A stretch of 64,000 nt of DNA from Sphingorhabdus sp. Alg231-15 (GTDB lineage: Bacteria; Pseudomonadota; Alphaproteobacteria; Sphingomonadales; Sphingomonadaceae). A program made the translations under genes and the position numbers. Under the pieces are notes generated by a model. The model was not told where the DNA came from. It saw only the letters and a list, made by a program, of their open reading frames with translations, and ran no database searches. Below, in pieces: positions 1-64,000 of the stretch. The stretch is from the NCBI RefSeq assembly GCF_900149705.1, contig NZ_LT703001.1, positions 3,404,001 through 3,468,000 of the forward strand, written 5' to 3'. How positions within the stretch are numbered: position 1 is the first letter of the stretch; the number at the start of each line of letters is the position of its first letter.

Positions 1-69
1 GATAGCCTGCAGGGAAAGGCTTTTCATGATATTGCCAAACGGCTCGCGACGTGGTTGGATGACCAATAA
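1..69 (+). CDS. C-terminal end of an unidentified protein (partial)
   Basis: An open frame enters from the left edge and ends at TAA 67-69, giving 22 residues that finish RLATWLDDQ. The frame is on the same strand as the next gene, 29 bases away, so it probably belongs to the same transcription unit. The tail is amphipathic and helix-like, as at the end of many alpha/beta hydrolases, but that is not enough to name a family. Confidence 0.5.
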   Translation, partial: DSLQGKAFHDIAKRLATWLDDQ

Positions 70-98
70 GTCAATCACGGGGAGGGGAAATACCTGTC

Positions 99-536
99 AT
101 GCCTTTGGAAACAGATCAGGAAATCGCCCGTCTGCTGACTGACACAAAACGCATTGCCCTTGTAGGAGCATCCGCCAAACCGGAGCGCGCCAGCAATCGC
201 ATACTAAAGTTTCTGTTGGATCAGGACTATGATGTTGTGCCTGTGAATCCGGGGATTGCCGGACAGAAATTGCATGGTACGACGGTCGCATCGTCGTTGG
301 ATGCAATTACAGGTCCGATCGACATGGTTGACATCTTTCGCAATTCGGCGGCGGCGGGTGGTGTCGCAGATGAGGCCATTGCCATTGGCGCAAAATCCGT
401 CTGGATGCAGCTTGGCGTGATCAATCGACCGGCCGTAGAACGGGCCGAAGAGGCCGGTCTAGATGTGGTGATGGATCGCTGCCCGAAGATTGAAATTCCC
501 CGACTTGGTTTGATGAAAGGCGATGATGCCAACTGA
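99..536 (+). CDS. CoA-binding domain protein (YccU-like)
   Basis: A 145-residue single-domain Rossmann protein of the CoA_binding_2 family. The motif IALVGASAKPERASN near residues 18-32 is the nucleotide loop, and VPVNPG (about 47-52) and SVWMQLG (about 100-106) are the other conserved blocks. Family members bind CoA in vitro, but their role in the cell is unclear. The length is normal. A GGAGGGG sequence lies 14 bases before the ATG. Its 3' end overlaps the next gene by 14 bases, which suggests translational coupling. Confidence 0.88.
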   Translation: MPLETDQEIARLLTDTKRIALVGASAKPERASNRILKFLLDQDYDVVPVNPGIAGQKLHGTTVASSLDAITGPIDMVDIFRNSAAAGGVADEAIAIGAKSVWMQLGVINRPAVERAEEAGLDVVMDRCPKIEIPRLGLMKGDDAN

Positions 537-2826
537 GACCAATACAGAGGCGGGACCGGAAGAGGGCGAGAACAGCGCGAAGTTCTTCACCCGTCGAAAT
601 TTCCTGATTGGAGGCAGTGCGGCGGCTGGTCTGACGTTGGCCTGGGCGATTTGGCCGCGCGCTTATGAGCCCAACATCAGTGCTGCCGAGAATGAAGTCA
701 TATTCGGCGCCTATCTGAAAATTTCGAAAGAAGGCCAGGTCACGGTTGTGGTACCCCAGAGTGAAATGGGGCAGGGCGTCTATACGATGTTGCCGCAGAT
801 TTTGGCCGATGAACTGGGCGCGGACTGGCGTACAATTGCGGTGGAACCGGCGCCGATTAATCCACTTTACGCCAATGATTTGTTGGCGCAGCAATGGGCG
901 GAAACGTTACTGCCAGCGGCTGCCGGGAAATTGACCAAGGAAGAGGCCGCGCGTTGGGTTGCGAAAAACGTTGCCACCCGCAATGACTTTATCGTTACTG
1001 CAGATTCTGCGTCCATTCCCGCTTATGCGAGCAGCTTTCGCGAAGCGGGCGCCGCCGCGCGGGTCTTGCTCAGCAAGGCTGCGGCCAAAAAATGGGATGT
1101 CGAATGGGAAGCCTGCACGTCGGAAAACGGTTTCATTTCAAACGGAGAGAATAAACTCCGCTTTGGCGAACTGGTCGCTGATGCGGTTCAGCAAGAGTTA
1201 CCAGACCCAGTGCCGCTCCTTTCCAGCCCCGCAAATAATCTGGTCGGTCAGGATCTCCCGCGGCTGGATATGCCATCGAAACTTGATGGCTCGGCAAATT
1301 ACGCCGGTGACATCCGCTTGCCCGACATGGTCTATGCCTCAATCCGGCAAGGGCCTATTGGTGCGACGCGTTTAAAGTCCTTCAACCGGGAGGGCGCGAA
1401 CAAGATTGTCGGGCTGGTTGATGTGGTGGAACATGATCAGTGGATCGCGGCGGTGGCCACCAATTGGTGGGCGGCCAATGATGCGCTCGATAAAATGAGC
1501 CCCATGTTTGAAACAACTGGCTTGCTGCCAGATAGTGACAAGATGGATGCAGCGCTCGATACTGCCCTGGAAGAGGGCGCGGGTGTCAGATTTGCGAGCC
1601 GCGGAGAAACGAATACCGCCTTTGAAGAATTTCAAAATGTTCAGGCGCGCTATCAGGCAGATGCGGCGGTACATGCGCCAATAGAAACTCGCACGGCGAC
1701 CGCTGACTACAAAAACGGACGTCTCGAACTCTGGTTGGCGACACAGGCCCCTGCTGCTGCCGTGCAGGCAGCGGCTAAAGCAATTGGCATCAGCACGGAT
1801 AATGTGACCCTTTATCCCATGCTTGCCGGAGGATCATTCGGCCGCAACCTTGATAGTAAGATTGCCGCACAAGTTTCTATAATAGCTGAAAAAATTGGCC
1901 GCCCCGTGCAGTTAATGTGGTCGCGTACAGAAGAAATGATGCATGATCACTACCGGTCGCCTGCCTATGCTCGACTTGACGCGGCAACAGACAAGGCGGG
2001 CCGGATCCAAGCGCTCCAAATCAAGATTGCTGCGCCGGCTTCAGGGCGAGAACAAAGCAAACGCGTCGTTCGGGGAATGGACGAAATTGTTGCTATGCGC
2101 GCGTCGATTGATGAGGCGGATGTCAAAGCGGTTGAGGGTGCAGATGTGCACTATAACATCGCCAATTTCTCGCTGGATCATCATCCTGCTTATATCGGTG
2201 CACCAACTGGCAATTGGCGTAGCAACGCGCATAGCTACAATGCGTTTTTTGTTGAGTCCTTTATCGACGAATTGGCGGCCAGAGCCAAAATCGAACCTTT
2301 GTCCTACCGGATGCAGATGATGTCGGGCCGTCCGCGTCTGGCTCGTTGCTTGACCGGCGTGGCCGCGATGGCGGGATGGGACGGGGGCCTTGATGGTAGC
2401 GGGCAAGGCCTGGCCTGTCATTCCATGCGCGGTGGTCATATTGCCGTCATTGTGAGTGCCAATCGCGGTGAGAGTGGATTGAGAGTACGGCGCATTTCTG
2501 CGACAGTTGACGTCGGACGAGTTATCCATCCTGATATCGCGCGGCAACAGATTGAGGGCGGCATCATATATGGTCTCGCTATGGCGTTAGGATCGTCAAC
2601 ACGGTTTAACGGCGGTATAGCGGATGCAAGACGACTGAGCGATTTGGCTCTTCCAAGGCTGGCAGAAATTCCGGCGATACAGGTAGAATTTATTCGTAGT
2701 GAAGAGGACCCGGTAGGCGTCGAGGAAATTGGCGTACCAGCCGTGGCCCCCGCCATTGCTAATGCTCTTTTTTCGGCAACTGGCACCCGTTTTCGTCAGT
2801 TGCCGCTTTTCGCAGAGGCCTCTTAG
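523..2826 (+). CDS. TAT-exported xanthine dehydrogenase-family molybdopterin-binding subunit (isoquinoline 1-oxidoreductase beta-like)
   Basis: A 767-residue large subunit of the molybdenum hydroxylase family. Residues about 24-45 carry a twin-arginine signal (FTRRNFLIGG followed by a hydrophobic stretch), so it should be exported folded, cofactor included. Recognisable MoCo-domain blocks are VVPQSEMGQGVYTMLPQI, the GGSFGRN loop and the C-terminal VGVEEIGVPAVAPAIANAL, where Glu is the usual catalytic base region. IorB-type enzymes normally pair with a small [2Fe-2S] subunit (IorA). None is next to it here: ferrochelatase follows 2 bases later. It may use a partner encoded upstream of the window or elsewhere. 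The substrate cannot be inferred. Confidence 0.87.
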   Translation: MMPTETNTEAGPEEGENSAKFFTRRNFLIGGSAAAGLTLAWAIWPRAYEPNISAAENEVIFGAYLKISKEGQVTVVVPQSEMGQGVYTMLPQILADELGADWRTIAVEPAPINPLYANDLLAQQWAETLLPAAAGKLTKEEAARWVAKNVATRNDFIVTADSASIPAYASSFREAGAAARVLLSKAAAKKWDVEWEACTSENGFISNGENKLRFGELVADAVQQELPDPVPLLSSPANNLVGQDLPRLDMPSKLDGSANYAGDIRLPDMVYASIRQGPIGATRLKSFNREGANKIVGLVDVVEHDQWIAAVATNWWAANDALDKMSPMFETTGLLPDSDKMDAALDTALEEGAGVRFASRGETNTAFEEFQNVQARYQADAAVHAPIETRTATADYKNGRLELWLATQAPAAAVQAAAKAIGISTDNVTLYPMLAGGSFGRNLDSKIAAQVSIIAEKIGRPVQLMWSRTEEMMHDHYRSPAYARLDAATDKAGRIQALQIKIAAPASGREQSKRVVRGMDEIVAMRASIDEADVKAVEGADVHYNIANFSLDHHPAYIGAPTGNWRSNAHSYNAFFVESFIDELAARAKIEPLSYRMQMMSGRPRLARCLTGVAAMAGWDGGLDGSGQGLACHSMRGGHIAVIVSANRGESGLRVRRISATVDVGRVIHPDIARQQIEGGIIYGLAMALGSSTRFNGGIADARRLSDLALPRLAEIPAIQVEFIRSEEDPVGVEEIGVPAVAPAIANALFSATGTRFRQLPLFAEAS

Positions 2827-2828
2827 TT

Positions 2829-3851
2829 ATGCAGACTCTTGATCATTTGCCTGAGGGGCATCCACCGGTTGCCACCGGGAAAGTCGGCCTGTTGCTGGTG
2901 AACCTGGGGACACCTGATTCGCCCGATAAGAAAGCGGTCAAACGCTATCTGAAGGAATTTTTGTCGGACAAGCGCGTTGTCGAGATACCCGATATCCTGT
3001 GGCAACCAATATTACGCGGGATCATATTGAATACTCGGCCCAAAAAATCAGCCCATGCTTATGGTCTGGTATGGACCGACGAAGGATCACCGCTTGCGGT
3101 CTATACGCGGCGTCAGGCAGAGGCGTTGGCCGATAAATATAGTGGCAAATATGGTGATAACGTGCATGTTGATTGGGCCATGCGCTACGGCAACCCCAGC
3201 ATTCCCAGCCGGATGCAGGCAATGAAGGAGGCGGGATGCGAGCGGATTCTGGTGGCTCCGCTTTACCCGCAATATAGTGGAGCGACCACGGCTAGTGTGC
3301 ATGACGCGGTCTTTGATGCGGTGAAGGCGATGCGCTGGCATCCTGCTATCCGCACTCTGCCGCCTTATCATGATGATCCCGCTTACATCGCTGCGTTAAA
3401 ATCCAGCGTCGAGGCAGGGTTGGCGGCGCTCGATTTTGAACCGGATGTTGTAATTGCTAGTTTCCATGGCATGCCAAAGCGGACCTTGGAATTGGGCGAT
3501 CCTTATCATTGCCACTGTCAGAAAACTGCGCGCTTGCTGTCGGAAGCGATGGGGCGGGAACTGACGATCGCATTCCAATCACGCTTTGGTCCGGCAAAAT
3601 GGTTAGAACCGGCCACGGATCTGACGCTGGAAGAGCTTGCAAAAGCGGGCAAGAAAAAGGTTGCGATTTTTGCGCCCGGATTTTCCAGCGACTGTCTCGA
3701 AACATGCGAAGAACTAGCGATCCGCGGCAAAGAAGATTTTGAGGAAGCTGGCGGTGAGCGCTTTGCCTATATCCCATGTCTCAACGACAGCGATAGGGGC
3801 ATCGATCTGCTCGATACGCTGATGCGCCGGGAATTGGCCGGATGGATATAG
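2829..3851 (+). CDS. hemH: Ferrochelatase
   Basis: A 340-residue enzyme inserting Fe(II) into protoporphyrin IX, the last step of protohaem synthesis, at the cytoplasmic face of the membrane. The N-terminal VGLLLVNLGTPDSP block, the SFHGMPKR motif with the catalytic His, and the FQSRFGPAKWLEPATD block are all present, and the length is normal. It starts 2 bases after the oxidoreductase stop and overlaps the next gene by 10 bases. The haem supply fits a genome with the multihaem cytochrome found at 15.9 kb, though nothing shows they are co-regulated. Confidence 0.96.
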   Translation: MQTLDHLPEGHPPVATGKVGLLLVNLGTPDSPDKKAVKRYLKEFLSDKRVVEIPDILWQPILRGIILNTRPKKSAHAYGLVWTDEGSPLAVYTRRQAEALADKYSGKYGDNVHVDWAMRYGNPSIPSRMQAMKEAGCERILVAPLYPQYSGATTASVHDAVFDAVKAMRWHPAIRTLPPYHDDPAYIAALKSSVEAGLAALDFEPDVVIASFHGMPKRTLELGDPYHCHCQKTARLLSEAMGRELTIAFQSRFGPAKWLEPATDLTLEELAKAGKKKVAIFAPGFSSDCLETCEELAIRGKEDFEEAGGERFAYIPCLNDSDRGIDLLDTLMRRELAGWI

Positions 3852-4105
3852 GCGAGAATGATATTTTTCATCCGCCAGTGAAACGCAGCATCACAATTGC
3901 GGGACATCAGACGTCAATCACGCTCGAGCCTCTGTTCTGGGAGCTGTTACGCTCGGCATCGGAAAAACGGCAGCTGCCAATCAATGCTTTGGTTGCGCAA
4001 ATTGATGTGCAGCGGCTAGATGCCGATGAACCACCCGGGCTTGCCACAGCCATCCGTTTATGGGTGACGCATGATCTGCTTGGAAATTCTGTCCAAGCCG
4101 ACTAA
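3842..4105 (+). CDS. Ribbon-helix-helix domain protein (RHH_4 family)
   Basis: An 87-residue protein resembling the RHH_4 family common in alphaproteobacteria: KRSITIAGHQTSITLEPLFWELL is the strand plus first helix, and the end contains the typical AIRLWVTHDLL helix. The family is predicted to bind DNA, but no function has been established. It starts inside the last codons of hemH, so it is probably co-translated with it, and CrcB follows after 10 bases. Confidence 0.8.
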   Translation: MDIGENDIFHPPVKRSITIAGHQTSITLEPLFWELLRSASEKRQLPINALVAQIDVQRLDADEPPGLATAIRLWVTHDLLGNSVQAD

Positions 4106-4115
4106 GGCATCAGCC

Positions 4116-4493
4116 ATGAATGCAACCCTTCTTGTCATGGCTGGCGGCGCGTTGGGCGCAGCCGCACGCTATAATCTGGGGCGGCTGGTTTTTCACTGGG
4201 GCGGATCGGGTCTGCCCTTTGGCACTTTGATCGCCAATTTGCTGGGCGGGTTGTTAATGGGTGTGCTGGCCGGTGTGCTGGCGCGCAGTGATTTTGTCGA
4301 TGAGCCGTGGCGGTTGCTACTCGGTGTCGGTTTACTGGGTGGGTTTACAACCTTCTCGGCCTTTAGTCTGGAAGTTTTGAATATGATTGAGCGCGGAAAT
4401 TGGGGCATTGCACTAGGCTATGCATTGCTGTCTGTCGTCGGTTCGGTGCTCGCGCTATTTGCGGGGCTTATGGCGGTGAGGGCAATGGCATGA
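4116..4493 (+). CDS. crcB: Fluoride channel CrcB/Fluc
   Basis: A 125-residue, four-helix membrane protein that exports fluoride as an antiparallel dimer. Typical blocks are GGALGAAARY at the start, LPFGTLIANLLGG in the second helix and GLLGGFTTFSAFSLE in the third, including the phenylalanine/threonine track. An upstream in-frame ATG at 4071 would add 15 residues overlapping the RHH gene. I prefer ATG 4116 because MNATLLVMAGG is the usual N-terminus. I found no recognisable crcB fluoride riboswitch before it, as expected for an internal operon gene. Confidence 0.93.
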   Translation: MNATLLVMAGGALGAAARYNLGRLVFHWGGSGLPFGTLIANLLGGLLMGVLAGVLARSDFVDEPWRLLLGVGLLGGFTTFSAFSLEVLNMIERGNWGIALGYALLSVVGSVLALFAGLMAVRAMA

Positions 4494-5773
4494 GCGGTTT
4501 TGATCCCACGGCTGACAGCGGCTCCGAAGAGGAGAAACCGAAAGGGCAGGGCAAGCTCAAGGAGCAGAAACAAGCCTTGAAGGTTCTGGACGTCCGGCAG
4601 TTTACGGTGTCCGCTGACGACGACGACATCCGGCTCGATCGCTGGTTCAAACGGCATATGGAAGATGTGCCGTTTAATGTTGTGTCGCGCTGGTCGCGTA
4701 CCGGTCAATTGCGGCTCGATGGCAAACGGGTCAGCCCCGGTGACCGGATCAATGAAGGACAGATCATCCGGGTCCCGCCCGCCGAGATTGAACGACCTGG
4801 CCGGGTTGCCAAGCAGCGCACCGAACTGTCGCCGGACCAGATAGATTTTGCACAAGAGCTGGTTATTCATAAGGACAAGGCTGCAATAGTGGTCAACAAG
4901 CCACCCGGTTTGGCAACGCAGGGCGGTAGCAAGACGACAACCCATCTCGACGGGCTGCTGGATGCGCTCACCTATGATGCAAAAAGCCGACCCAAGCTGG
5001 TTCACCGGCTCGATAAGGACACGAGCGGCGCGATCCTGCTGGCGCGATCACCGGGCGCGGCATCCTTTTTCTCCAAACGCTTTTCCGGACGTACCGCGCG
5101 CAAGGTATATTGGGCGCTGGTCATGGGTGTGCCGGAAATTGCCGATGGAATGATTGACTTGCCGCTATCAAAGCAACCGGGCTCCGGCGGCGAAAAAATG
5201 CATGTCGACGAGGAAAACGGGCAGGCCGCAAAATCACGCTACCGGATAATTGAACGGGCTGGCAACCGCGCCTGCTGGGTTGAGTTGCAGCCATTTACCG
5301 GTCGTACCCATCAGCTGCGTGTTCACATGGCGGCCATTGGTCACCCAATTCTGGGCGACGGAAAATATGGCGGGAAAGATGCGTTTCTGACCGGCTCGAT
5401 CAGCCGTAAGATGCATCTGCATGCAAGGCGGTTGCGGATTGAGCATCCTGATGGGCACAAGCTGGACGTGAAGGCCGACCTGCCGCCCCATTTCGCCGAG
5501 ACGATTGAAGGGCTGGGTCTGGATCTCAGTATCGGTGACCTGCCGCTGGAAGAGAAGAAACCGGGCGGTAAGGCGGTGCGCAAAAAACAGAGCCGCGCTC
5601 ATGCGAAACAGATTCGTAAAGATAAACGCGGCGAACGGCGCGGGCGCGGCGAGACGGATGGTAAGCCAACCAAGGCAGGTAAACCCACCAAACGCGATCG
5701 CCCCAATGCGGGCAAAGCCACCCATAAGAAAAACATGCCACACAAAGCCAAAGTCAAGCAAAAGGGCCGTTAA
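4490..5773 (+). CDS. RluC/RluD-family pseudouridine synthase with lysine/arginine-rich tail
   Basis: A 427-residue RNA pseudouridine synthase, probably acting on 23S rRNA. It has an N-terminal S4 domain (LDRWFKRHMEDVPFNVVSRW, about residues 45-100) and a catalytic domain with VHRLDKDTSGAILLAR, whose Asp attacks the uracil. GRTHQLRVHMA is also conserved. ATG 4490 overlaps the crcB stop (ATGA) and removes a spurious 30-residue extension. The last 65 or so residues, after the catalytic domain, are very basic (KKQSRAHAKQIRKDKRG and similar) and look disordered. This extension exceeds the usual RluC length and probably binds RNA. Which rRNA position is modified cannot be read from sequence. Confidence 0.92.
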   Translation: MSGFDPTADSGSEEEKPKGQGKLKEQKQALKVLDVRQFTVSADDDDIRLDRWFKRHMEDVPFNVVSRWSRTGQLRLDGKRVSPGDRINEGQIIRVPPAEIERPGRVAKQRTELSPDQIDFAQELVIHKDKAAIVVNKPPGLATQGGSKTTTHLDGLLDALTYDAKSRPKLVHRLDKDTSGAILLARSPGAASFFSKRFSGRTARKVYWALVMGVPEIADGMIDLPLSKQPGSGGEKMHVDEENGQAAKSRYRIIERAGNRACWVELQPFTGRTHQLRVHMAAIGHPILGDGKYGGKDAFLTGSISRKMHLHARRLRIEHPDGHKLDVKADLPPHFAETIEGLGLDLSIGDLPLEEKKPGGKAVRKKQSRAHAKQIRKDKRGERRGRGETDGKPTKAGKPTKRDRPNAGKATHKKNMPHKAKVKQKGR

Positions 5774-6408
5774 TGCATCCTGATCCCGCGTTTCGATGGC
5801 CCAAGTCGGGCAATGATCACAATGATGCCGATGAGCGAGCCGCGCTTGAGGCGCTGATTGCCCAAATTGGCTTTGCTATGATTTTCGCGACCACAGCGGA
5901 TGGACCACGAGTGGCGCATGTGCCGGTTTTTTCGACAGGTGACGGAGCGTTGCAATTCCATTTGTCACGCGGCAATGCGCTGACCAAATCTCTGAGCGGC
6001 CTGACCGCCCTCTGTGTCATCAACGGACCAGAGGCTTATATCAGTCCCGACTGGTACGGGATTGATGATCAGGTTCCAACCTGGAACTATCTGGCGCTGG
6101 AGCTTGAAGGCCCGGTACGCGAGATGGAGCGAGAAGGTCTTGTGGCCTTGCTGGACGATCTTGCCGAGCAAAATGAAGCCAAGCTTGCGCCAAAGAAACC
6201 GTGGCACCGTGACAAGATGGATAGCGACAAGTTCAACAAGATGATCGATGCGATTGTCGGATTTGAACTTGAAATCAAGGCTTGGCGCCCGACGGCGAAG
6301 TTTAGCCAGAACAAGCCAGCAGTTGCGCGCGACAATGCAGCTGATGCGCTGGATGCCATTGGTCGCCGGGCGATGGCCCATATGATCCGGGAGTTCAGTC
6401 CGAAATGA
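5773..6408 (+). CDS. PaiB-like FMN-binding negative transcriptional regulator family protein
   Basis: A 211-residue protein of the PaiB/FMN_bind_2 family with a split-barrel flavin-binding fold. The start MHPDPAFRW, the central block VPVFSTGDGALQFHLSRGN, the NGPEAYISPDWYG segment and QVPTWNYLALELEGPV are characteristic. Bacillus PaiB represses sporulation and protease genes, but most homologues are of unknown role and many may be flavin reductase-like. Its ATG overlaps the previous stop (TAATG) and its own stop overlaps the next start (ATGA). Confidence 0.87.
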   Translation: MHPDPAFRWPKSGNDHNDADERAALEALIAQIGFAMIFATTADGPRVAHVPVFSTGDGALQFHLSRGNALTKSLSGLTALCVINGPEAYISPDWYGIDDQVPTWNYLALELEGPVREMEREGLVALLDDLAEQNEAKLAPKKPWHRDKMDSDKFNKMIDAIVGFELEIKAWRPTAKFSQNKPAVARDNAADALDAIGRRAMAHMIREFSPK

Positions 6409-7058
6409 ACAAGCTGGCCCTATTCGATTGCGATGGTACGATGGTCGACAGTCAGGCTAATATCTGTGCTTCGATGGATCAGGCTTTTGTTGCACACGGC
6501 CTCACCCCGCCTGATCATCACAAGACACGGCGCATCGTGGGGCTAAGTCTTCAGGAGGCCGTTCGGCAGCTATTACCCGATCAGGAAGACGCGTTGGTTG
6601 CGGCTGTAACCCAATCTTATCGCGACGGCTTTTTTGCAATGCGGGAGAAAGGCGCGGTGCAGGAACCGCTATATGACGGCTTGCTGCAATTGATCGACCG
6701 GCTGGACAATGATGGCTGGGTGCTTGGCGTTGCGACTGGCAAGTCCGATCGTGGACTTCACCATGTTCTCGACGCGCATGGGCTGAAGGGGCGGTTTGTA
6801 ACCTTGCAAACCGCTGACCGGCATCCGTCCAAGCCGCATCCGGCGATGGTTGAACTGGCGATATCCGAGGCGGGCGCCGCCGCCGAAACCACCGCCATGA
6901 TCGGTGACACGACCTTCGACATGGAAATGGGCGTCAATGCCAGTGTCCGCCCGATTGGCGTCGACTGGGGCTATCATGACAGCCATGAGCTGCTTACAGC
7001 TGGAGCGCATATCGTGGCCGGCACCATGGATGAATTATACGAGATTCTCAATCAATGA
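6405..7058 (+). CDS. HAD-superfamily hydrolase, phosphoglycolate phosphatase-like
   Basis: A 217-residue HAD phosphatase, subfamily IA. Motif I is FDCDGTMVDS with the nucleophilic Asp8, motif II is the GVATGKSDRG Thr/Ser, the motif III Lys is in PSKPHP, and motif IV is MIGDTTFDMEMG. The helical cap lies between motif I and II. The closest functional label is Gph/indigoidine-type phosphatase, but HAD specificity cannot be assigned from motifs. It is translationally coupled on both sides by ATGA overlaps. Confidence 0.87.
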   Translation: MNKLALFDCDGTMVDSQANICASMDQAFVAHGLTPPDHHKTRRIVGLSLQEAVRQLLPDQEDALVAAVTQSYRDGFFAMREKGAVQEPLYDGLLQLIDRLDNDGWVLGVATGKSDRGLHHVLDAHGLKGRFVTLQTADRHPSKPHPAMVELAISEAGAAAETTAMIGDTTFDMEMGVNASVRPIGVDWGYHDSHELLTAGAHIVAGTMDELYEILNQ

Positions 7059-7360
7059 CCAAGCAACCAGACAAATATGACGATCCAATTTATGTTGCTG
7101 ACCCGGAAAAGGAAAAGCAGGCCAAGAGGCTGCATTTCATGGTCAGTATCATTCGATTGCTTGGCATAGCGATATTGATGCTCGGCATTGCCATCGCACT
7201 GGGGCGGTTGGCTGATATTCCCGCTGCGGTCGGTTATGTCTTGATCATCCTTGGCCTAGCCCAGACATGGGTGATGCCGTTTGTGATGGTGCGCACGTTC
7301 GTCAAACAGCAGGTGGCGGAGGAAGCGGAAAAAGAAGCAGCCGATGAAAAGATTTTATAA
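7055..7360 (+). CDS. Small membrane protein of unknown function
   Basis: A 101-residue protein with a charged N-terminus, two hydrophobic segments (about residues 28-52, LLGIAILMLGIAIALG, and 58-80, AAVGYVLIILGLAQTWVMPF) and a charged C-terminal tail. It overlaps HAD phosphatase by an ATGA and the ATP12 gene by 17 bases, so it is clearly part of the operon. Similar proteins commonly accompany ATP12 in sphingomonads, from memory. No function is inferred. Confidence 0.75.
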   Translation: MTKQPDKYDDPIYVADPEKEKQAKRLHFMVSIIRLLGIAILMLGIAIALGRLADIPAAVGYVLIILGLAQTWVMPFVMVRTFVKQQVAEEAEKEAADEKIL

Positions 7361-8042
7361 GCAGGTCACTTGCATCGCGGTTGACAGCGGTTTTGCAATT
7401 GAGCTCGATGGCCGGCCCGTCAAGACTCCGGCGCGCCATCTTCTTCAACTACCCACGGCGGCACTGGCCGAAGCCATAGCATCGGAATGGGCCGCGCAAG
7501 ACGAGGAAATTGACCCTGAAACCATGCCGCTAACTGCCCTTGCGCAGGGAGCGCTGGATCAGGTTGCTCACGAGCGGGAACGGATTGCTGGGCGCATTGC
7601 GGCATTTTCGGATAGCGATATGCTTTACTATCGCGGTGACGACAGTCAGCAGGCCTTGTGCGATCATCAGGCGGAACAGTGGGGCCCGCTGCTCAATTGG
7701 GCCCGCACACGTTATGATGTCAGCTTCACTCTGACCCAAGGTATCATGCATCAGTCGCAGTCCGAGCAGACCATATCCCGGCTTTCCGAAGCTGTCGAAG
7801 CGCATGATGATTTTACGCTTGCTGCCATGCTGTCTCTTGTCGGGCTAGCGGGATCGTTGGTCGCGGTGTTGGCGCTCGTTGAAGGTGCTTATGATGCCGA
7901 TACGCTCTGGCCATTGATGAATCTGGAAGAGCTTTGGCAGGAACAGCAATGGGGTAGCGACGATCTCGCAGCCCAGACGCGCGCAATCAAACAGGCCGAA
8001 TTTCTCGCTGCTGTAGAATTTTTACGCCTTTCTCGCACTTAG
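7344..8042 (+). CDS. ATP12-family F1-ATPase assembly chaperone
   Basis: A 232-residue homologue of mitochondrial Atp12p, the chaperone that binds free F1 alpha subunit before alpha/beta assembly. KRFYKQVTCIAVDSGFAIELDGRPVKTPA near the start, AIASEWAAQDEEIDPETMPLT and the DSDMLYYR segment are signature blocks, and the length is typical of alphaproteobacterial forms. It closes the operon: the next gene lies 56 bases away behind a palindrome. Confidence 0.9.
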   Translation: MKRFYKQVTCIAVDSGFAIELDGRPVKTPARHLLQLPTAALAEAIASEWAAQDEEIDPETMPLTALAQGALDQVAHERERIAGRIAAFSDSDMLYYRGDDSQQALCDHQAEQWGPLLNWARTRYDVSFTLTQGIMHQSQSEQTISRLSEAVEAHDDFTLAAMLSLVGLAGSLVAVLALVEGAYDADTLWPLMNLEELWQEQQWGSDDLAAQTRAIKQAEFLAAVEFLRLSRT

Positions 8043-8066
8043 TTTTTCCCTTTTGGCACATTTTCC

Positions 8067-8082
8067 GTTACAGCCCTGTAAC
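8067..8082. promoter_or_regulatory. Perfect 16-bp palindrome before amn
   Basis: GTTACAG-CC-CTGTAAC is a perfect inverted repeat centred 24 bases before the amn start, and a third partial copy of the half site (TGTAAAC) follows at once. Perfect short-spaced palindromes at this position are typical operators of TetR- or Xre-type repressors. As RNA it would be only a weak 7-bp hairpin with a 2-base loop, so a DNA operator is more likely. No cognate regulator is in the window. Confidence 0.45.
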
Positions 8083-8098
8083 TGTAAACGGAGACTAC

Positions 8099-9556
8099 AT
8101 GACAACTTCTACCCCACGCCAATCGTTGGCGCTCTGCGACAGCCCGGCAGCGGCCGTCGCTCTTCTCGAAAAACTCTACCAAGAACAAATTGATCTGATC
8201 ACCGCACGTTTTGCGCGCTATGCCAAGGGCGATTTGTCCGATGGTGACCGTGAGCAGGGTGTCTATCCGATGATTTCGGTTGAGATTCCTGCAGATCAGG
8301 CAACCGAAACCAGTAATCTCGCCTCAGGCCGGATTTCCGACATTAACTGCTACAGCACAACAATCAGTCAACCGAAGCTCTATCGCCGTTATCTGCTCGA
8401 TCAGCTGGAGCGGATCAATCGAGTCTTCACAGCGAAAATCCACGTTGGCTTGTCCGACACGCCGATCCCGTTGGCCTTTGCCATTGAAAATGCCGCGGGC
8501 GGACTGGACCGGGATCGCAAGGATGCGCTGCCCAACCATTTTCACACGCCCAATCTGGTCAAGACCAATGACGAAATTGTCGATGGCGGACAGATTTTTC
8601 AGGATGATGTCGACAGTGCCCTGTCCCTGTTCACCGCCGAACGCGTGGACTATTCGCTGCACCGTATCCGCCATTATTGCGCCACCGATCCGGAATATTT
8701 TCAGCCATTTATACTGTTCACAAACTATCAGCGCTATGTCGATGAATTCATCGAATTTGGTCTGGAAGAGGTCAAAGCAGGCAAGGCGGAAATGCTGGTC
8801 GAGCCGGGCAATCGGGTTACCGGAGCGGATGGCAAGCCATCCTGCCCGCCCATTGCCAAGCCGCCGCAAATGCCAGCTTATCATCTTGTTCGCAAAGACG
8901 GCAGTCCGGGCGTCACACTGGTCAACATGGGCGTCGGCCCATCCAATGCAAAGACGATCACTGATCACTTGGCTGTCTTGCGCCCGCATGTCTGGCTGAT
9001 GATCGGTCACTGCGGAGCCTTGCGCCGTACTCAGCGGCTGGGTGACTATGTTCTTGCCCATGCGTATCTGCGCGATGACAATGTTCTTGATGACGTTCTG
9101 CCGCCAAGCATTCCGCTGCCGACCATTGCGGAGGTGCAATTGGCATTGACTAAGGCGGTGCAGGAAGAAACCGGCATTGATCAGTCGCAACTTAAACAGC
9201 ATTTGCGTACTGGCACAGTGGTCACCACCGGCGATCGCAACTGGGAGTTGCGTTTCGAGCAAATCGCCAAACGTTTGAACCAGTCCCGCGCCATTGCTAT
9301 CGATATGGAGTCGGCGACAGTTGCGGCCAACGGTTATCGTTATCGGGTGCCTTACGGGACCTTGCTTTGCGCGTCCGACAAGCCGTTGCATGGCGAGATC
9401 AAGCTGCCCGGTATGGCCGATGCCTTTTATCAGGAGCGGGTTGGCCAGCATCTGGCCATTGGTCTGCGGACGATTGATTTGCTGGCGCAGGAAGCTGATG
9501 CGGGGACTTTGCACTCGCGAAAATTGCGCAGCTTTGGCGAGCCCTTGTTTCGGTAA
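8099..9556 (+). CDS. amn: AMP nucleosidase
   Basis: A 485-residue enzyme hydrolysing AMP to adenine and ribose 5-phosphate. The N-terminal Amn domain (to about residue 190) is followed by a nucleoside-phosphorylase-like catalytic domain with VNMGVGPSNAKTITDHLAVLRP, MIGHCGALR and AIDMESATVAANGYR, in which the Glu binds the ribose. The length is that of the E. coli enzyme. A long antisense open frame lies across it but is a coding shadow. It has its own upstream region with a palindrome at 8067-8082, so it may be regulated separately from the operon before it. Confidence 0.95.
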   Translation: MTTSTPRQSLALCDSPAAAVALLEKLYQEQIDLITARFARYAKGDLSDGDREQGVYPMISVEIPADQATETSNLASGRISDINCYSTTISQPKLYRRYLLDQLERINRVFTAKIHVGLSDTPIPLAFAIENAAGGLDRDRKDALPNHFHTPNLVKTNDEIVDGGQIFQDDVDSALSLFTAERVDYSLHRIRHYCATDPEYFQPFILFTNYQRYVDEFIEFGLEEVKAGKAEMLVEPGNRVTGADGKPSCPPIAKPPQMPAYHLVRKDGSPGVTLVNMGVGPSNAKTITDHLAVLRPHVWLMIGHCGALRRTQRLGDYVLAHAYLRDDNVLDDVLPPSIPLPTIAEVQLALTKAVQEETGIDQSQLKQHLRTGTVVTTGDRNWELRFEQIAKRLNQSRAIAIDMESATVAANGYRYRVPYGTLLCASDKPLHGEIKLPGMADAFYQERVGQHLAIGLRTIDLLAQEADAGTLHSRKLRSFGEPLFR

Positions 9557-9588
9557 AAGAATTGGAAACAGCCAATTTCGAACGAAGT

Positions 9589-9630
9589 TGACATAGTGGA
9601 CAAGGCTCTTTGAGCCGTTTCACTATGTCA
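9589..9630. repeat. Long hairpin/cruciform after amn
   Basis: TGACATAGTG at 9589-9598 is the exact reverse complement of CACTATGTCA at 9621-9630. Between them GGCTC (9604-9608) pairs with GAGCC (9612-9616) over a TTT loop. There is no T-tract, so it is not a standard intrinsic terminator. It may be a repeat element or a 3'-end-stabilising hairpin for the amn message. Confidence 0.6.
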
Positions 9631-9872
9631 GCCGATTCCAAAGTTCACACAAATCACACTGCAAAGGGTCTCGAACTCCATCCCGCGAATTTTCCAATTT
9701 GTGGGTATTGCTAGCGCGCCTCTTTTGCGCGCCATGACATTCAAAGTTCACACAATTCTCACCCTCCGGCGTCATGGCGTGGGAGTATCTATTCATTTGT
9801 CAAAGAGCCAGGTTTGTTCATGCCACAGGCGCTGGCCTGTAGGACAGAGGAATCGGCCATGAACCTATTCTA

Positions 9873-9886
9873 TTGACCCAGATCAA
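9873..9886. promoter_or_regulatory. FNR/Anr/FixK-type box upstream of ompW
   Basis: TTGACCCAGATCAA matches the FNR-family consensus TTGAT-N4-ATCAA in 9 of 10 positions and has the GATCAA right half favoured by FixK/Anr. It ends 82 bases before the ompW ATG. E. coli ompW is known to respond to FNR, so oxygen-dependent control is plausible. The exact promoter is not obvious: TAACCA at 9931-9936 would suit a -10 with the box near -61. Confidence 0.5.
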
Positions 9887-9968
9887 CCCGAATGTTGCGC
9901 TGGATCAATGCGACCCCTTCTTGCTCTCCCTAACCACCAATGGGGACTAAGTAAGAAGGATTTTTCCA

Positions 9969-10637
9969 ATGCGTAAAATGACAAAGTTTCTCGCCCTTGC
10001 GGCGGTATCCGGTTCGGCAATGAGTGCTGCACCGGCCTTTGCCGAACAGGGTGACATATTGGTACGCGTCCGGGCGATCAACGTGATGCCCAGTGAAGAA
10101 AGCAGTTCAATTCTACCCGCCTTTCCCGGCGAGCAGGTCAGCGTGGATAACAGTCCTGCGCCAGAAGTTGACATCACCTATATGGCGACAGACAATATCG
10201 GTTTCGAGCTGATCGCTGCAACCACCAAGCACAGCGCTAGCGGCGTGACCGGGACCACGGGCAGCATCGGGCGTCTGGCATCCACCTGGGTGCTTCCACC
10301 AACCCTGACGGCGCAATATCATTTTGCCCCTGATGCAGCGATCCGTCCCTATATCGGTGCCGGCATCAACTACACGATTTTCTACAATGAAAATGCGACC
10401 GATGCTTTGGAAGCGGCGGTCGGTGATACCAGCGTCAATCTAAAGGACAGCTTTGGCTATGCGCTGCAAGCGGGTTTCGATATTCCGATCAATGACAGAA
10501 TGTTCCTGAACTTTGACGTGAAATATCTCGATGTCGACACCACCGCCACATTGCGCACAACCGCCGCAGGAACGCAGCGCGTGAAGATCAATCTCGATCC
10601 CATTGTGGTCGGTGTTGGATTGGGCATTAAGCTATAG
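9969..10637 (+). CDS. OmpW-family outer membrane protein
   Basis: A 222-residue beta-barrel protein with an N-terminal signal peptide (MRKMTKFLALAAVSGSAMSAAPAFA). The start of the mature part (GDILVRVRAINVMPSEESS), the TYMATDNIGFELIAATTKH strand, LPPTLTAQYHFAPDAAIRPYIGAGINYT and the C-terminal VGVGLGIKL are typical of OmpW. The family forms an eight-stranded barrel with a hydrophobic channel and is often induced by oxygen limitation or stress. An FNR-type box lies upstream and a strong hairpin downstream, so it is probably monocistronic. Confidence 0.93.
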   Translation: MRKMTKFLALAAVSGSAMSAAPAFAEQGDILVRVRAINVMPSEESSSILPAFPGEQVSVDNSPAPEVDITYMATDNIGFELIAATTKHSASGVTGTTGSIGRLASTWVLPPTLTAQYHFAPDAAIRPYIGAGINYTIFYNENATDALEAAVGDTSVNLKDSFGYALQAGFDIPINDRMFLNFDVKYLDVDTTATLRTTAAGTQRVKINLDPIVVGVGLGIKL

Positions 10638-10671
10638 GAATGGACTAGAACTTATAGCTTTGGGGGAGGAG

Positions 10672-10731
10672 TCACGCGAAGACACAAAGCCGCCGAGGAG
10701 GGACAACTTGGCCGTTGGTGTCTTTGCGTGA
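10672..10731. terminator. Large hairpin after ompW (terminator or repeat element)
   Basis: TCACGCGAAGACAC at 10672-10685 pairs with GTGTCTTTGCGTGA at 10718-10731 with one wobble/mismatch, and a run of six T follows at 10732-10737. The position 35 bases after the ompW stop suits a terminator. The arm resembles dispersed CACGCGAAGACAC-type intergenic repeats common in proteobacterial genomes, so it may be a repeat co-opted as terminator. Confidence 0.5.
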
Positions 10732-10792
10732 TTTTTTGTGGGGGTTGTGTTGAGCTCGCTTCAGAATCCAGAGGGAAGGGGTACCTCAAGAA

Positions 10793-11098
10793 CTAAGCCA
10801 AAGGATCGAAGCCAAGCTCTTCTGCCAGATCCAGCCATTGAGGGTTGTTTTCTTCAATCAAAGCTAACCGCCATGGCCGCCGCCACGCCTTGATCTGCTT
10901 CTCGCGCGTTATGGCGGTGTCCATGGTCTGGTGCGTCTCAAACCAGACCAAGCGAGTAACATTATATCGAGATGTGAACCCTGAGATCAGTTTTTCGCGA
11001 TGTTGATATATCCGCTGCATCAGCTTGCTGGTGACACCGACGTAGATGGTGCCATTTCGCTGACTTGCCATGATGTATACGGCAGGTGTTTTGGGCAT
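10793..11098 (-). CDS. Small GIY-YIG nuclease-family protein
   Basis: A 101-residue stand-alone GIY-YIG domain. AVYIMASQRNGTIYVGVTS contains the two motif strands (here VYI and YVG), then come the R-x3-H helix (MQRIYQHRE), the catalytic-region Glu in TAITREKQIKAWRR and the conserved NPxWxDL end. It belongs to the abundant YhbQ-like/UPF0213-related group whose role is unknown. An inverted pair of REP-like hairpins lies 23-113 bases before its start codon. Confidence 0.88.
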   Translation of the reverse strand: MPKTPAVYIMASQRNGTIYVGVTSKLMQRIYQHREKLISGFTSRYNVTRLVWFETHQTMDTAITREKQIKAWRRPWRLALIEENNPQWLDLAEELGFDPLA

Positions 11099-11114
11099 AG
11101 CCCATGGTGAGCCG

Positions 11115-11217
11115 CTCTGGATGCTGAATCAAGTTCAGCATGACGATCCGCTTTGACAGTTTCGTCCTGCCAGTGATCATCAACTACGTCATTCCAAACT
11201 TGATTTGGAATCCAGGG
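11115..11217. repeat. Inverted pair of REP-like hairpins (REPIN-like)
   Basis: Unit 1 is ATGCTGAA-TCAAG-TTCAGCAT (11121-11141), preceded by CTGG and followed by GACG. Unit 2, on the opposite strand, is ATTCCAAA-TCAAG-TTTGGAAT (11191-11211), with the same CTGG and GACG flanks. Loop and flanks are identical while six stem positions differ in a compensating way. This is the signature of a repeat family under structural selection. Two units in inverted orientation about 50 bp apart is a REPIN-like arrangement. Confidence 0.75.
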
Positions 11218-11302
11218 CGAGCTGACGCCGACTATGTCCATCCGAAATGGTTCAGGCGCGAACAAAACGTGCGTAACCCTTTAGCAAAGCATTGAAGGTG
11301 GC

Positions 11303-12304
11303 TTATCCTACCCCTCCAACCCCCAAAGCCATTCCCGCTTCCCTGATCCGTTTCGCCTCAGCGCCATCATTCTTGAACGCTGCCAGCCCGTCGGTCAGTG
11401 CTTTTTTCGCTTTCGCGGTTTGACCCAATTGCATGCGGCTGCGCATCAGCATGATCCAGCCATTCGCGTCATTGGGGTTGGATTGCAGCCGTTTGTCGAG
11501 GCCATCCACCATATTGGCGATCATGGCTTCCTGCTGGCCTGCGGGTAAGGCGGCAGCTTCCTGCATCTGCTGACGGCTGGGGCCGGGAATGGCGGCGGTC
11601 GCTACCTGAGGGCCGTCCGTGGATATGCCGCCTGTCGGAGCGGCCGGCGCCACCTTGGCAAGGCGCCCCGCAACATCGATATCTTCATTTGCAGCCACTT
11701 GTCCGATCACCCGGCGAATATCTTCGGCATAGGGCGCGTCTGCGGGCGTGTCTTCGAGCAACGCAAACCAGTCATTAATCGCGCCCTGATGATCGCCTGC
11801 AATATCCTTTTGCACCGCGAGGAAATAGCGCGCACGCGGATCACTTCTGTCGAGAGCGAGCGCTTTTCTGAAAGCATCTGCTGCATCCGGCGGCACTTGC
11901 TGACCATTGCTCGACATCACCAAGGCCTCGCCGAGCATGGACCAATATTCGGGATTCTTGGGATCGAGCGTTGTCGCGCGTTTCATCGCTGTGGCGGATT
12001 CGGCAAATTTCTGGGTCTCGAAATAGCTCCAGCCCAGCATTCGCCAGCTTTCGGCATCCTTGGGATCATCCTGCAATTTTTTCTCAAGACCTGCGATCAC
12101 TTCATCGACACTGGGCGCCTGTTCTGTTGCTCCAGCGGCGGTGTCTGTACCCGTGCTGCTGACCGTATTGTCGTTTTCCATGGTGCGGTACACCTGAACG
12201 CCAACGGCACTAATTGCCAGAACAGCCGCAGATATCAGCGCGATGCGGCTGATGTTGCCACCCGTCTTTTTGGCAGGCTCATCGGTTTTGACTGGCTCGC
12301 TCAT
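11303..12304 (-). CDS. Membrane-anchored TPR protein, CcmI-like
   Basis: A 333-residue protein with one N-terminal transmembrane helix (ISRIALISAAVLAISAVGVQVY, about residues 19-40) and tetratricopeptide repeats in two blocks: DDPKDAESWRMLGWSYFETQKFAESATAMKRA-type repeats at about 75-180 and a C-terminal NPNDANGWIMLMRSRMQLGQTAKAKKAL repeat. The architecture resembles the periplasmic part of CcmI, the apocytochrome c chaperone of cytochrome maturation, but no other ccm gene is adjacent. It is divergent from the redox operon with its multihaem cytochrome, which makes a cytochrome-related role attractive but unproven. Confidence 0.72.
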   Translation of the reverse strand: MSEPVKTDEPAKKTGGNISRIALISAAVLAISAVGVQVYRTMENDNTVSSTGTDTAAGATEQAPSVDEVIAGLEKKLQDDPKDAESWRMLGWSYFETQKFAESATAMKRATTLDPKNPEYWSMLGEALVMSSNGQQVPPDAADAFRKALALDRSDPRARYFLAVQKDIAGDHQGAINDWFALLEDTPADAPYAEDIRRVIGQVAANEDIDVAGRLAKVAPAAPTGGISTDGPQVATAAIPGPSRQQMQEAAALPAGQQEAMIANMVDGLDKRLQSNPNDANGWIMLMRSRMQLGQTAKAKKALTDGLAAFKNDGAEAKRIREAGMALGVGGVG

Positions 12305-12369
12305 CGTTTAAAAATTCCCCAACTGGTGCGACCCGGTTGATCCACTAGTTTGTCGTCAACCGCAATGGT

Positions 12370-12398
12370 TTGACAAGTATTTTGTTGCACAAATTATT
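12370..12398 (+). promoter_or_regulatory. Candidate sigma-70 promoter for the redox operon
   Basis: TTGACA at 12370-12375 is followed after 17 bases by ATTATT at 12393-12398. This would give a leader of about 170 bases before the GTG at 12579, containing the CRP-like half site and the palindrome annotated separately. The -10 is imperfect, and the assignment rests on match and position only. Confidence 0.35.
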
Positions 12399-12440
12399 TA
12401 GAGACCAAAGCGGAATAAACTGTGATATTTTCCACTGGTA

Positions 12441-12459
12441 TATCAAAAGCTTTTTGATA
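12441..12459. promoter_or_regulatory. Perfect 19-bp dyad between the TPR gene and the redox operon
   Basis: TATCAAAA-GCT-TTTTGATA is a perfect 8+8 inverted repeat. The order ATCAA...TTGAT is the reverse of an FNR box, so it is not one. Twenty bases upstream, TGTGA-N6-CCACT at 12421-12436 keeps one full CRP half site and 3 of 5 bases of the other. Both lie in the presumed control region of an operon that encodes cyclic-nucleotide-binding domains. Confidence 0.4.
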
Positions 12460-12578
12460 AGATACGGATTAGTTAAGTCTTTTGGGGTCGCGCTGAAACC
12501 AAAATTATTGCTGCATCGGTCTGTGAAAAACGCATGAGGGAGCGTTGGTCCGACAAGGCAAAAGGGGGAAGATAGCGC

Positions 12579-15029
12579 GTGGCAGAAAAGTATCGAGTTG
12601 TGATCGTGGGGTCTGGCCCAGCGGGCATGAGTGCTGCTGGCCGCGCCGCCCAGTTAAAGCTGAAACATGTGCTGCTGGAAAAGACCGACCATCTTTCCGA
12701 TACCATCTACAAATATCAAAAGGGCAAGCATGTCATGGCGACGCCGAGCCAGCTGGTGCTGCGTTCGGACATGGATTTTGACGCGGGCAAGCGCGAAGCC
12801 ATTCTGGAAATCTGGGACAAGCAGACCGAGGCTTGCGAGGTCAATGTCCAATTTAATGCCGAGCCGGTGAAGATTGAAGGTGAGGAAGGAAACTTCACCA
12901 TCACATTGAAAAACGGCGATAAAGTTATGACTGAAACCATAGTCATGGCTATCGGGACGCAGGGAAACCCCAACCTGATGCGCTGTCCGGGTGGAGACAA
13001 TAAGCTGGTGCAGTATCAGCTGGATGATCCCGGCGAATATTATGACGAGCATATCACCGTGATCGGTTCTGGTGATGCGGGGATCGAGAATGCACTCGGT
13101 CTGGCGGCAGATGCGGCGCAGAATAATATCGTTACCATTCTCAATCGCTCGGCAGAATTTGCTCGCGCGAAAAAGGCCAATGTGAAGCTGCTGATGGAAG
13201 CGGGTGAGCAGGGTAAGGTCATGGTCCGCAACGAGACAACACCGGCTGAAGTCAAAGATGGTGAACTGGTGCTCGAAACGCGCGACGGGCAGGAAACAAT
13301 TCCCTGCAACCGCATCATTGCACGGATGGGTTCCGCTCCGCCGCGCAAATTTGTCGAGGAATGCGGCATCGAATTCACCAGCGAGGACCGGGAGGCTTAT
13401 CCCAAGCTGACGCCTGCCTTTGAAAGCACTAAAAAGGGCATCTATGTTATCGGCGCGCTGGCTGGCTATCCGCTGATCAAACACTGCATGAATCAGGGCT
13501 ATGATGTCATTGAATTTATCAACGGCAATGACGAATTGAAGCCAGCGGACGAGCCTATTCTTGAGAAGAAATTTGCGAGCCTGCCCGGTGGCAAATCAGT
13601 GGACGAATGGCTTGAGTTCTTCCGTGAGAAGGTGACGATCCTTAACGATCTTTCGCCCTTGCAGATGCGTGAGTTCATGCTCGACAGTGAACCGATTGCC
13701 TATCGCAAGGGCGAGACAATTTTTGAACGCAATGATCCAGGCTCTTCGCTGTTCACTATCGCCAAGGGTTCGGTGCTGGTCGAGATTGACCCCAATGACA
13801 GTTCGAAAGTCATCCCGATTGAGGAAGGTTCGATCTTTGGCGAAGTCGGCCTGATTTCGGGCCGTCGCCGCGGCGCAACGATTAACGCCGCCGAAGATAT
13901 GATCGCGATTGAAGTGTCGCGCACGGCAGCGTTGAAATTGCAAGCGTCGGTGCCGGCAGCGAAACGTGCGATCACGCGGATATCGACGGAACGGCAATTG
14001 CTGCAAATGTTCGGCTCTGGCCTGACCAAGGAAGATATTGCCGAGGCGGTTGAGACCAGCGAGATTATGAATGTTCGCGCCGGTGAAGCGATTATCAGCG
14101 AAGGCGAAGACGGCAACGATATTTATGTGATCCGTGTCGGATCGATGGTTGTCGAGAAGGAAATTGGCGGCAAGCCGGTATTCCTATCCTATCTGCCGGC
14201 GGGCTCCTATGTTGGCGAGATGACCCTGATTGCTGGCGGTATGCGCACCGCAACGGTAAAGGCCGCGATCAAGTCCGAAGTGATCAAGATACAGGGCGAT
14301 GCGTTTAAAAAAGTGCTCGATGCCCATCCTGATCTTCTCCGTCGCGCCAAGAAAGATATGGCCGCACGGCAGGATATCAACGCCTTTGTCGAGGCCAAGA
14401 AAGACAGCTTTTCCGGCGTTGTCGACATGTATTCGGGCGTCGCGAATTTTCTTGTCGACAATGGCATTGGCGAAGCAACCGACGTGCTGCTGATCGACGA
14501 GAATCTGTGCGTCGGCTGTGACAATTGCGAGAAGGCCTGTGCGGACAGCCACGAAGGTTTGTCCCGTCTCGACCGCGAAGCGGGCAGGACCTATGCGCAT
14601 CTGCATGTCCCGACCAGCTGCCGCCATTGCGAACATCCGCACTGCATGTCCGATTGCCCGCCTGACGCTATCCACCGCGGTCCAGACGGTGAGGTGTTTA
14701 TTGACGACACCTGTATCGGTTGCGGCAATTGCCAGCGCTACTGCCCCTATGGTGTGATCCGCATGGACAAGGTGCCGCCGAAGAAGCCGGGTCTGCTCAG
14801 CTGGCTGTTCTTTGGCAAGGGCCCGGGGCCCGGCGAGCCCGACAAGCAGTGGACCGCGGAGAATAGCGATCCCGATGTCGAGAAGCCGAAAAAGGCGATT
14901 AAATGCGATATGTGCGCGGGGATCAAGGGTGGCCCAGCCTGTGTCCGGGCCTGTCCCACCGGTGCTGCTATCCGTGTAGCGCCCGAGGAATTCCTCACCG
15001 TCGCCAAACTTGAGCAGGAGGACGCATAA
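12579..15029 (+). CDS. Fused flavoprotein - two cyclic-nucleotide-binding domains - four [4Fe-4S] ferredoxin protein
   Basis: An 816-residue cytoplasmic fusion. Residues 1-340 are a YpdA/thioredoxin-reductase-like flavoprotein with a FAD loop VIVGSGPAGMSAAGRA and a second nucleotide loop VIGSGDAGIENALG. Two CNB domains follow (about 366-455 and 492-590). Both keep the phosphate-binding cassette Glu and Arg: FGEVGLISGRRRGATI and VGEMTLIAGGMRTATV. Residues 644 to about 795 carry four Cys groups in the manner of DmsB/HybA electron-transfer subunits (CVGCDNCEKAC, CRHCEHPHCMSDC, CIGCGNCQRYC, CDMC-N-CVRAC). It starts at GTG after AAAGGGGGAA. A [NAD(P)H] to FAD to Fe-S path controlled by cyclic nucleotides is inferred, not known. 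It overlaps the next gene by one base. Confidence 0.9.
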   Translation: MAEKYRVVIVGSGPAGMSAAGRAAQLKLKHVLLEKTDHLSDTIYKYQKGKHVMATPSQLVLRSDMDFDAGKREAILEIWDKQTEACEVNVQFNAEPVKIEGEEGNFTITLKNGDKVMTETIVMAIGTQGNPNLMRCPGGDNKLVQYQLDDPGEYYDEHITVIGSGDAGIENALGLAADAAQNNIVTILNRSAEFARAKKANVKLLMEAGEQGKVMVRNETTPAEVKDGELVLETRDGQETIPCNRIIARMGSAPPRKFVEECGIEFTSEDREAYPKLTPAFESTKKGIYVIGALAGYPLIKHCMNQGYDVIEFINGNDELKPADEPILEKKFASLPGGKSVDEWLEFFREKVTILNDLSPLQMREFMLDSEPIAYRKGETIFERNDPGSSLFTIAKGSVLVEIDPNDSSKVIPIEEGSIFGEVGLISGRRRGATINAAEDMIAIEVSRTAALKLQASVPAAKRAITRISTERQLLQMFGSGLTKEDIAEAVETSEIMNVRAGEAIISEGEDGNDIYVIRVGSMVVEKEIGGKPVFLSYLPAGSYVGEMTLIAGGMRTATVKAAIKSEVIKIQGDAFKKVLDAHPDLLRRAKKDMAARQDINAFVEAKKDSFSGVVDMYSGVANFLVDNGIGEATDVLLIDENLCVGCDNCEKACADSHEGLSRLDREAGRTYAHLHVPTSCRHCEHPHCMSDCPPDAIHRGPDGEVFIDDTCIGCGNCQRYCPYGVIRMDKVPPKKPGLLSWLFFGKGPGPGEPDKQWTAENSDPDVEKPKKAIKCDMCAGIKGGPACVRACPTGAAIRVAPEEFLTVAKLEQEDA

Positions 15030-15910
15030 TGGCATCTGTTCCTGTTCCCGGTGGCGTCGCAAAAAAGAAGGTCGCCATGCATGACGGCTTTCTCAAACAT
15101 GCTGGCTATAAGTGGCTGAAAATCGCCTCTTTCATCATGCTGGTTTCGATTGTCAGCTATCTCTTCATCGACGTTTCCCCACGCCACAATGGCGGCAGCT
15201 GGTATGGCTATACGCTCGGCACTATCGGCGCGGGACTAATCCTGTGGCTGACGATGCTCGGCGTTCGCAAACGCGCAATGACGGCGGGTAAATGGTCGCT
15301 GAAAGCATGGACATCGGCTCATATTTATCTCGGCCTCAGTCTGATAGTCATCGGTACGTTGCACACCGGATTTCAATTTGGCTGGAATATCCATACAGCG
15401 GCTTATGCTTTCATGATGATCGTTATCATCTCCGGTATCGTCGGCATTTATTTCTATGCGACCATCCCGCAATCCCTGTCCAATAATCGCGACGAGATGA
15501 CCGAGACGCAGATGCTGGAAAACCTGCGATCACTCGATCGGCAATTGCATGAAGCGGCACAGCCATTATCGGCAGAACATGCCGCTTTGGTGCTGCAATC
15601 TCTGGAACAAGACCCCTTTGGTGGTGGTTTTCTCAAGCGGGTATCCGGAAAATATCCCAACTGTGCTACCCGCGCTGCGCAGGCTGATTTGCGACGAGAG
15701 CGCGCTTATCAGCCTCGCATGGGCGGGGATGACCCGCTCGACAAGGTGGATGCGTTGCTGGAGAAGAAGGAGGCAACGCTCGCCCGCGTTCGCCGCCATC
15801 TCAGGCTGAAAGCGCTACTGCAGGTTTGGCTATTCATTCATGTGCCAATGACTTTCGCCCTGATTGCGTCGCTGTCGGCGCATATCATTAGCGTTTTCTT
15901 TTACTGGTAG
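15029..15910 (+). CDS. Cytochrome-b-like membrane protein of the redox operon
   Basis: A 293-residue membrane protein. Hydrophobic segments lie at about 30-50, 62-80, 98-115, 125-148 and 265-292, with a long soluble stretch (about 155-260) between the fourth and fifth. Histidines within or beside membrane segments (AHIYLGL, GTLHTGF, WNIHTAAY, FIHVPMTF, SAHIIS) are spaced as in di-haem b-type cytochromes. The neighbours agree: a four-cluster Fe-S protein before it and a decahaem cytochrome after it. I infer a quinone- or haem-mediated transmembrane electron conduit. I cannot place it in a named family with certainty. Confidence 0.75.
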   Translation: MASVPVPGGVAKKKVAMHDGFLKHAGYKWLKIASFIMLVSIVSYLFIDVSPRHNGGSWYGYTLGTIGAGLILWLTMLGVRKRAMTAGKWSLKAWTSAHIYLGLSLIVIGTLHTGFQFGWNIHTAAYAFMMIVIISGIVGIYFYATIPQSLSNNRDEMTETQMLENLRSLDRQLHEAAQPLSAEHAALVLQSLEQDPFGGGFLKRVSGKYPNCATRAAQADLRRERAYQPRMGGDDPLDKVDALLEKKEATLARVRRHLRLKALLQVWLFIHVPMTFALIASLSAHIISVFFYW

Positions 15911-15925
15911 GCGGGAGATAGACTG

Positions 15926-17794
15926 ATGACCTTTATCGTTCGCCAAATTGCTGTCACTGCCGATGGCCGCGAGATTATCCGCGCCAATCCGTTCGAAGAG
16001 TCGCAGATCGGGATCGGCCGAAACACAGAAAATGCGATCCATCTGCCGGACCTTGCCGTCAATCCTGATCATGCCGTCATACGTCAATTGGATGATGGCC
16101 GGATAGAGATTGAGAGCATTTCAGGTCAGAAATTTTCCGTCGACGGCCGCCAGAATATGGCGGCGACTATCGATCCCGCAAAAGGTGCGGAGTTGGGTTT
16201 TGGCGGTCATGTGATTGTCGTCAGCGAGGAGGAGGGAGGCGTTACTCTTACCGTCAAGCGGGTCGAGGCTCTGTCCGATTCCGCTGAAGACCGGGAAGAA
16301 GGCGCGCTCTATACATTAAAGGGCCTTCTGCCTGGAAAAAGGATCAGCGCGTGGGGCTTTATCGCGCTGGTGCTGGCGGCATTTCTGGTTTGGCCCATCT
16401 ACACCTGGACAACCTATCGCGGAGTCGAGGAACGGCCCGAAGGTTTCCACGCTGACACGATGTGGACATCCGGCGCGCTCAGCGAAGCGCATCACAGCCT
16501 CGAAGGCGATTGTCAGGCCTGCCATGTCGATGCATTTGTTACGGTTACGGACAAGACCTGCTTGAATTGCCATGAAGATGACGCGCATGATCATGCCAAG
16601 AAAGACCGTCTGCGCACGGCCATGGGTGAGCCTGAAGGGTTTGAAAAAGTCGGTGCGGCCTTTGCCTCGGCATTCAACAAACCTCCGGGCCGGTGTGTCG
16701 AATGTCACACCGAGCATGAGGGCGCCGGTGCTATGCAGCCTACTGCGCAAAAATTCTGCGCGGATTGTCACGAAGGAATGGACGGGCGGTTGACCGATAC
16801 GAAACTTGAAAATGCATCAGATTTCGGGATTTCGCATCCGCAGTTTCGTCCTGCCTTGCTGGTCGAGCCAGGTGGCAAAAACCCGCCCCGCAAGCGGGTT
16901 TCACTGGATGAAAAGCCGACCGAATATAATGGTCTGAAATTTCCGCACGATGTGCATATGTCGAAAACCGGCGGAGTTGCGCAAATGGGGCGACGGCTGT
17001 CGGCGAAATTTGGATTTGGCGATTCGTTAGCCTGTGCCGACTGCCATACACCCGATGCCAATGGCGTACGCTTCGAGCCAGTCGACATGAAAGAGGATTG
17101 TGCGATGTGCCACAGCCTCGCTTTTGAAGAGATCGGCAACACGGTACGGACTTTGCGCCATGGCGAGCCCGACATGGTGCGCGCCGACCTGCGTGCGTAT
17201 TATCGTTCGACCGGTCCTTCGCGGCCGATCAATCTTGGCGGTATGAAACGGCGGCGTCCTGGCGCTGAAAATGACAGCCGGGTGGCAAGCGATTATGCCC
17301 GCGCCGTCCAGTTTCGGCCAAGCCGGGCAAATCTCGCTATTCAGCAGGTTTTTTCCCGCGGCGGTGCTTGTTTTGACTGCCATGGTGTAACCCCGCCGAC
17401 CGCTCGGGGGCGTGTGGACTATGGGATCAAGCCAGTAACCCAGACCGACCGCTATATGCACAAAGGCTGGTTCAGCCATGAAGCGCACACGCAAGAGGAT
17501 TGCACATCATGCCATGCGGCAACAACCTCTGACAATGCCCGGGACCTGTTATTGCCCGGCATCAAGACTTGCCGTGAATGTCATGGCGGTGAATTCCAGA
17601 ATACATCGGATGTGCCATCGACATGCGCTATGTGTCATGATTATCATGCCGATGATGGTGCGCCCTGGTTGATCAAGGAGCAACAGAAGGACAAGCGCAA
17701 AAAGCCCGATACGGCGGTGAACGACAATGAGGCGCTGAAGCCATCGGACAAGCTGAAAGTAAAAACAAGAAAGCAGAAAATTGCCAGTCGCTAG
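15926..17794 (+). CDS. FHA domain - TM - decahaem c-type cytochrome fusion
   Basis: A 622-residue protein. The N-terminal cytoplasmic FHA domain has IGIGRNTENAIHLPDLAVNPDHAVI (FHA core: GR, N, then the H of the loop, about residues 24-52). A membrane helix at about 140-160 (WGFIALVLAAFLVWPIYTW) leads to a periplasmic part with ten CxxCH haem sites from residue 196 to 571: CQACH, CLNCH, CVECH, CADCH twice, CAMCH twice, CFDCH, CTSCH, CRECH. FHA domains bind phosphothreonine, so a kinase-signalling input to a multihaem cytochrome is implied. It starts 16 bases after the cytochrome-b-like gene with GGCGGGAGA as ribosome site. Confidence 0.93.
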   Translation: MTFIVRQIAVTADGREIIRANPFEESQIGIGRNTENAIHLPDLAVNPDHAVIRQLDDGRIEIESISGQKFSVDGRQNMAATIDPAKGAELGFGGHVIVVSEEEGGVTLTVKRVEALSDSAEDREEGALYTLKGLLPGKRISAWGFIALVLAAFLVWPIYTWTTYRGVEERPEGFHADTMWTSGALSEAHHSLEGDCQACHVDAFVTVTDKTCLNCHEDDAHDHAKKDRLRTAMGEPEGFEKVGAAFASAFNKPPGRCVECHTEHEGAGAMQPTAQKFCADCHEGMDGRLTDTKLENASDFGISHPQFRPALLVEPGGKNPPRKRVSLDEKPTEYNGLKFPHDVHMSKTGGVAQMGRRLSAKFGFGDSLACADCHTPDANGVRFEPVDMKEDCAMCHSLAFEEIGNTVRTLRHGEPDMVRADLRAYYRSTGPSRPINLGGMKRRRPGAENDSRVASDYARAVQFRPSRANLAIQQVFSRGGACFDCHGVTPPTARGRVDYGIKPVTQTDRYMHKGWFSHEAHTQEDCTSCHAATTSDNARDLLLPGIKTCRECHGGEFQNTSDVPSTCAMCHDYHADDGAPWLIKEQQKDKRKKPDTAVNDNEALKPSDKLKVKTRKQKIASR

Positions 17795-17821
17795 AAGTGA
17801 CGTAAGAGAGGGGAAGCGCCC

Positions 17822-18670
17822 ATGCTTTTGGCGCAGGTAACGGATATTCATCTGGGCTTTGATCCGGATAATCCGTCCGAATTTAACCGCAAGCGGCTCG
17901 ATCAGGCGCTGAAAGTCTTGTGCGAAATGACGCCGCGACCCGATGCATTGCTCGCCACGGGTGATCTGGTCGATCGCGGTGACCAGGAGAGTTATCAGAG
18001 GCTCGAAGAGGCATTTGCTGACCTACCCTTTCCGGTTCATATGTGTCTGGGCAATCATGATCTGAGAGCACCGTTTCAAAAGCAATTCCCCGATGTTCCT
18101 ATGGCCGATGGCTTTGTTCAATATGAGATTGATGAGGGCCCTCTGCGCCTGCTGATTCTCGACACGCTGGAAGAGGGACGGCATGGCGGTGCGTTTTGTG
18201 ATGTTCGTGCAAAATGGCTGGCCGACAGGCTGTCTGAGAAGCAGGACAAGCCGACATTGCTGATTTTGCATCATCCGCCCGTGGAATCCGGTATCGCCTG
18301 GATGAACACCGACCCTCGCGAACCCTGGGTTTCAACTCTGGCGGATACGATTGCCGGACATGATCAGGTCAAGGGTATGATTACCGGCCATTTACACCGC
18401 AATATTTCGACTTCGTTTGAAGGAACCAGCCTCTCGATTTGCGCCTCCACCGCGCCGCAGGTTGCGTTTGATCTCGAACCGATAGATCCGGAAAATCCCG
18501 ACGGTCGCAACATGATTGTCGCGGATCCACCGGCCATCGCACTGCATTGGTGGAACGGGAAACAACTGGTCAGCCATTTCGAGACCGCAGAAGAGCATGT
18601 GATGCTCGCGCGTTATGACGAGAATCTGCAACCTCTGGTGCGGGCGTTGCTGGCGGAGCGGCCGGAATAG
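17822..18670 (+). CDS. Class III cyclic-nucleotide-phosphodiesterase-like metallophosphoesterase (CpdA type)
   Basis: A 282-residue calcineurin-like enzyme with the complete di-metal set: TDIHLG (D-x-H), GDLVDRGD, CLGNHD, LHHPP and TGHLHR. Length, start motif LAQVTDIHL and motif spacing fit the CpdA/class III cNMP phosphodiesterases. It lies 27 bases after the decahaem cytochrome gene with a GAGGGGAAG ribosome site and on the same strand, so it is probably the last gene of the operon. A cAMP-degrading enzyme beside a flavoprotein with two cNMP-binding domains makes a signalling link likely. Other phosphodiester substrates are possible for this superfamily. Confidence 0.85.
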   Translation: MLLAQVTDIHLGFDPDNPSEFNRKRLDQALKVLCEMTPRPDALLATGDLVDRGDQESYQRLEEAFADLPFPVHMCLGNHDLRAPFQKQFPDVPMADGFVQYEIDEGPLRLLILDTLEEGRHGGAFCDVRAKWLADRLSEKQDKPTLLILHHPPVESGIAWMNTDPREPWVSTLADTIAGHDQVKGMITGHLHRNISTSFEGTSLSICASTAPQVAFDLEPIDPENPDGRNMIVADPPAIALHWWNGKQLVSHFETAEEHVMLARYDENLQPLVRALLAERPE

Positions 18671-18700
18671 CTGTTTGATTTTTGCGACATTGTCCCAAAC

Positions 18701-18716
18701 TGGTACAGGTATTGTC
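18701..18716 (+). promoter_or_regulatory. Weak sigma-54-like sequence before the PEP-CTERM gene
   Basis: TGGTACAGGTATTGTC keeps the -24 GG and most of TGGCAC-N5-TTGC, but the -12 element reads GT rather than GC. PEP-CTERM protein genes in other proteobacteria are often sigma-54-dependent, which is the only reason to note it. It lies about 110 bases before the start codon. Confidence 0.2.
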
Positions 18717-18822
18717 GGCAAACAAAGCAAATTGCTCTGTCGTGTAAATTCTGTTAACGTTTCCTTAGGGTTCGCAATACCGAGGGACTGAAGTCCCGCT
18801 ACAATTTTGACGGGAAGTTTTG

Positions 18823-19380
18823 ATGAAGAAATCTATTTTTGCTTTAACAGGAGCGTCTCTTCTTGCTCTATCAAGCAATGCGAGCGCCGCCGAAATGATT
18901 TTCCTTTGGGATTATCAATCTCCCACATTGAGTGGTATTACATTTCAAGATGGGACAGAAATTCAGAATATAGCTGTTGGCGCCGAGTACACGGGAACCT
19001 ACGGCTTGTTCAACAGTCAAACGCTGCTTGCTGATCTGGATTTGGCCTTCAACATATTTGATGGCGCTGGGAATGTATTGCATACGTGGGCTTTGACCGG
19101 CACGGCCGGTGACACGCGTTTTTCCACGCCGTTTCTGAATGGAGAACTCGGCCCGTTGCAACCACTGGCTGGCGGAATTGACTTCATTGCTGATGGAACA
19201 ATCCAGACGGTGGGTGGTTTCTCGACTGCTGATGACAATTATACGTTGCAGTTCAGAACAAATGCGATTGCAGCTGTGCCCGAGCCTGCGACATGGGCCT
19301 TCATGATCTTCGGCTTTGGTGCCATTGGTGGCGCAATGCGTCGTAATCGCAAAGCGAACGTAAAAGTCAGCTACGCCTGA
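18823..19380 (+). CDS. PEPxxWA-CTERM sorting domain protein
   Basis: A 185-residue secreted protein. The signal peptide MKKSIFALTGASLLALSSNASA is followed by a beta-rich body with no recognised domain. The C-terminus VPEPATWAFMIFGFGAIGGAMRRNRK is the sphingomonad PEPxxWA-CTERM signal: motif, hydrophobic helix, basic cluster. It is recognised by an exosortase, which is not in this window. ATG 18823 is preferred over the overlapping TTG at 18820, with GGGAAG 6 bases before. A terminator follows. Confidence 0.92.
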   Translation: MKKSIFALTGASLLALSSNASAAEMIFLWDYQSPTLSGITFQDGTEIQNIAVGAEYTGTYGLFNSQTLLADLDLAFNIFDGAGNVLHTWALTGTAGDTRFSTPFLNGELGPLQPLAGGIDFIADGTIQTVGGFSTADDNYTLQFRTNAIAAVPEPATWAFMIFGFGAIGGAMRRNRKANVKVSYA

Positions 19381-19403
19381 CTTTATCAAAGTCTATTTCG
19401 TCA

Positions 19404-19437
19404 AAAAGCCCTGTCAGAGCGATCTGGCGGGGCTTTT
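19404..19437 (+). terminator. Rho-independent terminator after the PEP-CTERM gene
   Basis: AAAAGCCC (19404-19411) pairs with GGGCTTTT (19430-19437), with CAGA/TCTG pairing inside, 24 bases after the stop codon. The A-rich 5' arm means it could also work in reverse. Confidence 0.75.
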
Positions 19438-19552
19438 GTTTCTAGATTTTGCGACAGTTTGCCAATTGTTAGCGCTATGTAAACCATGTGCCTTTAAGGG
19501 GGTGGTCAAGGACCAAAAATAACTCTTCACGTGGGGCTGAGACACAATATCT

Positions 19553-21742
19553 ATGGCGGTTAAAGGCATATTACGAGCATTTTCCAACGGTGCAGACGGC
19601 GATTCCATATCGGTGATTACGTCTGATAACCACGCACGCCGTATTGAAGTACTCGAAGATTTTGAACAAGCAGGCATAAACTGGCTGTGGGCCACTGATG
19701 CGGATGGCCGGCTCGTTTACCTCTCTGAAAAAGCGGCAGAAAATCTCGATCGACCGGTTGATGAATTGCTGGCTGAGCAAATGACGGCGCTTTTCGAGAA
19801 TGATCCTGACAATCCCGACGAAAAATCTGACCGACCGTTAAAATATCAGTTCAGCAAGCGCAGCAAGATCAACGATCTGGTGGTCCGGCGCGTTCCCCTG
19901 ACACTTAGGCCTGGGGACAAGCAGACCTGGTGGATGATTACCGCCCATCCGAAATTTGACGATAGCGGAGAATTTCAGGGTTATCGTGGTAATGCCAAGG
20001 ATGTGTCAGTTGAGTATCAGCGCAAGCTGGAAGATTCACGACTGGCCGAATTTGATTCACTGACAGGTCTGGCTAACCGTCACCGTATGGATAACCGGCT
20101 CACTGGCTTACTGGGGTCATTCAAGGCGGCTAACCGCAGTTGTGCGATTATGATGCTCGATCTCGACCGGTTCAAGCAGGTGAATGACACAATGGGTCAC
20201 CCTGCTGGTGACGAGCTGCTTAAGCAGGTTGCCAAACGCATGCGCACGATTATCGGTGATCGAGGCGAAATCGGTCGGTTGGGTGGCGATGAGTTTCAGG
20301 TAATCTTGCCTGACCTTGACGATCGCGGAAAGCTCGGCGAAATCGCGGAAAAGATCGTCAAAATCGTATCGCAACCTTATCCCATTGACGACAAAAGCGC
20401 TATTATCGGAACATCCATCGGTATTGCGGTCGCGCCCTATGACGGCGTCGAAAAGGAAGAGCTTATCCGAAGCTCCGACCTTGCGCTTTATGCGGCAAAG
20501 AATTCCGGACGTGGCCAGTATCGTTTCTATTCTGCCGATTTGAAGGATGAAGAGCAGGAACGGCGGATGTTGGTCGAGGACTTGCGCGAAGCGCTCGATA
20601 ACGGTCAGCTCGAGATGCACTATCAACCGGTTGTTCGGACAGATGACCATATGGTCGTCGGCTTTGAAGGATTGATGCGCTGGGTTCATCCCGAACGAGG
20701 ATCGGTCAGTCCCGGTGTATTCATTCCGATTGCAGAGGAATTGAACCTTATCAATCAACTGGGCGAGTGGGCGCTGCGCCGGGCATGTGAGGATGCCTTG
20801 CAATGGCCGAAATCGGTCCGGATCGCGGTGAACGTTTCGGCTGTGCAATTTGCCAATAGCGGATTTCCCGAAATTGTCATGAACGCGCTGGCAGCAAGTG
20901 GACTGGAGCCGGAAAGGCTGGAGCTCGAATTGACTGAGAGCGTCTTCATGGGTGACAGCGAAACCATCGATAATACGTTCAAAATCCTCAAGGAACTGGG
21001 CGTAAGGCTGGCACTAGATGATTTTGGTACCGGCTATTCGTCGCTGAGCTATCTGCGCTCCGCACCGTTCGACAAGATCAAGGTCGACAAGAGCTTTGTC
21101 GATTCCTGTACCCAAAAAGACAAGAACAGCGCCAAGATAATCGCGGCCATCGTCAGTCTGTCGGAAGCGCTGGGTATGGAGACAACGGTCGAGGGGGTCG
21201 AGGCGTTCGACCAATTCGATTTGGTGTGTGAAAAAGGCGCTCGGTACATTCAAGGGTGGATTTACTCAAAAGCGCTCAAGCTTGAGGAAATTGGAGAAAA
21301 GCTGGGAAGCGGAGAGTTTCGTATCGAGCCCGACGGACCAGATCTCTATCGGCAGGATCGGCGTACGGTTTTCCGGCGCATTGGCGCAATCCATGAAGAT
21401 CACCGATATGACGTGGTTATGCGCGATCTTTCGAAGACGGGCGCACGGTTTGAAGGCATGCTTGGCGTCCCTATCGGAACCAAGCTAGTGCTCGATCTTG
21501 GTGGTGGCCAACTGGTTATCTGCAGCGTCACACGATCACAGGAATCAATGTTGGCAGCAGAGTTTGAAACACCGTTGATTAGCGATGGTGCAGGCGGGCT
21601 TTGTACGCGCCACCGGGTTTCCCCTTATGATCTCGCCTCTGCGGGTATGCCATTGGCAGCCTTGCCTCCTGGAAATTATCCCCTTGCACAGAACGCGTCC
21701 AACGACGCCAGTAAACCGCAATTCATGCAAGTCGCGATCTGA
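19553..21742 (+). CDS. PAS-GGDEF-EAL-PilZ cyclic-di-GMP signalling protein
   Basis: A 729-residue cytoplasmic protein. A PAS-like domain (about 35-150, INWLWATDADGRLVYLSEKAA) is followed by a GGDEF domain (about 166-325) with an intact RLGGDEFQV loop at residue 244. No RxxD inhibitory site stands at the usual position. The EAL domain (about 345-590) reads GFEGLMRW (EGL instead of EAL, Glu372 kept) and has DDFGTGYSS and the ETTVEGVE block, so phosphodiesterase activity is likely. The C-terminal PilZ-like domain (about 600-690) has RRTVFRR and DLSKTGARFEG, suggesting it senses its own product or substrate. It stands alone, with 172 bases upstream. Confidence 0.93.
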   Translation: MAVKGILRAFSNGADGDSISVITSDNHARRIEVLEDFEQAGINWLWATDADGRLVYLSEKAAENLDRPVDELLAEQMTALFENDPDNPDEKSDRPLKYQFSKRSKINDLVVRRVPLTLRPGDKQTWWMITAHPKFDDSGEFQGYRGNAKDVSVEYQRKLEDSRLAEFDSLTGLANRHRMDNRLTGLLGSFKAANRSCAIMMLDLDRFKQVNDTMGHPAGDELLKQVAKRMRTIIGDRGEIGRLGGDEFQVILPDLDDRGKLGEIAEKIVKIVSQPYPIDDKSAIIGTSIGIAVAPYDGVEKEELIRSSDLALYAAKNSGRGQYRFYSADLKDEEQERRMLVEDLREALDNGQLEMHYQPVVRTDDHMVVGFEGLMRWVHPERGSVSPGVFIPIAEELNLINQLGEWALRRACEDALQWPKSVRIAVNVSAVQFANSGFPEIVMNALAASGLEPERLELELTESVFMGDSETIDNTFKILKELGVRLALDDFGTGYSSLSYLRSAPFDKIKVDKSFVDSCTQKDKNSAKIIAAIVSLSEALGMETTVEGVEAFDQFDLVCEKGARYIQGWIYSKALKLEEIGEKLGSGEFRIEPDGPDLYRQDRRTVFRRIGAIHEDHRYDVVMRDLSKTGARFEGMLGVPIGTKLVLDLGGGQLVICSVTRSQESMLAAEFETPLISDGAGGLCTRHRVSPYDLASAGMPLAALPPGNYPLAQNASNDASKPQFMQVAI

Positions 21743-21967
21743 TACGCTTTTCCCGAGACGTGATGCATTTGTCTCGGCATCTCTGACAGACATTAAATCC
21801 GGTTCTCTTCTTAGGACTGGCTTGCCAAATTTGAGTGAGAGTGAGCTCGGTCGTCGTTCATCGACGGCTAAGCGCCGTTTGTCTAAAACATGATTTCAAA
21901 CGCAACCTTTTTGCCTTTGGTACGCGGTTATTGTATCGGGGTATCAAGCGCCAGAAAGCGTAGAGTT

Positions 21968-21996
21968 TTGTGTCCTTAACAGGGGCGACATATCCT
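21968..21996 (+). promoter_or_regulatory. Candidate promoter for the M3 peptidase gene
   Basis: TTGTGT at 21968-21973, a 17-base spacer, then TATCCT at 21991-21996. The start codon at 22016 is close, so the leader would be only about 12 bases long but still includes GGAGAG. In the rest of 21743-21967 I see no gene or strong signal. Confidence 0.35.
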
Positions 21997-22015
21997 ATCT
22001 ATTGGAGAGACATAA

Positions 22016-24271
22016 ATGCGATTTTCAGTTTCCAGCCGTAAATTTTTCCTCGGCGTATCGACCGCCGCCTTGCTCGGTTTCAGCAGTAGTCCTGCCTTTG
22101 CCGATAATCACGGCAAGAAGATGACCACAGCGGAGCTCAACAGAATGAGTGCCAATGGAAATAGCGGGATGAAAAAGACGTCTGACGATGCCGCTGAAAA
22201 CACAATATTGCAAGAATGGACCGGCCCCTATGATGGCGTGCCGCCATGGGACGAAGTGAAGGTTTCTGATTTTCCCGGCGCTTTCCAGTCGCTGATGGAC
22301 GAGGGTAAGAAGGAAGTCGATGTAATCCTATCCAGCTCGGAGCCTGCGACCTTCGACAATTTCATGGTGCCTTGGGAACTAGCAGGTTCCAAGGCCAATG
22401 AAGTGTTTGCGCTTTGGGGGGTGCATTCAAGCAATCTTTCCAATGAAGAAGTCCGCAAAGTTCAGGGGGAATGGCTGCCAAAAATCTCGGCCTTCTACAA
22501 CGAGATCCAGCTCGACCCCCGCCTTTTCCAGAAGACCAAGACGGTCTATGATAGCCTTGCAGGATCCGATCTCAACGCGCAGCAGAAGCGTCTGGTGACG
22601 CGGCAATATGAGTCTCTCGTCCGTAACGGTGCGGAGCTGGAAGGCGACGACAAGCAGGAACTGATCCGCTTGAACACAGAATTGTCCAAGGCATTTAACG
22701 CGTTTTCCAACAAGGTGCTGGCGGATGAGGAAACCTATATCTACCTGACCGAAGAGGCTGAACTGGCCGGGCTACCCGACAGCTTCATCGCATCGGTCCG
22801 TGCTGCTGCTGAAGCGCAGAAGAAGGAAGGCTGGGCACTCAAGAACACGCGCTCGGTGATGCAGCCGTTCTTGCAGAATTCGACCAATCGCGATCTTCGT
22901 GAAAAGGTTTACATGGCCTATGTTAACCGCGGCGATAATGGCGATGCCAACGACACCAATCAAACCATTGCCAAGATTCTGAAGCTGCGCGCAGACCGCG
23001 CCAAGCTGCTCGGCTTTGACAGTCATGCGCATTATCGCATGGCAGACACCATGGCGCAGACCCCTGAAACTGCAATGGATCTGATGATGAAGGTATGGCC
23101 TGCGGCTGTTGGTCGGGTGAAGGAAGAAGTCGCCGACATGCAGGAAATTGCGGATGCTGAAGGCGCTGGCATCACTATTGAGCCCTGGGACTATCGCTTC
23201 TATGCCGAAAAAGTCCGCAAGGCGAAATATGATCTCGATGAAGCCGAGATCAAGCCCTATTTCAAGCTCGACAATATGGTCGATGCCATGTTCGAAATGG
23301 CGAACAAACTTTATGGCATGACTTTCACAGAGAATACCGGCGCCGTGCCGGTGTTCGAGCCGCAGGTGCGGACCTTTGAAGTCAAGCGTGGCGACAAGCT
23401 GATCGGGGTGTTCTATCTCGACAATTTCGCGCGTGAAGGCAAGCGGTCGGGGGCGTGGATGACGACCTATCGCAGCCAATATAATCTGGGCGGCGACAAC
23501 CGTTATATCTTCGCCTCGAACAACAATAATTTCGTTCCTGGTGGCGATGGCAAGCCGACTTTGATCAGCCTCGACGATGCAACCACACTATTCCATGAAT
23601 TCGGACATGCGCTGCATTATTTCAACTATAATATTACCTATCCCGGCTTTGGTGGAACACCACGGGATTTTGTGGAATATCCTAGTCAGGTACATGAAAA
23701 CTGGCTGTTGACGCGCCACATTCTCGATAATTATGCGAGGCACGTCGAGACCGGCGAGCCCATGCCGCAGGAGCTGGTCGACAAGATTGAAAACTCGAAA
23801 ACCTTCAATGAAGGCTTTTCAACGGTGGAATATTTGTCATCTGCCATTGTGGATATGAAGCTGCATAACCGCGCTGAACCGATCACTGATCCGGATGCGT
23901 TCGAACGGGAGACGCTGACCGAAATCGGCATGCCGAAAGAGATCGTCATGCGTCACCGCCTGCCGCAGTTTAATCATCTGTTCTCATCAGATGCCTATTC
24001 GGCCGGCTACTACAGCTATCTCTGGTCAGAGACGATGGATGCGGACACCTGGGCAGCGTTTGAAGAAGCGGGCAATGTCTGGGATCCGGAAGTGGCTGAG
24101 CGTTATCGTTCGATCATTTTGGCGACCGGCAATGAAACCGATCGCAAGGACGCGTATCGGAAATTCCGCGGCCGTGATCCTGAGGTCAAATATATCCTCA
24201 AGAAACGCGGCTTCCCGGTTCCTGGTGAAACGGCAAGCACCGAGGGCGGTGAGACTGTGGGTAACGACTAG
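22016..24271 (+). CDS. Secreted M3-family metallopeptidase (peptidyl-dipeptidase Dcp-like)
   Basis: A 751-residue thimet/Dcp-type zinc peptidase. An N-terminal signal peptide (FFLGVSTAALLGFSSSPAFA) sends it to the periplasm. The zinc motif HEFGHALHY starts at His527, with the downstream Glu in EYPSQVHENW. The catalytic-domain blocks RSGAWMTTYRSQYN and HRLPQFNHLFSSDAYSAGYYSYLWSE are conserved. The protein is longer than E. coli Dcp because of an acidic N-terminal stretch. It probably trims oligopeptides. A terminator follows. Confidence 0.94.
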   Translation: MRFSVSSRKFFLGVSTAALLGFSSSPAFADNHGKKMTTAELNRMSANGNSGMKKTSDDAAENTILQEWTGPYDGVPPWDEVKVSDFPGAFQSLMDEGKKEVDVILSSSEPATFDNFMVPWELAGSKANEVFALWGVHSSNLSNEEVRKVQGEWLPKISAFYNEIQLDPRLFQKTKTVYDSLAGSDLNAQQKRLVTRQYESLVRNGAELEGDDKQELIRLNTELSKAFNAFSNKVLADEETYIYLTEEAELAGLPDSFIASVRAAAEAQKKEGWALKNTRSVMQPFLQNSTNRDLREKVYMAYVNRGDNGDANDTNQTIAKILKLRADRAKLLGFDSHAHYRMADTMAQTPETAMDLMMKVWPAAVGRVKEEVADMQEIADAEGAGITIEPWDYRFYAEKVRKAKYDLDEAEIKPYFKLDNMVDAMFEMANKLYGMTFTENTGAVPVFEPQVRTFEVKRGDKLIGVFYLDNFAREGKRSGAWMTTYRSQYNLGGDNRYIFASNNNNFVPGGDGKPTLISLDDATTLFHEFGHALHYFNYNITYPGFGGTPRDFVEYPSQVHENWLLTRHILDNYARHVETGEPMPQELVDKIENSKTFNEGFSTVEYLSSAIVDMKLHNRAEPITDPDAFERETLTEIGMPKEIVMRHRLPQFNHLFSSDAYSAGYYSYLWSETMDADTWAAFEEAGNVWDPEVAERYRSIILATGNETDRKDAYRKFRGRDPEVKYILKKRGFPVPGETASTEGGETVGND

Positions 24272-24290
24272 CCGCTCAGAATTAGCAAGC

Positions 24291-24319
24291 AAAAAGGCGG
24301 TCCATGTGGCCGCCTTTTT
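24291..24319. terminator. Bidirectional terminator between convergent genes
   Basis: AAAAAGGCGG (24291-24300) and CCGCCTTTTT (24310-24319) form a perfect 10-bp stem with a 9-base loop. It serves the peptidase gene and, with its A-rich arm, the convergent serine hydrolase ending at 24332. Confidence 0.88.
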
Positions 24320-24331
24320 CTTTTCAGGTGA

Positions 24332-25495
24332 TTAGTTTGACAACGCTTCCACGATCAGCGGCTGTAATATCTGTTCGAGTGATATGGCAATATCCGCCGA
24401 GGCAAAATCACCGCGGCGCGCGATCAGAGCGAAATAGCCATTTTGGAAGTCGATCCACGGGGTCCAGCCGAAGGAGCCAGGGCTCGAGTAGATCTGGGCT
24501 TCGGTGCAAGCTGGAACGAACGGATCAGCATCGCATTCCAGCCAGGCGCCAAGCGCATAATGCCAGTCGCCACTTTCCTCGGCACCGTCTGGGCGAAACA
24601 GAAACGTGACGGCGTCCGTGCGATCCTCAAGAAACCTGTCACGGTCGGCGATCAAGGAGCCATTAAGTATCGCTTGCAGAAACAAAGCGTAATCCCGGCT
24701 AGTTGTGGCGGCACCGCCGGCGGCTCTCGGATTGCTGATGCTTGGAGAGAGATAGGTCGAGGCTTGGCTCATCCCCAGCGGGTTGGCGATAATATCCCGA
24801 AAAATGGTGTTGAAGGGGAGGCCAGTGGCGCGCTCGGCCATGGCAGCCGCGATCTGCATGTGATGTGGACCGTAAGCAAAGGTCGTTCCCGGATCTGATG
24901 CAATGTCAAAGCCGTAAATTTCCTCTGCGCAAGTCTGGATGGTGGTCGACCCGTCTGCAACACAGCTATCTACGCGCGGACTGGCGTTGAAGCCAGAAGT
25001 GAAGGACAGCAATTGTTCAAGCGTGATTTCGGAGCGCGGGTCGGCAGGGTCGCTGGTCCAGTAAGACAGATATTGCTGCGGATGATCAGACAGATCCATC
25101 ACGCCATTTTCGACCAGGCGCATGATGGTGGCGGAGGTAAACCATTTTGTCGAAGAGGCGATTAGACGTTGTTGGGATACCGGAAAAACTCCCTTTTCAT
25201 ATTCGAATATTATGCCGTTACTGTCTCCGATTATGATCGCAAAATCGGAATCATCAAAATTCTCTGCTGCGTCAATTATCGCCTGAAAATTAGCCGGTGA
25301 GGGTGCCGGTGACGGCGCGGGTGCTGGTGTGGGTACTGGCGTCGGGGTAGGAGCAGAGGGCGGTAAGGTGATCGGCTGACTTGCGGATGGCGCTGCATCA
25401 CCGCCACCACAGCCCAAGGTAAACAGGCACAAACCCAACATTGTAGTTCGAACGCCTTTTTCCCAAATTCTTTCCGGACAGACTTTTTCGCGCAC
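24332..25495 (-). CDS. Beta-lactamase-fold serine hydrolase, lipoprotein
   Basis: A 387-residue class C beta-lactamase/DD-peptidase-like protein. I choose the GTG start at 25495: it has GGAG 6 bases before it and yields a basic n-region (MREKVCPERIWEKGVR), a hydrophobic stretch and a Cys (TLGC). The longer open frame reaching 25978 runs through the divergent gene and is not credible. After the Cys comes a Pro/Ala/Thr-rich linker (SPAPSPANF). The catalytic SxxK is in ASSTKWF, the Tyr in TFAYGPHHMQ. The substrate is unknown. Confidence 0.86.
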   Translation of the reverse strand: MREKVCPERIWEKGVRTTMLGLCLFTLGCGGGDAAPSASQPITLPPSAPTPTPVPTPAPAPSPAPSPANFQAIIDAAENFDDSDFAIIIGDSNGIIFEYEKGVFPVSQQRLIASSTKWFTSATIMRLVENGVMDLSDHPQQYLSYWTSDPADPRSEITLEQLLSFTSGFNASPRVDSCVADGSTTIQTCAEEIYGFDIASDPGTTFAYGPHHMQIAAAMAERATGLPFNTIFRDIIANPLGMSQASTYLSPSISNPRAAGGAATTSRDYALFLQAILNGSLIADRDRFLEDRTDAVTFLFRPDGAEESGDWHYALGAWLECDADPFVPACTEAQIYSSPGSFGWTPWIDFQNGYFALIARRGDFASADIAISLEQILQPLIVEALSN

Positions 25496-25669
25496 AGCAT
25501 ACTCCACAACTGAACCGCCTATGGGGCGGATATTGTGATAACGCTCGACTGCATCATACCCTTCGCGAAATATGCAAAAATCTGACGGCCATTTGCATAT
25601 ATGCACTCTTGACCCGGTCCTGCGCCAATGACAGGTTTCGAAGCGAAACCCTTGAGAGGAATATAGATC

Positions 25670-26578
25670 ATGACCATCAATGCTGTCCGCACGCCCGATG
25701 AACGCTTTTCCGATATTCCCGATTTTGACTATCCGGTTCACTATGCTGATGATCTGCCGGGTTATGAAGGATTGCGGGCAGCCTGGATCGATGAAGGGGC
25801 GAAAGATGCTGATCGGACATTTCTGTGCCTTCACGGTGAACCAAGCTGGTCTTTCCTCTATCGCCGAATGATCCCGGTTTTTCGGGAAAGCGGGGCAAGG
25901 GTCGTCGCGCCTGATTTCTTCGGCTTTGGTCGTTCTGACAAGCCTACGGAGCTCGACGACTACACGTTCGATTTTCACCGCGACTACATCCTCGCACTGG
26001 TCGAGCGGTTGAACCTCAAGAACATCACCCTGGTGGTGCAGGATTGGGGCGGCTTGATCGGACTAACCCTGCCAGTTGATGATGCGTTCAAAGCGCGGCT
26101 GTCACGCCTGATCATTATGAACACAGGTCTAGGGCTTGGCCGTACCCCGGGGGATGGTTTCAATGCGTGGAAGGAATTCGCGCTAAACACGCCGGAATTC
26201 AAGACCGGTCAGATCATCGCCAGCGGTACGCCGCACCTGACAGAACAGGAAATCGCCGCTTACGATGCGCCATTTCCGGACCCGAGCTATCAAGCAGGCG
26301 CCCGCAAATTTCCTGCGCTGGTCCCCGTTTCACCGGAGATGGACGGCGTTGAGGTCAGCACGCAAGCTGCGGTATTCTGGAAAGATGAATGGCAAGGCGA
26401 TAGCTTCATGGCCATCGGCGATGCCGACCCGGTCCTCGGCCCACCGGCTATGCTCAAATTGCAAAAGCTGATCAACGGCTGTCCCGATCCAATGATGATC
26501 GAAGGGGGCGGCCATTTTGTACAGGAATGGGGAGAGCCCATTGCCCGCGCCGCGCTCGAAGCTTTTGGAGATATCTAG
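25670..26578 (+). CDS. Haloalkane dehalogenase, subfamily I-like
   Basis: A 302-residue alpha/beta hydrolase. The oxyanion loop is LHGEPSWSF, the nucleophile Asp125 sits in VVQDWGGL with the adjacent halide-binding Trp126, the acid lies after strand 7 (AIGDADPVLG) and the catalytic His is in GGGHFVQEWG. These, with the N-terminus RTPDERFSDIPDFDYPVHY, fit DhlA/DhmA-type enzymes that hydrolyse carbon-halogen bonds to alcohols. Natural substrates are usually unknown. A TTGAGAGGAATATAG ribosome site precedes the ATG, and a membrane LytTR regulator follows. Confidence 0.92.
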   Translation: MTINAVRTPDERFSDIPDFDYPVHYADDLPGYEGLRAAWIDEGAKDADRTFLCLHGEPSWSFLYRRMIPVFRESGARVVAPDFFGFGRSDKPTELDDYTFDFHRDYILALVERLNLKNITLVVQDWGGLIGLTLPVDDAFKARLSRLIIMNTGLGLGRTPGDGFNAWKEFALNTPEFKTGQIIASGTPHLTEQEIAAYDAPFPDPSYQAGARKFPALVPVSPEMDGVEVSTQAAVFWKDEWQGDSFMAIGDADPVLGPPAMLKLQKLINGCPDPMMIEGGGHFVQEWGEPIARAALEAFGDI

Positions 26579-26634
26579 TCAAAGGTCAGTAATTCTGCTA
26601 AAAAGCAGACTGTTATAGCGACAGGAAACATGCC

Positions 26635-27321
26635 TTGCTGAGTGATAGTCTGGACAGAATTTTCATTCGCCCGCTAACCGCTGCTCAGCTGCTGCTGACT
26701 GCGGTTACCCTTACGCTTGCCTCCTCATTTTACTGTCTGATTTACACTACGCTTGCTGGTCGGGGAGAGCCTTTGGTCGATGGCATCGTCTGGGCTGGGC
26801 TGAATATCGTGCCATGGCTGATCTGTTTTGAAATTGCAAAGCGGTCCGGCTCATGGTTCTCGCAATTTGGGATTGTGTTGGTCTTTGCAGTCGGCATGTC
26901 TCTGCTGGATCATCTGATGTCTGGCAGCAATGTAATGTTCGAATTGACCAGAAGGCTCCCGGGTGCGGCCGTTATCGCAGGAATGTTAGCGCTGTCCTGG
27001 ATATTGAGGCGTTTCGTATCCGAGCGAGCTGCCGACAAGAAGCTTGTCTCCACAGACGAGCTTCCCTTGCTTATTGATCAAATCGGATGGGTAGTCGCTG
27101 CTGGCAACTATGTTGAATTGCATGGATCGGGGGCACCAATATTGCACCGTATGTCGATTTCCGCGATGGAAAGGCTGCTGTCCGCCCATGACTTTATTCG
27201 AATTCACCGGTCTGTTCTGGTAAGGCGTCAGAATATAAAGGACCTGACCGGCAATATTCTCACGCTCAATAATGGTCAGACCTTCAAAATAGGCAACCGC
27301 TATCGTTTGGCACTGCAGTAA
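26635..27321 (+). CDS. Membrane-anchored LytTR DNA-binding protein
   Basis: A 228-residue protein with about four transmembrane segments (roughly residues 18-40, 48-65, 73-92, 102-122) and a C-terminal LytTR domain (about 137-228). The domain has VVAAGNYVELHGSGAPILHRMSI, the HDFIRIHRSVLVRRQNI block and the end LNNGQTFKIGNRYR. It starts at TTG with AGGAAAC upstream; the overlapping ATG at 26630 hits a stop at once. Such one-component membrane regulators usually control neighbouring genes, so the dehalogenase or the following hydrolase are candidate targets. Confidence 0.88.
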   Translation: MLSDSLDRIFIRPLTAAQLLLTAVTLTLASSFYCLIYTTLAGRGEPLVDGIVWAGLNIVPWLICFEIAKRSGSWFSQFGIVLVFAVGMSLLDHLMSGSNVMFELTRRLPGAAVIAGMLALSWILRRFVSERAADKKLVSTDELPLLIDQIGWVVAAGNYVELHGSGAPILHRMSISAMERLLSAHDFIRIHRSVLVRRQNIKDLTGNILTLNNGQTFKIGNRYRLALQ

Positions 27322-27430
27322 GAGATTTCGCCGGTGAAAATTTAGTCCCTTCGTCACATCGCCCTTTCTGGCTGGCGTCAACCGTCCCTATCAATCTGTT
27401 CTCGTCGTGGGAAAGAGTGTGAAAGGGATA

Positions 27431-28537
27431 ATGATGCGCCGATTTTTAACAGGTTTGATCCTTGCAGCGGCAATGGCCGGAGCAAACGTAAGCGACTTGA
27501 ATGCCGAGACTCGAGTAACCGGAGGTCTAGCGGTGGCACCGGATGTAACGCTGGAACAGACTGAAGGGCTGGAGACCGAATATGGAACGGTTTCCATGGG
27601 TGAGGGGCTGCGTCTACGCAGCATTCTGACTCGGCCAGATGGCACCACCGGACCCCTGCCAGCGATATTTGTGACTCAATGGGTCTCGTGCGACAGTGTT
27701 ATCTTTCCTGATGGGCGCGATACACAGTTGCGGTTGCTTGCGCAGCAGTCCGAAATGGTCATGATCCGTATAGAGCGTGCCGGGACCGGCGATAGCGAAG
27801 GCCCGGGATGCGACAAGCTCGATTATAATACAGAGGTGCGCCATTATCGCGAGGCTCTGGTCCAAGCCAAACAGCATCCATGGGTAGATCCACAACGGGT
27901 GATTGTTCTGGGCAGCAGCTTGGGATCTACCACGGCACCTTTGGTCGCCCAGGATAACGATGTCGCCGGTGTAATCGTACAAGGTGGCGGGGCGGTCACC
28001 TATCTGGAGCGGATGATCCATTTCGAACGGCTATATGTCGAACGGTCTGGTGCGGTTAAGCCTGAGGACATTCATCCCGAAATGATTCAGAGAATTGCGT
28101 TTCTTCAGCACTATCTGATCGACCAGAAAACACCGGGTGAAGTCGCATCAGATCATCCCGAGTTGGCGGGTGTTTGGGGCAGAATCCGGGGGACTGGTGC
28201 CGAAAACCACTATGGTCGTCCATTTGCTTGGCATTGGCAAGCGGCGGAACAGAACTTCCTGGCGGCTTGGTTGTCGCTCGACGTGCCGGTCATGGTGGTG
28301 TTCGGTGAATATGAACAGTTCGAAAGCCGTCATGGCCACCGAATGATTGTCGACATGATCAACCGAAAATCACCCGGCGCTGCACAATGGCTGGAAATCA
28401 AACAGGCGGATCACGGGCTGCAGTTATATCCCGACGCCGTTTCCGCTTACGCCTACGACAACGCTGCCACAGCTCATCAGCTCTATGTCGCCCCCGTCAG
28501 CAAATGGCTGCGGCGCGTTGCAGGATTACGGAAATAA
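27431..28537 (+). CDS. Secreted alpha/beta hydrolase of unknown substrate
   Basis: A 368-residue protein with a signal peptide (MRRFLTGLILAAAMAGANVSDLNA). The fold is an S9/S15-like alpha/beta hydrolase: the nucleophile elbow is VLGSSLGSTTA (G-S-S-L-G), the acid probably lies in VVFGEYEQFES, and the His in KQADHGLQLYP. Two adjacent ATGs (27431, 27434) follow GAAAGGGATA. The second is better spaced and either is possible. It is 109 bases after the LytTR gene on the same strand. Confidence 0.82.
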   Translation: MMRRFLTGLILAAAMAGANVSDLNAETRVTGGLAVAPDVTLEQTEGLETEYGTVSMGEGLRLRSILTRPDGTTGPLPAIFVTQWVSCDSVIFPDGRDTQLRLLAQQSEMVMIRIERAGTGDSEGPGCDKLDYNTEVRHYREALVQAKQHPWVDPQRVIVLGSSLGSTTAPLVAQDNDVAGVIVQGGGAVTYLERMIHFERLYVERSGAVKPEDIHPEMIQRIAFLQHYLIDQKTPGEVASDHPELAGVWGRIRGTGAENHYGRPFAWHWQAAEQNFLAAWLSLDVPVMVVFGEYEQFESRHGHRMIVDMINRKSPGAAQWLEIKQADHGLQLYPDAVSAYAYDNAATAHQLYVAPVSKWLRRVAGLRK

Positions 28538-28551
28538 AATACCTAGTCGGT

Positions 28552-28833
28552 TCAAGCGGCCATTGCAGTCTTGCTGAAGCTCTCGGTAAAGCGAGGCTCC
28601 ATGGGTTGGCTTGATACGATTGCGAGTGGCAAAGCCGTTTCGCAATGCGCACATTCTGCGCTGAACCGGCCAACATGCCAGTGCGATTTACCGCAGCCGG
28701 GGCAGCGGTTGACGATATCGAGATGGTACATCGGCTGATATCCGCGCTGGAGCACGGCCGCTTCTTGCGGATTGTTGGTTTCGGCCAATACGTCTTGAGG
28801 ACGGTTGACGAATGATCTTGGGGACAAATACAT
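28552..28833 (-). CDS. Small zinc-ribbon-like conserved protein
   Basis: A 93-residue protein. Two Cys pairs in RCPGCGKSHWHV and ECAHCETAL, 17 residues apart, form a likely zinc ribbon. The N-terminal half (RPQDVLAETNNPQEAAVLQRGY) is also distinctive. I recall similar short proteins in other sphingomonads but know no function. It begins at an ATG with AAGGAAG before it. The plus-strand frames here lack coding features. Confidence 0.7.
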   Translation of the reverse strand: MYLSPRSFVNRPQDVLAETNNPQEAAVLQRGYQPMYHLDIVNRCPGCGKSHWHVGRFSAECAHCETALPLAIVSSQPMEPRFTESFSKTAMAA

Positions 28834-29092
28834 CGTTCTTCCTTCTCTTGGTTGCCAAAATTAATACGCACGAGACTAAGATTCGTTACTGAATTGACGG
28901 TGAACCGTTTCTTTCCGTCGACGAAGAGATAAAGGTTCACAAGAATGTAGATAGGATTTTTCCGACATTTCGCGGTGATATTTCGCACAGCGATGTCCAA
29001 GCCATTGAATCGCAGCGATAAAAAATGTTAAAAAAAAGTTACGGAAAACTGCCAAATATTGACAAACGTCCTTAAGAAACCGTTAAAATCGG

Positions 29093-29929
29093 CTAGTTGA
29101 GCGCCTCTTCCAGCAAACGAGCGAGTCGCAGTCCGGCACGTTCAATCTGGAGTCGTGCGGTGGGGATGAGTTTCCGGATTTCGTCATTATCCACCTTGCC
29201 CCGTCTTGTTAGCTTGGGACCACATGCTGGTTGATCCTCAGCCGTCGGATAGCTGTAATCGCGCGCTATTTGCCAGGCCTGCATCGCCCAGAAATCGGTC
29301 GTTCCGAAGGCTTTGTTGGACTTTTCCTCTTCGCTGTACTGGCGGATCATTTCCGGTCCGTCGGTAATCGCGCGTTCCGCCAGAGGGCCATCCCATAGCC
29401 AATGAAGGTTCATCCGGCCTTCGATCAGGCCATAGGCTGCACTGACGTCGTTTCCGCCGCGATCACTACGATCACCGCTGTGCAGAGGCATGTGCATGTC
29501 TCCGACAAAATGCACGAGAAATGTTAACGCTTCCAACCGGATATGGGCGGGCAGAGATTTGTCCTTCAACAGGGCCGCATTGCGATCTATCTGTGCCGAC
29601 ACGCAATTACCATTGCGGCAAGCGCTTTTGAGGTCAAACGGTTTGCAGATATCAACATTTTGATAGTGCCACGGGCTCGTATAACCCCAACGCAGCCGGT
29701 CGCGGCGGATACAGTCTGGCCAAACGCTGGCATCGCCGATGTTTTTGAGGTCACATTTCGGGGTGCCGAGCAGAGCGGCGGAGCGAAACAGCTTGTTCAT
29801 CCGCGCCTTGCTGGCCGGATCCATATTTGTTTCTGCAATCCCGGCAATCGTGCGATGGGCATAGCTGCCCCATGCAAGTGCCGGAGCAGGGGCTAGGAGC
29901 AGGGCGACGATGAGTAATTTTTTCAGCAT
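29093..29929 (-). CDS. Secreted S1/P1 nuclease
   Basis: A 278-residue zinc-dependent nuclease. The signal peptide ends in APALA, so the mature protein starts with Trp, as in P1 nuclease, whose N-terminal amine and Trp carbonyl bind zinc. The nine usual ligands can all be placed: W and H in WGSYAH, D in IGDASVW, H in SPWHYQN, H-D-H in VHFVGDMHMPLH, H and D in HWLWD. It degrades single-stranded DNA/RNA and 3'-nucleotides, probably for phosphate or nucleoside scavenging. Confidence 0.95.
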   Translation of the reverse strand: MLKKLLIVALLLAPAPALAWGSYAHRTIAGIAETNMDPASKARMNKLFRSAALLGTPKCDLKNIGDASVWPDCIRRDRLRWGYTSPWHYQNVDICKPFDLKSACRNGNCVSAQIDRNAALLKDKSLPAHIRLEALTFLVHFVGDMHMPLHSGDRSDRGGNDVSAAYGLIEGRMNLHWLWDGPLAERAITDGPEMIRQYSEEEKSNKAFGTTDFWAMQAWQIARDYSYPTAEDQPACGPKLTRRGKVDNDEIRKLIPTARLQIERAGLRLARLLEEALN

Positions 29930-29998
29930 GAATGTCCTGTGCGCTATTTCAATTACAATATTGTGTATTGATGGGGGGTGGGAGTCTGTGATGGAGGA

Positions 29999-30721
29999 TT
30001 AGTCGCCGACATTGGCGACATTATATTTCAGCGCCTCTTCCTTGGTCAGGCAACGACGGGTGGATTGATCATCGCCTTCTGTTTTTACGGCTTTCTGTTT
30101 GTACATGATGTCGGTCAGTAATTTTCGGGATACGCCCATACGGATGAGGAAATCATTATCTTCGGTTGCCAGCAAGGCGCTTTCCTGTTCGACTTCGCCT
30201 ATCAGTTCAACGGTGGAGTCCGTGCCCATCTCGATGCTGTAGTTAATCGCATTGCGATCACCAGTCATGGTGAACATGTGGACCATGAAATCCCCATCCG
30301 CCTCGATAATCCTTGCCCGCCCGCCCATGAAGACAAAATTGCAGGCGCTGAAACAGGTCCAGCCAGCGGGGATGCGTGTGATCATTGCGCCACCGACTTC
30401 GCGGATGATCCGGCCCGCCTCATTGCCCGCACGGGCATGGCCGCCTGGAGACCGCAGCCAGATTTCGGTGATGTCCGGATTGTCGGACAGCGCCTTCTTT
30501 AAGCGCTCTGGCAATTCCAGGTCCACAACACCCTCGGCGAGCAAAACCTTGGTGCCGTTCTTATCCACCGGCTTTAGAATCATCTTTTTGTTACTGGTCC
30601 AGTTTGGTTCAGCCGGGCAAGTGGGGTTTTCCGGATCCATCGCAGGTTTAGCGGCAGGTGAATTTCCATGAACGGCCAACATCGCCGTCAATCCCACTGC
30701 TAATTTAACATATCTCTTCAT
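29999..30721 (-). CDS. Periplasmic ClpP/crotonase-like protein (COG3904-like)
   Basis: A 240-residue protein with a signal peptide (MKRYVKLAVGLTAMLAVHGNSPAAK). The body looks like the ClpP-type fold seen in secreted alphaproteobacterial proteins: ITEIWLRSPGGHARAGNEAGRII, then WTCFSACNFVFMGG with the Ser at the nucleophile position between two Cys, then the DGDFMVHMF block. A peptidase role is possible, but the His/Asp partners are not certain. ATG 30721 is chosen over the longer frame (30796) because it directly begins the signal peptide. Confidence 0.75.
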   Translation of the reverse strand: MKRYVKLAVGLTAMLAVHGNSPAAKPAMDPENPTCPAEPNWTSNKKMILKPVDKNGTKVLLAEGVVDLELPERLKKALSDNPDITEIWLRSPGGHARAGNEAGRIIREVGGAMITRIPAGWTCFSACNFVFMGGRARIIEADGDFMVHMFTMTGDRNAINYSIEMGTDSTVELIGEVEQESALLATEDNDFLIRMGVSRKLLTDIMYKQKAVKTEGDDQSTRRCLTKEEALKYNVANVGD

Positions 30722-30917
30722 GATTATTTTTCCTGCCCCGACAGCAACATAGCATAGTCGAAGATCATATTTGTCACAAGAAGTGCGATAATTCACAGAC
30801 AGTGGAAAAAAGGCAGCGTAAATAGCATCTTAAGTGACACCGGATGTCCGTGAGCTGCCAAGTGCAGCTTGCGATATACGCGGATTGAAGCTAGCCATTT
30901 AAACGGGAGGCAATCAG

Positions 30918-31955
30918 ATGACAAAACACGTATACAGCATGGTTCATGTGCTAGTCGCGCTATCCTTGTTAGCTGGTACTGGCTCCCCGGCTCATTCGCA
31001 GGATCAAGAGGTGGCAGAAGCGGATCGCGCCTATGTCGCGCCGGCGATGACGGAACCCGATCTGCCCACCCTACCGGCAACACCAGTCCTCAGTCAGGAT
31101 GGCTATCCCGACTGTCGAGAGGACTTTCAGAAAATTGCGGCTCCCTTTGACAAGGCGGAAGATACCAATCGTTGCACCGTCTTGCTCGATCAATATTATG
31201 CCGAAGTGCTGACCCCATTTCGTCAGCGGATGATCGACCATCAAAATGAGATTTCAGCAATTTATACGTCTAGAGTTGCCGGGAAAATGGATTATTCGGC
31301 AAAGAGTCGCGACGACTTTTATGCGGCCATGATGGCAGAGCACGGCTCATCCGATCCCGATGGTGCGCATTTGGAAACCTATCGCACCTTGGAAGCACGC
31401 TATCAGGAAGACCGTGCCTATTTGCAGGACCGTTTCTGCTTCAACACCGGTTGTGGTGGTTATCCGGTACCGGAATATGCTGTTGTCGAAGAAAAATCCG
31501 AAAAAGGCGGCAAGGTTAAAACCGCCAAAAAATCCAAAGGCGCTCAAAAATGCAAGAAGTCGCGAAAGCGTGGCGGCCTGCTGGGTGGCATCCTCGGCGG
31601 TGTTGCCGGAAATGCGGCTGGTCTGGGTAAAGTCGGCACGCTTATCTCCAGCGGCGTTGGCGCTGTTCTGGTCGGTGAAATTGCCTGTCAGTTGACCGAA
31701 GACGAACAGAAAGAAGCCGCCGAAGCGACAGTCGCGGTGACCAAAGAGGAAGAAGTGGGCGCTACCGCCACCTGGAAGAGCCCCACACGGGCCGGTGTTT
31801 CGGGTTCGTCAACGGTGACAGCGCTGAACACGCAGCCCAATGGCCGTAAATGCCTCAGCATCACCGACGTCGCGATTATCGACGGTCAGGAAACCCGCGT
31901 TTCGAAGCAAATGTGCCGTGGGCAGGGCGAAGAAGGCTATACGATCCTCGCCTAG
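30918..31955 (+). CDS. Secreted glycine-zipper protein with 17-kDa-antigen-like C-terminus
   Basis: A 345-residue protein of unknown function. A signal peptide (LVALSLLAGTGSPAHS) is followed by an alpha-helical acidic region (about 55-185). A Lys-rich segment (KVKTAKKSKGAQKCKKSRKR) then leads into a glycine zipper (GGLLGGILGGVAGNAAG, about 215-250). The end (VTALNTQPNGRKCLSITDVAI followed by ETRVSKQMCRG) resembles the C-terminal domain of the rickettsial 17-kDa surface antigen family. An outer-membrane-associated role is likely. Confidence 0.75.
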   Translation: MTKHVYSMVHVLVALSLLAGTGSPAHSQDQEVAEADRAYVAPAMTEPDLPTLPATPVLSQDGYPDCREDFQKIAAPFDKAEDTNRCTVLLDQYYAEVLTPFRQRMIDHQNEISAIYTSRVAGKMDYSAKSRDDFYAAMMAEHGSSDPDGAHLETYRTLEARYQEDRAYLQDRFCFNTGCGGYPVPEYAVVEEKSEKGGKVKTAKKSKGAQKCKKSRKRGGLLGGILGGVAGNAAGLGKVGTLISSGVGAVLVGEIACQLTEDEQKEAAEATVAVTKEEEVGATATWKSPTRAGVSGSSTVTALNTQPNGRKCLSITDVAIIDGQETRVSKQMCRGQGEEGYTILA

Positions 31956-31980
31956 AAAATCTCTGTTCGCCCGCTAATCG

Positions 31981-33567
31981 TCAGGCCAGATCGGCTTTGA
32001 TGAAATCTGCTGCACGTTCGCCAATCATGATACTGGGCGCATTGGTATTGCCGCTTATGATCTCCGGCATGATGGATGCGTCAGCAATGTAAAGCCCGTC
32101 CAAACCTTTGAACTTCAAACGGCTGTCGACCACTGCATCATCATCATTACCCATGCGGCACGTGCCAACCGGATGATAAACGGTATCCGCCCGCTCCCGG
32201 ATCAACCCGTCCAATGCGTCATCATTGCTCATGTCGATGGGGTGGCGATTGGTTGGTTTGAAGTCAGTCAGGGGCGGCGCTTCCATGATCCGCTGCATAT
32301 GCCTGACTCCGGTCCGCAAGGTCGCAATATCGCGATCGTCATCAAGGAAATTGGGATCGATGGCCGGCGGCGCGGCTGGATCGGAATTGTTGAGACGCAC
32401 TGTACCCTTACTGTGCGGACGCAGGACGCAGGCGTGGCAACTAAAGCCATGGCCTTTGACTTTCTCACGGCCATGATCCTCGAGCATGGCGGGCACGAAA
32501 TGATACTGAATATCGGGAGCCGGAAGGTCAGGGCTGGAGCGCCAAAAACCGCCCGCTTCAGCATAAGGCGTAGTCATTATGCCAGTCCGTTTCATCCTGT
32601 GCTCGATGATCGCTTTGCCCATGCGCACCGTTCCCTGCAGCGAGTCACCGATCAATTCCTTGGACTCGGTTTTATAGCCGGAGACAAAATCGATATGATC
32701 TTTCAGGTTGGCGCCGACGTGCGCCTTGTCGGCGGTGACCTCTATGCCTTTTTCTTTGAGATGGGCGGCAGGACCGATGCCGGACAGCTGCAAGATATGT
32801 GGCGATCCGAATGCGCCTGCGGACAGCACTACGGCTCCTTTGGCCGTCAGGACCTCCTGGTTGCGGCCCCGTTTGATCTGCACGCCGGTTACGCGGCCAT
32901 TCTCGACGATCAGTTTCTCGACCAGCGATTTGGTCTTAATATCGAGATTCGGTTGCTGGCGCATGGGCTCGACATAGGCGCGCGCGGCAGTCCAGCGCTC
33001 GCCGCCTTTCTGGGTCACCTGATAGATGCCCATGCCTTCCTGCTCGGCTCCGTTAAAATCGTCCAGTACCGGAATCTGTAAATTGCGCGCGGCTTCGACA
33101 AAGGCGACGCTGCCAGGGTTCAGCCATTTCTGGTCAGACACAGAGAGTGGTCCATCGCCGCCATGATAGTCATCGCCGCCGCGCTCATTGCTCTCGGACC
33201 TCTTGAAGTAAGGTAGGACATCATCGTAGCTCCAGCCATCACATCCGAGCGCGGCCCAATTGTCATAATCCCATTTATTGCCGCGAATATAGACCATCGC
33301 GTTTATCGCACTGGAACCGCCGAGCCCGCGTCCGCGTGGCTGATAGCCGATGCGACCATTGAGCCCTTTTTGCGGTACCGTATCAAATTGCCAGTTCGCG
33401 TTCTTGAGCAGGAAGGGCATCATCCCCGGCGTCTTGACGAGGAAATTATTGTTATTGCCACCGGCTTCGATCAGGCAGACCGACCGCTTACCATCTTCGC
33501 TCAGCCGTCCTGCAGCTGCGCTGCCCGCTGATCCCCCGCCAATGACGATAATGTCATATTCTGCCAT
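31981..33567 (-). CDS. GMC-family oxidoreductase (choline/alcohol dehydrogenase-like)
   Basis: A 528-residue FAD enzyme. The N-terminal dinucleotide loop is IIVIGGGSAGSAAAGRLSE, GMC signature 1 is in RGRGLGGSSAINAMVYIRG, signature 2 in GAFGSPHILQLSGIGP, and the active-site His/Asn pair in VYHPVGTCRMG and ISGNTNAPSIMIGERAAD. Homologues oxidise choline, alkanols or polyethylene glycol, and specificity is not readable. It lies 22 bases after the sterol-desaturase-family gene and is probably co-transcribed with it. A 302-codon antisense frame across it is a shadow. Confidence 0.94.
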   Translation of the reverse strand: MAEYDIIVIGGGSAGSAAAGRLSEDGKRSVCLIEAGGNNNNFLVKTPGMMPFLLKNANWQFDTVPQKGLNGRIGYQPRGRGLGGSSAINAMVYIRGNKWDYDNWAALGCDGWSYDDVLPYFKRSESNERGGDDYHGGDGPLSVSDQKWLNPGSVAFVEAARNLQIPVLDDFNGAEQEGMGIYQVTQKGGERWTAARAYVEPMRQQPNLDIKTKSLVEKLIVENGRVTGVQIKRGRNQEVLTAKGAVVLSAGAFGSPHILQLSGIGPAAHLKEKGIEVTADKAHVGANLKDHIDFVSGYKTESKELIGDSLQGTVRMGKAIIEHRMKRTGIMTTPYAEAGGFWRSSPDLPAPDIQYHFVPAMLEDHGREKVKGHGFSCHACVLRPHSKGTVRLNNSDPAAPPAIDPNFLDDDRDIATLRTGVRHMQRIMEAPPLTDFKPTNRHPIDMSNDDALDGLIRERADTVYHPVGTCRMGNDDDAVVDSRLKFKGLDGLYIADASIMPEIISGNTNAPSIMIGERAADFIKADLA

Positions 33568-33589
33568 GTTATTCTCTCCAGTTTAACTA

Positions 33590-34531
33590 TCACACTGAAC
33601 TTTTTTCAGCATTTCCCTGTTCTGTTGCAGGGTGACTTATTCTTTGTTCGTTTTGCGCGGCAAGCCATCGCGCTCTGATCGTTTCGCTGCTGTCGCGGGT
33701 GCCATCATGGCTCCAACCAGGCGGCTTGATCAAATAGAAGAGCTTGTAGCGCCACGGCGCTGACCACAGATCCTTAGCCATGCCGATCCATTCGTGAAAT
33801 ACGGCCCAAAGGATGTTATAGCTTTTGAGGTTTTTGATGATGCCATATTGGATTTTCTCATCATTGCGCTCTTCCTCAAACGTACCGAACATCTTGTCCC
33901 AAATGATGAAAATCCCGGCATAATTTTTGTCGAGATAGCGTGGGTTGGTCGCATGATGGACCCGGTGATGGGACGGGGTGTTCATTACCGCCTCAAACCA
34001 GCGCGGCATCCGGTCAATGGCTTCGGTATGGATCCAATATTGATAGAGCAGATTAACGCCGCCAACAAAGGCGATCATCGCGGGATGAAAGCCGATCAGG
34101 AACATCGGTAGCGAGAATATCCAAGTCAGCGCGAAGGTGCTGGTCCACGGCTGACGCAAGGCGGTCGAGAGATTATAATGCTCGCTGCTGTGATGATTGA
34201 CATGCGCAGCCCAGACCCAGCGGATGCGATGCGCGCCGCGGTGGAAGACATAGTAGAAAAAATCATCAACAAATATGGCGAGTATCCAGGCCCACCAGGT
34301 GAACGGGACGTCGAGTATCCGAAACTGATAGACCCAATAGATTGCCGCCACGGCTAGCCCGCCGGTCAATATGCCAGCGACCACGCTGCCAGTGCCCAAT
34401 GTCAGTGACGTCGCCATGTCTTTGACATCATATTTGATATCATCGCGATAGCGGCTCATGAAAAATTCGATCGCTACCGTGACGACAAAAAACGGAATCG
34501 CATAAAGGGTTGGATCGGGAAGACTTTCCAT
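33590..34531 (-). CDS. Sterol desaturase/fatty acid hydroxylase-family membrane di-iron enzyme
   Basis: A 313-residue integral membrane protein with three His clusters for a di-iron centre: HRGAH, HVNHH and HHRVHH (with HTEAID before it). Several transmembrane helices surround them. Family members hydroxylate or desaturate sterols, fatty acids, carotenoids or ether lipids, with the substrate undetermined here. Its neighbours (GMC oxidoreductase after, DUF442 phosphatase before) do not define a pathway. Confidence 0.92.
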   Translation of the reverse strand: MESLPDPTLYAIPFFVVTVAIEFFMSRYRDDIKYDVKDMATSLTLGTGSVVAGILTGGLAVAAIYWVYQFRILDVPFTWWAWILAIFVDDFFYYVFHRGAHRIRWVWAAHVNHHSSEHYNLSTALRQPWTSTFALTWIFSLPMFLIGFHPAMIAFVGGVNLLYQYWIHTEAIDRMPRWFEAVMNTPSHHRVHHATNPRYLDKNYAGIFIIWDKMFGTFEEERNDEKIQYGIIKNLKSYNILWAVFHEWIGMAKDLWSAPWRYKLFYLIKPPGWSHDGTRDSSETIRARWLAAQNEQRISHPATEQGNAEKSSV

Positions 34532-34572
34532 GGCTTCCTATTTACAGTGCTGTCAGCAACTGTCCAGCGGGA

Positions 34573-35124
34573 TTAGTCCGTCCCGCCCGCCAAAGCATCA
34601 ACCATCGCACGGACCGGGGTTATGTCATAGCCAGCATTTCCGGCCAGCCGTGCAATCTCGTCCGGTGAGACGCCCTGTTTTGCTTGGGCCAGTGACCACA
34701 ACAAAGTCGAGCGTGTACCGGACCGGCAATAGGCGAGCGTCTTCCCTTCGGCACCATCAAGAGCCGCAATCATTGCATCGACTTGCGGTGCGGAAAAACC
34801 GCTATGGGTGATCGGGATTGCGATGTAGGCGATTCCAGCGGCCTTTGCCGCGGCTTCAATATCTGCGCTCTGAGGTGCGGTGGGCTCTTCGCCGTCAGGG
34901 CGGTTGTTGACGATCAAGCGCACGCCTTCGGCCTTGGCTGCAGCAATATCATCCAGGCTGATTTGCGGCGAGACACTGACTTTATCGTTTATTTTCCGGA
35001 ACATGCTTTCAACCTTTTCTACAGGAACGGAGGATTTTTCTTCGGCGGAGCTCGTCGAATAGGCCATCAGAGCGCCGCCGATTAGCAGGCCGCAGCTTGC
35101 CAATGATGCGACGATCATTTTCAT
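34573..35124 (-). CDS. DUF442/TIGR01244-family phosphatase-like protein, exported
   Basis: A 183-residue protein with an N-terminal signal or anchor (IVASLASCGLLIGGALMAYS). The domain has VSPQISLDDIAAAKAEGVRLIVNNRPDGEEP, and the active-site loop AYCRSGTRSTLLW gives C-x4-R as in the BLH/TIGR01244 sulphide- or phosphate-cysteine family. Related proteins occur with beta-lactamase-like persulfide dioxygenases, but none is adjacent. Its ATG overlaps the recQ stop (ATGA). Confidence 0.88.
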   Translation of the reverse strand: MKMIVASLASCGLLIGGALMAYSTSSAEEKSSVPVEKVESMFRKINDKVSVSPQISLDDIAAAKAEGVRLIVNNRPDGEEPTAPQSADIEAAAKAAGIAYIAIPITHSGFSAPQVDAMIAALDGAEGKTLAYCRSGTRSTLLWSLAQAKQGVSPDEIARLAGNAGYDITPVRAMVDALAGGTD

Positions 35125-36908
35125 ACACTTTCCTCCTGTGCTTCGGATACTTCTCTTATCACATTCAGAAAGTCTTCCCCATATTTTTCGAGCTTTGCTG
35201 CGCCGATCCCGGGCAGTTCGCCCAGCGCAGACAAGCTGCGTGGTTTGAAGCCAGTCATATCGCGCAGCACGCTATCATGAAAAATCACATAGGGTGGGAC
35301 GCCCTGGTCCTTGGCCAATTCCATCCGTTTGGACCTGAGGGCATCGAACAACGGATCGCCCACCGGGTTGGGAGAGGATCCACCGCGCCGTTTCTTGCGT
35401 TCACGCTTGGGTGGCTCGACAATGGCGACCTCGGTTTCGCCTTTCAATATTGCGCGGGCTTCTGGTCCGAACATCAGGCCGCCATGCTCGGTGTTGCGCA
35501 ATGCATCGCGCAGCAACAGGGACCGTGAAACCGGTTTGATGAGCGGCGCTTCCTCTGTATCGACAATGTCAAAAACCGAGAGTTGATCATGGCCTCGTGA
35601 CAGGACTTTATCTTCCTGCTTACCGGTCAGCACAGCTTCCAGATGACCGACACCAAAGCTCTGACCGGTGCGATAGACGGCGGAGAGAAATTTCCGTGCC
35701 AGTTCGGTGACGTTGCGAGTGATCGGAGCGTTCAGGCAATTGTCGCAATTGCCGCAGCTTTGCGGCGGTTCTTCACCAAAATGTTTGAGCAATATGGCGC
35801 GGCGACATCCCGCTGCTTCAACCAATCCACCGAGCGCCGCTAGCCGAGTGCGTTCGCTGTTCAGTCGGGTCTCGTCAACCTCTGACAATCTTTGGCGCGC
35901 ACGCGCGAAATCTTCGGCACCCCAGAACATGTGTGCTTCGGCCGGATCACCGTCGCGTCCCGCGCGGCCGGTTTCCTGATAATAGGCTTCGATCGATTTG
36001 GGCAGTCCCGCATGGGCGACGAACCGGACATCAGGCTTGTCGATACCCATTCCGAACGCAATGGTTGCAACCATCACCATATCTTCAGAAGCAACGAAAT
36101 CGGCCTGATTGCGCTGACGTACTTCCGGCGGCAGTCCAGCGTGATAAGCACGGGCGCTGCGGCCGGTTCTTGCGATCTGATCGGCCATTTTCTCGGTAGC
36201 ATTGCGGGTCTGCGCATAGATGATCCCGGGGCCGGGTATCCGTTCAACCAGATCAGCAACCTGCCCGGTCAGACCTTTGCGCGGTGAAATGCTGTAGCGG
36301 ATGTTGGGCCGGTCAAAGCCAGCGATGATCAGGCCATCCTGCTCAATCCCCAGCTGCACCAATATGTCATCGCGGGTATGCTTGTCAGCAGTGGCGGTCA
36401 GCGCGAGGCGCGGGACATCGGCGAAATGATCGAGCAGCGGCCGTAGCAACCGGTAATCGGGCCGGAAATCATGTCCCCATTCCGACACGCAATGCGCTTC
36501 ATCAATAGCGAAGAGAGAGATTTTGGTCTGTTCAAGCAGATTTCGGAAATGCTCGCCCGACGCCCGTTCCGGCGCGGCATAGAGCAGGTCCAGTTCGCCG
36601 GCCTTCAACCGCGCAATCGTTTCTGCGCGATTGTCGTCTGCAGAGGTAAGTGTCGCGGCGCGGATGCCCACCGCTTCGGCGCTGCGCAATTGATCATGCA
36701 TCAAGGCGATGAGCGGTGAGATGACGACGACCGTGCCCTCATTAGCAATGGCCGGCAGTTGATAGCATAGCGACTTGCCTGCACCGGTCGGCATGACTGC
36801 GAGCGTGTTCTGACGCTCCATCACCCGCGCAAGAACCTGATCCTGCACGCCGCGAAACGCGGTAAATCCAAAGGTCGATTTCAGGAGTGGAAGCAGATTC
36901 TCAATCAT
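35121..36908 (-). CDS. recQ: ATP-dependent DNA helicase RecQ
   Basis: A 595-residue superfamily 2 helicase. Walker A is MPTGAGKSLCYQLPA, the DEAH box FAIDEAHCVSEWGHDFRPDY, and the motif V/VI region TIAFGMGIDKPDVRFVAHAGLP with ETGRAGRDGDPA. The zinc-binding region CRRAILLKHFGE ends in CGNCDNC. An HRDC domain occupies the C-terminus (LFDALRSKRMELAKDQGVPPY then LSALGELPGIGAAKLEKYG). The length is close to the E. coli protein. It unwinds forks and recombination intermediates in the RecF pathway, and recF itself is at 58.4 kb. Confidence 0.96.
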   Translation of the reverse strand: MIENLLPLLKSTFGFTAFRGVQDQVLARVMERQNTLAVMPTGAGKSLCYQLPAIANEGTVVVISPLIALMHDQLRSAEAVGIRAATLTSADDNRAETIARLKAGELDLLYAAPERASGEHFRNLLEQTKISLFAIDEAHCVSEWGHDFRPDYRLLRPLLDHFADVPRLALTATADKHTRDDILVQLGIEQDGLIIAGFDRPNIRYSISPRKGLTGQVADLVERIPGPGIIYAQTRNATEKMADQIARTGRSARAYHAGLPPEVRQRNQADFVASEDMVMVATIAFGMGIDKPDVRFVAHAGLPKSIEAYYQETGRAGRDGDPAEAHMFWGAEDFARARQRLSEVDETRLNSERTRLAALGGLVEAAGCRRAILLKHFGEEPPQSCGNCDNCLNAPITRNVTELARKFLSAVYRTGQSFGVGHLEAVLTGKQEDKVLSRGHDQLSVFDIVDTEEAPLIKPVSRSLLLRDALRNTEHGGLMFGPEARAILKGETEVAIVEPPKRERKKRRGGSSPNPVGDPLFDALRSKRMELAKDQGVPPYVIFHDSVLRDMTGFKPRSLSALGELPGIGAAKLEKYGEDFLNVIREVSEAQEESV

Positions 36909-36997
36909 CCGGCTGTCCTACCCAGCGGATTGACGAAGCGAAACCGTTAAAGTGGAATAGACCGATTTTGTTTGCGCGGATGTAGTCGCTGCGAAGA

Positions 36998-38299
36998 TCA
37001 GTCAGGCATTGAACGCGTGGCTCGCCAGAAATGGAAGCCAGCCCAGATGTTGAAAAGCGCCAATATGGCGAGGGCACGCTGCAAAGCCGAAGCCTCGCCG
37101 AGGTCACTGGCGAACATGTCTGACAATATGCCGACGAATACCGGGCCAACACCCAGGCCGATAATGCCAGCGACGAGCAGATAGATGGCCACTGCCATGG
37201 CGCGGGTTTCGTCGCTGGCGAGTTTCTGTAACGCCGCGAAATTGGGCCCATAGTAAAAGGTTGCTGCAAAGGTGGGGATGGCCAGTAATATTACTGCGAT
37301 ATTGGCGCTTGGTCCATATATTGCCCAGATCATACCCGGAGCAGCAAGCACCATGACCAGGGCCGCAACAAGCAGCGGTAGTGTCGGGCGCAGCTTGCCG
37401 AAATAGTCGCCAGCCCGGCCGCCCAGCCATGCGCCGAACCCGCCCGATAGACCGACCATGACGCCGAGTTTCCAACCCAATTCTCCATAACCAATTTCAT
37501 GCACTCGAACGAACAGGCCGCCATAGAAACTTGCCAAGCCATAAGACACAAACTGCACCAACACACCGGCTGCGACGAGATGCCAGTAAGCGGGTTTGGA
37601 AGACAGTTCGACCAAGGCTTCTTTCAAGCTGGTTTTGCTTGGGTCAGGCTTGAAAGCCGCGGCCAAAGACACGTTGCCGCGCGGATCGGGAACAGTGAAC
37701 CAGATCACCACCGCAATGATGACTCCCGGTAATCCGGCCATTAAAAACGCTACCCGCCAGCTGAAATTTTCGGCGATCCAGCCGCCACCAGCATATGCGA
37801 TAAACGCGCCAATTGGCACCGACATGCCCAATATTCCCAAAGCGCCCGCGCGCCGTTCGGGCGGGAATAAGTCGGCAATCAGCGAATGGGACGCTGGCGC
37901 AGAGCCTGCTTCACCGATGCCGACCCCGACACGAGCCAGGAAAAGTTGGATGAAATTGGTCGAGAGACCGCAGGCCACAGTCATGGCGGACCAGATAGCA
38001 ATGGCTATGGCTATGATCCGGCTGCGGTTCCACTTGTCGGCCAGAGCAGCCACCGGAATGGCCAGAGTAGTATAGAAAATCGCAAAGGAGAGCCCTGTCA
38101 TTAGCCCGATTTGCGTGTCGCTCAGTCCCAGATCGCGCTTTACCGGTTCCGCTAATATCGAAATAATCTGGCGATCAAGAAAGTTGAGCATCGTGACGAT
38201 GAACAATACGCCCAGCACATAGTTGGGATAGCGACTAGACATTGCCGTGCTGGTTCCTGCGGTGGTTTCAAGTCCTGCCATTGCGCATCTGTTTGACAT
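36998..38299 (-). CDS. MFS transporter (spinster-like)
   Basis: A 433-residue major facilitator with 12 predicted helices. The start YVLGVLFIVTMLNFLDRQIISIL, the loop 2-3 motif PVAALADKWNRSRIIAIA and VGIGEAGSAPASHSLIADLFPPERRA are typical of the spinster-type group widespread in sphingomonads. The substrate is unknown. It lies 27 bases after the TIR gene on the same strand, so read-through is likely, but a functional link is not shown. Confidence 0.92.
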   Translation of the reverse strand: MSNRCAMAGLETTAGTSTAMSSRYPNYVLGVLFIVTMLNFLDRQIISILAEPVKRDLGLSDTQIGLMTGLSFAIFYTTLAIPVAALADKWNRSRIIAIAIAIWSAMTVACGLSTNFIQLFLARVGVGIGEAGSAPASHSLIADLFPPERRAGALGILGMSVPIGAFIAYAGGGWIAENFSWRVAFLMAGLPGVIIAVVIWFTVPDPRGNVSLAAAFKPDPSKTSLKEALVELSSKPAYWHLVAAGVLVQFVSYGLASFYGGLFVRVHEIGYGELGWKLGVMVGLSGGFGAWLGGRAGDYFGKLRPTLPLLVAALVMVLAAPGMIWAIYGPSANIAVILLAIPTFAATFYYGPNFAALQKLASDETRAMAVAIYLLVAGIIGLGVGPVFVGILSDMFASDLGEASALQRALAILALFNIWAGFHFWRATRSMPD

Positions 38300-38326
38300 G
38301 CAAAGGCACTGGGAGACACCCTTTGT

Positions 38327-39523
38327 TTAATTAGGGCTTTGTTCGGGAGGCACTGTCCCATTATCCTCGAAAGCGCGCTCATTTTCATTGTCAAAAGCAT
38401 CGCTAAACTCGCTTCTGAATGCCGGTCTGGGCGGGTCGCGCGGTACATCCAGATTACCAGCTGCAATGGCCCGCAGAATTGCAAGCCGTTCTCTGACTGC
38501 GGTGGCAACACAGGCGGTGTCGGGACAGCGGTCCCGCGTTTCCGTGCGCCATGCGCGTTGTTGGCGTTGAAGCCTAGGCGCATTGGGACCGGCTGCAGAC
38601 ATTGCATCTTTGTAGACAGACGACAAAGTCCGGTCGAGCTTGGCTAATTGCGGAGTGTTACAGATCAAAAACTCAACCCGCTGCGACGCCTTGGTACAAT
38701 CAAAACTGGGTCCGTCGGGCGGAAGGGGTTTGGGCACGACCGGTTTGGCTTCCACTTCCGGTTCTGGTTCAACTACTTCATCGTCAGCGTCATCGACTGG
38801 CTCTACGGGAAGTTCAGCGGGTTCCGTTGGCGGCAATGGATTCTCGCTTCCCGATGCGTTCCAGATCAGAAAAACAGCGATTGTTGCGACCGTCAGGGCT
38901 GCAAGCGCTGCGATCAGCGCCCAATTGGTTTTTGGTTTTTCCGGCTCCCATTCGTCTTCGTATTCTTCATGGATTGGTTCTGGCTCCGGATCGGCAACCG
39001 CTTCCGCAGGCTCGGGTTCCTCAGGTTGATCGGATATGGTCCCTGCGTCAGTCTCATCCGCGTTGTCTTTGCCACTATGTTCAATCAGGTCCTCGACCGT
39101 CATGGTTTTCTGGACGGTGCCAGCCAACTGATGCGCTTTGGCGGCGACCCGTTCGATAGTGCTTTCGCGTTGTTCCAGCCAGTCAATCCATTGGAAGCTG
39201 GCAAGATGATAGGCGAGTTCATCAGGGGCGAGTTCCTCCAAACGGACAGGAATAATCGCTTTTCGGGACGAATCCGCGAGGATCAATTCGCGCTTTACAT
39301 GAGGGCTTTTGTCGGACTTGCTGCAAAATAGTAGCAATGTCGCGCAGCTTTCGTCAATCGCGCGCTTGATCGCCATGTCAAAGGCCTCGCTGGGCTCGAC
39401 ATCACGCGGTGCCAGCCAGCAGGTAACGCCATATTTGGCGAGCGATTTTTCGAGTTCCAGCGCAACCGGCAATTTGCTGGAATGATGGCTGATAAACAGC
39501 TGTGTCGCTGGTTCTTGCCCCAT
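38327..39523 (-). CDS. TIR domain - acidic linker - TM - LprI-like domain protein
   Basis: A 398-residue protein. The N-terminal TIR domain (about 7-130) begins QLFISHHSSKLPVALELEKSL, and Glu79 in HVKREL sits where NAD-cleaving TIRs keep their catalytic Glu. An acidic Pro/Glu linker (about 150-198) leads to a transmembrane helix (WALIAALAALTVATIAVFLIW, about 201-221). A second acidic linker leads to a Cys-containing LprI/DUF1311-like domain (FDCTKASQRVEFLICNTPQL then QRQQRAWRTETRDRC, about 275-355) outside the membrane. A periplasmic sensor joined to a cytoplasmic TIR is inferred. It is divergent from the SLOG-cyclase gene, 113 bp away. Confidence 0.88.
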   Translation of the reverse strand: MGQEPATQLFISHHSSKLPVALELEKSLAKYGVTCWLAPRDVEPSEAFDMAIKRAIDESCATLLLFCSKSDKSPHVKRELILADSSRKAIIPVRLEELAPDELAYHLASFQWIDWLEQRESTIERVAAKAHQLAGTVQKTMTVEDLIEHSGKDNADETDAGTISDQPEEPEPAEAVADPEPEPIHEEYEDEWEPEKPKTNWALIAALAALTVATIAVFLIWNASGSENPLPPTEPAELPVEPVDDADDEVVEPEPEVEAKPVVPKPLPPDGPSFDCTKASQRVEFLICNTPQLAKLDRTLSSVYKDAMSAAGPNAPRLQRQQRAWRTETRDRCPDTACVATAVRERLAILRAIAAGNLDVPRDPPRPAFRSEFSDAFDNENERAFEDNGTVPPEQSPN

Positions 39524-39636
39524 ATCTTGCCCCGTTTCCCTGTGATGCGATCTCAGTCACAACTTACCCACTATAGCCAAGTTAGTGACTAAATCCATAA
39601 TTTGCGGCAAATGTAAAACTTATCTAGGGAAGTGGG

Positions 39637-41388
39637 ATGGGGCTTAGCGTAGATCAGACGAAAAATGCGATTGATCAGGGCAATTTGCTATTGGCTTATG
39701 ATCTTGCGCGTGTTGCGATCGAGGCCGGTGATGAGTCTGCGGAGTTACGCCATCTGCTGGTTTTAACTCTAGCACGAATGGGCGACGGCCAGCAGGCGAT
39801 GGAGCTTTATGAGCTTTATGGATTGCACAGCTCCGCCAATGCCCATCATCGCTCGTTGGCTGCGCGTATTCTAAAGGATGCCGCACTGGCGCTGCCTGAC
39901 GGAGAAGAACGTGACGAGGCGCTAGCCGCTGCTTACCGGGCTTATGCAGATATTTATGAAGATAGCGGCGACGCTTATCCCGGCATAAATGCGGCCAGCC
40001 TGGCACTGTTAAGCGGGGACAAGAAAAAGGCCGAGGAGCTGGCGTCTTCGATCATTGCTCTCAACCCGATTTCAAACCCCAAAGACTATTATGATGCCGC
40101 AACACTGGCTGAAGCCCTGTTGATCAATGGGCGAGCGGATGAAGCCGCAGCGGCGCTTTACATGGCAAGTCAGTTGCCTGATGCGAATAGCGGCGCCAAG
40201 TCCAGCACCAGCCGGCAATTGTTGCTGCTTGCCAGGACATTGGATCTGGATGCCGACAAGCAAAATGCATTGCTAGTCCCAATATCACCGCCCACGGTGA
40301 TTCATTATTGCGGTCACATGTTTCTTGAAGACGCGACGGTTGAGGCATCTTTGCGGCAACGGATCGATGATTTTCTGGACAATCAGAATGTCGATTTCGT
40401 CTATGGTTCGTTGGCCGCAGGTGCGGATATATTGGTAGCGGAAGCAATAATTGCGCGGGGAGGGGAGCTGCATGTCACTCTTCCCTTTGTGAAAGACGAT
40501 TTTATCGCACAGTCGGTAATGCCCGCCGGGGAAGGATGGCTCAATAGGTTTGAGCAATGCCTGAACGCGGCCACGAGCGTACATTTTGCGACTGAGATGA
40601 ATTATGTCGGAGATCAAGCGCAATTTGGTTATGCTAGCAAGGTGGCGATGGGCATGGCTACTTTACGTGCACAATATCTCCGGAGCTCTCCCCAGCAGCT
40701 GGCAATATGGGATGGGATTGCGGCCACCGGTCCCGCAGGCACCGGCGCAGATGTGCAGGCTTGGAAAGGCTATGGGGGCGAGACCACAATCATCGCTCCG
40801 GATGATGTTGATCGCAGTCTGAGCTGGTCAGCACAACCAGCAACCGATGAACTGACCCGCGGGTTGGCAGCCTTCCTATTCACTGATTTTCCCGGTTTTT
40901 CGAAATTGGCTGAAGCCGCGCTCCCGGCTTTTTGGCAAGGGGTGATGGGGCGGATGGCGGCCGTGCTGGACAGCTATCCTGACAAAGTGCTGGCAAAAAA
41001 TAGCTGGGGCGATGCGGTGTTGGCGATCAGTCTGGATGCCCCAGTCGCTGCTGAAATTGCCCTGGCACTGCAAGAAACGCTGCAGGATTTTGATTATAGT
41101 CTGCTTGGTCTGTCAGAGAGCAGCGGAATGCGGATCGGTGTGCACTATGGCCCCGCCTATCAAACCAAGGATCTGATCACCGGCAATACCACCTTTTATG
41201 GAACCGAAGTATCTCGCGCCGCGCGGATTGAGCCGGTTACTCCGCCGGGAGCGGTCTTTGTTACAGAGCCTTTTGCTGCAATCCTTGTGCTCGAGGCATC
41301 TGATCGGTTCAAATGCCGCTATGTCGGTAATGTAGAATTTGCCAAAGGCTACGGGACATATCCGATCTATCGTCTGATGGCGGTTTAG
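39637..41388 (+). CDS. TPR-like - SLOG-like - class III nucleotide cyclase-domain protein
   Basis: A 583-residue cytoplasmic protein. Residues 1-210 are helical TPR-like repeats. Residues about 220-390 look like a SLOG-type nucleotide-binding Rossmann domain (VIHYCGHMF, then VYGSLAAGADILVAEAII and HVTLPFVKDDFI). Residues about 408-583 are a class III cyclase domain. The two metal Asps are present (D417 in FTDFPGF, D459 in SWGDAVLAI), and Arg530 in VSRAAR matches the transition-state Arg. The purine-specifying Lys position is Asn455 and the usual Asn of N-x3-R is Ser526. Activity or base specificity may therefore be unusual. ATG follows AGGGAAGTGGG. Confidence 0.82.
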   Translation: MGLSVDQTKNAIDQGNLLLAYDLARVAIEAGDESAELRHLLVLTLARMGDGQQAMELYELYGLHSSANAHHRSLAARILKDAALALPDGEERDEALAAAYRAYADIYEDSGDAYPGINAASLALLSGDKKKAEELASSIIALNPISNPKDYYDAATLAEALLINGRADEAAAALYMASQLPDANSGAKSSTSRQLLLLARTLDLDADKQNALLVPISPPTVIHYCGHMFLEDATVEASLRQRIDDFLDNQNVDFVYGSLAAGADILVAEAIIARGGELHVTLPFVKDDFIAQSVMPAGEGWLNRFEQCLNAATSVHFATEMNYVGDQAQFGYASKVAMGMATLRAQYLRSSPQQLAIWDGIAATGPAGTGADVQAWKGYGGETTIIAPDDVDRSLSWSAQPATDELTRGLAAFLFTDFPGFSKLAEAALPAFWQGVMGRMAAVLDSYPDKVLAKNSWGDAVLAISLDAPVAAEIALALQETLQDFDYSLLGLSESSGMRIGVHYGPAYQTKDLITGNTTFYGTEVSRAARIEPVTPPGAVFVTEPFAAILVLEASDRFKCRYVGNVEFAKGYGTYPIYRLMAV

Positions 41389-41398
41389 CGACCGTTAT

Positions 41399-42769
41399 CT
41401 AGAGATAGGCTTCCAGCATCGTCCGAATATCGACCTTGGCTTTCAATCTGTTCGCCAGCATATAAACGCCACCAAATTTGCGATGAATGAATACGGTATC
41501 CACTGGCGGGACATGCCAGAAATCTCGCGCGGCGGCGAAGCGCATGCCTTCGTCGCGCAATTCCTGAGCAATCGCGTTGTCGGCGAAATCGATCGGACCC
41601 TTTTTGCGCAAAGGCGCCATCGACATTTCGAACATGTCCATGATGGCTTCCTGATGATGGTCTGCCGCATCATCGTCAAATAATCCGATTTTTATGGCTG
41701 CTTTCTGGGCTGCCTTGCGGTCACCTGCCATTCCCGCTGCCGCCAGTTTGCGATATTGATTGGCAACACGTTTCGGAATGGCCCTGGTCGCACCAAAATC
41801 GAGCAACACCAGCTGTCTGGTTTCGACATTATATCGATAGTTGGCGAAATTGGGGTCGGTTTGCATCAATCGGAATTCAAACAGTTCGCGTAACAGCAAA
41901 CCAAATAGCAGCTTGATGATCCGATTGCGGTCTCTCTGGGACGCGGTCTCTAAGGATTCAATTGGTACGCTGTCGATAAAATCCATGGCAAGAACGTGAC
42001 CAGTGGTCAGATCCTTGTGCAAGCTAGGCACTTGATAATCCGGCGCGCCTTTCAGCAATTTTCCGAAGCGCTTGAGATAGGCAGCCTCTTGCTCGTAATC
42101 TGCTTCCTGATGCAGCTGCAATTTTGCTTCTGCCAGCATCGGGGCGATATCCAGAGATTTCGGTATCAGACCTGATAGATTGATCAGCGATGCGACATTG
42201 TCGACATCACTATCAATGCTCTCCCTTACGCCGGGATATTGCACCTTGATGGCCAGGACGTGACCTTCGTGCGTCGTGGCACGATGGACCTGACCGATGG
42301 ACGCCGCAGCAATGGGCTTTAACTCGAAAGCCGCAAAACGCTCTTGCCAATCTGGTCCATATTGTGAGGACATGACCTTAAGCAATTGTTTTTGAGGCAT
42401 ATATTGAGCATCTGCGCGTAACCGTGCGAGAATTTCAGACAATTCCTGAGGAAGAAAGTCGCTCGCGTCCATCGACAGCATCTGTCCTAGTTTCATTGCT
42501 GCACCGCGCAGATTTGCCAATTGATTGGTCAGCTTTATTGCGTTGTTCGGGGTCAGCAGTATGTCGCTCATTTTGGGGCGCTCGCCATCGGCCAGACGCT
42601 TTGCGCCTTCCAGCAGCATGCCGCCGCCAATTGCCGTTGCCATCGTTCCAAAACGGGCAAAGCGGGCCAGTCGCCCGCTAGGAACAGCAAGGCCTTTGTT
42701 GCCTGGTTTTTCTCGTTTTGCGATGATGGTATCTCTTTGTCCGCTGTTGCGTCCTGATGTACGCTGCAT
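41399..42769 (-). CDS. ABC1/UbiB-family atypical kinase
   Basis: A 456-residue ABC1 (ADCK/COQ8-like) protein. The hallmark KLGQMLSMD (KxGQ) helix is at about residue 92, the Ala-rich loop is [11 protein letters not shown], the catalytic region is [11 protein letters not shown] and the metal motif is LLDFGATR. The family supports ubiquinone biosynthesis and membrane lipid homeostasis. There is no C-terminal transmembrane pair like UbiB, so it resembles the ADCK3/4-type. It converges on the cyclase gene with 10 bases between stops and is divergent from the HDAC gene. Confidence 0.92.
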
Positions 42770-42836
42770 GGCCCATAGCCCCCATATGGCGTTTGGGACA
42801 GTGTCATTTTTCCTTCGCCTGTTCTACCATCATCGC

Positions 42837-43739
42837 ATGTTGCATATCGTCCATCATAACGACTATGTCGCCCCGCCTCCGACGCGGGGAAGCTTTGCCT
42901 TTGACAAATACAAACTGGTTATCGAGGCCGTGAAGGAGCTGTCGGACCAGCATACCGCATATGCCCCGCATGCAATGGAACGTCATTGGCTCGAAGCGGT
43001 TCATGATCCTGACTATGTCGATCAGGTATTATCTTCCAGCGTGCCTCACGAAAAGGAACGGCGCATAGGCTTTCCCGTCTCCACTGAAATTGCACGGCGT
43101 GTGCAGTTTACTTCCGGTGGGACATGGCTCGCGGCGAAACTTGCTCTCAAACATGGCTATGCCGCCAATAGTGCAGGGGGCAGTCATCATGCCTTGGCTG
43201 ATACCGGCGCTGGCTATTGTGTTTTCAACGATCTGGCAGTGAGCGCCAACCGTCTCATTGCAGAGGGAGATGTGCGGCGTATTCTGATCTTAGACCTGGA
43301 TGTCCACCAGGGAGACGGCACCGCGTCATTGCTTGCCGGACGAAGCGATATCATGACCGCCTCCATTCATGCCGAGAAGAATTTTCCGGTGCGTAAGGCG
43401 CGATCAACAATCGATATCGGTCTGAAAGACGGAACCGATGATGTCGAATATCTGAAAATCCTGTCCGATCATTTGCCTGCCATGCTGGATGCGTTTGAAC
43501 CCGACTTGCTATATTATCAAGCAGGCGTTGATCCGCATATTGATGATCGTCTGGGGCGGTTGGCGGTGACGGACGAGGGGCTCGCCGAACGTGACCGCTA
43601 TGTCATCCGCCAAGCGCGTAGCCGAGATATTCCAGTCGCCAGTGCCTTGGGCGGTGGCTATGGACAGGACCATATGGTTGTAGCCCGGCGTCATGCGGTA
43701 TCAATGCTAGTGATGGCCGAGGAAAATAACCGCTTTTGA
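42837..43739 (+). CDS. Histone deacetylase-family (acetylpolyamine amidohydrolase-like) protein
   Basis: A 300-residue arginase-fold zinc deacetylase. [21 protein letters not shown] carries the His-His pair and the substrate loop. Zinc ligands are in [12 protein letters not shown] (Asp, His) and the third Asp in [18 protein letters not shown] is the C-terminal signature. It is short and matches bacterial class IV/HDAC11-like enzymes, with small acetylated metabolites or polyamines as likely substrates. I take ATG 42837 ([11 protein letters not shown]); the open frame reaching 42525 would run across the divergent kinase gene. Confidence 0.92.
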
Positions 43740-43760
43740 TGAGAGGCTTACTGGCATATC

Positions 43761-44465
43761 CTACGACCGGTTAAATGGAAGACGGATCATTCCGAATGTC
43801 AGCGCCTGGCTAAGACCAAGGACCGCAAGCACCAACAGTCCAAGTCCGGCTCGTCCGCCGAGTAGTGTTTCCAGAGACTGACCACCGCTACTCCAGAAAC
43901 TGATCAGACCAATGACAAGCAGCATCAAAATTGCCAGAATCAATCCGCCCAGTAAGCGCGCAGCAATGCCTGTTGGCGTCATCCTCCGTCGCTTGCCAAG
44001 CCGTCCACCTGCTTCGCTATGCAATATTGCGTCGCTTAATATCTCGACATCCTGGTTGAAGGACATGTGCCGAAGGAAGAGTGCATTGCGCTCAAGCAGT
44101 GGATGGAGATCCTCGGGAAGTTGATCCCGGGCAGGCATCGGCGCTTCATTTAACAGAACCGGTATCACCCGCTTGCCCAGGCGGAGTGCTTCGGCGACTT
44201 CCATGCGCACGAAATCGTCTTCGGCCTTTATGCGTGAAGTTTCACCGGCTTTGGATTGGCCAATCCATCCGCTACCGATCAACACGAGGCAGATATCCGC
44301 TTCCGCCATCGCACTCCGCAAACGTTCTGGAAAGGCTTCGCCTGCGGCAATAGATTCGACGTCGAGGAAAACAGATCTGATCCGGGGCAGGTCAGCCAGT
44401 CGGTCAGCCAGCCGCGCTGTTGCATCCTGACTATCGCTGCGCCGGTAACTTAGGAATATCCGCAT
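43761..44465 (-). CDS. TIR domain - transmembrane protein
   Basis: A 234-residue protein. TIR domain at 1-140: MRIFLSYRRSDSQDATARLADRL, the VFLDVESIAAGEAFPERL loop, and Glu89 in DFVRMEV at the NADase catalytic position. The C-terminal part has two or three membrane helices (ARLLGGLILAILMLLVIGLI, about 169-190, and AGLGLLVLAVLGLSQALTFG, about 205-228). It is the second TIR gene within 5 kb but has a different architecture from the first. It begins 6 bases after the lipoprotein gene, so the two form an operon. Confidence 0.88.
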   Translation of the reverse strand: MRIFLSYRRSDSQDATARLADRLADLPRIRSVFLDVESIAAGEAFPERLRSAMAEADICLVLIGSGWIGQSKAGETSRIKAEDDFVRMEVAEALRLGKRVIPVLLNEAPMPARDQLPEDLHPLLERNALFLRHMSFNQDVEILSDAILHSEAGGRLGKRRRMTPTGIAARLLGGLILAILMLLVIGLISFWSSGGQSLETLLGGRAGLGLLVLAVLGLSQALTFGMIRLPFNRS

Positions 44466-44471
44466 GGTTGC

Positions 44472-45443
44472 TCAGCGCCTGAAATTGGAAGGGATGGTCT
44501 TGTTGAGCTTTGTCTTGGCCAAATGAATTTTCGGGGTCAGGCGGCCGGGCGCAATCATCCGGACTTTGCCGGTGCGGGTGTTCTTGGTGAACTCGTAGAT
44601 GAGTGCCTCGACATTGTGATCGCGCGTGAACGCCACCTTCTTATAGGCGGCAGAAAGATTGTTACTGCCTCTTGTCAGCCGCCTTCCGGCCTCAGTGCTG
44701 GAGAGCTTTCTGCGACTTGTTCGATAAGGTTTATCACTGACCACCACGGCAATGTAGCGATAGAATCCTGGCGGGGCATCGAGGAAAAGACCGCGCACAA
44801 AACTGGTCAGTGATCCAGAGCTGCGCTGATTGGGTAACTTATAGCGCTCTGTGCCGGGCAGAGGGTCGCCCTTTGCGTTGATTTTCTCGATGCGCGTGAC
44901 CAGCACAAAGCCGCCGGGTGCGGCATAATAGCTATATTCAAGATAGCCCGCATCCTCAAACGACCGTTTCAGCTTTTGCCCGGCATCATAAAGCGAAAGA
45001 TCTGATCGTGCTTTGATAAACCGATCAAGACTGACGCGCGATGAAGGTGCCTCTGGTGGCCAGACCGGATAGGATGGGATCCCGGGATTGCCAACAATTG
45101 CCAAGCCGCGAGTTTTTCCGATAGCTGCCTTAAATCTGTTGCTGACCGCTCCCAAATTGGCGTTTGACTTGGAGCTACCGCGGACGGCCCCGACCCGTGC
45201 ACCGCTAGATGATTTGCGAGCTACGTTTAGATTTTTGGTGATGCCGGTCGCTTTTGATTTGGGGGCAGGTGGAGGCGGCGGCGATGAAACCGCAGCAGCC
45301 TCGGCCATCGGTGGTGGGATGTCATATGCCGGTTCTTCTGATGCGACGGCCATTTGATCTCGTGTCGTACAACCGGATGTGAGCAGCAGCGTTGCTGCCG
45401 CAAAAAGGGCAATATTTCGACAGTTTCGGCTGACCCCCTTCAT
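44472..45443 (-). CDS. Lipoprotein of unknown function paired with the TIR-TM gene
   Basis: A 323-residue predicted lipoprotein. From ATG 45443 the signal is MKGVSRNCRNIALFAAATLLLTSGC, and the Pro/Ala-rich stretch PPPPPAPKSK plus a basic Ser-rich linker follow. The globular part (about 150-323, VSLDRFIKARSDLSLYDAGQ, then YSYYAAPGGFVLVTRIEKIN) matches no family I recognise. An earlier in-frame start (45596) would add a non-signal N-terminus and run into the divergent gene. Its operon with a membrane TIR protein suggests an envelope-side partner. Confidence 0.75.
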   Translation of the reverse strand: MKGVSRNCRNIALFAAATLLLTSGCTTRDQMAVASEEPAYDIPPPMAEAAAVSSPPPPPAPKSKATGITKNLNVARKSSSGARVGAVRGSSKSNANLGAVSNRFKAAIGKTRGLAIVGNPGIPSYPVWPPEAPSSRVSLDRFIKARSDLSLYDAGQKLKRSFEDAGYLEYSYYAAPGGFVLVTRIEKINAKGDPLPGTERYKLPNQRSSGSLTSFVRGLFLDAPPGFYRYIAVVVSDKPYRTSRRKLSSTEAGRRLTRGSNNLSAAYKKVAFTRDHNVEALIYEFTKNTRTGKVRMIAPGRLTPKIHLAKTKLNKTIPSNFRR

Positions 45444-45607
45444 ATTCCCCACCTTAATATCCCGATGTAAAGCATTGTAATCCAATAAAGACCGCAGGTC
45501 CATCATCGAAAAAATATCGCATTTTTCAGGACCGCTCAATATTTTCTGTTCATCGGACTTCTTTTGTTGTTTAAGTTTGAAATAAAATAAAGTCATTGGG
45601 AGTCCTC

Positions 45608-48600
45608 ATGAAATATCGCCTGATCACCGCACTTGCGGCCATTTCCTTTGCTGGGCAGGCTTTTGCTCAATCTGCGGATGAAAAAGCGAAAGAGGAAAAA
45701 TGGGACGTGAATGCGCCCAAAGGCGCGACCATAAAGCAGGTCCCGATCAACACGGATGAAGGCAGCTGGATTGACGTTGATGTCAGCCCCGATGGTCAGA
45801 GCATTACATTTGCACTGCTTGGAGACATTTACACAATGCCAATGGCGGGCGGCGCGCCAACCCGCATAGCCGAAGGGCTGGCGTGGGAAGTACAGCCGCG
45901 TTTCTCCCCTGATGGAAAGCGCATTGCCTTTACCTCTGATCGGGGAGGCGGCGACAATATCTGGATCATGAACCGTAATGGCAGCGACAAGCGGCAAGTC
46001 ACCAAGGAAAAATTCCGCCTGCTTAACCAGCCTAGCTGGAGCCCGGATGGCCGCTATATCATCGCAAAGAAGCATTTTACCACTGGTCGTTCACTCGGCA
46101 CGGGAGAAGTGTGGGTCTATCATGTCTCTGGCGGAGCAGGAGTCGTGCTGGTCAAGAAACCCAATGAAAAACATCAAAAAGAGCTAGGTGAACCAATCTA
46201 CGCACCCGATGGCAAATCGCTCTATTATACGCGCAACATCACGCCCGGCAGTACGTTTATCTATGCGCAGGATTCCAATAAAGATCTGTTCAATATCGAG
46301 GAATATGATCTTGAGACTGGTGAGGTAACGACTGCTGTTTCCGGTCTTGGCGGATCGGTGCGGCCAACCCCCTCACCAGATGGTAAGAGCATGGCCTTTG
46401 TCCGCCGTGAACGCTCCAAGTCAAAGCTTTATGTCAAAGATTTGGCCACCGGAATAGAGCGCAAGATCTATGACGATCTCGATCAGGATGTTCAGGAAAC
46501 CTGGGCTGTTACAGGCGTTTATCCTAATATGGACTGGACGCCCGACAGCAAAAGCATAATTTTCTGGGCCGGAGGTAAGATCCGCAAGGTTTCGGCTGAT
46601 GGTTCGGGTGCTGCAGTTATTCCCTTTGCGATCAATGACACCCGCGGCATCGTCGACGCTCCGCATCCCAAAATTGCGGTGGCACCCGATAGCTTTACCA
46701 CCAAAATGTCACGCTTCGCAGAGGTTTCGCCCAATGGCCGTCAGGTCGTCTTCGAAAGCCTGGGGCAGCTATATGTGAAATCGATGAACGGCGGTTCCCC
46801 GAAACGGCTGACGAACAGCCGCAACGAGCGCGAGCTGTTTCCCTCATGGTCGCGTGATGGCCGGTCTATCGTGTTTGTCGGTTGGACCGACGAAGGTCTG
46901 GGCCGCGTAAAGACCGTCAATGCCTCGGGCGGATCGCCGCGCGTTGTAACCAACCGGCCCGGCCATTATGCCCGGCCGCACTATTCGCCTGACGGTCGGA
47001 CCATAGTTTTCGAAATGCAGGGCGGTGGTTATCTGACCTCGCCGGACTACTCGGTGGAAGACGGAGTTTATCGTGTTGCCGCTACGGGCGGCACGCCGGA
47101 GCGCGTAGCCAAAGGCGCCGCTGGTCCGCAATTTGGAGCAAGCAGCGATCGTCTGTTCATGATGGCGCAGAAAGACGATAAACGGGTTCTGATGAGTAGC
47201 GACCTCAATGGCGAGGCCAAACGGACCCATGCAACGGGTGAACTGGCGAATAACTACATCGTCTCACCGGATGGGCACTATGTTGCTTTTCGTCAGAATT
47301 ACGAAGCATTTGTTATGCCGTTGATGCCCGGAATTCAGGCTGTGGCGGTGGCACCGAACAGCAAATCGCTGCCCGTTACACGGGTCAGCAAGGGCGGAGC
47401 CGACTATATTCACTGGTCGCAAGATGGTCAGCAGCTTCACTGGAGCCTTGGCCCGACAGTCTACACCGCACAGACCAGCGCGTTGTTTCCCGTTGCTCCA
47501 GCTAAAAAGGATGCACCGAAATTCGCTCCTCCAACCCGCGGGGTTTCGTTGGAACGCACGATTTCCGCAGCCAAGCCCAATGGTTCAGTGGCCCTTGTTG
47601 GTGCGCGGTTGGTCACAATGGCGAGCGAAGATGGCGGAATTATTGATGATGGCACGATTGTCGTCAGGGACAACAAGATCATTTCCATCGGCCAGCGCGG
47701 GAATATCTCAATTCCCGCAGGCGCGGCAGTGGTTGATGTAACCGGTAAAACCATCGTTCCCGGTTATATCGATGCCCATGCTCACGGTGCACAGGGTACA
47801 GATGAACTTGTGCCGCAACAGAATTGGTCCCTGATCCAGAATCTAGCGCTTGGCACGACGACCATCCACGATCCGTCCAGCCGGGCGAGCGAGATATTTG
47901 TTGCAGCAGAAATGCAGCGCGCCGGAATGCTGGTCGGACCGCGCATCTTCTCTACTGGAGAGATTGTCTATGGTGCCAAATCTCCACGCGTTTACGCGGA
48001 GATCAATAGTCTTGATGACGCGCTTGATCATGTCCGACGGTTGAAGGCGCAGGGTGGCAGCAGCGTCAAAAACTATAATCAACCGCGCCGAGAACAGCGG
48101 CAGCAAGTTGTCGAAGCGGCACGTCTGGAGAATATGCTGGTCGTTGCTGAAGGGGGGTCGCTCTTCGGCATGGACATGGCGCTGGTTGCTGATGGCAACA
48201 GCACGCTGGAGCATAATATCCCGCTTGATATATTCTATGATGATGTCGTGCAGATGTTCTCACAGTCGCAGACCAATTATACACCAACTCTGGTCGTGAG
48301 CTATGGCGGTTTGGCGGGTGATCCCTATTGGCGGCAGGCGACGGATGTGTTCAAGCATCCACTACTGATTCATACTCCGCCCAAGCAACTGGCCGCTGCG
48401 AATGTACGCAGAACCAAGGCTCCGGAAGAGGATTTTGTGGATGACAACAATGCGCGCGAGGCCAAGAAGCTGATGGAGAAGGGCGTCTTGGTATCGATTG
48501 GTGCTCATGGCCAGCAGCCCGGAATTGCAACTCATTGGGAGCTTTGGTCTTTCGTTCGCGGTGGCATGTCGCCCTTGCAAGCACTGAGGACCGGTACCAT

Positions 48601-48817
48601 CGATTCCGCGAAATCGCTTGGAATGGCGGATGAGATTGGATCGCTGGAGGCGGGCAAGCTCGCTGATCTGGTTGTGCTTGATGCCGATCCTCTTGCTGAC
48701 ATCCGCAACAGCGACAGGGTACACCGGGTGATGGTCAATGGCCGACTATATGATCCAGTGACGATGAATGAGCTTGTCACAGGTGCAAGAAATCGGTCGG
48801 TTTATTGGTGGGAATGA
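45608..48817 (+). CDS. TolB-like propeller - amidohydrolase fusion, secreted
   Basis: A 1069-residue periplasmic protein. The signal peptide MKYRLITALAAISFAGQAFA is followed by a WD40-like PD40/TolB beta-propeller with many SPDGK-type repeats (about 50-620). The amidohydrolase domain (about 655-1069) has GYIDAHAHG (metal HxH) and the late GTIDSAKSLGMADEIGSLEAGKLADLVVLD block. Such fusions are common in Sphingomonadales and Bacteroidetes and are thought to be peptidases or imidopeptidases of unknown substrate. ATG 45608 follows GGGAG. An in-frame TTG at 45596 would add four residues. Confidence 0.93.
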   Translation: MKYRLITALAAISFAGQAFAQSADEKAKEEKWDVNAPKGATIKQVPINTDEGSWIDVDVSPDGQSITFALLGDIYTMPMAGGAPTRIAEGLAWEVQPRFSPDGKRIAFTSDRGGGDNIWIMNRNGSDKRQVTKEKFRLLNQPSWSPDGRYIIAKKHFTTGRSLGTGEVWVYHVSGGAGVVLVKKPNEKHQKELGEPIYAPDGKSLYYTRNITPGSTFIYAQDSNKDLFNIEEYDLETGEVTTAVSGLGGSVRPTPSPDGKSMAFVRRERSKSKLYVKDLATGIERKIYDDLDQDVQETWAVTGVYPNMDWTPDSKSIIFWAGGKIRKVSADGSGAAVIPFAINDTRGIVDAPHPKIAVAPDSFTTKMSRFAEVSPNGRQVVFESLGQLYVKSMNGGSPKRLTNSRNERELFPSWSRDGRSIVFVGWTDEGLGRVKTVNASGGSPRVVTNRPGHYARPHYSPDGRTIVFEMQGGGYLTSPDYSVEDGVYRVAATGGTPERVAKGAAGPQFGASSDRLFMMAQKDDKRVLMSSDLNGEAKRTHATGELANNYIVSPDGHYVAFRQNYEAFVMPLMPGIQAVAVAPNSKSLPVTRVSKGGADYIHWSQDGQQLHWSLGPTVYTAQTSALFPVAPAKKDAPKFAPPTRGVSLERTISAAKPNGSVALVGARLVTMASEDGGIIDDGTIVVRDNKIISIGQRGNISIPAGAAVVDVTGKTIVPGYIDAHAHGAQGTDELVPQQNWSLIQNLALGTTTIHDPSSRASEIFVAAEMQRAGMLVGPRIFSTGEIVYGAKSPRVYAEINSLDDALDHVRRLKAQGGSSVKNYNQPRREQRQQVVEAARLENMLVVAEGGSLFGMDMALVADGNSTLEHNIPLDIFYDDVVQMFSQSQTNYTPTLVVSYGGLAGDPYWRQATDVFKHPLLIHTPPKQLAAANVRRTKAPEEDFVDDNNAREAKKLMEKGVLVSIGAHGQQPGIATHWELWSFVRGGMSPLQALRTGTIDSAKSLGMADEIGSLEAGKLADLVVLDADPLADIRNSDRVHRVMVNGRLYDPVTMNELVTGARNRSVYWWE

Positions 48818-48961
48818 GCAGAGACGTTTGCGCCAGTACTTAACAAAAGGGATAATCGAAAATTTGTTTTTCGACCGTTAACACGAGCTCGAATCTGCCA
48901 ACGGATCAGCGAGAACCCCGGCAGAAAAGAAAGCTATAACAACTCAAAATATTCGAATTTT

Positions 48962-48991
48962 TTGCTGTCATCCCTCGGTTGGTGATATAAG
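48962..48991 (+). promoter_or_regulatory. Candidate promoter of the fasciclin gene
   Basis: TTGCTG (48962-48967), an 18-base gap, then TATAAG (48986-48991), 27 bases before the start codon. Matches are moderate. The rest of 48818-48961 shows nothing else. Confidence 0.33.
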
Positions 48992-49017
48992 GAGAGAATT
49001 CAAACGAAAGGTAACCC

Positions 49018-49590
49018 ATGAACACCCCCATTAAACTACTTATTGCTTCCGCCGCATTGGTGACAGTCACTGCCTGCTCTTCTGAAATGAGCGAAGAAGA
49101 ACAAGCCATTTATGACGCGCGCCTTGCAGAAGAAGCGAAAAAACCAACAAATCTGACCGCCGTTGTACAGGCTAATCCAGATCTATCCACAGCCAGCACC
49201 ATGGTTGGCATATCCGGCATTGGCGCGGAGCTTAAAGATGAAGGTCCATTCACAGTATTCGTTGCGACAAACGATGCTTTCAACAAAATGGATCAGGAGC
49301 GACTCTCCGGTCTCATGTCGAATGAAGACAAGACCGAATTGGCCAGCATCGCAAGATTTGGTCTGGTCGAAGGCGATATGAAGGCCGCCGATATTGCAAA
49401 AGCGATTGCCGATGGCGATGGCACGGCTAGTCTCACCACTTTGGAAGGCGGAGCTATAAAGGCGACGCTGGAAGGCGAGAAAGTCGTGCTTGAGGACGGT
49501 GCCGGCAATAAGGTCAACGTGATCGAAGCCGATGTCGAATCAAGCAATGGTACAGTCCATATTATCGACGGCGTATTGATGCCGAAATAA
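49018..49590 (+). CDS. Fasciclin (FAS1) domain lipoprotein
   Basis: A 190-residue lipoprotein. The signal LLIASAALVTVTACSS has a lipobox (VTAC). One FAS1 domain spans about 45-190: NLTAVVQANPDLSTASTMVG, the H1-like block GPFTVFVATNDAFNKM, and the H2-like end NGTVHIIDGVLMPK. FAS1 domains are adhesion modules, and bacterial single-domain forms are cell-surface proteins of poorly known role. It is monocistronic, with a strong terminator after it. Confidence 0.93.
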   Translation: MNTPIKLLIASAALVTVTACSSEMSEEEQAIYDARLAEEAKKPTNLTAVVQANPDLSTASTMVGISGIGAELKDEGPFTVFVATNDAFNKMDQERLSGLMSNEDKTELASIARFGLVEGDMKAADIAKAIADGDGTASLTTLEGGAIKATLEGEKVVLEDGAGNKVNVIEADVESSNGTVHIIDGVLMPK

Positions 49591-49615
49591 TTGCCGCTGC
49601 TTTGGTATGAATTTA

Positions 49616-49643
49616 GGCCCCGCTGAAAAGCGGGGCCTTTTTA
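49616..49643 (+). terminator. Rho-independent terminator after the fasciclin gene
   Basis: GGCCCCGC (49616-49623) and GCGGGGCC (49630-49637) form a perfect 8-bp GC stem over a TGAAAA loop, followed by TTTTTA. Confidence 0.92.
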
Positions 49644-49677
49644 TTTCTGAAAAGCGTCGCAAGTGGAGGCCCGCATG

Positions 49678-50847
49678 TCAGTTTTCTGATGAAGCTTCGT
49701 CTATTGCTGCCTGACGTGCCTTGGCTTCTTCAACCAGTGTTGGCAGGCGATCGAGTGTATCGGACATGTCTTCATTCCAATCGAGCTTTGATTGCTTCAA
49801 AAGATCTTGGGCCGCGACACGCAACCGCTCGGCCTCCTCATTGTCTCCAGATACATATGCTGCACCGCTTTGAGAAAGAAGAGCAAACAATGCGAAGAAA
49901 TCTGCCGCCGGAAATTCTGAAACTTCTGCGCGGCGAACGATCCTATTCCCGATGATCTGATCTGTTTTATTGAGTTGAAGGGGAAGACTTCTCAAATCAG
50001 TGGCACGCATGTCTTCGTAAAGTCTCAATATTGGTTCACAAAACCGAATGGCACGCAACAAACCGGCATAGTTACGGCCCGAGCAATCATTGGGTTTTAG
50101 CACCCGTTCAGGATCTACGCCAAGCGACACAATGGCATTGGGCTTCTGGCTGGTATCGTAGAACGCCCCTTCGAAAATCGAACGAATATCTGCAAACCCG
50201 ATGGGCCTTATATTTTCGGGGCGTTCAATCACATCGACCGATGCCGGTCGATCGATGGCCAAGTTCATATCCACACGGTTTAAATGCAATATGCCATTGT
50301 GCAGACCGGTTTCGCGAAAGGCCTTTCCGCCGTGAAAGAAACCAATCATCCGATTGGCATCCTCCCGGGCCAACTGATATTGCCGAGTCCGGGAAAATTC
50401 TTTGAAACGAATGACATGGGCAATGATGGCGAGCTCAAATTGTGCAGGATAGCGCGGCTCGGTAATGACTTGCGGCACCAAAAGCGCTTCGGTCAAGAGA
50501 TCGGCCTGCGCTTTATCAAGTTCCTCAAGATCAGCATCCGGATCATTGACAAGCGCAACCGCCTTGGCTCTGGCGTGACGGTAAGCTTTGGTATCGCGAT
50601 AGTTTTGAAAAACCGGCCAGCACGTTTGCACCGCGCGCAGCATCCCTGCCAGGTCTTGGCCTTCGCATTGCGAGAGATCATCACGCTTTTCATCCGGGAA
50701 AGAATATGATTCTGCGTCAAAGAGCAATAGATCGTTATAAGAAACAGCTTGTTCTTCGGTATTTTGGTCACGGATTTCTTGTGATTGCGCACCGGCATTT
50801 GGGGACCAGGCCGTGATGACCAAAATTACGGGGATCAGGAACTTCAT
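49678..50847 (-). CDS. Secreted protein of unknown function
   Basis: A 389-residue protein with a signal peptide (MKFLIPVILVITAWSPNAGA). The body is mostly helical and acidic. Two similar segments each contain a Cys pair: SQCEGQDLAGMLRAVQTCWP and NDCSGRNYAGLLRAIRFCEP. These suggest an internal duplication of a domain with pattern C-x4-L-x2-AxxxC. No family is recognised. ATG 50847 has no clear ribosome site, and TTG at 50853 or 50877 are in-frame alternatives. Confidence 0.72.
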   Translation of the reverse strand: MKFLIPVILVITAWSPNAGAQSQEIRDQNTEEQAVSYNDLLLFDAESYSFPDEKRDDLSQCEGQDLAGMLRAVQTCWPVFQNYRDTKAYRHARAKAVALVNDPDADLEELDKAQADLLTEALLVPQVITEPRYPAQFELAIIAHVIRFKEFSRTRQYQLAREDANRMIGFFHGGKAFRETGLHNGILHLNRVDMNLAIDRPASVDVIERPENIRPIGFADIRSIFEGAFYDTSQKPNAIVSLGVDPERVLKPNDCSGRNYAGLLRAIRFCEPILRLYEDMRATDLRSLPLQLNKTDQIIGNRIVRRAEVSEFPAADFFALFALLSQSGAAYVSGDNEEAERLRVAAQDLLKQSKLDWNEDMSDTLDRLPTLVEEAKARQAAIDEASSEN

Positions 50848-50969
50848 GCGCAATAAGGTAAACGGTATTGGTGGCAATCAGTCAAGATAACTATGTTTGG
50901 TTTTGTGCGCGGTAGCGGCTGCATCAATTTGGCTAGTTATCCCAAGCGCTAACATCTTCATTACGGCAT

Positions 50970-51407
50970 CTATGAGACAGAAGATGCTAATATCTGACGT
51001 GTTGTTATCTCGAGAACGCCTTCTCGCTGTGCCAACCGTTCCCGCAAATGCGAGAGTTCCTCCAAGCTCTCGCATTCACAATAGACGAGCATGTCGAGAT
51101 CTCCAGAAAGGCAATAGGCCGCTTCAACGCCGGACATCTGATGAATGATCTGAGCGAGTTCGGTTTGAGAGGATCCAGCCGAAAAACGAATGGTCAGGAA
51201 CGCTTGTGTCATCGGAAGCTGCGTGCGGTCGATATTGATGGTATAGCCCTTGATGACCCCCAGTTCTTCGAGCCGAGCTATTCGGTCATGGGTTGAGCTT
51301 CGCGACAGATCAATGTCCCGCGCCAGTGAGACAAGGCTTGCCCTGGCATTGGCCTTTAACGCTCCAAGAAGCTGTATGTCTTTGGCATCCAAACCGCGCT
51401 TGCTCAT
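50970..51407 (-). CDS. Lrp/AsnC-family transcriptional regulator
   Basis: A 145-residue regulator. The winged helix-turn-helix (LDAKDIQLLGALKANARASL, LSRSSTHDRIARLEELGVIKGY) is followed by a RAM effector domain (AAYCLSGDLDMLVYCECESLEEL, about 92-120). It is divergent from a LysE-type exporter gene, the standard arrangement in which the Lrp-type protein senses an amino acid and controls its export. The ligand is unknown. Confidence 0.93.
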   Translation of the reverse strand: MSKRGLDAKDIQLLGALKANARASLVSLARDIDLSRSSTHDRIARLEELGVIKGYTINIDRTQLPMTQAFLTIRFSAGSSQTELAQIIHQMSGVEAAYCLSGDLDMLVYCECESLEELSHLRERLAQREGVLEITTRQILASSVS

Positions 51408-51535
51408 CTAATCTCTCTCCCTCGCTGGGTCAAAATGACCGGATAATTTCCGGTCTTTCCGGCATAATGCTGGTAGCATCCAGTCTGTAGATTTCATAAT
51501 TTATGCATCCATTTCAAAAGCTAATGGAGGCATCT

Positions 51536-52153
51536 ATGGACTTCAATACCTTCCTTCTTTTTGCTGGAACGACGTTTGTTGTAGTGGCATCGCCTGGGCC
51601 GGCTGCGATAGCGGTTACGTCACAGGGGTCCGGAAACGGTGTTTTGCGCGCTCAGTCGGGGATACTGGGCATTGCATTCGCAAATGCTGTTTATTTTGCG
51701 CTTTCAGCACTTGGCATCGCATCCATCATCATTGCCTCTAGCCTGCTGTTCGCTGTTATCAAATGGGCGGGCGTCGCCTATCTTATATATCTTGGGGTTT
51801 CTGCGATCATGAGCAAATCCGGCGGCTTGAACATTGTCGAGGGGCGGCGGCAAAGCTTCAAGGCGATGTTCGCCAGGGGGTTTCTGGTCGAGTTTGCCAA
51901 TCCAAAAGCGCTTTTATACTTTGCTGCGATCCTGCCGCAATTTCTTGATCTATCGAGCCCAGTACTTCCGCAAATCCTGATCATGGGGCTGGCCACAGCA
52001 TTTCTCGATATCATCATATATTCTGGCTATGCCTGGTTGGGAAATGGTCTCGCAAAGAGCAGACTAAACAGCGGCGTGATCAAGTTCCTCAACAGAGTTG
52101 CGGGTAGCGCTTTGCTATTCACTGCATTTAAAGTAGCAAAGTTAAGCAGTTGA
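51536..52153 (+). CDS. LysE/RhtB-family amino-acid exporter
   Basis: A 205-residue membrane protein with six hydrophobic segments. MDFNTFLLFAGTTFVVVASPGPAAIAVTSQG is the usual N-terminus with the SPGP motif, and FLVEFANPKALLYFAAILPQF is the conserved central block. ATG 51536 follows GGAGG. An upstream in-frame ATG at 51503 is less suitable. The divergent Lrp-type gene is the likely regulator, acting in the 128-bp shared spacer (51408-51535). Confidence 0.92.
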   Translation: MDFNTFLLFAGTTFVVVASPGPAAIAVTSQGSGNGVLRAQSGILGIAFANAVYFALSALGIASIIIASSLLFAVIKWAGVAYLIYLGVSAIMSKSGGLNIVEGRRQSFKAMFARGFLVEFANPKALLYFAAILPQFLDLSSPVLPQILIMGLATAFLDIIIYSGYAWLGNGLAKSRLNSGVIKFLNRVAGSALLFTAFKVAKLSS

Positions 52154-52199
52154 CTGCGATGACGGCAGGTTTGTAGTCAATATTGTTGGAGGATAGTCT

Positions 52200-53429
52200 G
52201 TGAAGAAGAATGGCGATATCTTAAGGCCCTTATTCTGTGCACTAGCAGCTCTGTCTTTCAGTGCGCCGCTGCAAGCCGATAGCTTGACCCCGTCTGCAGG
52301 CCTGGATGTCCGGATAGCGAAGTTTGAGCAATCGGTTCGGTCTTTGAAGGATCGCAAGAATCCCGACGCTCAGAAATGGTCGATTGAAGACCGGATGAAA
52401 GCCTATAATGTGCCAGGGGCCAGCGTTGCTATCATCCAGAATGGAAAAATCGTTCATACCAAAGGCTATGGTCTGCAATCCCAAAACGCCTCGGCATCTG
52501 TTGATGGCCAGACCGTTTTTTCGGCCGGTTCAGTAAGCAAGGTTGTGAACGCTGCGTTGATTTTGCGCTTGGTACAGGATGGGATTCTGAATCTGGATCA
52601 GGATGTTAATAGCTATTTGAAATCATGGAAAGTTCCGGAAGGGGAATATACCAAATCTCAAAAAGTGACCTTGCGCCTCTTACTCTCGCATACTTCCGGT
52701 TTCAGTCAGCACGGCTTTCCTGATTTCAAGCCCGGAGAGAAATTGCCGACTACCATTCAAACCCTTAACGGGACCGGTCCGGCAAAACATCGCGCTGTGA
52801 AGTTGATGTTCGAACCTGGGCAACAGATGGATTATTCAGGTGGCGGGATAACGGTTTCACAACTGGTTGTCGAAGATGTCATGGGGCAGCCTTATCCTGA
52901 GGTTGCCAAGGAATATCTGTTCGAACCGCTGGGCATGACAAGAAGTACCTTTGTCAATCCGCTTCCCGAAGCACATGGCAATATTGCTAAATCGCACAAC
53001 AAAAAAGGTAAGGCACGGGCGTTACCAAGAGGATATGAGTCCATGCCAGAAATGGCAGCATCCGGTCTTTGGACCAGTGCTGCTGACATGGCATTATTTG
53101 TGCAGGCCATTTTGACTGACGAGACATTCTTGTCACCCGAGCTGCGCAACGAAATGCTGTCACGTACGCCGCGCAGCTGGCATGGCCTTGGGCCACGGCT
53201 CAATGGGGTTGGCGAGAAGCTGGCATTTCATCATGGCGGAGCAAATGACAATTACAAATCATGGATCGAAGGGCATCCGGTACAGGGCAACGGATTTGTC
53301 GTTTTGACCAACGGCGAGGCGGGCCGTGAGTTAGGCTATGAACTCCGCATTGCAGCCGAAGAAGCATTTGGGTGGTCGATCAACTTCCCAGCAGACTTCG
53401 CCACACCAAATTTCGACACACCAGAATAA
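52200..53429 (+). CDS. Secreted beta-lactamase-family serine hydrolase
   Basis: A 409-residue class C-type penicillin-recognising protein. It starts at GTG after GGAGGATA, with signal peptide LFCALAALSFSAPLQA. The active-site SxxK is in FSAGSVSKVVNA, the Tyr motif is MDYSGGG, and a KTG-like HHGGAND block comes near the end. It is probably an esterase or peptidase rather than a true beta-lactamase. Forty-six bases separate it from the exporter gene, so a shared transcript is possible. Confidence 0.92.
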   Translation: MKKNGDILRPLFCALAALSFSAPLQADSLTPSAGLDVRIAKFEQSVRSLKDRKNPDAQKWSIEDRMKAYNVPGASVAIIQNGKIVHTKGYGLQSQNASASVDGQTVFSAGSVSKVVNAALILRLVQDGILNLDQDVNSYLKSWKVPEGEYTKSQKVTLRLLLSHTSGFSQHGFPDFKPGEKLPTTIQTLNGTGPAKHRAVKLMFEPGQQMDYSGGGITVSQLVVEDVMGQPYPEVAKEYLFEPLGMTRSTFVNPLPEAHGNIAKSHNKKGKARALPRGYESMPEMAASGLWTSAADMALFVQAILTDETFLSPELRNEMLSRTPRSWHGLGPRLNGVGEKLAFHHGGANDNYKSWIEGHPVQGNGFVVLTNGEAGRELGYELRIAAEEAFGWSINFPADFATPNFDTPE

Positions 53430-53714
53430 TGGGATATGTCGGCCTTTGCACCCAAAAGCGGAAATAGTGCAAGATTGACAATTTCGGCGCATTGATCGTC
53501 CTTGTTGTTGTCATGGTGACACTCGCGATCCGTAGACAATAGGCCCTACCCGACAGCTATCTCTATGCTGGTCCGGCTTCTACTTACAGCGCGATGGTCG
53601 CCCGCATGATAATGTTGCGACGAAGAGGGGGTGGTCGGTAACTGGCTGAGAACGGTAGGCTTGCTCACGTCGGAGAAAGGGATTAGCGTCGTTTTTTTGG
53701 AGCGGGGGGCTCAA

Positions 53715-54959
53715 TTGAGCAGTCAATCAAAAATCTATCTCATAGCCAGTTCTCTATTGATCAACGCTTGTGCGCCTCTTTCTGATGCGCCTGAAATTTC
53801 GGCCAAGCCGGAATCATCGCATATGACATTGGGTGATAGCTTTCTCTCTGAATTCTATCAGTATGAAGGTCAGCTAAAAGCACCCGGCTTGCTTCTGAAA
53901 AAGGAACCGCTTGGTGTCACGCAATCCAATCCAGGGGCAGGACAAAATTTCCGCCTGCTCTATTCTTCAACCGACGGTCTGGATGGCGAAGATCTGCTGT
54001 ATGTTTCGGGCGCATTATTTTTGCCCGAAGGCACCGCGCCAGCCGGTGGTTGGCCGCTTATGGCGTGGACGCATGGAACGGTAGGTATTGCCGATATTTG
54101 TGCGCCTTCCTGGAATGGGCGGCAACAACAAGACAGGGATCATCTTGAATTCTGGTTGAAAAATGGATTTGCCGTGGTTGCATCCGATTATCAGGGATTG
54201 GGTACTCGTGGCACGCATCCCTATCTGGCTACACGTCCAGAAGCCTATAGCAATCTTGATATCATACGTGCGGTGCAGGCTTCCGATTTTCCGGTTTCAG
54301 ACAAAGTGGTTTTGTTCGGGCAGTCTCAAGGCGCTGGCGCGGCGATAGCGACGGCTGCTTTCGCAGCAGAATATGCACCGGATGTAAATGTCATCGGGGC
54401 GGTTGCCACCGGCGTCCCGTTTTTCTCTCCCAAAGCATTGATTGCGCTGCAGGAATCGAGACCGCCTGATCGCGTTGACCCCATGCTTGCCTATAATATG
54501 CTGGCTCTGTCGCTGGTACAGCGCACCGATTCTAGTTTCGCGCTGTCCGATTATGTTTCGGAAGAGGCCCTTCCGATCGCGAAGTCAGTAGAAAATACTT
54601 GTCACAAAGATGTCAGGGCAAAAGTCGGTGCCCAGGCACTGACCCACAATCGCACTTTCAAAAAATCGCCGTCTGATCTTCTGGCTACGGCCTTTGCCAG
54701 AATGGGTTATCCGACTCTGAAACTTCCGATACCAACTTTCGTTGGTACTGGTGGCAAGGACAAAGACACGCCTGTCCGCATGCAAGCGGCCTTCGTTAAA
54801 AGAGCCTGTGAGGCTGGCTCCACCATCCAGTCCGTGCTGTATCGAGACCTTGATCATCGCGGCGTTGTGCCGGGTTCAACCGGAGATACATTACCATTCG
54901 TACGGGCGGTATTTTCGGAAGAGAAACTGCCTGGCAACTGCCAGAATCTGCCCTTTTAA
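53715..54959 (+). CDS. Secretory lipase-family hydrolase, probable lipoprotein
   Basis: About 414 residues if TTG 53715 is used. This start has GGAGCGGGGGG just upstream and gives a signal (SKIYLIASSLLINAC) ending in Cys. The open frame extends to 53631, but the extra 28 residues look non-coding. The catalytic elbow is VLFGQSQGAGAA (G-x-S-x-G), with AWTHGTVGIADICAPSW as the oxyanion region and DLDHRGV with the likely His. It resembles the LIP secretory lipases. The 285 bases before it hold no gene or clear signal. Confidence 0.82.
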   Translation: MSSQSKIYLIASSLLINACAPLSDAPEISAKPESSHMTLGDSFLSEFYQYEGQLKAPGLLLKKEPLGVTQSNPGAGQNFRLLYSSTDGLDGEDLLYVSGALFLPEGTAPAGGWPLMAWTHGTVGIADICAPSWNGRQQQDRDHLEFWLKNGFAVVASDYQGLGTRGTHPYLATRPEAYSNLDIIRAVQASDFPVSDKVVLFGQSQGAGAAIATAAFAAEYAPDVNVIGAVATGVPFFSPKALIALQESRPPDRVDPMLAYNMLALSLVQRTDSSFALSDYVSEEALPIAKSVENTCHKDVRAKVGAQALTHNRTFKKSPSDLLATAFARMGYPTLKLPIPTFVGTGGKDKDTPVRMQAAFVKRACEAGSTIQSVLYRDLDHRGVVPGSTGDTLPFVRAVFSEEKLPGNCQNLPF

Positions 54960-54982
54960 GTGCTCAGAACAAACGACCGCGC

Positions 54983-56410
54983 TCACTTCCGATAATCTAA
55001 TGGTGGATCGCGGTCGCCGAGCAGGGATTTATAGACATAATCCGGACCGCGTGCCGTATCAAATTCGGTTTTGGCTTCACGGCGCAATTCGGGATTGGTG
55101 TAAAGCTCAATAGCTGCGAGCGTCAGTGCTTTGGCGGCGACTTGGGTGCCCTTGAATCCGATCGACATGCCGCTGGCGGCTGAGGATTGCCAGCTGTGGG
55201 CCGACGTACCCGGTACCCATGCGGCGGTGCTCAGTCCGACCGTTGGTGTGGCGTAGGAGACATCTCCGACATCGGTCGAGCCATAGCCAAGCGTTACGTC
55301 ATAGGGCTGTATCTCTGACTCGCTGCCAAGTTCGTGCTTGGGGCTATCAAAGCTGGCATAGATCTGCTCGGCAAATTCCTGCTCTTTGGCGGTATATGTA
55401 ATGCCGCCTACCTGACGGAGTTTGGAGTCCATCATTTTCGCCAGCGGTTCGTTGACCAGCAAGGGATTATTTCCGTGAATAACTTCCCATTCGACTTTGG
55501 TACCAGTGCCAAGGGCGGCACCGCGGGCGGCATCTTCCAGTCGCTTCCAGATGGCTTCAACGCCGTCGGGGTCAGGATGACGGACATAGTAAAACACTTC
55601 GGCAAAATCGGGCACGACATTGGGCGCTGTGCCGCCTTCGGTGATGACATAATGGATGCGTGAATCCTGCGGCACATGTTCGCGCATCATATTTATCATG
55701 AGGTTGAAGGCCTCTACACCGTCCAGTGCGGAGCGCGCTTTTTCCGGAGCACCTGCGGCATGGGCGGAGACCCCGCGAAACCGGAATTTCGCCGAACGAT
55801 TGGCCAATGTTGTACGGGCTGCGGCTGAGTTCTCATCACCGGCATGCCAATGCAGAGCGAAATCGACATCATCAAACAATCCCGCGCGGACCATATAGAC
55901 TTTGCCGCTACCGCCTTCTTCGGCTGGCGTACCATAGAGCCGGACCCGGCCGGGTGTCCCGGATTGATCGAGCCATTTCTTGACGGCAATTGCTGCCTCG
56001 AGGGAGCCGGCGCCGAACAAATTATGGCCGCAGGCATGGGCGGCTGTTTTGCCGGCAATGGGCGAACGGGTCGCAACGGCGTCCTGATTGATGCCGGGTA
56101 GGGCATCAAATTCGGCCAGAATCGCGATCACAGGTCCGTCTTTGCCATATTCTGCGACGAAGGCAGTCGGTATTTCTGCAACGCCTGCCTCAATTGTGAA
56201 GCCTTGGGCGCGCAGACTTTGCTGCAGCAGGCCGCTGGCTTTTTCTTCCTGATAGCCGACCTCTGCCCATTCCCAGATCTGCCGGGCGACGCTGGCGGTT
56301 TCGTCATAACGCGCATCAATTGCGGCCAGTATTTCCGCCTCCTGCGGCTCTTCCGCCTGAGCTATGGAGGGCAGGGCGGCAAGCGCGAGAAAGATACCGA
56401 AACGTTTCAT
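54983..56410 (-). CDS. Secreted M20-family amidohydrolase (AbgB-like)
   Basis: A 475-residue zinc amidohydrolase with a signal peptide (MKRFGIFLALAALPSIAQA). The metal-site blocks are ILAEFDALPG and HACGHNLFGAG, the catalytic/metal Glu pair is in GTPAEEGGSGK, and the dimerisation-domain His is in GVSAHAAGAP. It is closest to the AbgB group cleaving p-aminobenzoyl-glutamate or related amides. ATG 56410 has AGGAAAT before it. Confidence 0.93.
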   Translation of the reverse strand: MKRFGIFLALAALPSIAQAEEPQEAEILAAIDARYDETASVARQIWEWAEVGYQEEKASGLLQQSLRAQGFTIEAGVAEIPTAFVAEYGKDGPVIAILAEFDALPGINQDAVATRSPIAGKTAAHACGHNLFGAGSLEAAIAVKKWLDQSGTPGRVRLYGTPAEEGGSGKVYMVRAGLFDDVDFALHWHAGDENSAAARTTLANRSAKFRFRGVSAHAAGAPEKARSALDGVEAFNLMINMMREHVPQDSRIHYVITEGGTAPNVVPDFAEVFYYVRHPDPDGVEAIWKRLEDAARGAALGTGTKVEWEVIHGNNPLLVNEPLAKMMDSKLRQVGGITYTAKEQEFAEQIYASFDSPKHELGSESEIQPYDVTLGYGSTDVGDVSYATPTVGLSTAAWVPGTSAHSWQSSAASGMSIGFKGTQVAAKALTLAAIELYTNPELRREAKTEFDTARGPDYVYKSLLGDRDPPLDYRK

Positions 56411-56504
56411 AGGATTTCCTGTGGTCAAGATTGTTAGCCGGGTGATTGCATCATCATTGCTCTGCGCGCAACATTATTACGATAGTCATTTTTCACAGCG
56501 GGCG

Positions 56505-56559
56505 TAAGTCAATTGCAAAAATGCAACTCGCAGGTGCAACATTTCACATTGCAACTTAC
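56505..56559. repeat. Cluster of TGCAAC repeats upstream of the small secreted protein gene
   Basis: TGCAAC occurs at 56522, 56535 and 56550, and TTGCA-AAAA-TGCAA is an inverted repeat at 56513-56526. The whole is framed by GTAAGT (56505) and ACTTAC (near 56559). Such iteration before a single gene suggests a multi-site operator. Confidence 0.4.
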
Positions 56560-56614
56560 TTTTATGTCAGCATAGTGGTCGTTCTTCCTCCCTGGAGATT
56601 ATTGGAGATCTACC

Positions 56615-56881
56615 ATGAATAAATTTGCTTCTATCGTCCTGACTGCTGCGGCTCTTTCGCTGACAGCACCTGCGGCTTTTGCTGCTGACGCAAAACGCAA
56701 CGACCGTCTCTATGACGCAACCGGCTCGAGCGTTGCCAAGGTCAACCGTGTGGCTGACGATGGCGACGTATTGGTCATCTACAAGGGCAAAGTGCGCCGT
56801 GTTCAAGCGGAAACGCTGTCCAAGACAGATGGCAAGTTGATTACAACGCTGACGAAAAAAGAACTTCGTCGTCTGAAGTAA
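56615..56881 (+). CDS. Small secreted basic protein of unknown function
   Basis: An 88-residue protein. The signal peptide SIVLTAAALSLTAPAAFA leaves a mature part of about 65 residues, rich in Lys/Arg (VRRVQAETLSK, KKELRRLK), with a pattern like a single small beta domain (SSVAKVNRVADDGDVLVIYKGKV). I recognise no family with certainty. It has a repeat-rich upstream region and its own terminator. Confidence 0.75.
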   Translation: MNKFASIVLTAAALSLTAPAAFAADAKRNDRLYDATGSSVAKVNRVADDGDVLVIYKGKVRRVQAETLSKTDGKLITTLTKKELRRLK

Positions 56882-56930
56882 TGGGTCGCTGAAAAGCGGT
56901 TTGCTCCTTGCACCAACGGCGACTTTGAAA

Positions 56931-56960
56931 GCCGGCGCACCCCCTCATGCGCCGGCTTTT
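56931..56960. terminator. Rho-independent terminator, shared by convergent genes
   Basis: GCCGGCGCA (56931-56939) pairs perfectly with TGCGCCGGC (56948-56956), followed by TTTT; AAA precedes the left arm. It stands 49 bases after the small secreted protein gene, and mobA ends at 56959 on the other strand. Confidence 0.9.
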
Positions 56961-57537
56961 ATATATGGGCTTCAGCAGCGACGAGATCGTCCGGCGTGTT
57001 GATATTCATAAAGGCTTGTTCATCGTGCCAGGTTATCAGTTGGGCATCGCATTGCCGCACTAACCAATGCAGGGATGGGGATTGATCACCAATCTCATGT
57101 GTCCCGCGGACACTATTGACGATATCACAGCGCCAATAACCAAAAACCGGGTGTAATCGTTTGGGGCCTTGTGCCACCGAACAACCAGGAACCGCGCTCA
57201 GTCTCGAAACCAAGTCATCTGGCGCAAAAGGCGCATCAACGGGGATGGTGAGAAATCCTATCGCTTCGGGACAGAGTATCGGCAAATTTGCGGCTATAGT
57301 GAAAATGGCGCCAACAGGACCTCCCGGCGCATCAGGATTATCACTGATGATATCGAGGCCGGTTTCAAAATCGCTTGGTGCCGAGAGCCATATGCGATCA
57401 ACCGAGGGTCGATATCGTGCCACCGCCCTGTCGACCAGGCGCTCTCCATCGAGCCTGATAGTGGCCTTTTCCTGTCCCATTCGGCGCGACTGACCGCCAG
57501 CCAAAATGATCAGGCAGGTTGGAGGGTTGTCGTTCAT
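56959..57537 (-). CDS. mobA: Molybdenum cofactor guanylyltransferase
   Basis: A 192-residue enzyme adding GMP to molybdopterin to make MGD, in the cytoplasm. The nucleotide-binding start LILAGGQSRRMGQEKATIRLDG is complete, and PGGPVGAIF, TIPVDAPFAPDDL and the FMNINTPDDL end are typical. MGD or MCD is needed by DMSO-reductase-type enzymes. The MoCo oxidoreductase at 523 belongs to a family that usually takes the cytosine form, so a direct link is not implied. Confidence 0.93.
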   Translation of the reverse strand: MNDNPPTCLIILAGGQSRRMGQEKATIRLDGERLVDRAVARYRPSVDRIWLSAPSDFETGLDIISDNPDAPGGPVGAIFTIAANLPILCPEAIGFLTIPVDAPFAPDDLVSRLSAVPGCSVAQGPKRLHPVFGYWRCDIVNSVRGTHEIGDQSPSLHWLVRQCDAQLITWHDEQAFMNINTPDDLVAAEAHI

Positions 57538-57581
57538 CGCTTGTCGCTCCAGCGCAATTGGTGCCTTGCGCTGTTGTGACT

Positions 57582-58286
57582 TTAGCTGCCCACTCTGTCC
57601 AGCAGTTCACCAATTAAATCTGTTGGTTGAGCATTAGAATGTCCGACGCCGGCCAGCTGTTCCCGCCGTGCGGCCTTGTCCAATTCGGACTTCATCTGCC
57701 GGGCGAAGAGATTACGATTGGGGGTTCTTGCCCGTTGAACAGCCTTGGCGGCGGTCCAGTGCTTGCCCGCATTGTTCCTGAAGTCGCTTGGCTTCTCATT
57801 CGGATAGATAAATCCATTGACCGGATAGGCCGTCTTGCCAAGGGCAGCAATCGGAGCATACCAGATTTTAACCCGGCTCCAGTCACCATTGTCCGATACA
57901 TCCATCGCTGCGACATTGCTCTCAATCTGTCCGCGACGCCCGTTAATTGGTGACCAGTTGGCATGACTCAACAATATGTGGCGATCATCCAATATCCGAC
58001 TGACAACAGCAACATGGCCGAGTTTCATCTTGCCGTGGCTCTTGAGCGATAGGACTGCACCCAATTGTGGAACATTTCCGCGCTCATAAGCAAATCGAGC
58101 CTGCCGCCACCATGTGTGTGCATCACCATAGATCTGGACGCCACTGAGTTGGCGGGCATAGGGAACGCATTGCAGATATTGGGAGGACGAACCGTCCTCC
58201 GCGCGTGCCATGGTCGGGAAGAATATCGCCTGCAGGACCAGAAGAATGGGAATGATGGAGCTACCCAGTTTCCTCATTAGTTTCAT
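57582..58286 (-). CDS. Secreted CHAP-domain peptidoglycan hydrolase-like protein
   Basis: About 234 residues with a signal peptide (LGSSIIPILLVLQAIFFPTMARA). The CHAP/NlpC-P60-type domain has its catalytic Cys in LQCVPYARQLSGVQIYGDA, its His in LGHVAVVSRIL and a polar third residue in LLSHANWS. The basic C-terminal part is of unknown role. It may cleave peptidoglycan or other amides. ATG 58286 is taken; ATG 58277 is nearly equivalent and no clear ribosome site decides. Confidence 0.86.
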   Translation of the reverse strand: MKLMRKLGSSIIPILLVLQAIFFPTMARAEDGSSSQYLQCVPYARQLSGVQIYGDAHTWWRQARFAYERGNVPQLGAVLSLKSHGKMKLGHVAVVSRILDDRHILLSHANWSPINGRRGQIESNVAAMDVSDNGDWSRVKIWYAPIAALGKTAYPVNGFIYPNEKPSDFRNNAGKHWTAAKAVQRARTPNRNLFARQMKSELDKAARREQLAGVGHSNAQPTDLIGELLDRVGS

Positions 58287-58360
58287 CGGTTCATTTTGCG
58301 CGGCTATGTGCATGACACCCGCTTAGCCAACAGGCACAAATTGACCGCTAAAATACTTGG

Positions 58361-59434
58361 TTAACGCTTCGTAACGCTGGCCTCGACAACCCTGAGATGC
58401 AGCGCATCTTTGGGAACGTCCTCGAAAAGACCCGGTTCGGTGCCAGTGAGCCAGACTTGGCCACCCTTTTCAGAAAGCTTTCCAAATAATGCGGCGCGGC
58501 GCCTGGGGTCCAAATGGGCGGCCACCTCGTCGAGCAACAGGATCGGGCGATTGCCCCGTTGCTCGGCAATAAGGTCGGCATGGGCAAGAATGATCGAAAA
58601 GAGCAGTGCTTTCTGCTCCCCGGTCGAGCATTTTTCCGCCGCCTGATCCTTGGTTCCGTGAAAGACGGTCAAGTCTGCACGATGAGGCCCCTTCAATGTC
58701 CGTCCTGCGGCGCGATCGGCCTGACGGCTGGCCCTCAAAGCATCTTGCAGCATCTCCTCACTACGGAGCGCGTCATCGTTCAGATTGAGCTTGGCCGAGG
58801 CAAATAAGCCATCATCGGTCGTTGCCAGCGTATTGTTGAGCGCTTCTGATATCCGAAAGCGAGCCTCTGCAACGGCGCTTCCAAATCGCGCAAGCTGTCC
58901 ATCCAGAGCATCGAGCCATTCACTATCCGGCATATATTCATCAGCCAACAGCCGATTGCGCTCGCGACGTGCCGCATCATAGCGAGCGCAATTGCGGGCA
59001 TGGTCGGGCTCAAGCGCGGTAACCAGGCGATCCAGAAAATTCCGCCGTCCCGATGCACCCTCCATAAAAAGGCGATCCATTGCTGGCGTCAGCCATAATA
59101 TCGACAGCCATTGCGCGAGATCATTGGTGGGAACCGCTGCGCCATTGATGCGGGTTTTCCGGCGTTCGGGATGTTCCGCACTCGTACCCGTACCTAGCTG
59201 AACATCATCCAGCTGTGCCGCCACTGCAAAATCGCCAGCGCCGCCTTCAAAGGCCATATCTCTCATGGCGGCCCGCCGTAGTCCTCGTCCAGGAGACAAA
59301 AGCGAAACGGCTTCCAATATATTGGTCTTGCCGGCCCCGTTTTCTCCACTCAACACAATAAAGCCGGGCGCGACATCCAATCGCAGTTGAGGATAGTTTC
59401 TGAAGTTTTGAAGAGTGAGCCGGGAGATCGTCAT
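58361..59434 (-). CDS. recF: DNA replication and repair protein RecF
   Basis: A 357-residue SMC-like ATPase that helps load RecA at gaps. It has [19 protein letters not shown], Walker [15 protein letters not shown], the [15 protein letters not shown] block, the signature loop STGEQKALL and Walker [14 protein letters not shown]. The length is normal. Unlike the E. coli order it is not next to dnaN or gyrB here. Confidence 0.96.
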
Positions 59435-59532
59435 GACAGGCCGCCATCTCTAGCCCTGCTGGCATATGATGAGAAGGAAAATCGCGATCTATGAGGAGAT
59501 CATTCACATACTGTTCATCTAATACTAAAAAA

Positions 59533-59547
59533 TGGTGAAAAACACCA
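59533..59547. promoter_or_regulatory. Dyad that may be an activator site for the sigma-54 promoter
   Basis: TGGTG-AAAAA-CACCA lies about 100-115 bases upstream of the expected start point of the sigma-54 promoter, a normal distance for an enhancer-binding protein such as PspF. The only evidence is symmetry and position. Confidence 0.3.
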
Positions 59548-59621
59548 ATAAGTGGTTTTACAGAATTTGACACTCAAGTCAGAAAATCACTAAGTTATTG
59601 TAATATAAGAAATATCAAAAA

Positions 59622-59639
59622 CTGGCACGGCATGTGCAA
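59622..59639 (+). promoter_or_regulatory. Sigma-54 (RpoN) promoter before the small-peptide/PspC genes
   Basis: CTGGCACGGCATGTGCAA keeps the invariant -24 GG (59624-59625) and -12 GC (59636-59637) with exactly 10 bases between, and matches TGGCACG-N4-TTGCA at all but one position. The start point would be near 59649, leaving a leader of about 55 bases that contains CTTCGC-N10-GCGAAG (59652-59673) and a T6 run, possibly an attenuator. E. coli psp genes are sigma-54/PspF controlled, which fits the PspC gene downstream. A weaker sigma-70 pair (TTGACA 59567, TAAGTT 59591) is an alternative. Confidence 0.72.
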
Positions 59640-59704
59640 TGTATGAGACATCTTCGCTAACACAACCGCGAAGCCCAGTTTTTTAAATTAGAAGGAAATC
59701 AAAA

Positions 59705-59824
59705 ATGTTCTCGAATGTATCAAATAATATCGCCGCTGCTTTTGCCGCTATCGTTTCTGCCTCTGTTTTGATCAGTGCAAGCGTAGGACCCGCAATCAAC
59801 AACGCCGGCTCTCTGGTAATCTAA
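59705..59824 (+). CDS. 39-residue membrane peptide, copy 1
   Basis: The reading frame MFSNVSNNIAAAFAAIVSAS, continuing VLISASVGPAINNAGSLVI, starts 6 bases after AGAAGGAA. One hydrophobic helix of about 22 residues makes up most of it. It is clearly a paralogue of the next peptide: both end S-x2-x-P-A-x-N-N-A-x-S-x-V-I and both are exactly 39 residues. Conservation between the copies supports translation. Function unknown; its place before PspC behind a sigma-54 promoter suggests an envelope-stress role. Confidence 0.72.
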   Translation: MFSNVSNNIAAAFAAIVSASVLISASVGPAINNAGSLVI

Positions 59825-59855
59825 TTTTTCTCCCATCCCCCCGAAAGGAAATAAC

Positions 59856-59975
59856 ATGACCTACGATCTTAAAAACAAAGTTCTTGCTTCTTTTGCAGCT
59901 CTCTTCTCCGCAGTTGTTTTCGTAAGCGCCAGCATCGCTCCAGCGATGAATAACGCAGCTTCAATGGTGATCTGA
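59856..59975 (+). CDS. 39-residue membrane peptide, copy 2
   Basis: MTYDLKNKVLASFAALFSAV, continuing VFVSASIAPAMNNAASMVI, follows the ribosome site CGAAAGGAAATAAC. It has the same length and C-terminal pattern (SASIAPAMNNAASMVI against SASVGPAINNAGSLVI) as copy 1, with a different N-terminus. Its stop shares a base with the PspC start (TGATG), so the two are translationally coupled. That coupling is strong evidence that this short frame is a gene. Confidence 0.78.
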   Translation: MTYDLKNKVLASFAALFSAVVFVSASIAPAMNNAASMVI

Positions 59976-60238
59976 TGGCCGATAGAAACAAGCCCACCAG
60001 TTCCACGCCAACCAGTTGGCCTGAACCCATTTCATCAAACAAACGGAAGAATAGTCCAGTGAAAAACAAACTCAAACTCGATAAAACCAATGGCAAGTTG
60101 ATGGGTGTTTGCTCCGGCCTTGCAAATTGGAGCGGTATGGATGCCAATATTCTGCGTATAATCTTTGTGCTCGCAACAATTTTCGGCTTCGGTTCTGCGA
60201 TCATCATTTATCTGGCCATTGGTCTGATCGTCGACTGA
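59975..60238 (+). CDS. PspC-domain protein
   Basis: An 87-residue protein. A disordered basic N-terminus (about 1-32) precedes the PspC domain: LKLDKTNGKLMGVCSGLANW, then MDANILRIIFVLATIFGFGS and a hydrophobic C-terminus (AIIIYLAIGLIVD). PspC is the inner-membrane partner of the phage-shock response. No pspA or pspF is adjacent; instead two tandem small-peptide genes precede it. Confidence 0.88.
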   Translation: MADRNKPTSSTPTSWPEPISSNKRKNSPVKNKLKLDKTNGKLMGVCSGLANWSGMDANILRIIFVLATIFGFGSAIIIYLAIGLIVD

Positions 60239-60301
60239 TTACAGATAACCTCTTGTATGAATGATATAACATACAGAAAACATTAAAGAATAATCATAGA
60301 C

Positions 60302-60359
60302 CGCTCTGATAAATCCGTGTATTTAGTGACTTAAAGTCATTGAGTAATTTATCGGAGCG
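60302..60359 (+). promoter_or_regulatory. Structured leader that can hide the ribosome site of the CDF gene
   Basis: As RNA, 60302-60314 pairs with 60347-60359 through 13 base pairs, one of them a G-U. Inside, 60324-60331 pairs with 60335-60342 over a UAA loop. The right arm of the outer stem contains GGAG (60354-60357), the only ribosome site for the ATG at 60363, so the folded form should block translation. The inner part TGACTT-A-AAGTCA is also a perfect DNA palindrome, so a repressor operator is the alternative reading. No known metal riboswitch consensus is recognised. Confidence 0.5.
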
Positions 60360-60362
60360 CAG

Positions 60363-61313
60363 ATGTCCGGCCATCACCATCATCACGGACATATCCACCA
60401 CAGCCATCACGATCGCCATGGCCCTCACGGCCACATGCCAACCAATTTCAGCCGTGCTTTCGCATTGGGCATTACACTTAACGTCATCTATATCATTGTC
60501 GAAGTGGTTTTCGGATTGCTGTCAGGCTCCATGGCGTTACTCGCCGATGCTGGGCATAATCTCTCCGATGTCCTGGGGTTGGCCGTTGCATGGGCAGGTG
60601 CAGAGCTCTCCAAGAAGCCGCCAAGCAAGCAGTTTACCTACGGTCTCGGTGGGTCCTCGATACTGGCGGCGCTGCTAAACGGCCTGTTCTTGCTGCTTGC
60701 GTGTGGGGCCATTGCTTGGGAAGCCATAGAACGGTTTAGCGCTCCCAGTGAAGTAGCCTCGCAGACGGTCATTATTGTGGCATCCATTGGTATCGCGATT
60801 AACTTCGGCACTGCCATGTTGTTCATGCGTGGGCAGAAGGAAGATATAAATATCCGCGGCGCATTTCTGCACATGATGGCCGACGCTGCGGTTTCGGCGG
60901 GTGTTGTCATTGGCGGCATTGTTATTTTCTTCACTGGTAAAAACTGGATCGATCCACTCATTAGTCTGTTCATTGTGGCGCTTATCTTTTGGAGCACCTG
61001 GGGTCTGTTGTCTGAGGCGGTGCGGATGTCACTTGCCGGTGTACCCAGAGATATTGATGTGGAGGAGGTGTTGGAAGCGCTCTCGGAATTCCCGGGGGTG
61101 GAAACAGTTCACGATCTTCATATCTGGCCGATGAGCACAAGTGAAACGGCGATGACGGCACATCTGGTCATTCCCAGCGGACATCCGGGCAAAGACTTTC
61201 TCGCCAATGTACAAAAATCGATGAAAGACCGATTTGCGATCCACCACATGACGATCCAGATTGAGCTAGAAGATGAAGAGGCTGGATTTTGCCAGACGGA
61301 CTGCGGTTCCTAG
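60363..61313 (+). CDS. Cation diffusion facilitator (zinc-type) efflux transporter
   Basis: A 316-residue inner-membrane antiporter. The N-terminus is very His-rich (HHHHHGHIHHSHHDRH), a likely metal-binding tail. Six helices follow, with the transport-site pairs in LLADAGHNLSDVLG and HMMADAAVSAGVV (HxxxD and DxxxD type), as in ZitB/CzcD, which export Zn(II). The cytoplasmic C-terminal domain (about 215-300) has VETVHDLHIWPMS. The leader before it may control translation. I see no terminator after it. Confidence 0.94.
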   Translation: MSGHHHHHGHIHHSHHDRHGPHGHMPTNFSRAFALGITLNVIYIIVEVVFGLLSGSMALLADAGHNLSDVLGLAVAWAGAELSKKPPSKQFTYGLGGSSILAALLNGLFLLLACGAIAWEAIERFSAPSEVASQTVIIVASIGIAINFGTAMLFMRGQKEDINIRGAFLHMMADAAVSAGVVIGGIVIFFTGKNWIDPLISLFIVALIFWSTWGLLSEAVRMSLAGVPRDIDVEEVLEALSEFPGVETVHDLHIWPMSTSETAMTAHLVIPSGHPGKDFLANVQKSMKDRFAIHHMTIQIELEDEEAGFCQTDCGS

Positions 61314-61566
61314 GCTGTCTACTTAGCTCAAAACTTCTTCTGGCCCGAGAGACCATATTGACCAAACTTAACGTTGGAGGGCCTGAAAAACCTGGGCTAA
61401 TGATGATGACATGCTTGTCATATTAACCAAATAAATCGGCCACGACGTTAACTTTTGGATAAACATCAAATGCTATAAAAAGCCGCAAGCTGACAAATGG
61501 TCTCAATGGCCGAAGAAACTGCCATGGATGAGATTCTCCTTGGCGCAAATCGGGAATTAACTGGCA

Positions 61567-61920
61567 ATGAGCGGCAAGTCCAACCAGCGCGTGATAGACA
61601 AAAAGTTTAAGCGCGGCGATCATCGGATCTCGACCCGCGCCGGTGTCGAGATAGCGGCAGAGGTTCGGGAGCCAGGGCTCGGCCGTATTGAAGCCATGGT
61701 TATCGATCTTTCACTCTCTGGCTTTCGTATGCGCTGCATGACGAGGCTGACAGGGGAAAAAAATATCTTCATGACCCTGCCATCATTCGCAGCCATTGAA
61801 AGCAAGATTTGCTGGATTAAGGATGATTTTTTCGGTTGTGAATTTGTTCAACCCCTGCATCCGGCTGTGTTTGATCATATCGTATCACGATATCCGACCC
61901 TAAAAGTCGTAGAGGCGTAG
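61567..61920 (+). CDS. PilZ-domain protein
   Basis: A 117-residue single PilZ domain. The c-di-GMP-binding pieces are RGDHRISTRAGVEIAAEV (R-x3-R) and DLSLSGFRM (D-x-S-x2-G). Single PilZ proteins act as adaptors for motility or exopolysaccharide control. The 253 bases before it contain only a small hairpin (ATGACA-TGCT-TGTCAT, 61406-61421). The start codon has no good ribosome site. Confidence 0.87.
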   Translation: MSGKSNQRVIDKKFKRGDHRISTRAGVEIAAEVREPGLGRIEAMVIDLSLSGFRMRCMTRLTGEKNIFMTLPSFAAIESKICWIKDDFFGCEFVQPLHPAVFDHIVSRYPTLKVVEA

Positions 61921-61970
61921 CTTAGAACTACCATTGTATGATGGCGATTATCGGCTAGGCTGGCCGCGCT

Positions 61971-62495
61971 ATGACGAGAGGGTTTCTCAGGAAAATCAAA
62001 CTGTTGTTGATGGTCATTTTGGTCGTCGGCGGTTCATGGGCGTTGACACAATGGGTCGGCGGTGAAGAGACTATCATCATTAATGGCAGAAAAGTTACTG
62101 TTATTGATGGCGATAGCTTCAAGGATGCAGACGACGAATATCGTATCTATGGTATCGATGCTCCAGAATATCGACAGATATGTAAAGATTCAGAAAATCG
62201 CGATTGGCCATGCGGGAAGTCATCGCGCACTGCCCTGGAAACGGCGTTAGGTGAAGGCGAGCATAGCTGTGATGTTCGTGCCCGCGACCGATATGGTCGC
62301 ATGATTGTCACCTGTACAAACGCTGACAGGGATCTCGGTGCCTCTATGGTTGAGCAAGGCCACGCGATGTCTTCCGAAAATTTTGACCAAGTGATTTACG
62401 GCCGGGAAGAGGCAAGCGCAGAAAAGGCGAAGCGCGGCATCTGGCAGGGAGCGTTTGAAAAGCCTTCTAATTGGCGCGCTTCGCATCCTCGATAG
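61971..62495 (+). CDS. Staphylococcal-nuclease-like thermonuclease family protein
   Basis: A 174-residue protein with an N-terminal membrane anchor or signal (LLLMVILVVGGSWALTQWV). The SNase core is VTVIDGDSFKDADDEYRIYG with the Ca-binding Asp and first Arg, IDAPEYRQ with the catalytic Glu region, and VRARDRYGRMIV with the second Arg. GASMVEQGHA and AEKAKRGIWQG are also typical. It probably degrades nucleic acids outside the cytoplasm. Its end overlaps the convergent rhodanese gene by 29 bases. Confidence 0.92.
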   Translation: MTRGFLRKIKLLLMVILVVGGSWALTQWVGGEETIIINGRKVTVIDGDSFKDADDEYRIYGIDAPEYRQICKDSENRDWPCGKSSRTALETALGEGEHSCDVRARDRYGRMIVTCTNADRDLGASMVEQGHAMSSENFDQVIYGREEASAEKAKRGIWQGAFEKPSNWRASHPR

Positions 62496-63060
62496 GTTTT
62501 TGTGAAACCTGAAATGGGTTCACGGTTAAACTTCTCGGTGTTCCTTTCCATTGGGCAAGCGGATCAGCCATATGCGTGACATCATTCAGTTCGTAGATGT
62601 TTTCATATCCATAGCCGTATAGATTAATGAATGTCGGGATGTTCAGAGCGAGCGGAGCCCGTTTCAATACAATTGGCGGTACATCGTCTCGAAAATTATT
62701 ATTGCAATAGATCAGGATGGGTCGTGATTTGTCGCCCAAAATTTTGGTCAGTTTCTCTTCGGTAAAATCTGAAAAAGGTATGTTGATGGCACCTTCAATA
62801 TGGCCCTGTGCAAACGCGGCCGCAGATCGGCTGTCCAATATTATGGCGTCTGCCTGCTTTGCGATTCTCTTGAATCGCTTCAAATCGACGAGCCGCTCCT
62901 GTCGATAATCCGCGAGCTGCTCAGTCAGTTGAAGAAAACCGGTATAGTCCACCTGCGGGTTTACGGTTGTTTCTGAAGAAGGCTGATTCTGTGCTATAGC
63001 GGGTTGCAAGGAGAGGGTTGAAAGGATGGTGGCCAATGTCACCAGCGGTAATGTTTTCAT
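62467..63060 (-). CDS. Secreted rhodanese-like domain protein
   Basis: A 197-residue protein with signal peptide MKTLPLVTLATILSTLSLQPAIA. The rhodanese domain has AIILDSRSAAAFAQGHIEGAINIPFSDF and the active loop LIYCNNNFRDD, whose Cys would carry sulfane sulfur. The loop is more polar than in thiosulfate transferases. ATG 63060 starts the signal peptide; the frame extends 10 residues further. It is convergent and overlapping with the nuclease gene. Confidence 0.86.
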   Translation of the reverse strand: MKTLPLVTLATILSTLSLQPAIAQNQPSSETTVNPQVDYTGFLQLTEQLADYRQERLVDLKRFKRIAKQADAIILDSRSAAAFAQGHIEGAINIPFSDFTEEKLTKILGDKSRPILIYCNNNFRDDVPPIVLKRAPLALNIPTFINLYGYGYENIYELNDVTHMADPLAQWKGTPRSLTVNPFQVSQKPIEDAKRAN

Positions 63061-63221
63061 GATCTTTGTTCCCGTTTTCAAGACTTGCACTAAATCTAGA
63101 TTTTTCGGATTGCCAAAAGCTGAACCGGAACTAATCTGTCGAGCATATCTGGCGTTGCGCTTGAGTGAAATGAACCTATTGTCGTTTCACATATGCGAGC
63201 AGGATCGCAAACGGGGGAAGC

Positions 63222-63860
63222 GTGCACAATAATATCAAACCTAATTGGCTGTCGGAAATTGTCCGGCGCTTTTCGGTATTTGTTTATACGATCACAGGCT
63301 GGAAGGCCATTCAGGAAAACCCTGCGCCGCGCAAATGTGTGATTATCGCGGCACCGCACACCAGCAACTGGGATTTCATCTATTTTTTCGGTCTGACCAA
63401 CAGCTTGAAAATCAAATCCTACTGGATAGGCAAGGATACGCTATTCAAATGGCCCTTTGGTGACATGATGCGGCGGATGGGCGGTATCCCGGTGGACCGG
63501 TCGAAATCTCAAAATATGGTCGATGCGATGGTTGCGGAATTTGAAAAGCGCGACGATTTCATTCTAACGATTCCGCCAGAAGGGACGCGAGGCAATGTGC
63601 GGCAATGGCGGACCGGTTTCTATTATATCGCACTGAAGGCCAAGGTACCGTTGATCATCGGGATGATGGACTATGCTAAGAAAACCGGCGGGCTGGGCCC
63701 CGAGATCGAAGTAACCGGCGACTATGAGGCCGATATGGAAAAGGTCAGTAGCTATTATCACAGGGTCACCCCGAAATTCCCGGAAAAGGCCATGGACGAT
63801 ATTGTTCACACCAATCCCGATTCGACTCCGGGCGGAGGGCAGTCGGGAGAACCAAGATGA
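63222..63860 (+). CDS. Lysophospholipid acyltransferase-family protein
   Basis: A 212-residue PlsC-like acyltransferase. Motif I is PHTSNWD (H-x4-D), with GKDTLFKWPFGDMMRRMGGIPVDR as motif II and IPPEGTRG as motif III. It starts at GTG after GGGGGAAGC. This short type with no clear membrane anchor is common in alphaproteobacteria, and the acceptor lipid is not known. Its stop overlaps the start of the following gene. Confidence 0.9.
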   Translation: MHNNIKPNWLSEIVRRFSVFVYTITGWKAIQENPAPRKCVIIAAPHTSNWDFIYFFGLTNSLKIKSYWIGKDTLFKWPFGDMMRRMGGIPVDRSKSQNMVDAMVAEFEKRDDFILTIPPEGTRGNVRQWRTGFYYIALKAKVPLIIGMMDYAKKTGGLGPEIEVTGDYEADMEKVSSYYHRVTPKFPEKAMDDIVHTNPDSTPGGGQSGEPR

Positions 63861-64000
63861 CTCTACTGGCAGCATTGGGTCAAAATTTTATCCTTCTGGT
63901 CGTGGTCATGGTCATTCTCTGGCTGGTCTCCGTGAAGATCCGCGATGTGTCCTTTATCGATGCATTCTGGGCTTATGGCATGGCGATCATGGCCGGGGCG
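63857..64000 (+). CDS. DUF1295-family membrane protein (truncated by window edge)
   Basis: The first 48 residues of a membrane protein, starting at an ATGA overlap with the acyltransferase. A hydrophobic helix (FILLVVVMVILWLVSV) is followed by IRDVSFIDAFWAYGMAIMAG, the signature start of DUF1295/steroid 5-alpha-reductase-like proteins (usually [RN]-x-[DS]-x3-D-x2-W). The remainder lies outside the window. Confidence 0.75.
   Translation, partial: MTLLAALGQNFILLVVVMVILWLVSVKIRDVSFIDAFWAYGMAIMAGA

Follow-up and report, generated by a model that had tools for sequence, protein, structure and literature searches.

A flavoprotein with predicted cyclic-nucleotide-binding domains in a putative trans-envelope electron conduit of Sphingorhabdus sp. 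Alg231-15 and related bacteria

The window analysed in this work, a stretch of 64,000 nucleotides from Sphingorhabdus sp. Alg231-15, contains four adjacent genes, all on the plus strand, which were designated P1 to P4. Gene coordinates and family profiles confirmed the original prediction of four neighbouring same-strand genes carrying the claimed domains; the predicted spacings of 1–27 bases apply to the gaps between P2 and P3 (15 bases) and between P3 and P4 (27 bases), while P1 and P2 overlap by 1 base. The features, with positions in the window, are as follows:

11303..12304, minus strand: TPR protein (cluster c4), divergent neighbour of P1, presumably CcmI/CcmH-like (cytochrome c maturation)
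12579..15029, plus strand: P1, fusion of a FAD/NAD(P) pyridine-nucleotide reductase, tandem CNB domains and a four-cluster ferredoxin (816 aa, GTG start)
12591..13499, plus strand: P1 FAD/NAD(P) reductase domain, aa 5–307 (Pfam), with GxGxxG at aa 11–16 and 163–168 and no CxxC
13686..14372, plus strand: P1 tandem CNB domains, about aa 370–598, with Glu422/Arg431 and Glu547/Arg556 at the phosphate-binding positions
14487..14969, plus strand: P1 four [4Fe-4S] ferredoxin module, aa 637–797, with 16 invariant Cys
15029..15910, plus strand: P2, cytochrome b561-superfamily-like protein with about five predicted TM segments (293 aa)
15926..17794, plus strand: P3, N-terminal FHA-like domain, one TM segment and a ten-haem domain (622 aa)
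16013..16153, plus strand: P3 FHA-like domain, aa 30–76, with Gly-Arg kept and the phospho-contact Ser not kept
17822..18670, plus strand: P4, class III cyclic-nucleotide phosphodiesterase-like metallophosphoesterase (282 aa)

The reductase part of P1 matched Pyr_redox_2 and Pyr_redox_3 in Pfam (E = 4e-27 and 6e-30, respectively) and has the sequence features of a two-Rossmann FAD/NAD(P) fold. The middle part matched cNMP_binding (PF00027) over two stretches (E = 4e-30, 103.9 bits vs. a cut-off of 27.5), and the remainder contains Fer4 modules (Pfam) with 16 Cys for four [4Fe-4S] sites. Conservation was evaluated in an alignment of 116 rows, composed of the window and 115/115 loci of L071–L185 (L001, the window itself, was dropped beforehand); L071–L150 represent the best 80 out of 580 relatives and are skewed to close ones. 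All 16 Cys were invariant (116/116), and the CNB phosphate-binding residues were kept in 116/116 (Glu422), 116/116 (Arg431), 115/116 (Glu547, replaced by Ala in L110) and 116/116 rows (Arg556), a near-invariance spanning 43–96% identity among P1 relatives. Both Pfam and this alignment bear out the initial description of a reductase joined to two CNB domains with intact Glu/Arg and four [4Fe-4S] motifs. The tandem CNB could be aligned over its full length with that of PKA RI-alpha, Glu and Arg falling at matching positions, and the best PDB match of the 16-Cys ferredoxin module was formate hydrogenlyase subunit 2 (E = 2e-19). Arg190 was kept in 112/116 rows and, by analogy only, hints that NADPH may be the donor. 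Assignment of P1 as a thioredoxin- or bacillithiol-disulphide reductase was rejected because it lacks CxxC and falls below the NCBIfam YpdA cut-off (121.8 vs. 339.9 bits); none of the five Cys in the flavin domain is invariant or part of a CxxC. Homologues of P1 (E ≤ 1e-50) were present in 52 of 149 Sphingomonadaceae genomes, so the fusion does not reflect chance. In the sphingomonad Sphingobium herbicidovorans MH the genes lie on plasmid pMSHV.

The second gene had been described as cytochrome-b-like. The match of P2 itself to the cytochrome b561 family was weak and under the cut-off (E = 0.0034, 17.6 vs. 30.1 bits), but 43 of 46 aligned relatives matched this family at E ≤ 0.1 (best 3e-7), and P2 is treated here as cytochrome b561-like. 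His98, His112, His122, His271 and His285 were invariant in 110/110 rows (109 loci and the window), and the TM histidines pair as H98/H112 and H271/H285, each 14 residues apart, forming putative sites for two haems. P3 carries ten CXXCH motifs behind one hydrophobic segment, in agreement with its decahaem designation; the degenerate FHA-like domain at its N-terminus had been missed. This domain scored just below the Pfam cut-off (E = 0.0013, 19.6 vs. 20.7 bits), and across 106 rows (105 loci and the window) GR was kept in 105 and His in 94, with a variable Ser position that departs from a proper FHA motif. Its role as a phosphothreonine reader with a clustered kinase was rejected, as the Ser is not kept and a scan of ten proteins encoded near the cyclase of the same genome (described below) found no kinase.

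P4 matched Metallophos (Pfam, E = 4e-18), with the ligand residues of the D-x-H, GD, GNHD, HH and GHxH metal-binding motifs kept in 100% of 75 rows (74 loci and the window; here, as for P2 and P3, matches covering less than 80% of the query were left out). It thus shares a superfamily and intact metal-ligand motifs with S. meliloti SpdA, E. coli CpdA, Rv0805 and GpdQ. P4 was closer to the NCBIfam model of SpdA, a 2′,3′-cNMP enzyme (140.5 bits, cut-off 400), than to that of CpdA (85.8 bits, cut-off 225), and it differs from both in lying below these equivalog cut-offs. The earlier label of a CpdA-type enzyme therefore stands as class III phosphodiesterase-like and was too specific as to CpdA, and P4 is regarded here as a putative phosphodiesterase. 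No paralogue of P4 was found in the same genome at E ≤ 0.001.

When only loci with a contig extending at least 1.2, 2.5 or 4 kb beyond P1 were counted, P2 lay beside P1 at 80/80 family-side loci and 27/31 others, and P3 was part of the trio at 78/78 and 26/29, respectively. P1 stands without adjoining P2 and P3 at L160 and L180, and a single protein of 1118–1123 aa combines P1 with P2 in two genomes from the same genus. P1-P2-P3 is, by these counts, a conserved module with a predicted inner-membrane position. P4 was in place at 71/74 family-side loci and at 0/27 others, which makes it, by synteny, a lineage-specific addition and an operon member only in sphingomonads; a homologue lies about 7.5 kb away at one locus outside the family side (L174), and another directly follows a CHASE2 cyclase in genome G072. 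Homologues of the fusion that consistently lack the cytochromes, the pattern named beforehand as refuting the prediction, were thus not seen for P2 and P3, which stay, whereas for the phosphodiesterase this pattern holds in half, P4 staying on the family side. Trio synteny and the P1-P2 fusion also support the proposed route of electrons out of a cytoplasmic donor and into the periplasm, and this path likely extends further.

At 1.36 Mb in the same genome, a second locus encodes a tetrahaem cytochrome c (c13), an HbpS-like lipoprotein (c7), a beta-barrel-like protein (c6) and a decahaem-LVIVD protein (c5). Among the 149 Sphingomonadaceae genomes, c5 occurred in 52/52 with P1 vs. 1/97 without it, the lone exception being a genome that is 67% complete (G022). 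The pairing persists in 12 cases with over 70 kb between the loci on a single contig and in 12 with the loci on separate contigs, some of the latter owing to assembly breaks. Class-wide, all 20 genomes with c5 fall within the 26 with P1; of the six P1 genomes that lack c5, one has the locus at a contig edge, two bear another module (c129-c130), and three show neither circumstance. The c6 gene adjoins c5, c7 and then c6 lie behind the trio at 12 of the 31 loci L151–L181, and at L170 P1 is situated between c5 and c13. Ten CXXCH motifs were present in 40/41 c5 members longer than 1200 aa. In c6 (members longer than 590 aa), a C-terminal Tyr/Phe in 35/35 and the low number of predicted TM helices (none in 32/35) suggest a beta-barrel. 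Two scanned c6 proteins gave no Pfam match, and single-sequence searches with c5 and c6 gave no PDB match; assignment to known porin-cytochrome families (MtrB/PioB, solved complexes) was set aside, there being no sequence match of c5/c6 in Pfam/PDB. We infer that c5 and c6 reside in the outer membrane. Together, c13-c7-c6-c5 likely constitutes an outer-membrane module that co-occurs almost perfectly with P1-P2-P3, and electrons probably continue past the periplasm.

A CHASE2 class III nucleotide cyclase, absent from the original prediction, is encoded at 1.34 Mb in the same genome (G000), 24 kb from c5. It matched PF00211 (52.4 vs. 21.9 bits) and contains the metal Asp, Lys and Asn/Arg residues. 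Class III cyclases were present in 52/52 Sphingomonadaceae genomes with P1 vs. 12/97 without it (Fisher p = 7e-29, with no phylogenetic correction and with genome size and kinship as confounders); G140, for example, holds cyclases without P1 or c5, and its genus has a member with P1. In 41 of the 52 family genomes a cyclase lay no more than 40 kb from either P1 or c5, vs. about 5.3 by a simple random-placement estimate, and the other 11 had none within that distance. Only one cyclase match (L180) adjoined the trio or P1 among the fetched loci L151–L181. At class level, cyclases occurred in 26/26 genomes with P1 (3 of them family genomes already counted) vs. 163/263 without it, a weak co-occurrence because cyclases are common in Alphaproteobacteria; seven more genomes with P1, five from outside the class, all had one (7/7). 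Catalytic residues were kept in all 11 cyclases more than 40% identical to that of our strain, and the four sphingomonad cyclases scanned were all CHASE2; the 15-genome sample comprised our strain and 14 genomes chosen for a nearby cyclase. The ORF at 39637–41388 of the window is the cyclase counted as nearest to P1 in our strain (28 kb); it was set aside as the partner cyclase owing to its weak PF00211 match (E = 1e-7) and its unlikeness to the linked CHASE2 proteins. The cyclic-nucleotide link that was originally proposed gains backing from the near-invariant CNB Glu/Arg and from the co-occurrence and proximity of the cyclase.

We propose that P1-P2-P3 forms the inner half of a trans-envelope conduit that draws its electrons from NAD(P)H and is gated by a cyclic nucleotide, the cyclase producing this nucleotide and P4 clearing it, a reading to which we assign a probability of roughly 0.6. 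NAD(P)H would reduce the FAD of P1, the four [4Fe-4S] clusters would pass electrons to the haem pair of P2, and these haems would carry them over the inner membrane into the ten haems of P3, from where they would reach c13, the outer module (c7, c6, c5) and finally an acceptor outside the cell. The PKA-R-like tandem CNB, placed between the flavin and Fe-S modules, would act as the gate: the CHASE2 cyclase encoded near the outer module would supply a nucleotide that binds there and alters flavin-to-cluster transfer until P4 removes it. The trans-envelope conduit is well supported by synteny and co-occurrence, and its gating by a cyclic nucleotide is suggested. Slightly short of an even chance, in our judgement, is the fuller picture of a second-messenger-gated respiratory conduit, in which a PKA-like tandem sensor of cyclic nucleotides within P1 would open or close an outward multihaem path of a new porin-cytochrome type, rapidly and without transcription, and the conduit would have its own envelope-sensing CHASE2 cyclase and phosphodiesterase.

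The conduit might also be real while its CNB domains serve a structural purpose or recognise a different ligand, with P4 and the cyclase acting through transcription, e.g., CRP-type regulators controlling the same genes. CNB domains may retain Glu/Arg yet serve other ends, the CNB part of P1 matches further places in its own genome, P4 lies outside the operon beyond the sphingomonad side, and cyclases are widespread in alphaproteobacterial genomes without P1. We nevertheless consider this unlikely, since both Glu/Arg pairs are near-invariant over a wide range of identity and the cyclase is tightly associated with P1 within the family, in occurrence as well as in position.

More doubtful is a flow in reverse, whereby the cytochromes would oxidise an extracellular or periplasmic donor and P1 would make NAD(P)H or feed quinone, with the nucleotide as the switch. 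Sequence does not give direction, all parts could run either way, and P2 is similar to the cytochromes b561, a group with many quinone-linked members; yet a donor at haem level could yield NAD(P)H only with energy input, for which no subunit was seen, and the host bacteria are mostly heterotrophs. The HbpS-like c7, together with the CcmI-like c4 found at 60 of the 80 loci L071–L150, could instead speak for a periplasmic or outer-membrane redox system that handles metal or haem (iron/haem reduction, uptake or cytochrome maturation) in place of respiration. This we hold to be highly improbable: two decahaem cytochromes, a tetrahaem one and a likely barrel would exceed the needs of a maturation factor, and c4 occurs at just 3 loci numbered 151 or more, although the trio is kept there.

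If the gated conduit proposed here is correct, it would be a trans-envelope conduit with an allosteric cyclic-nucleotide switch built into its entry enzyme, and it would provide a concrete output for CHASE2 cyclases; the libraries searched have no family name for its outer-membrane cytochrome module. To our knowledge, control of the known conduits of this kind acts on gene expression and through the supply of donor and acceptor. Sphingomonads are a large and mostly aerobic group. Literature searches agreed with the initial statement that no described system has this gene combination, and they returned no report of such a conduit in sphingomonads: cytochrome terms were absent among the matches listed, and in the matching passages of PMC8705573 and PMC8622721 the haem term was confined to the reference lists.

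When compared to known systems, P1 resembles the PKA regulatory subunit in its CNB tandem, which here is fused inside a redox enzyme and has no kinase. The Mycobacterium acetyltransferase Pat and the Bdellovibrio EAL enzyme Bd1971, both of which surfaced in database searches with P1, likewise carry a CNB in cis with an enzyme, whereas the output of P1 would be electron transfer. As in formate dehydrogenase-N and DMSO-reductase type modules (four-cluster ferredoxin and cytochrome b), a 16-Cys ferredoxin module here stands next to a cytochrome b561-like protein, whose His residues are invariant; in contrast, the ferredoxin here shares one polypeptide with a flavin reductase and CNB domains, its partner is a decahaem cytochrome, and the four-gene set lacks a molybdoenzyme gene. 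Finally, the porin-cytochrome conduits (MtrCAB, PioAB/MtoAB and Geobacter Omb-Oma-Omc) also combine an inner-membrane haem protein and a periplasmic multihaem carrier with a barrel-like protein beside a decahaem cytochrome, here c6 and c5. Our system differs from them in a c6 without Pfam or PDB match, in a c5 with LVIVD repeats and without PDB match, and in an inner half in which a CNB-bearing flavoprotein of the NAD(P)H type takes the place of a quinol-fed CymA/NapC.

The four genes of the window are carried on one strand, with a 1-base overlap between the first two followed by gaps of 15 and 27 bases, and encode the following proteins:

12579-15029, + strand: P1, 816 aa, in which a FAD/NAD(P) reductase domain of YpdA-like type is joined to a pair of CNB domains and a 16-Cys ferredoxin module
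15029-15910, + strand: P2, 293 aa, a membrane protein with about five transmembrane (TM) segments
15926-17794, + strand: P3, 622 aa, with an N-terminal FHA-like part, a single TM segment and CXXCH occurring ten times
17822-18670, + strand: P4, 282 aa, in the GpdQ/Rv0805/CpdA/SpdA group of calcineurin-like phosphoesterases

The adjacency, shared strand and domain content described in the original prediction were borne out, with the FHA-like N-terminus of P3 as an addition; the label "CpdA-type" for P4 was too precise. Just 3' of P4, at 18820-19380, lies a gene for a small protein that looks secreted and, judged by eye, ends in a PEP-CTERM-like sequence. Elsewhere in the window, at 38327-41388, a TIR-like protein (- strand, by eye) adjoins one whose C-terminal domain weakly resembles a cyclase (+ strand).

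Residue conservation in P1 was tabulated over 116 rows with 43-96% identity to the window protein. The phosphate-site Glu and Arg were kept in both CNB domains (E422, R431 and R556 in 116/116, E547 in 115/116), and the CNB tandem aligned over its whole length with that of PKA RI-alpha, the four residues falling in register. All 16 cysteines of the ferredoxin module were invariant, and no CxxC disulphide was found in the flavin domain in these 116 rows. In P2, His98, 112, 122, 271 and 285 were invariant in 110/110 rows, and the pairs His98/112 and His271/285 share a spacing of 14 residues, which is known from dihaem cytochromes b. The long TM4-TM5 loop would be cytoplasmic by the positive-inside rule; its own charges are nearly balanced (19 K+R vs 17 D+E), and the argument is carried by the TM2-TM3 loop (5 vs 0). 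With the loop in this predicted position, P2 would have a membrane-spanning pair of haems. In P3, the FHA-like domain retains the Gly-Arg but not the phospho-contact Ser, which makes docking more likely than signalling. The metal-ligand motifs of P4 were kept in 75/75 rows, and no P4 paralogue was found in the window's genome.

At E <= 1e-50, P1 homologues were present in 52/149 Sphingomonadaceae genomes, 26/289 genomes of the Alphaproteobacteria sample (three of them also family genomes) and 15/398 of the Pseudomonadota sample (five outside the class). Synteny was counted at fetched loci with enough contig, on the family side (L071-L150, the best 80 of 580 relatives and leaning to close ones, plus L182-L185) and in the others (L151-L181). 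P2 came next after P1 at 80/80 family-side loci and 27/31 others, and P3 was in place at 78/78 and 26/29, the misses being L160, L169 (P3 upstream, same strand), L170 and L180. P1 and P2 form a single polypeptide, with all five P2 histidines, in a pair of genomes that belong to the same genus, outside the class:

L179:3052-6420: P1-P2 fused frame, 1123 aa
L181:8350-11703: P1-P2 fused frame, 1118 aa

At L180, also outside the class, a protein with FIST and class III cyclase domains (L180:3472-6747) lies upstream of a P1 copy without P2/P3 neighbours; this genome carries a second P1 copy with the P1-P2-P3 trio (L178). P4 was in place at 71/74 family-side loci (exceptions L121, L133 and L183) vs 0/27 others, so P4 is a sphingomonad addition. 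A P4 homologue lies about 7.5 kb away at L174, and in genome G072, whose contig is as long as that of L121, one that is truncated where the fetched stretch ends comes after a CHASE2 cyclase.

Analysis of neighbouring proteins revealed a second gene set, composed of the following clusters:

c13: four-haem, cytochrome c554-like
c7: HbpS-like, with a lipobox in the window's genome (by eye)
c6: about 620 aa; among members >590 aa, C-terminal Tyr/Phe in 35/35 and TM helix absent in 32/35; no Pfam match in the two proteins scanned
c5: about 1360 aa, LVIVD repeats, ten CXXCH in 40/41

In many sphingomonads, c13-c7-c6-c5 and P4-P3-P2-P1 are convergent; at 12/31 loci of L151-L181 the trio is followed by c7 and then c6 on the same strand, and at L170 P1 sits between c5 and c13. 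The c5 gene fell inside the fetched stretch at 43/80 loci (L071-L150) and 12/31 loci (L151-L181); in the window's genome, P1 and this set are 2 Mb apart (c5 at 1.366 Mb). Across the family, c5 was found in 53/149 genomes, namely all 52 with P1 and G022, an assembly 67% complete in 420 contigs in which no P1 was found. The P1 and c5 loci are apart in 24/52 genomes (>70 kb in 12, on different contigs in 12, some via assembly breaks), and therefore linkage alone does not explain the co-occurrence. In the class sample, all 20 genomes with c5 have P1, and six others have P1 without c5. Among these six, G172 reaches a contig edge after c7; in G207 and G252 another module is present, in which c13 is joined by a pentahaem cytochrome and by c130, a protein whose last residue is Phe; and G199, G267 and G403 are unexplained absences. 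This other module was located beside the trio in genomes without c5:

L166:847-5806: tetrahaem c13, pentahaem cytochrome, c130
L168:13419-18162: the same, with the C-terminal Phe in c130

The outer-membrane half may be exchangeable.

A wider fetch of fifteen genomes (the window's own and fourteen picked for a nearby cyclase) revealed a class III cyclase, often accompanied by a partner protein (about 250 aa) that looks secreted, before or near c13. The cyclase and partner of the window's genome come after a TPR-CHAT gene, and about seven other ORFs separate them from c13. By this cyclase, the TPR-CHAT protein and a POTRA protein adjoining a 3005-aa protein, of two-partner secretion type by appearance, were also seen (L195:12579-15683, L195:18640-19998, L196:447-9461); a ShlB-type gene is likewise near P1 on pMSHV, a plasmid of Sphingobium herbicidovorans MH. 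CHASE2 domains were identified in the own cyclase and the three other sphingomonad cyclases scanned, and the metal Asp, Lys and Asn/Arg residues were kept in the 11 cyclases >40% identical to the own one (own included).

Class III cyclase domains occurred in 52/52 family genomes with P1 vs 12/97 without (G022 among the 12; Fisher p 7e-29, with no phylogenetic correction), and a cyclase lay <=40 kb from P1 or c5 in 41/52, vs about 5.3 expected by random placement. Among the genomes listed, within-genus contrasts point the same way: G034, G036, G078, G079 and G103 (genera g35, g37, g79, g80 and g15, each with a P1-bearing member) lack P1, c5 and cyclase, against which stands G140 (g73), lacking P1 and c5 yet bearing cyclases. 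The class-level contrast (26/26 vs 163/263) is weaker because cyclases are common in the class. Seven further P1-bearing genomes, five outside the class, all carry a cyclase, which in G434, G666, G763 and G770 is <=40 kb from P1 on the same contig; in G434, a FIST-cyclase lies upstream of a P1 copy on the opposite strand, with one predicted ORF between.

The most economical reading would be a path in which NAD(P)H feeds electrons through P1, P2, P3 and c13 to c5/c6. P1 would hold a cyclic-nucleotide gate, the CHASE2 part of the cyclase would sense the envelope, and P4 would serve as the off-switch. The parts of such a path and their order can be read from the genes; we infer which way the electrons run, how the haems are ligated, the location in the outer membrane, the ligand and the gating. 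A cyclic-nucleotide role is best supported by the link to the cyclase and by the fact that both phosphate sites are almost always kept even in deeply diverged relatives; what counts most against it is that P4 is missing from the operon outside sphingomonads and that cyclases are abundant in the class.

The single parts of the system are of known kinds. In the public annotation of pMSHV, P1-P4 appear as "cyclic nucleotide-binding domain-containing protein", "hypothetical protein", "cytochrome c3 family protein" and "metallophosphoesterase"; genes downstream, arranged as would be expected for c5, c6, c7 and c13, are named "multiheme c-type cytochrome", "hypothetical protein", "heme-binding protein" and "cytochrome c family protein". 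No description of the P1-P4/conduit combination was found in full-text searches of open-licence papers. There is a chance that the system represents a new kind, a second-messenger-gated trans-envelope conduit, and we place it beside the trans-envelope multihaem conduits, to which it is akin, as a new form.
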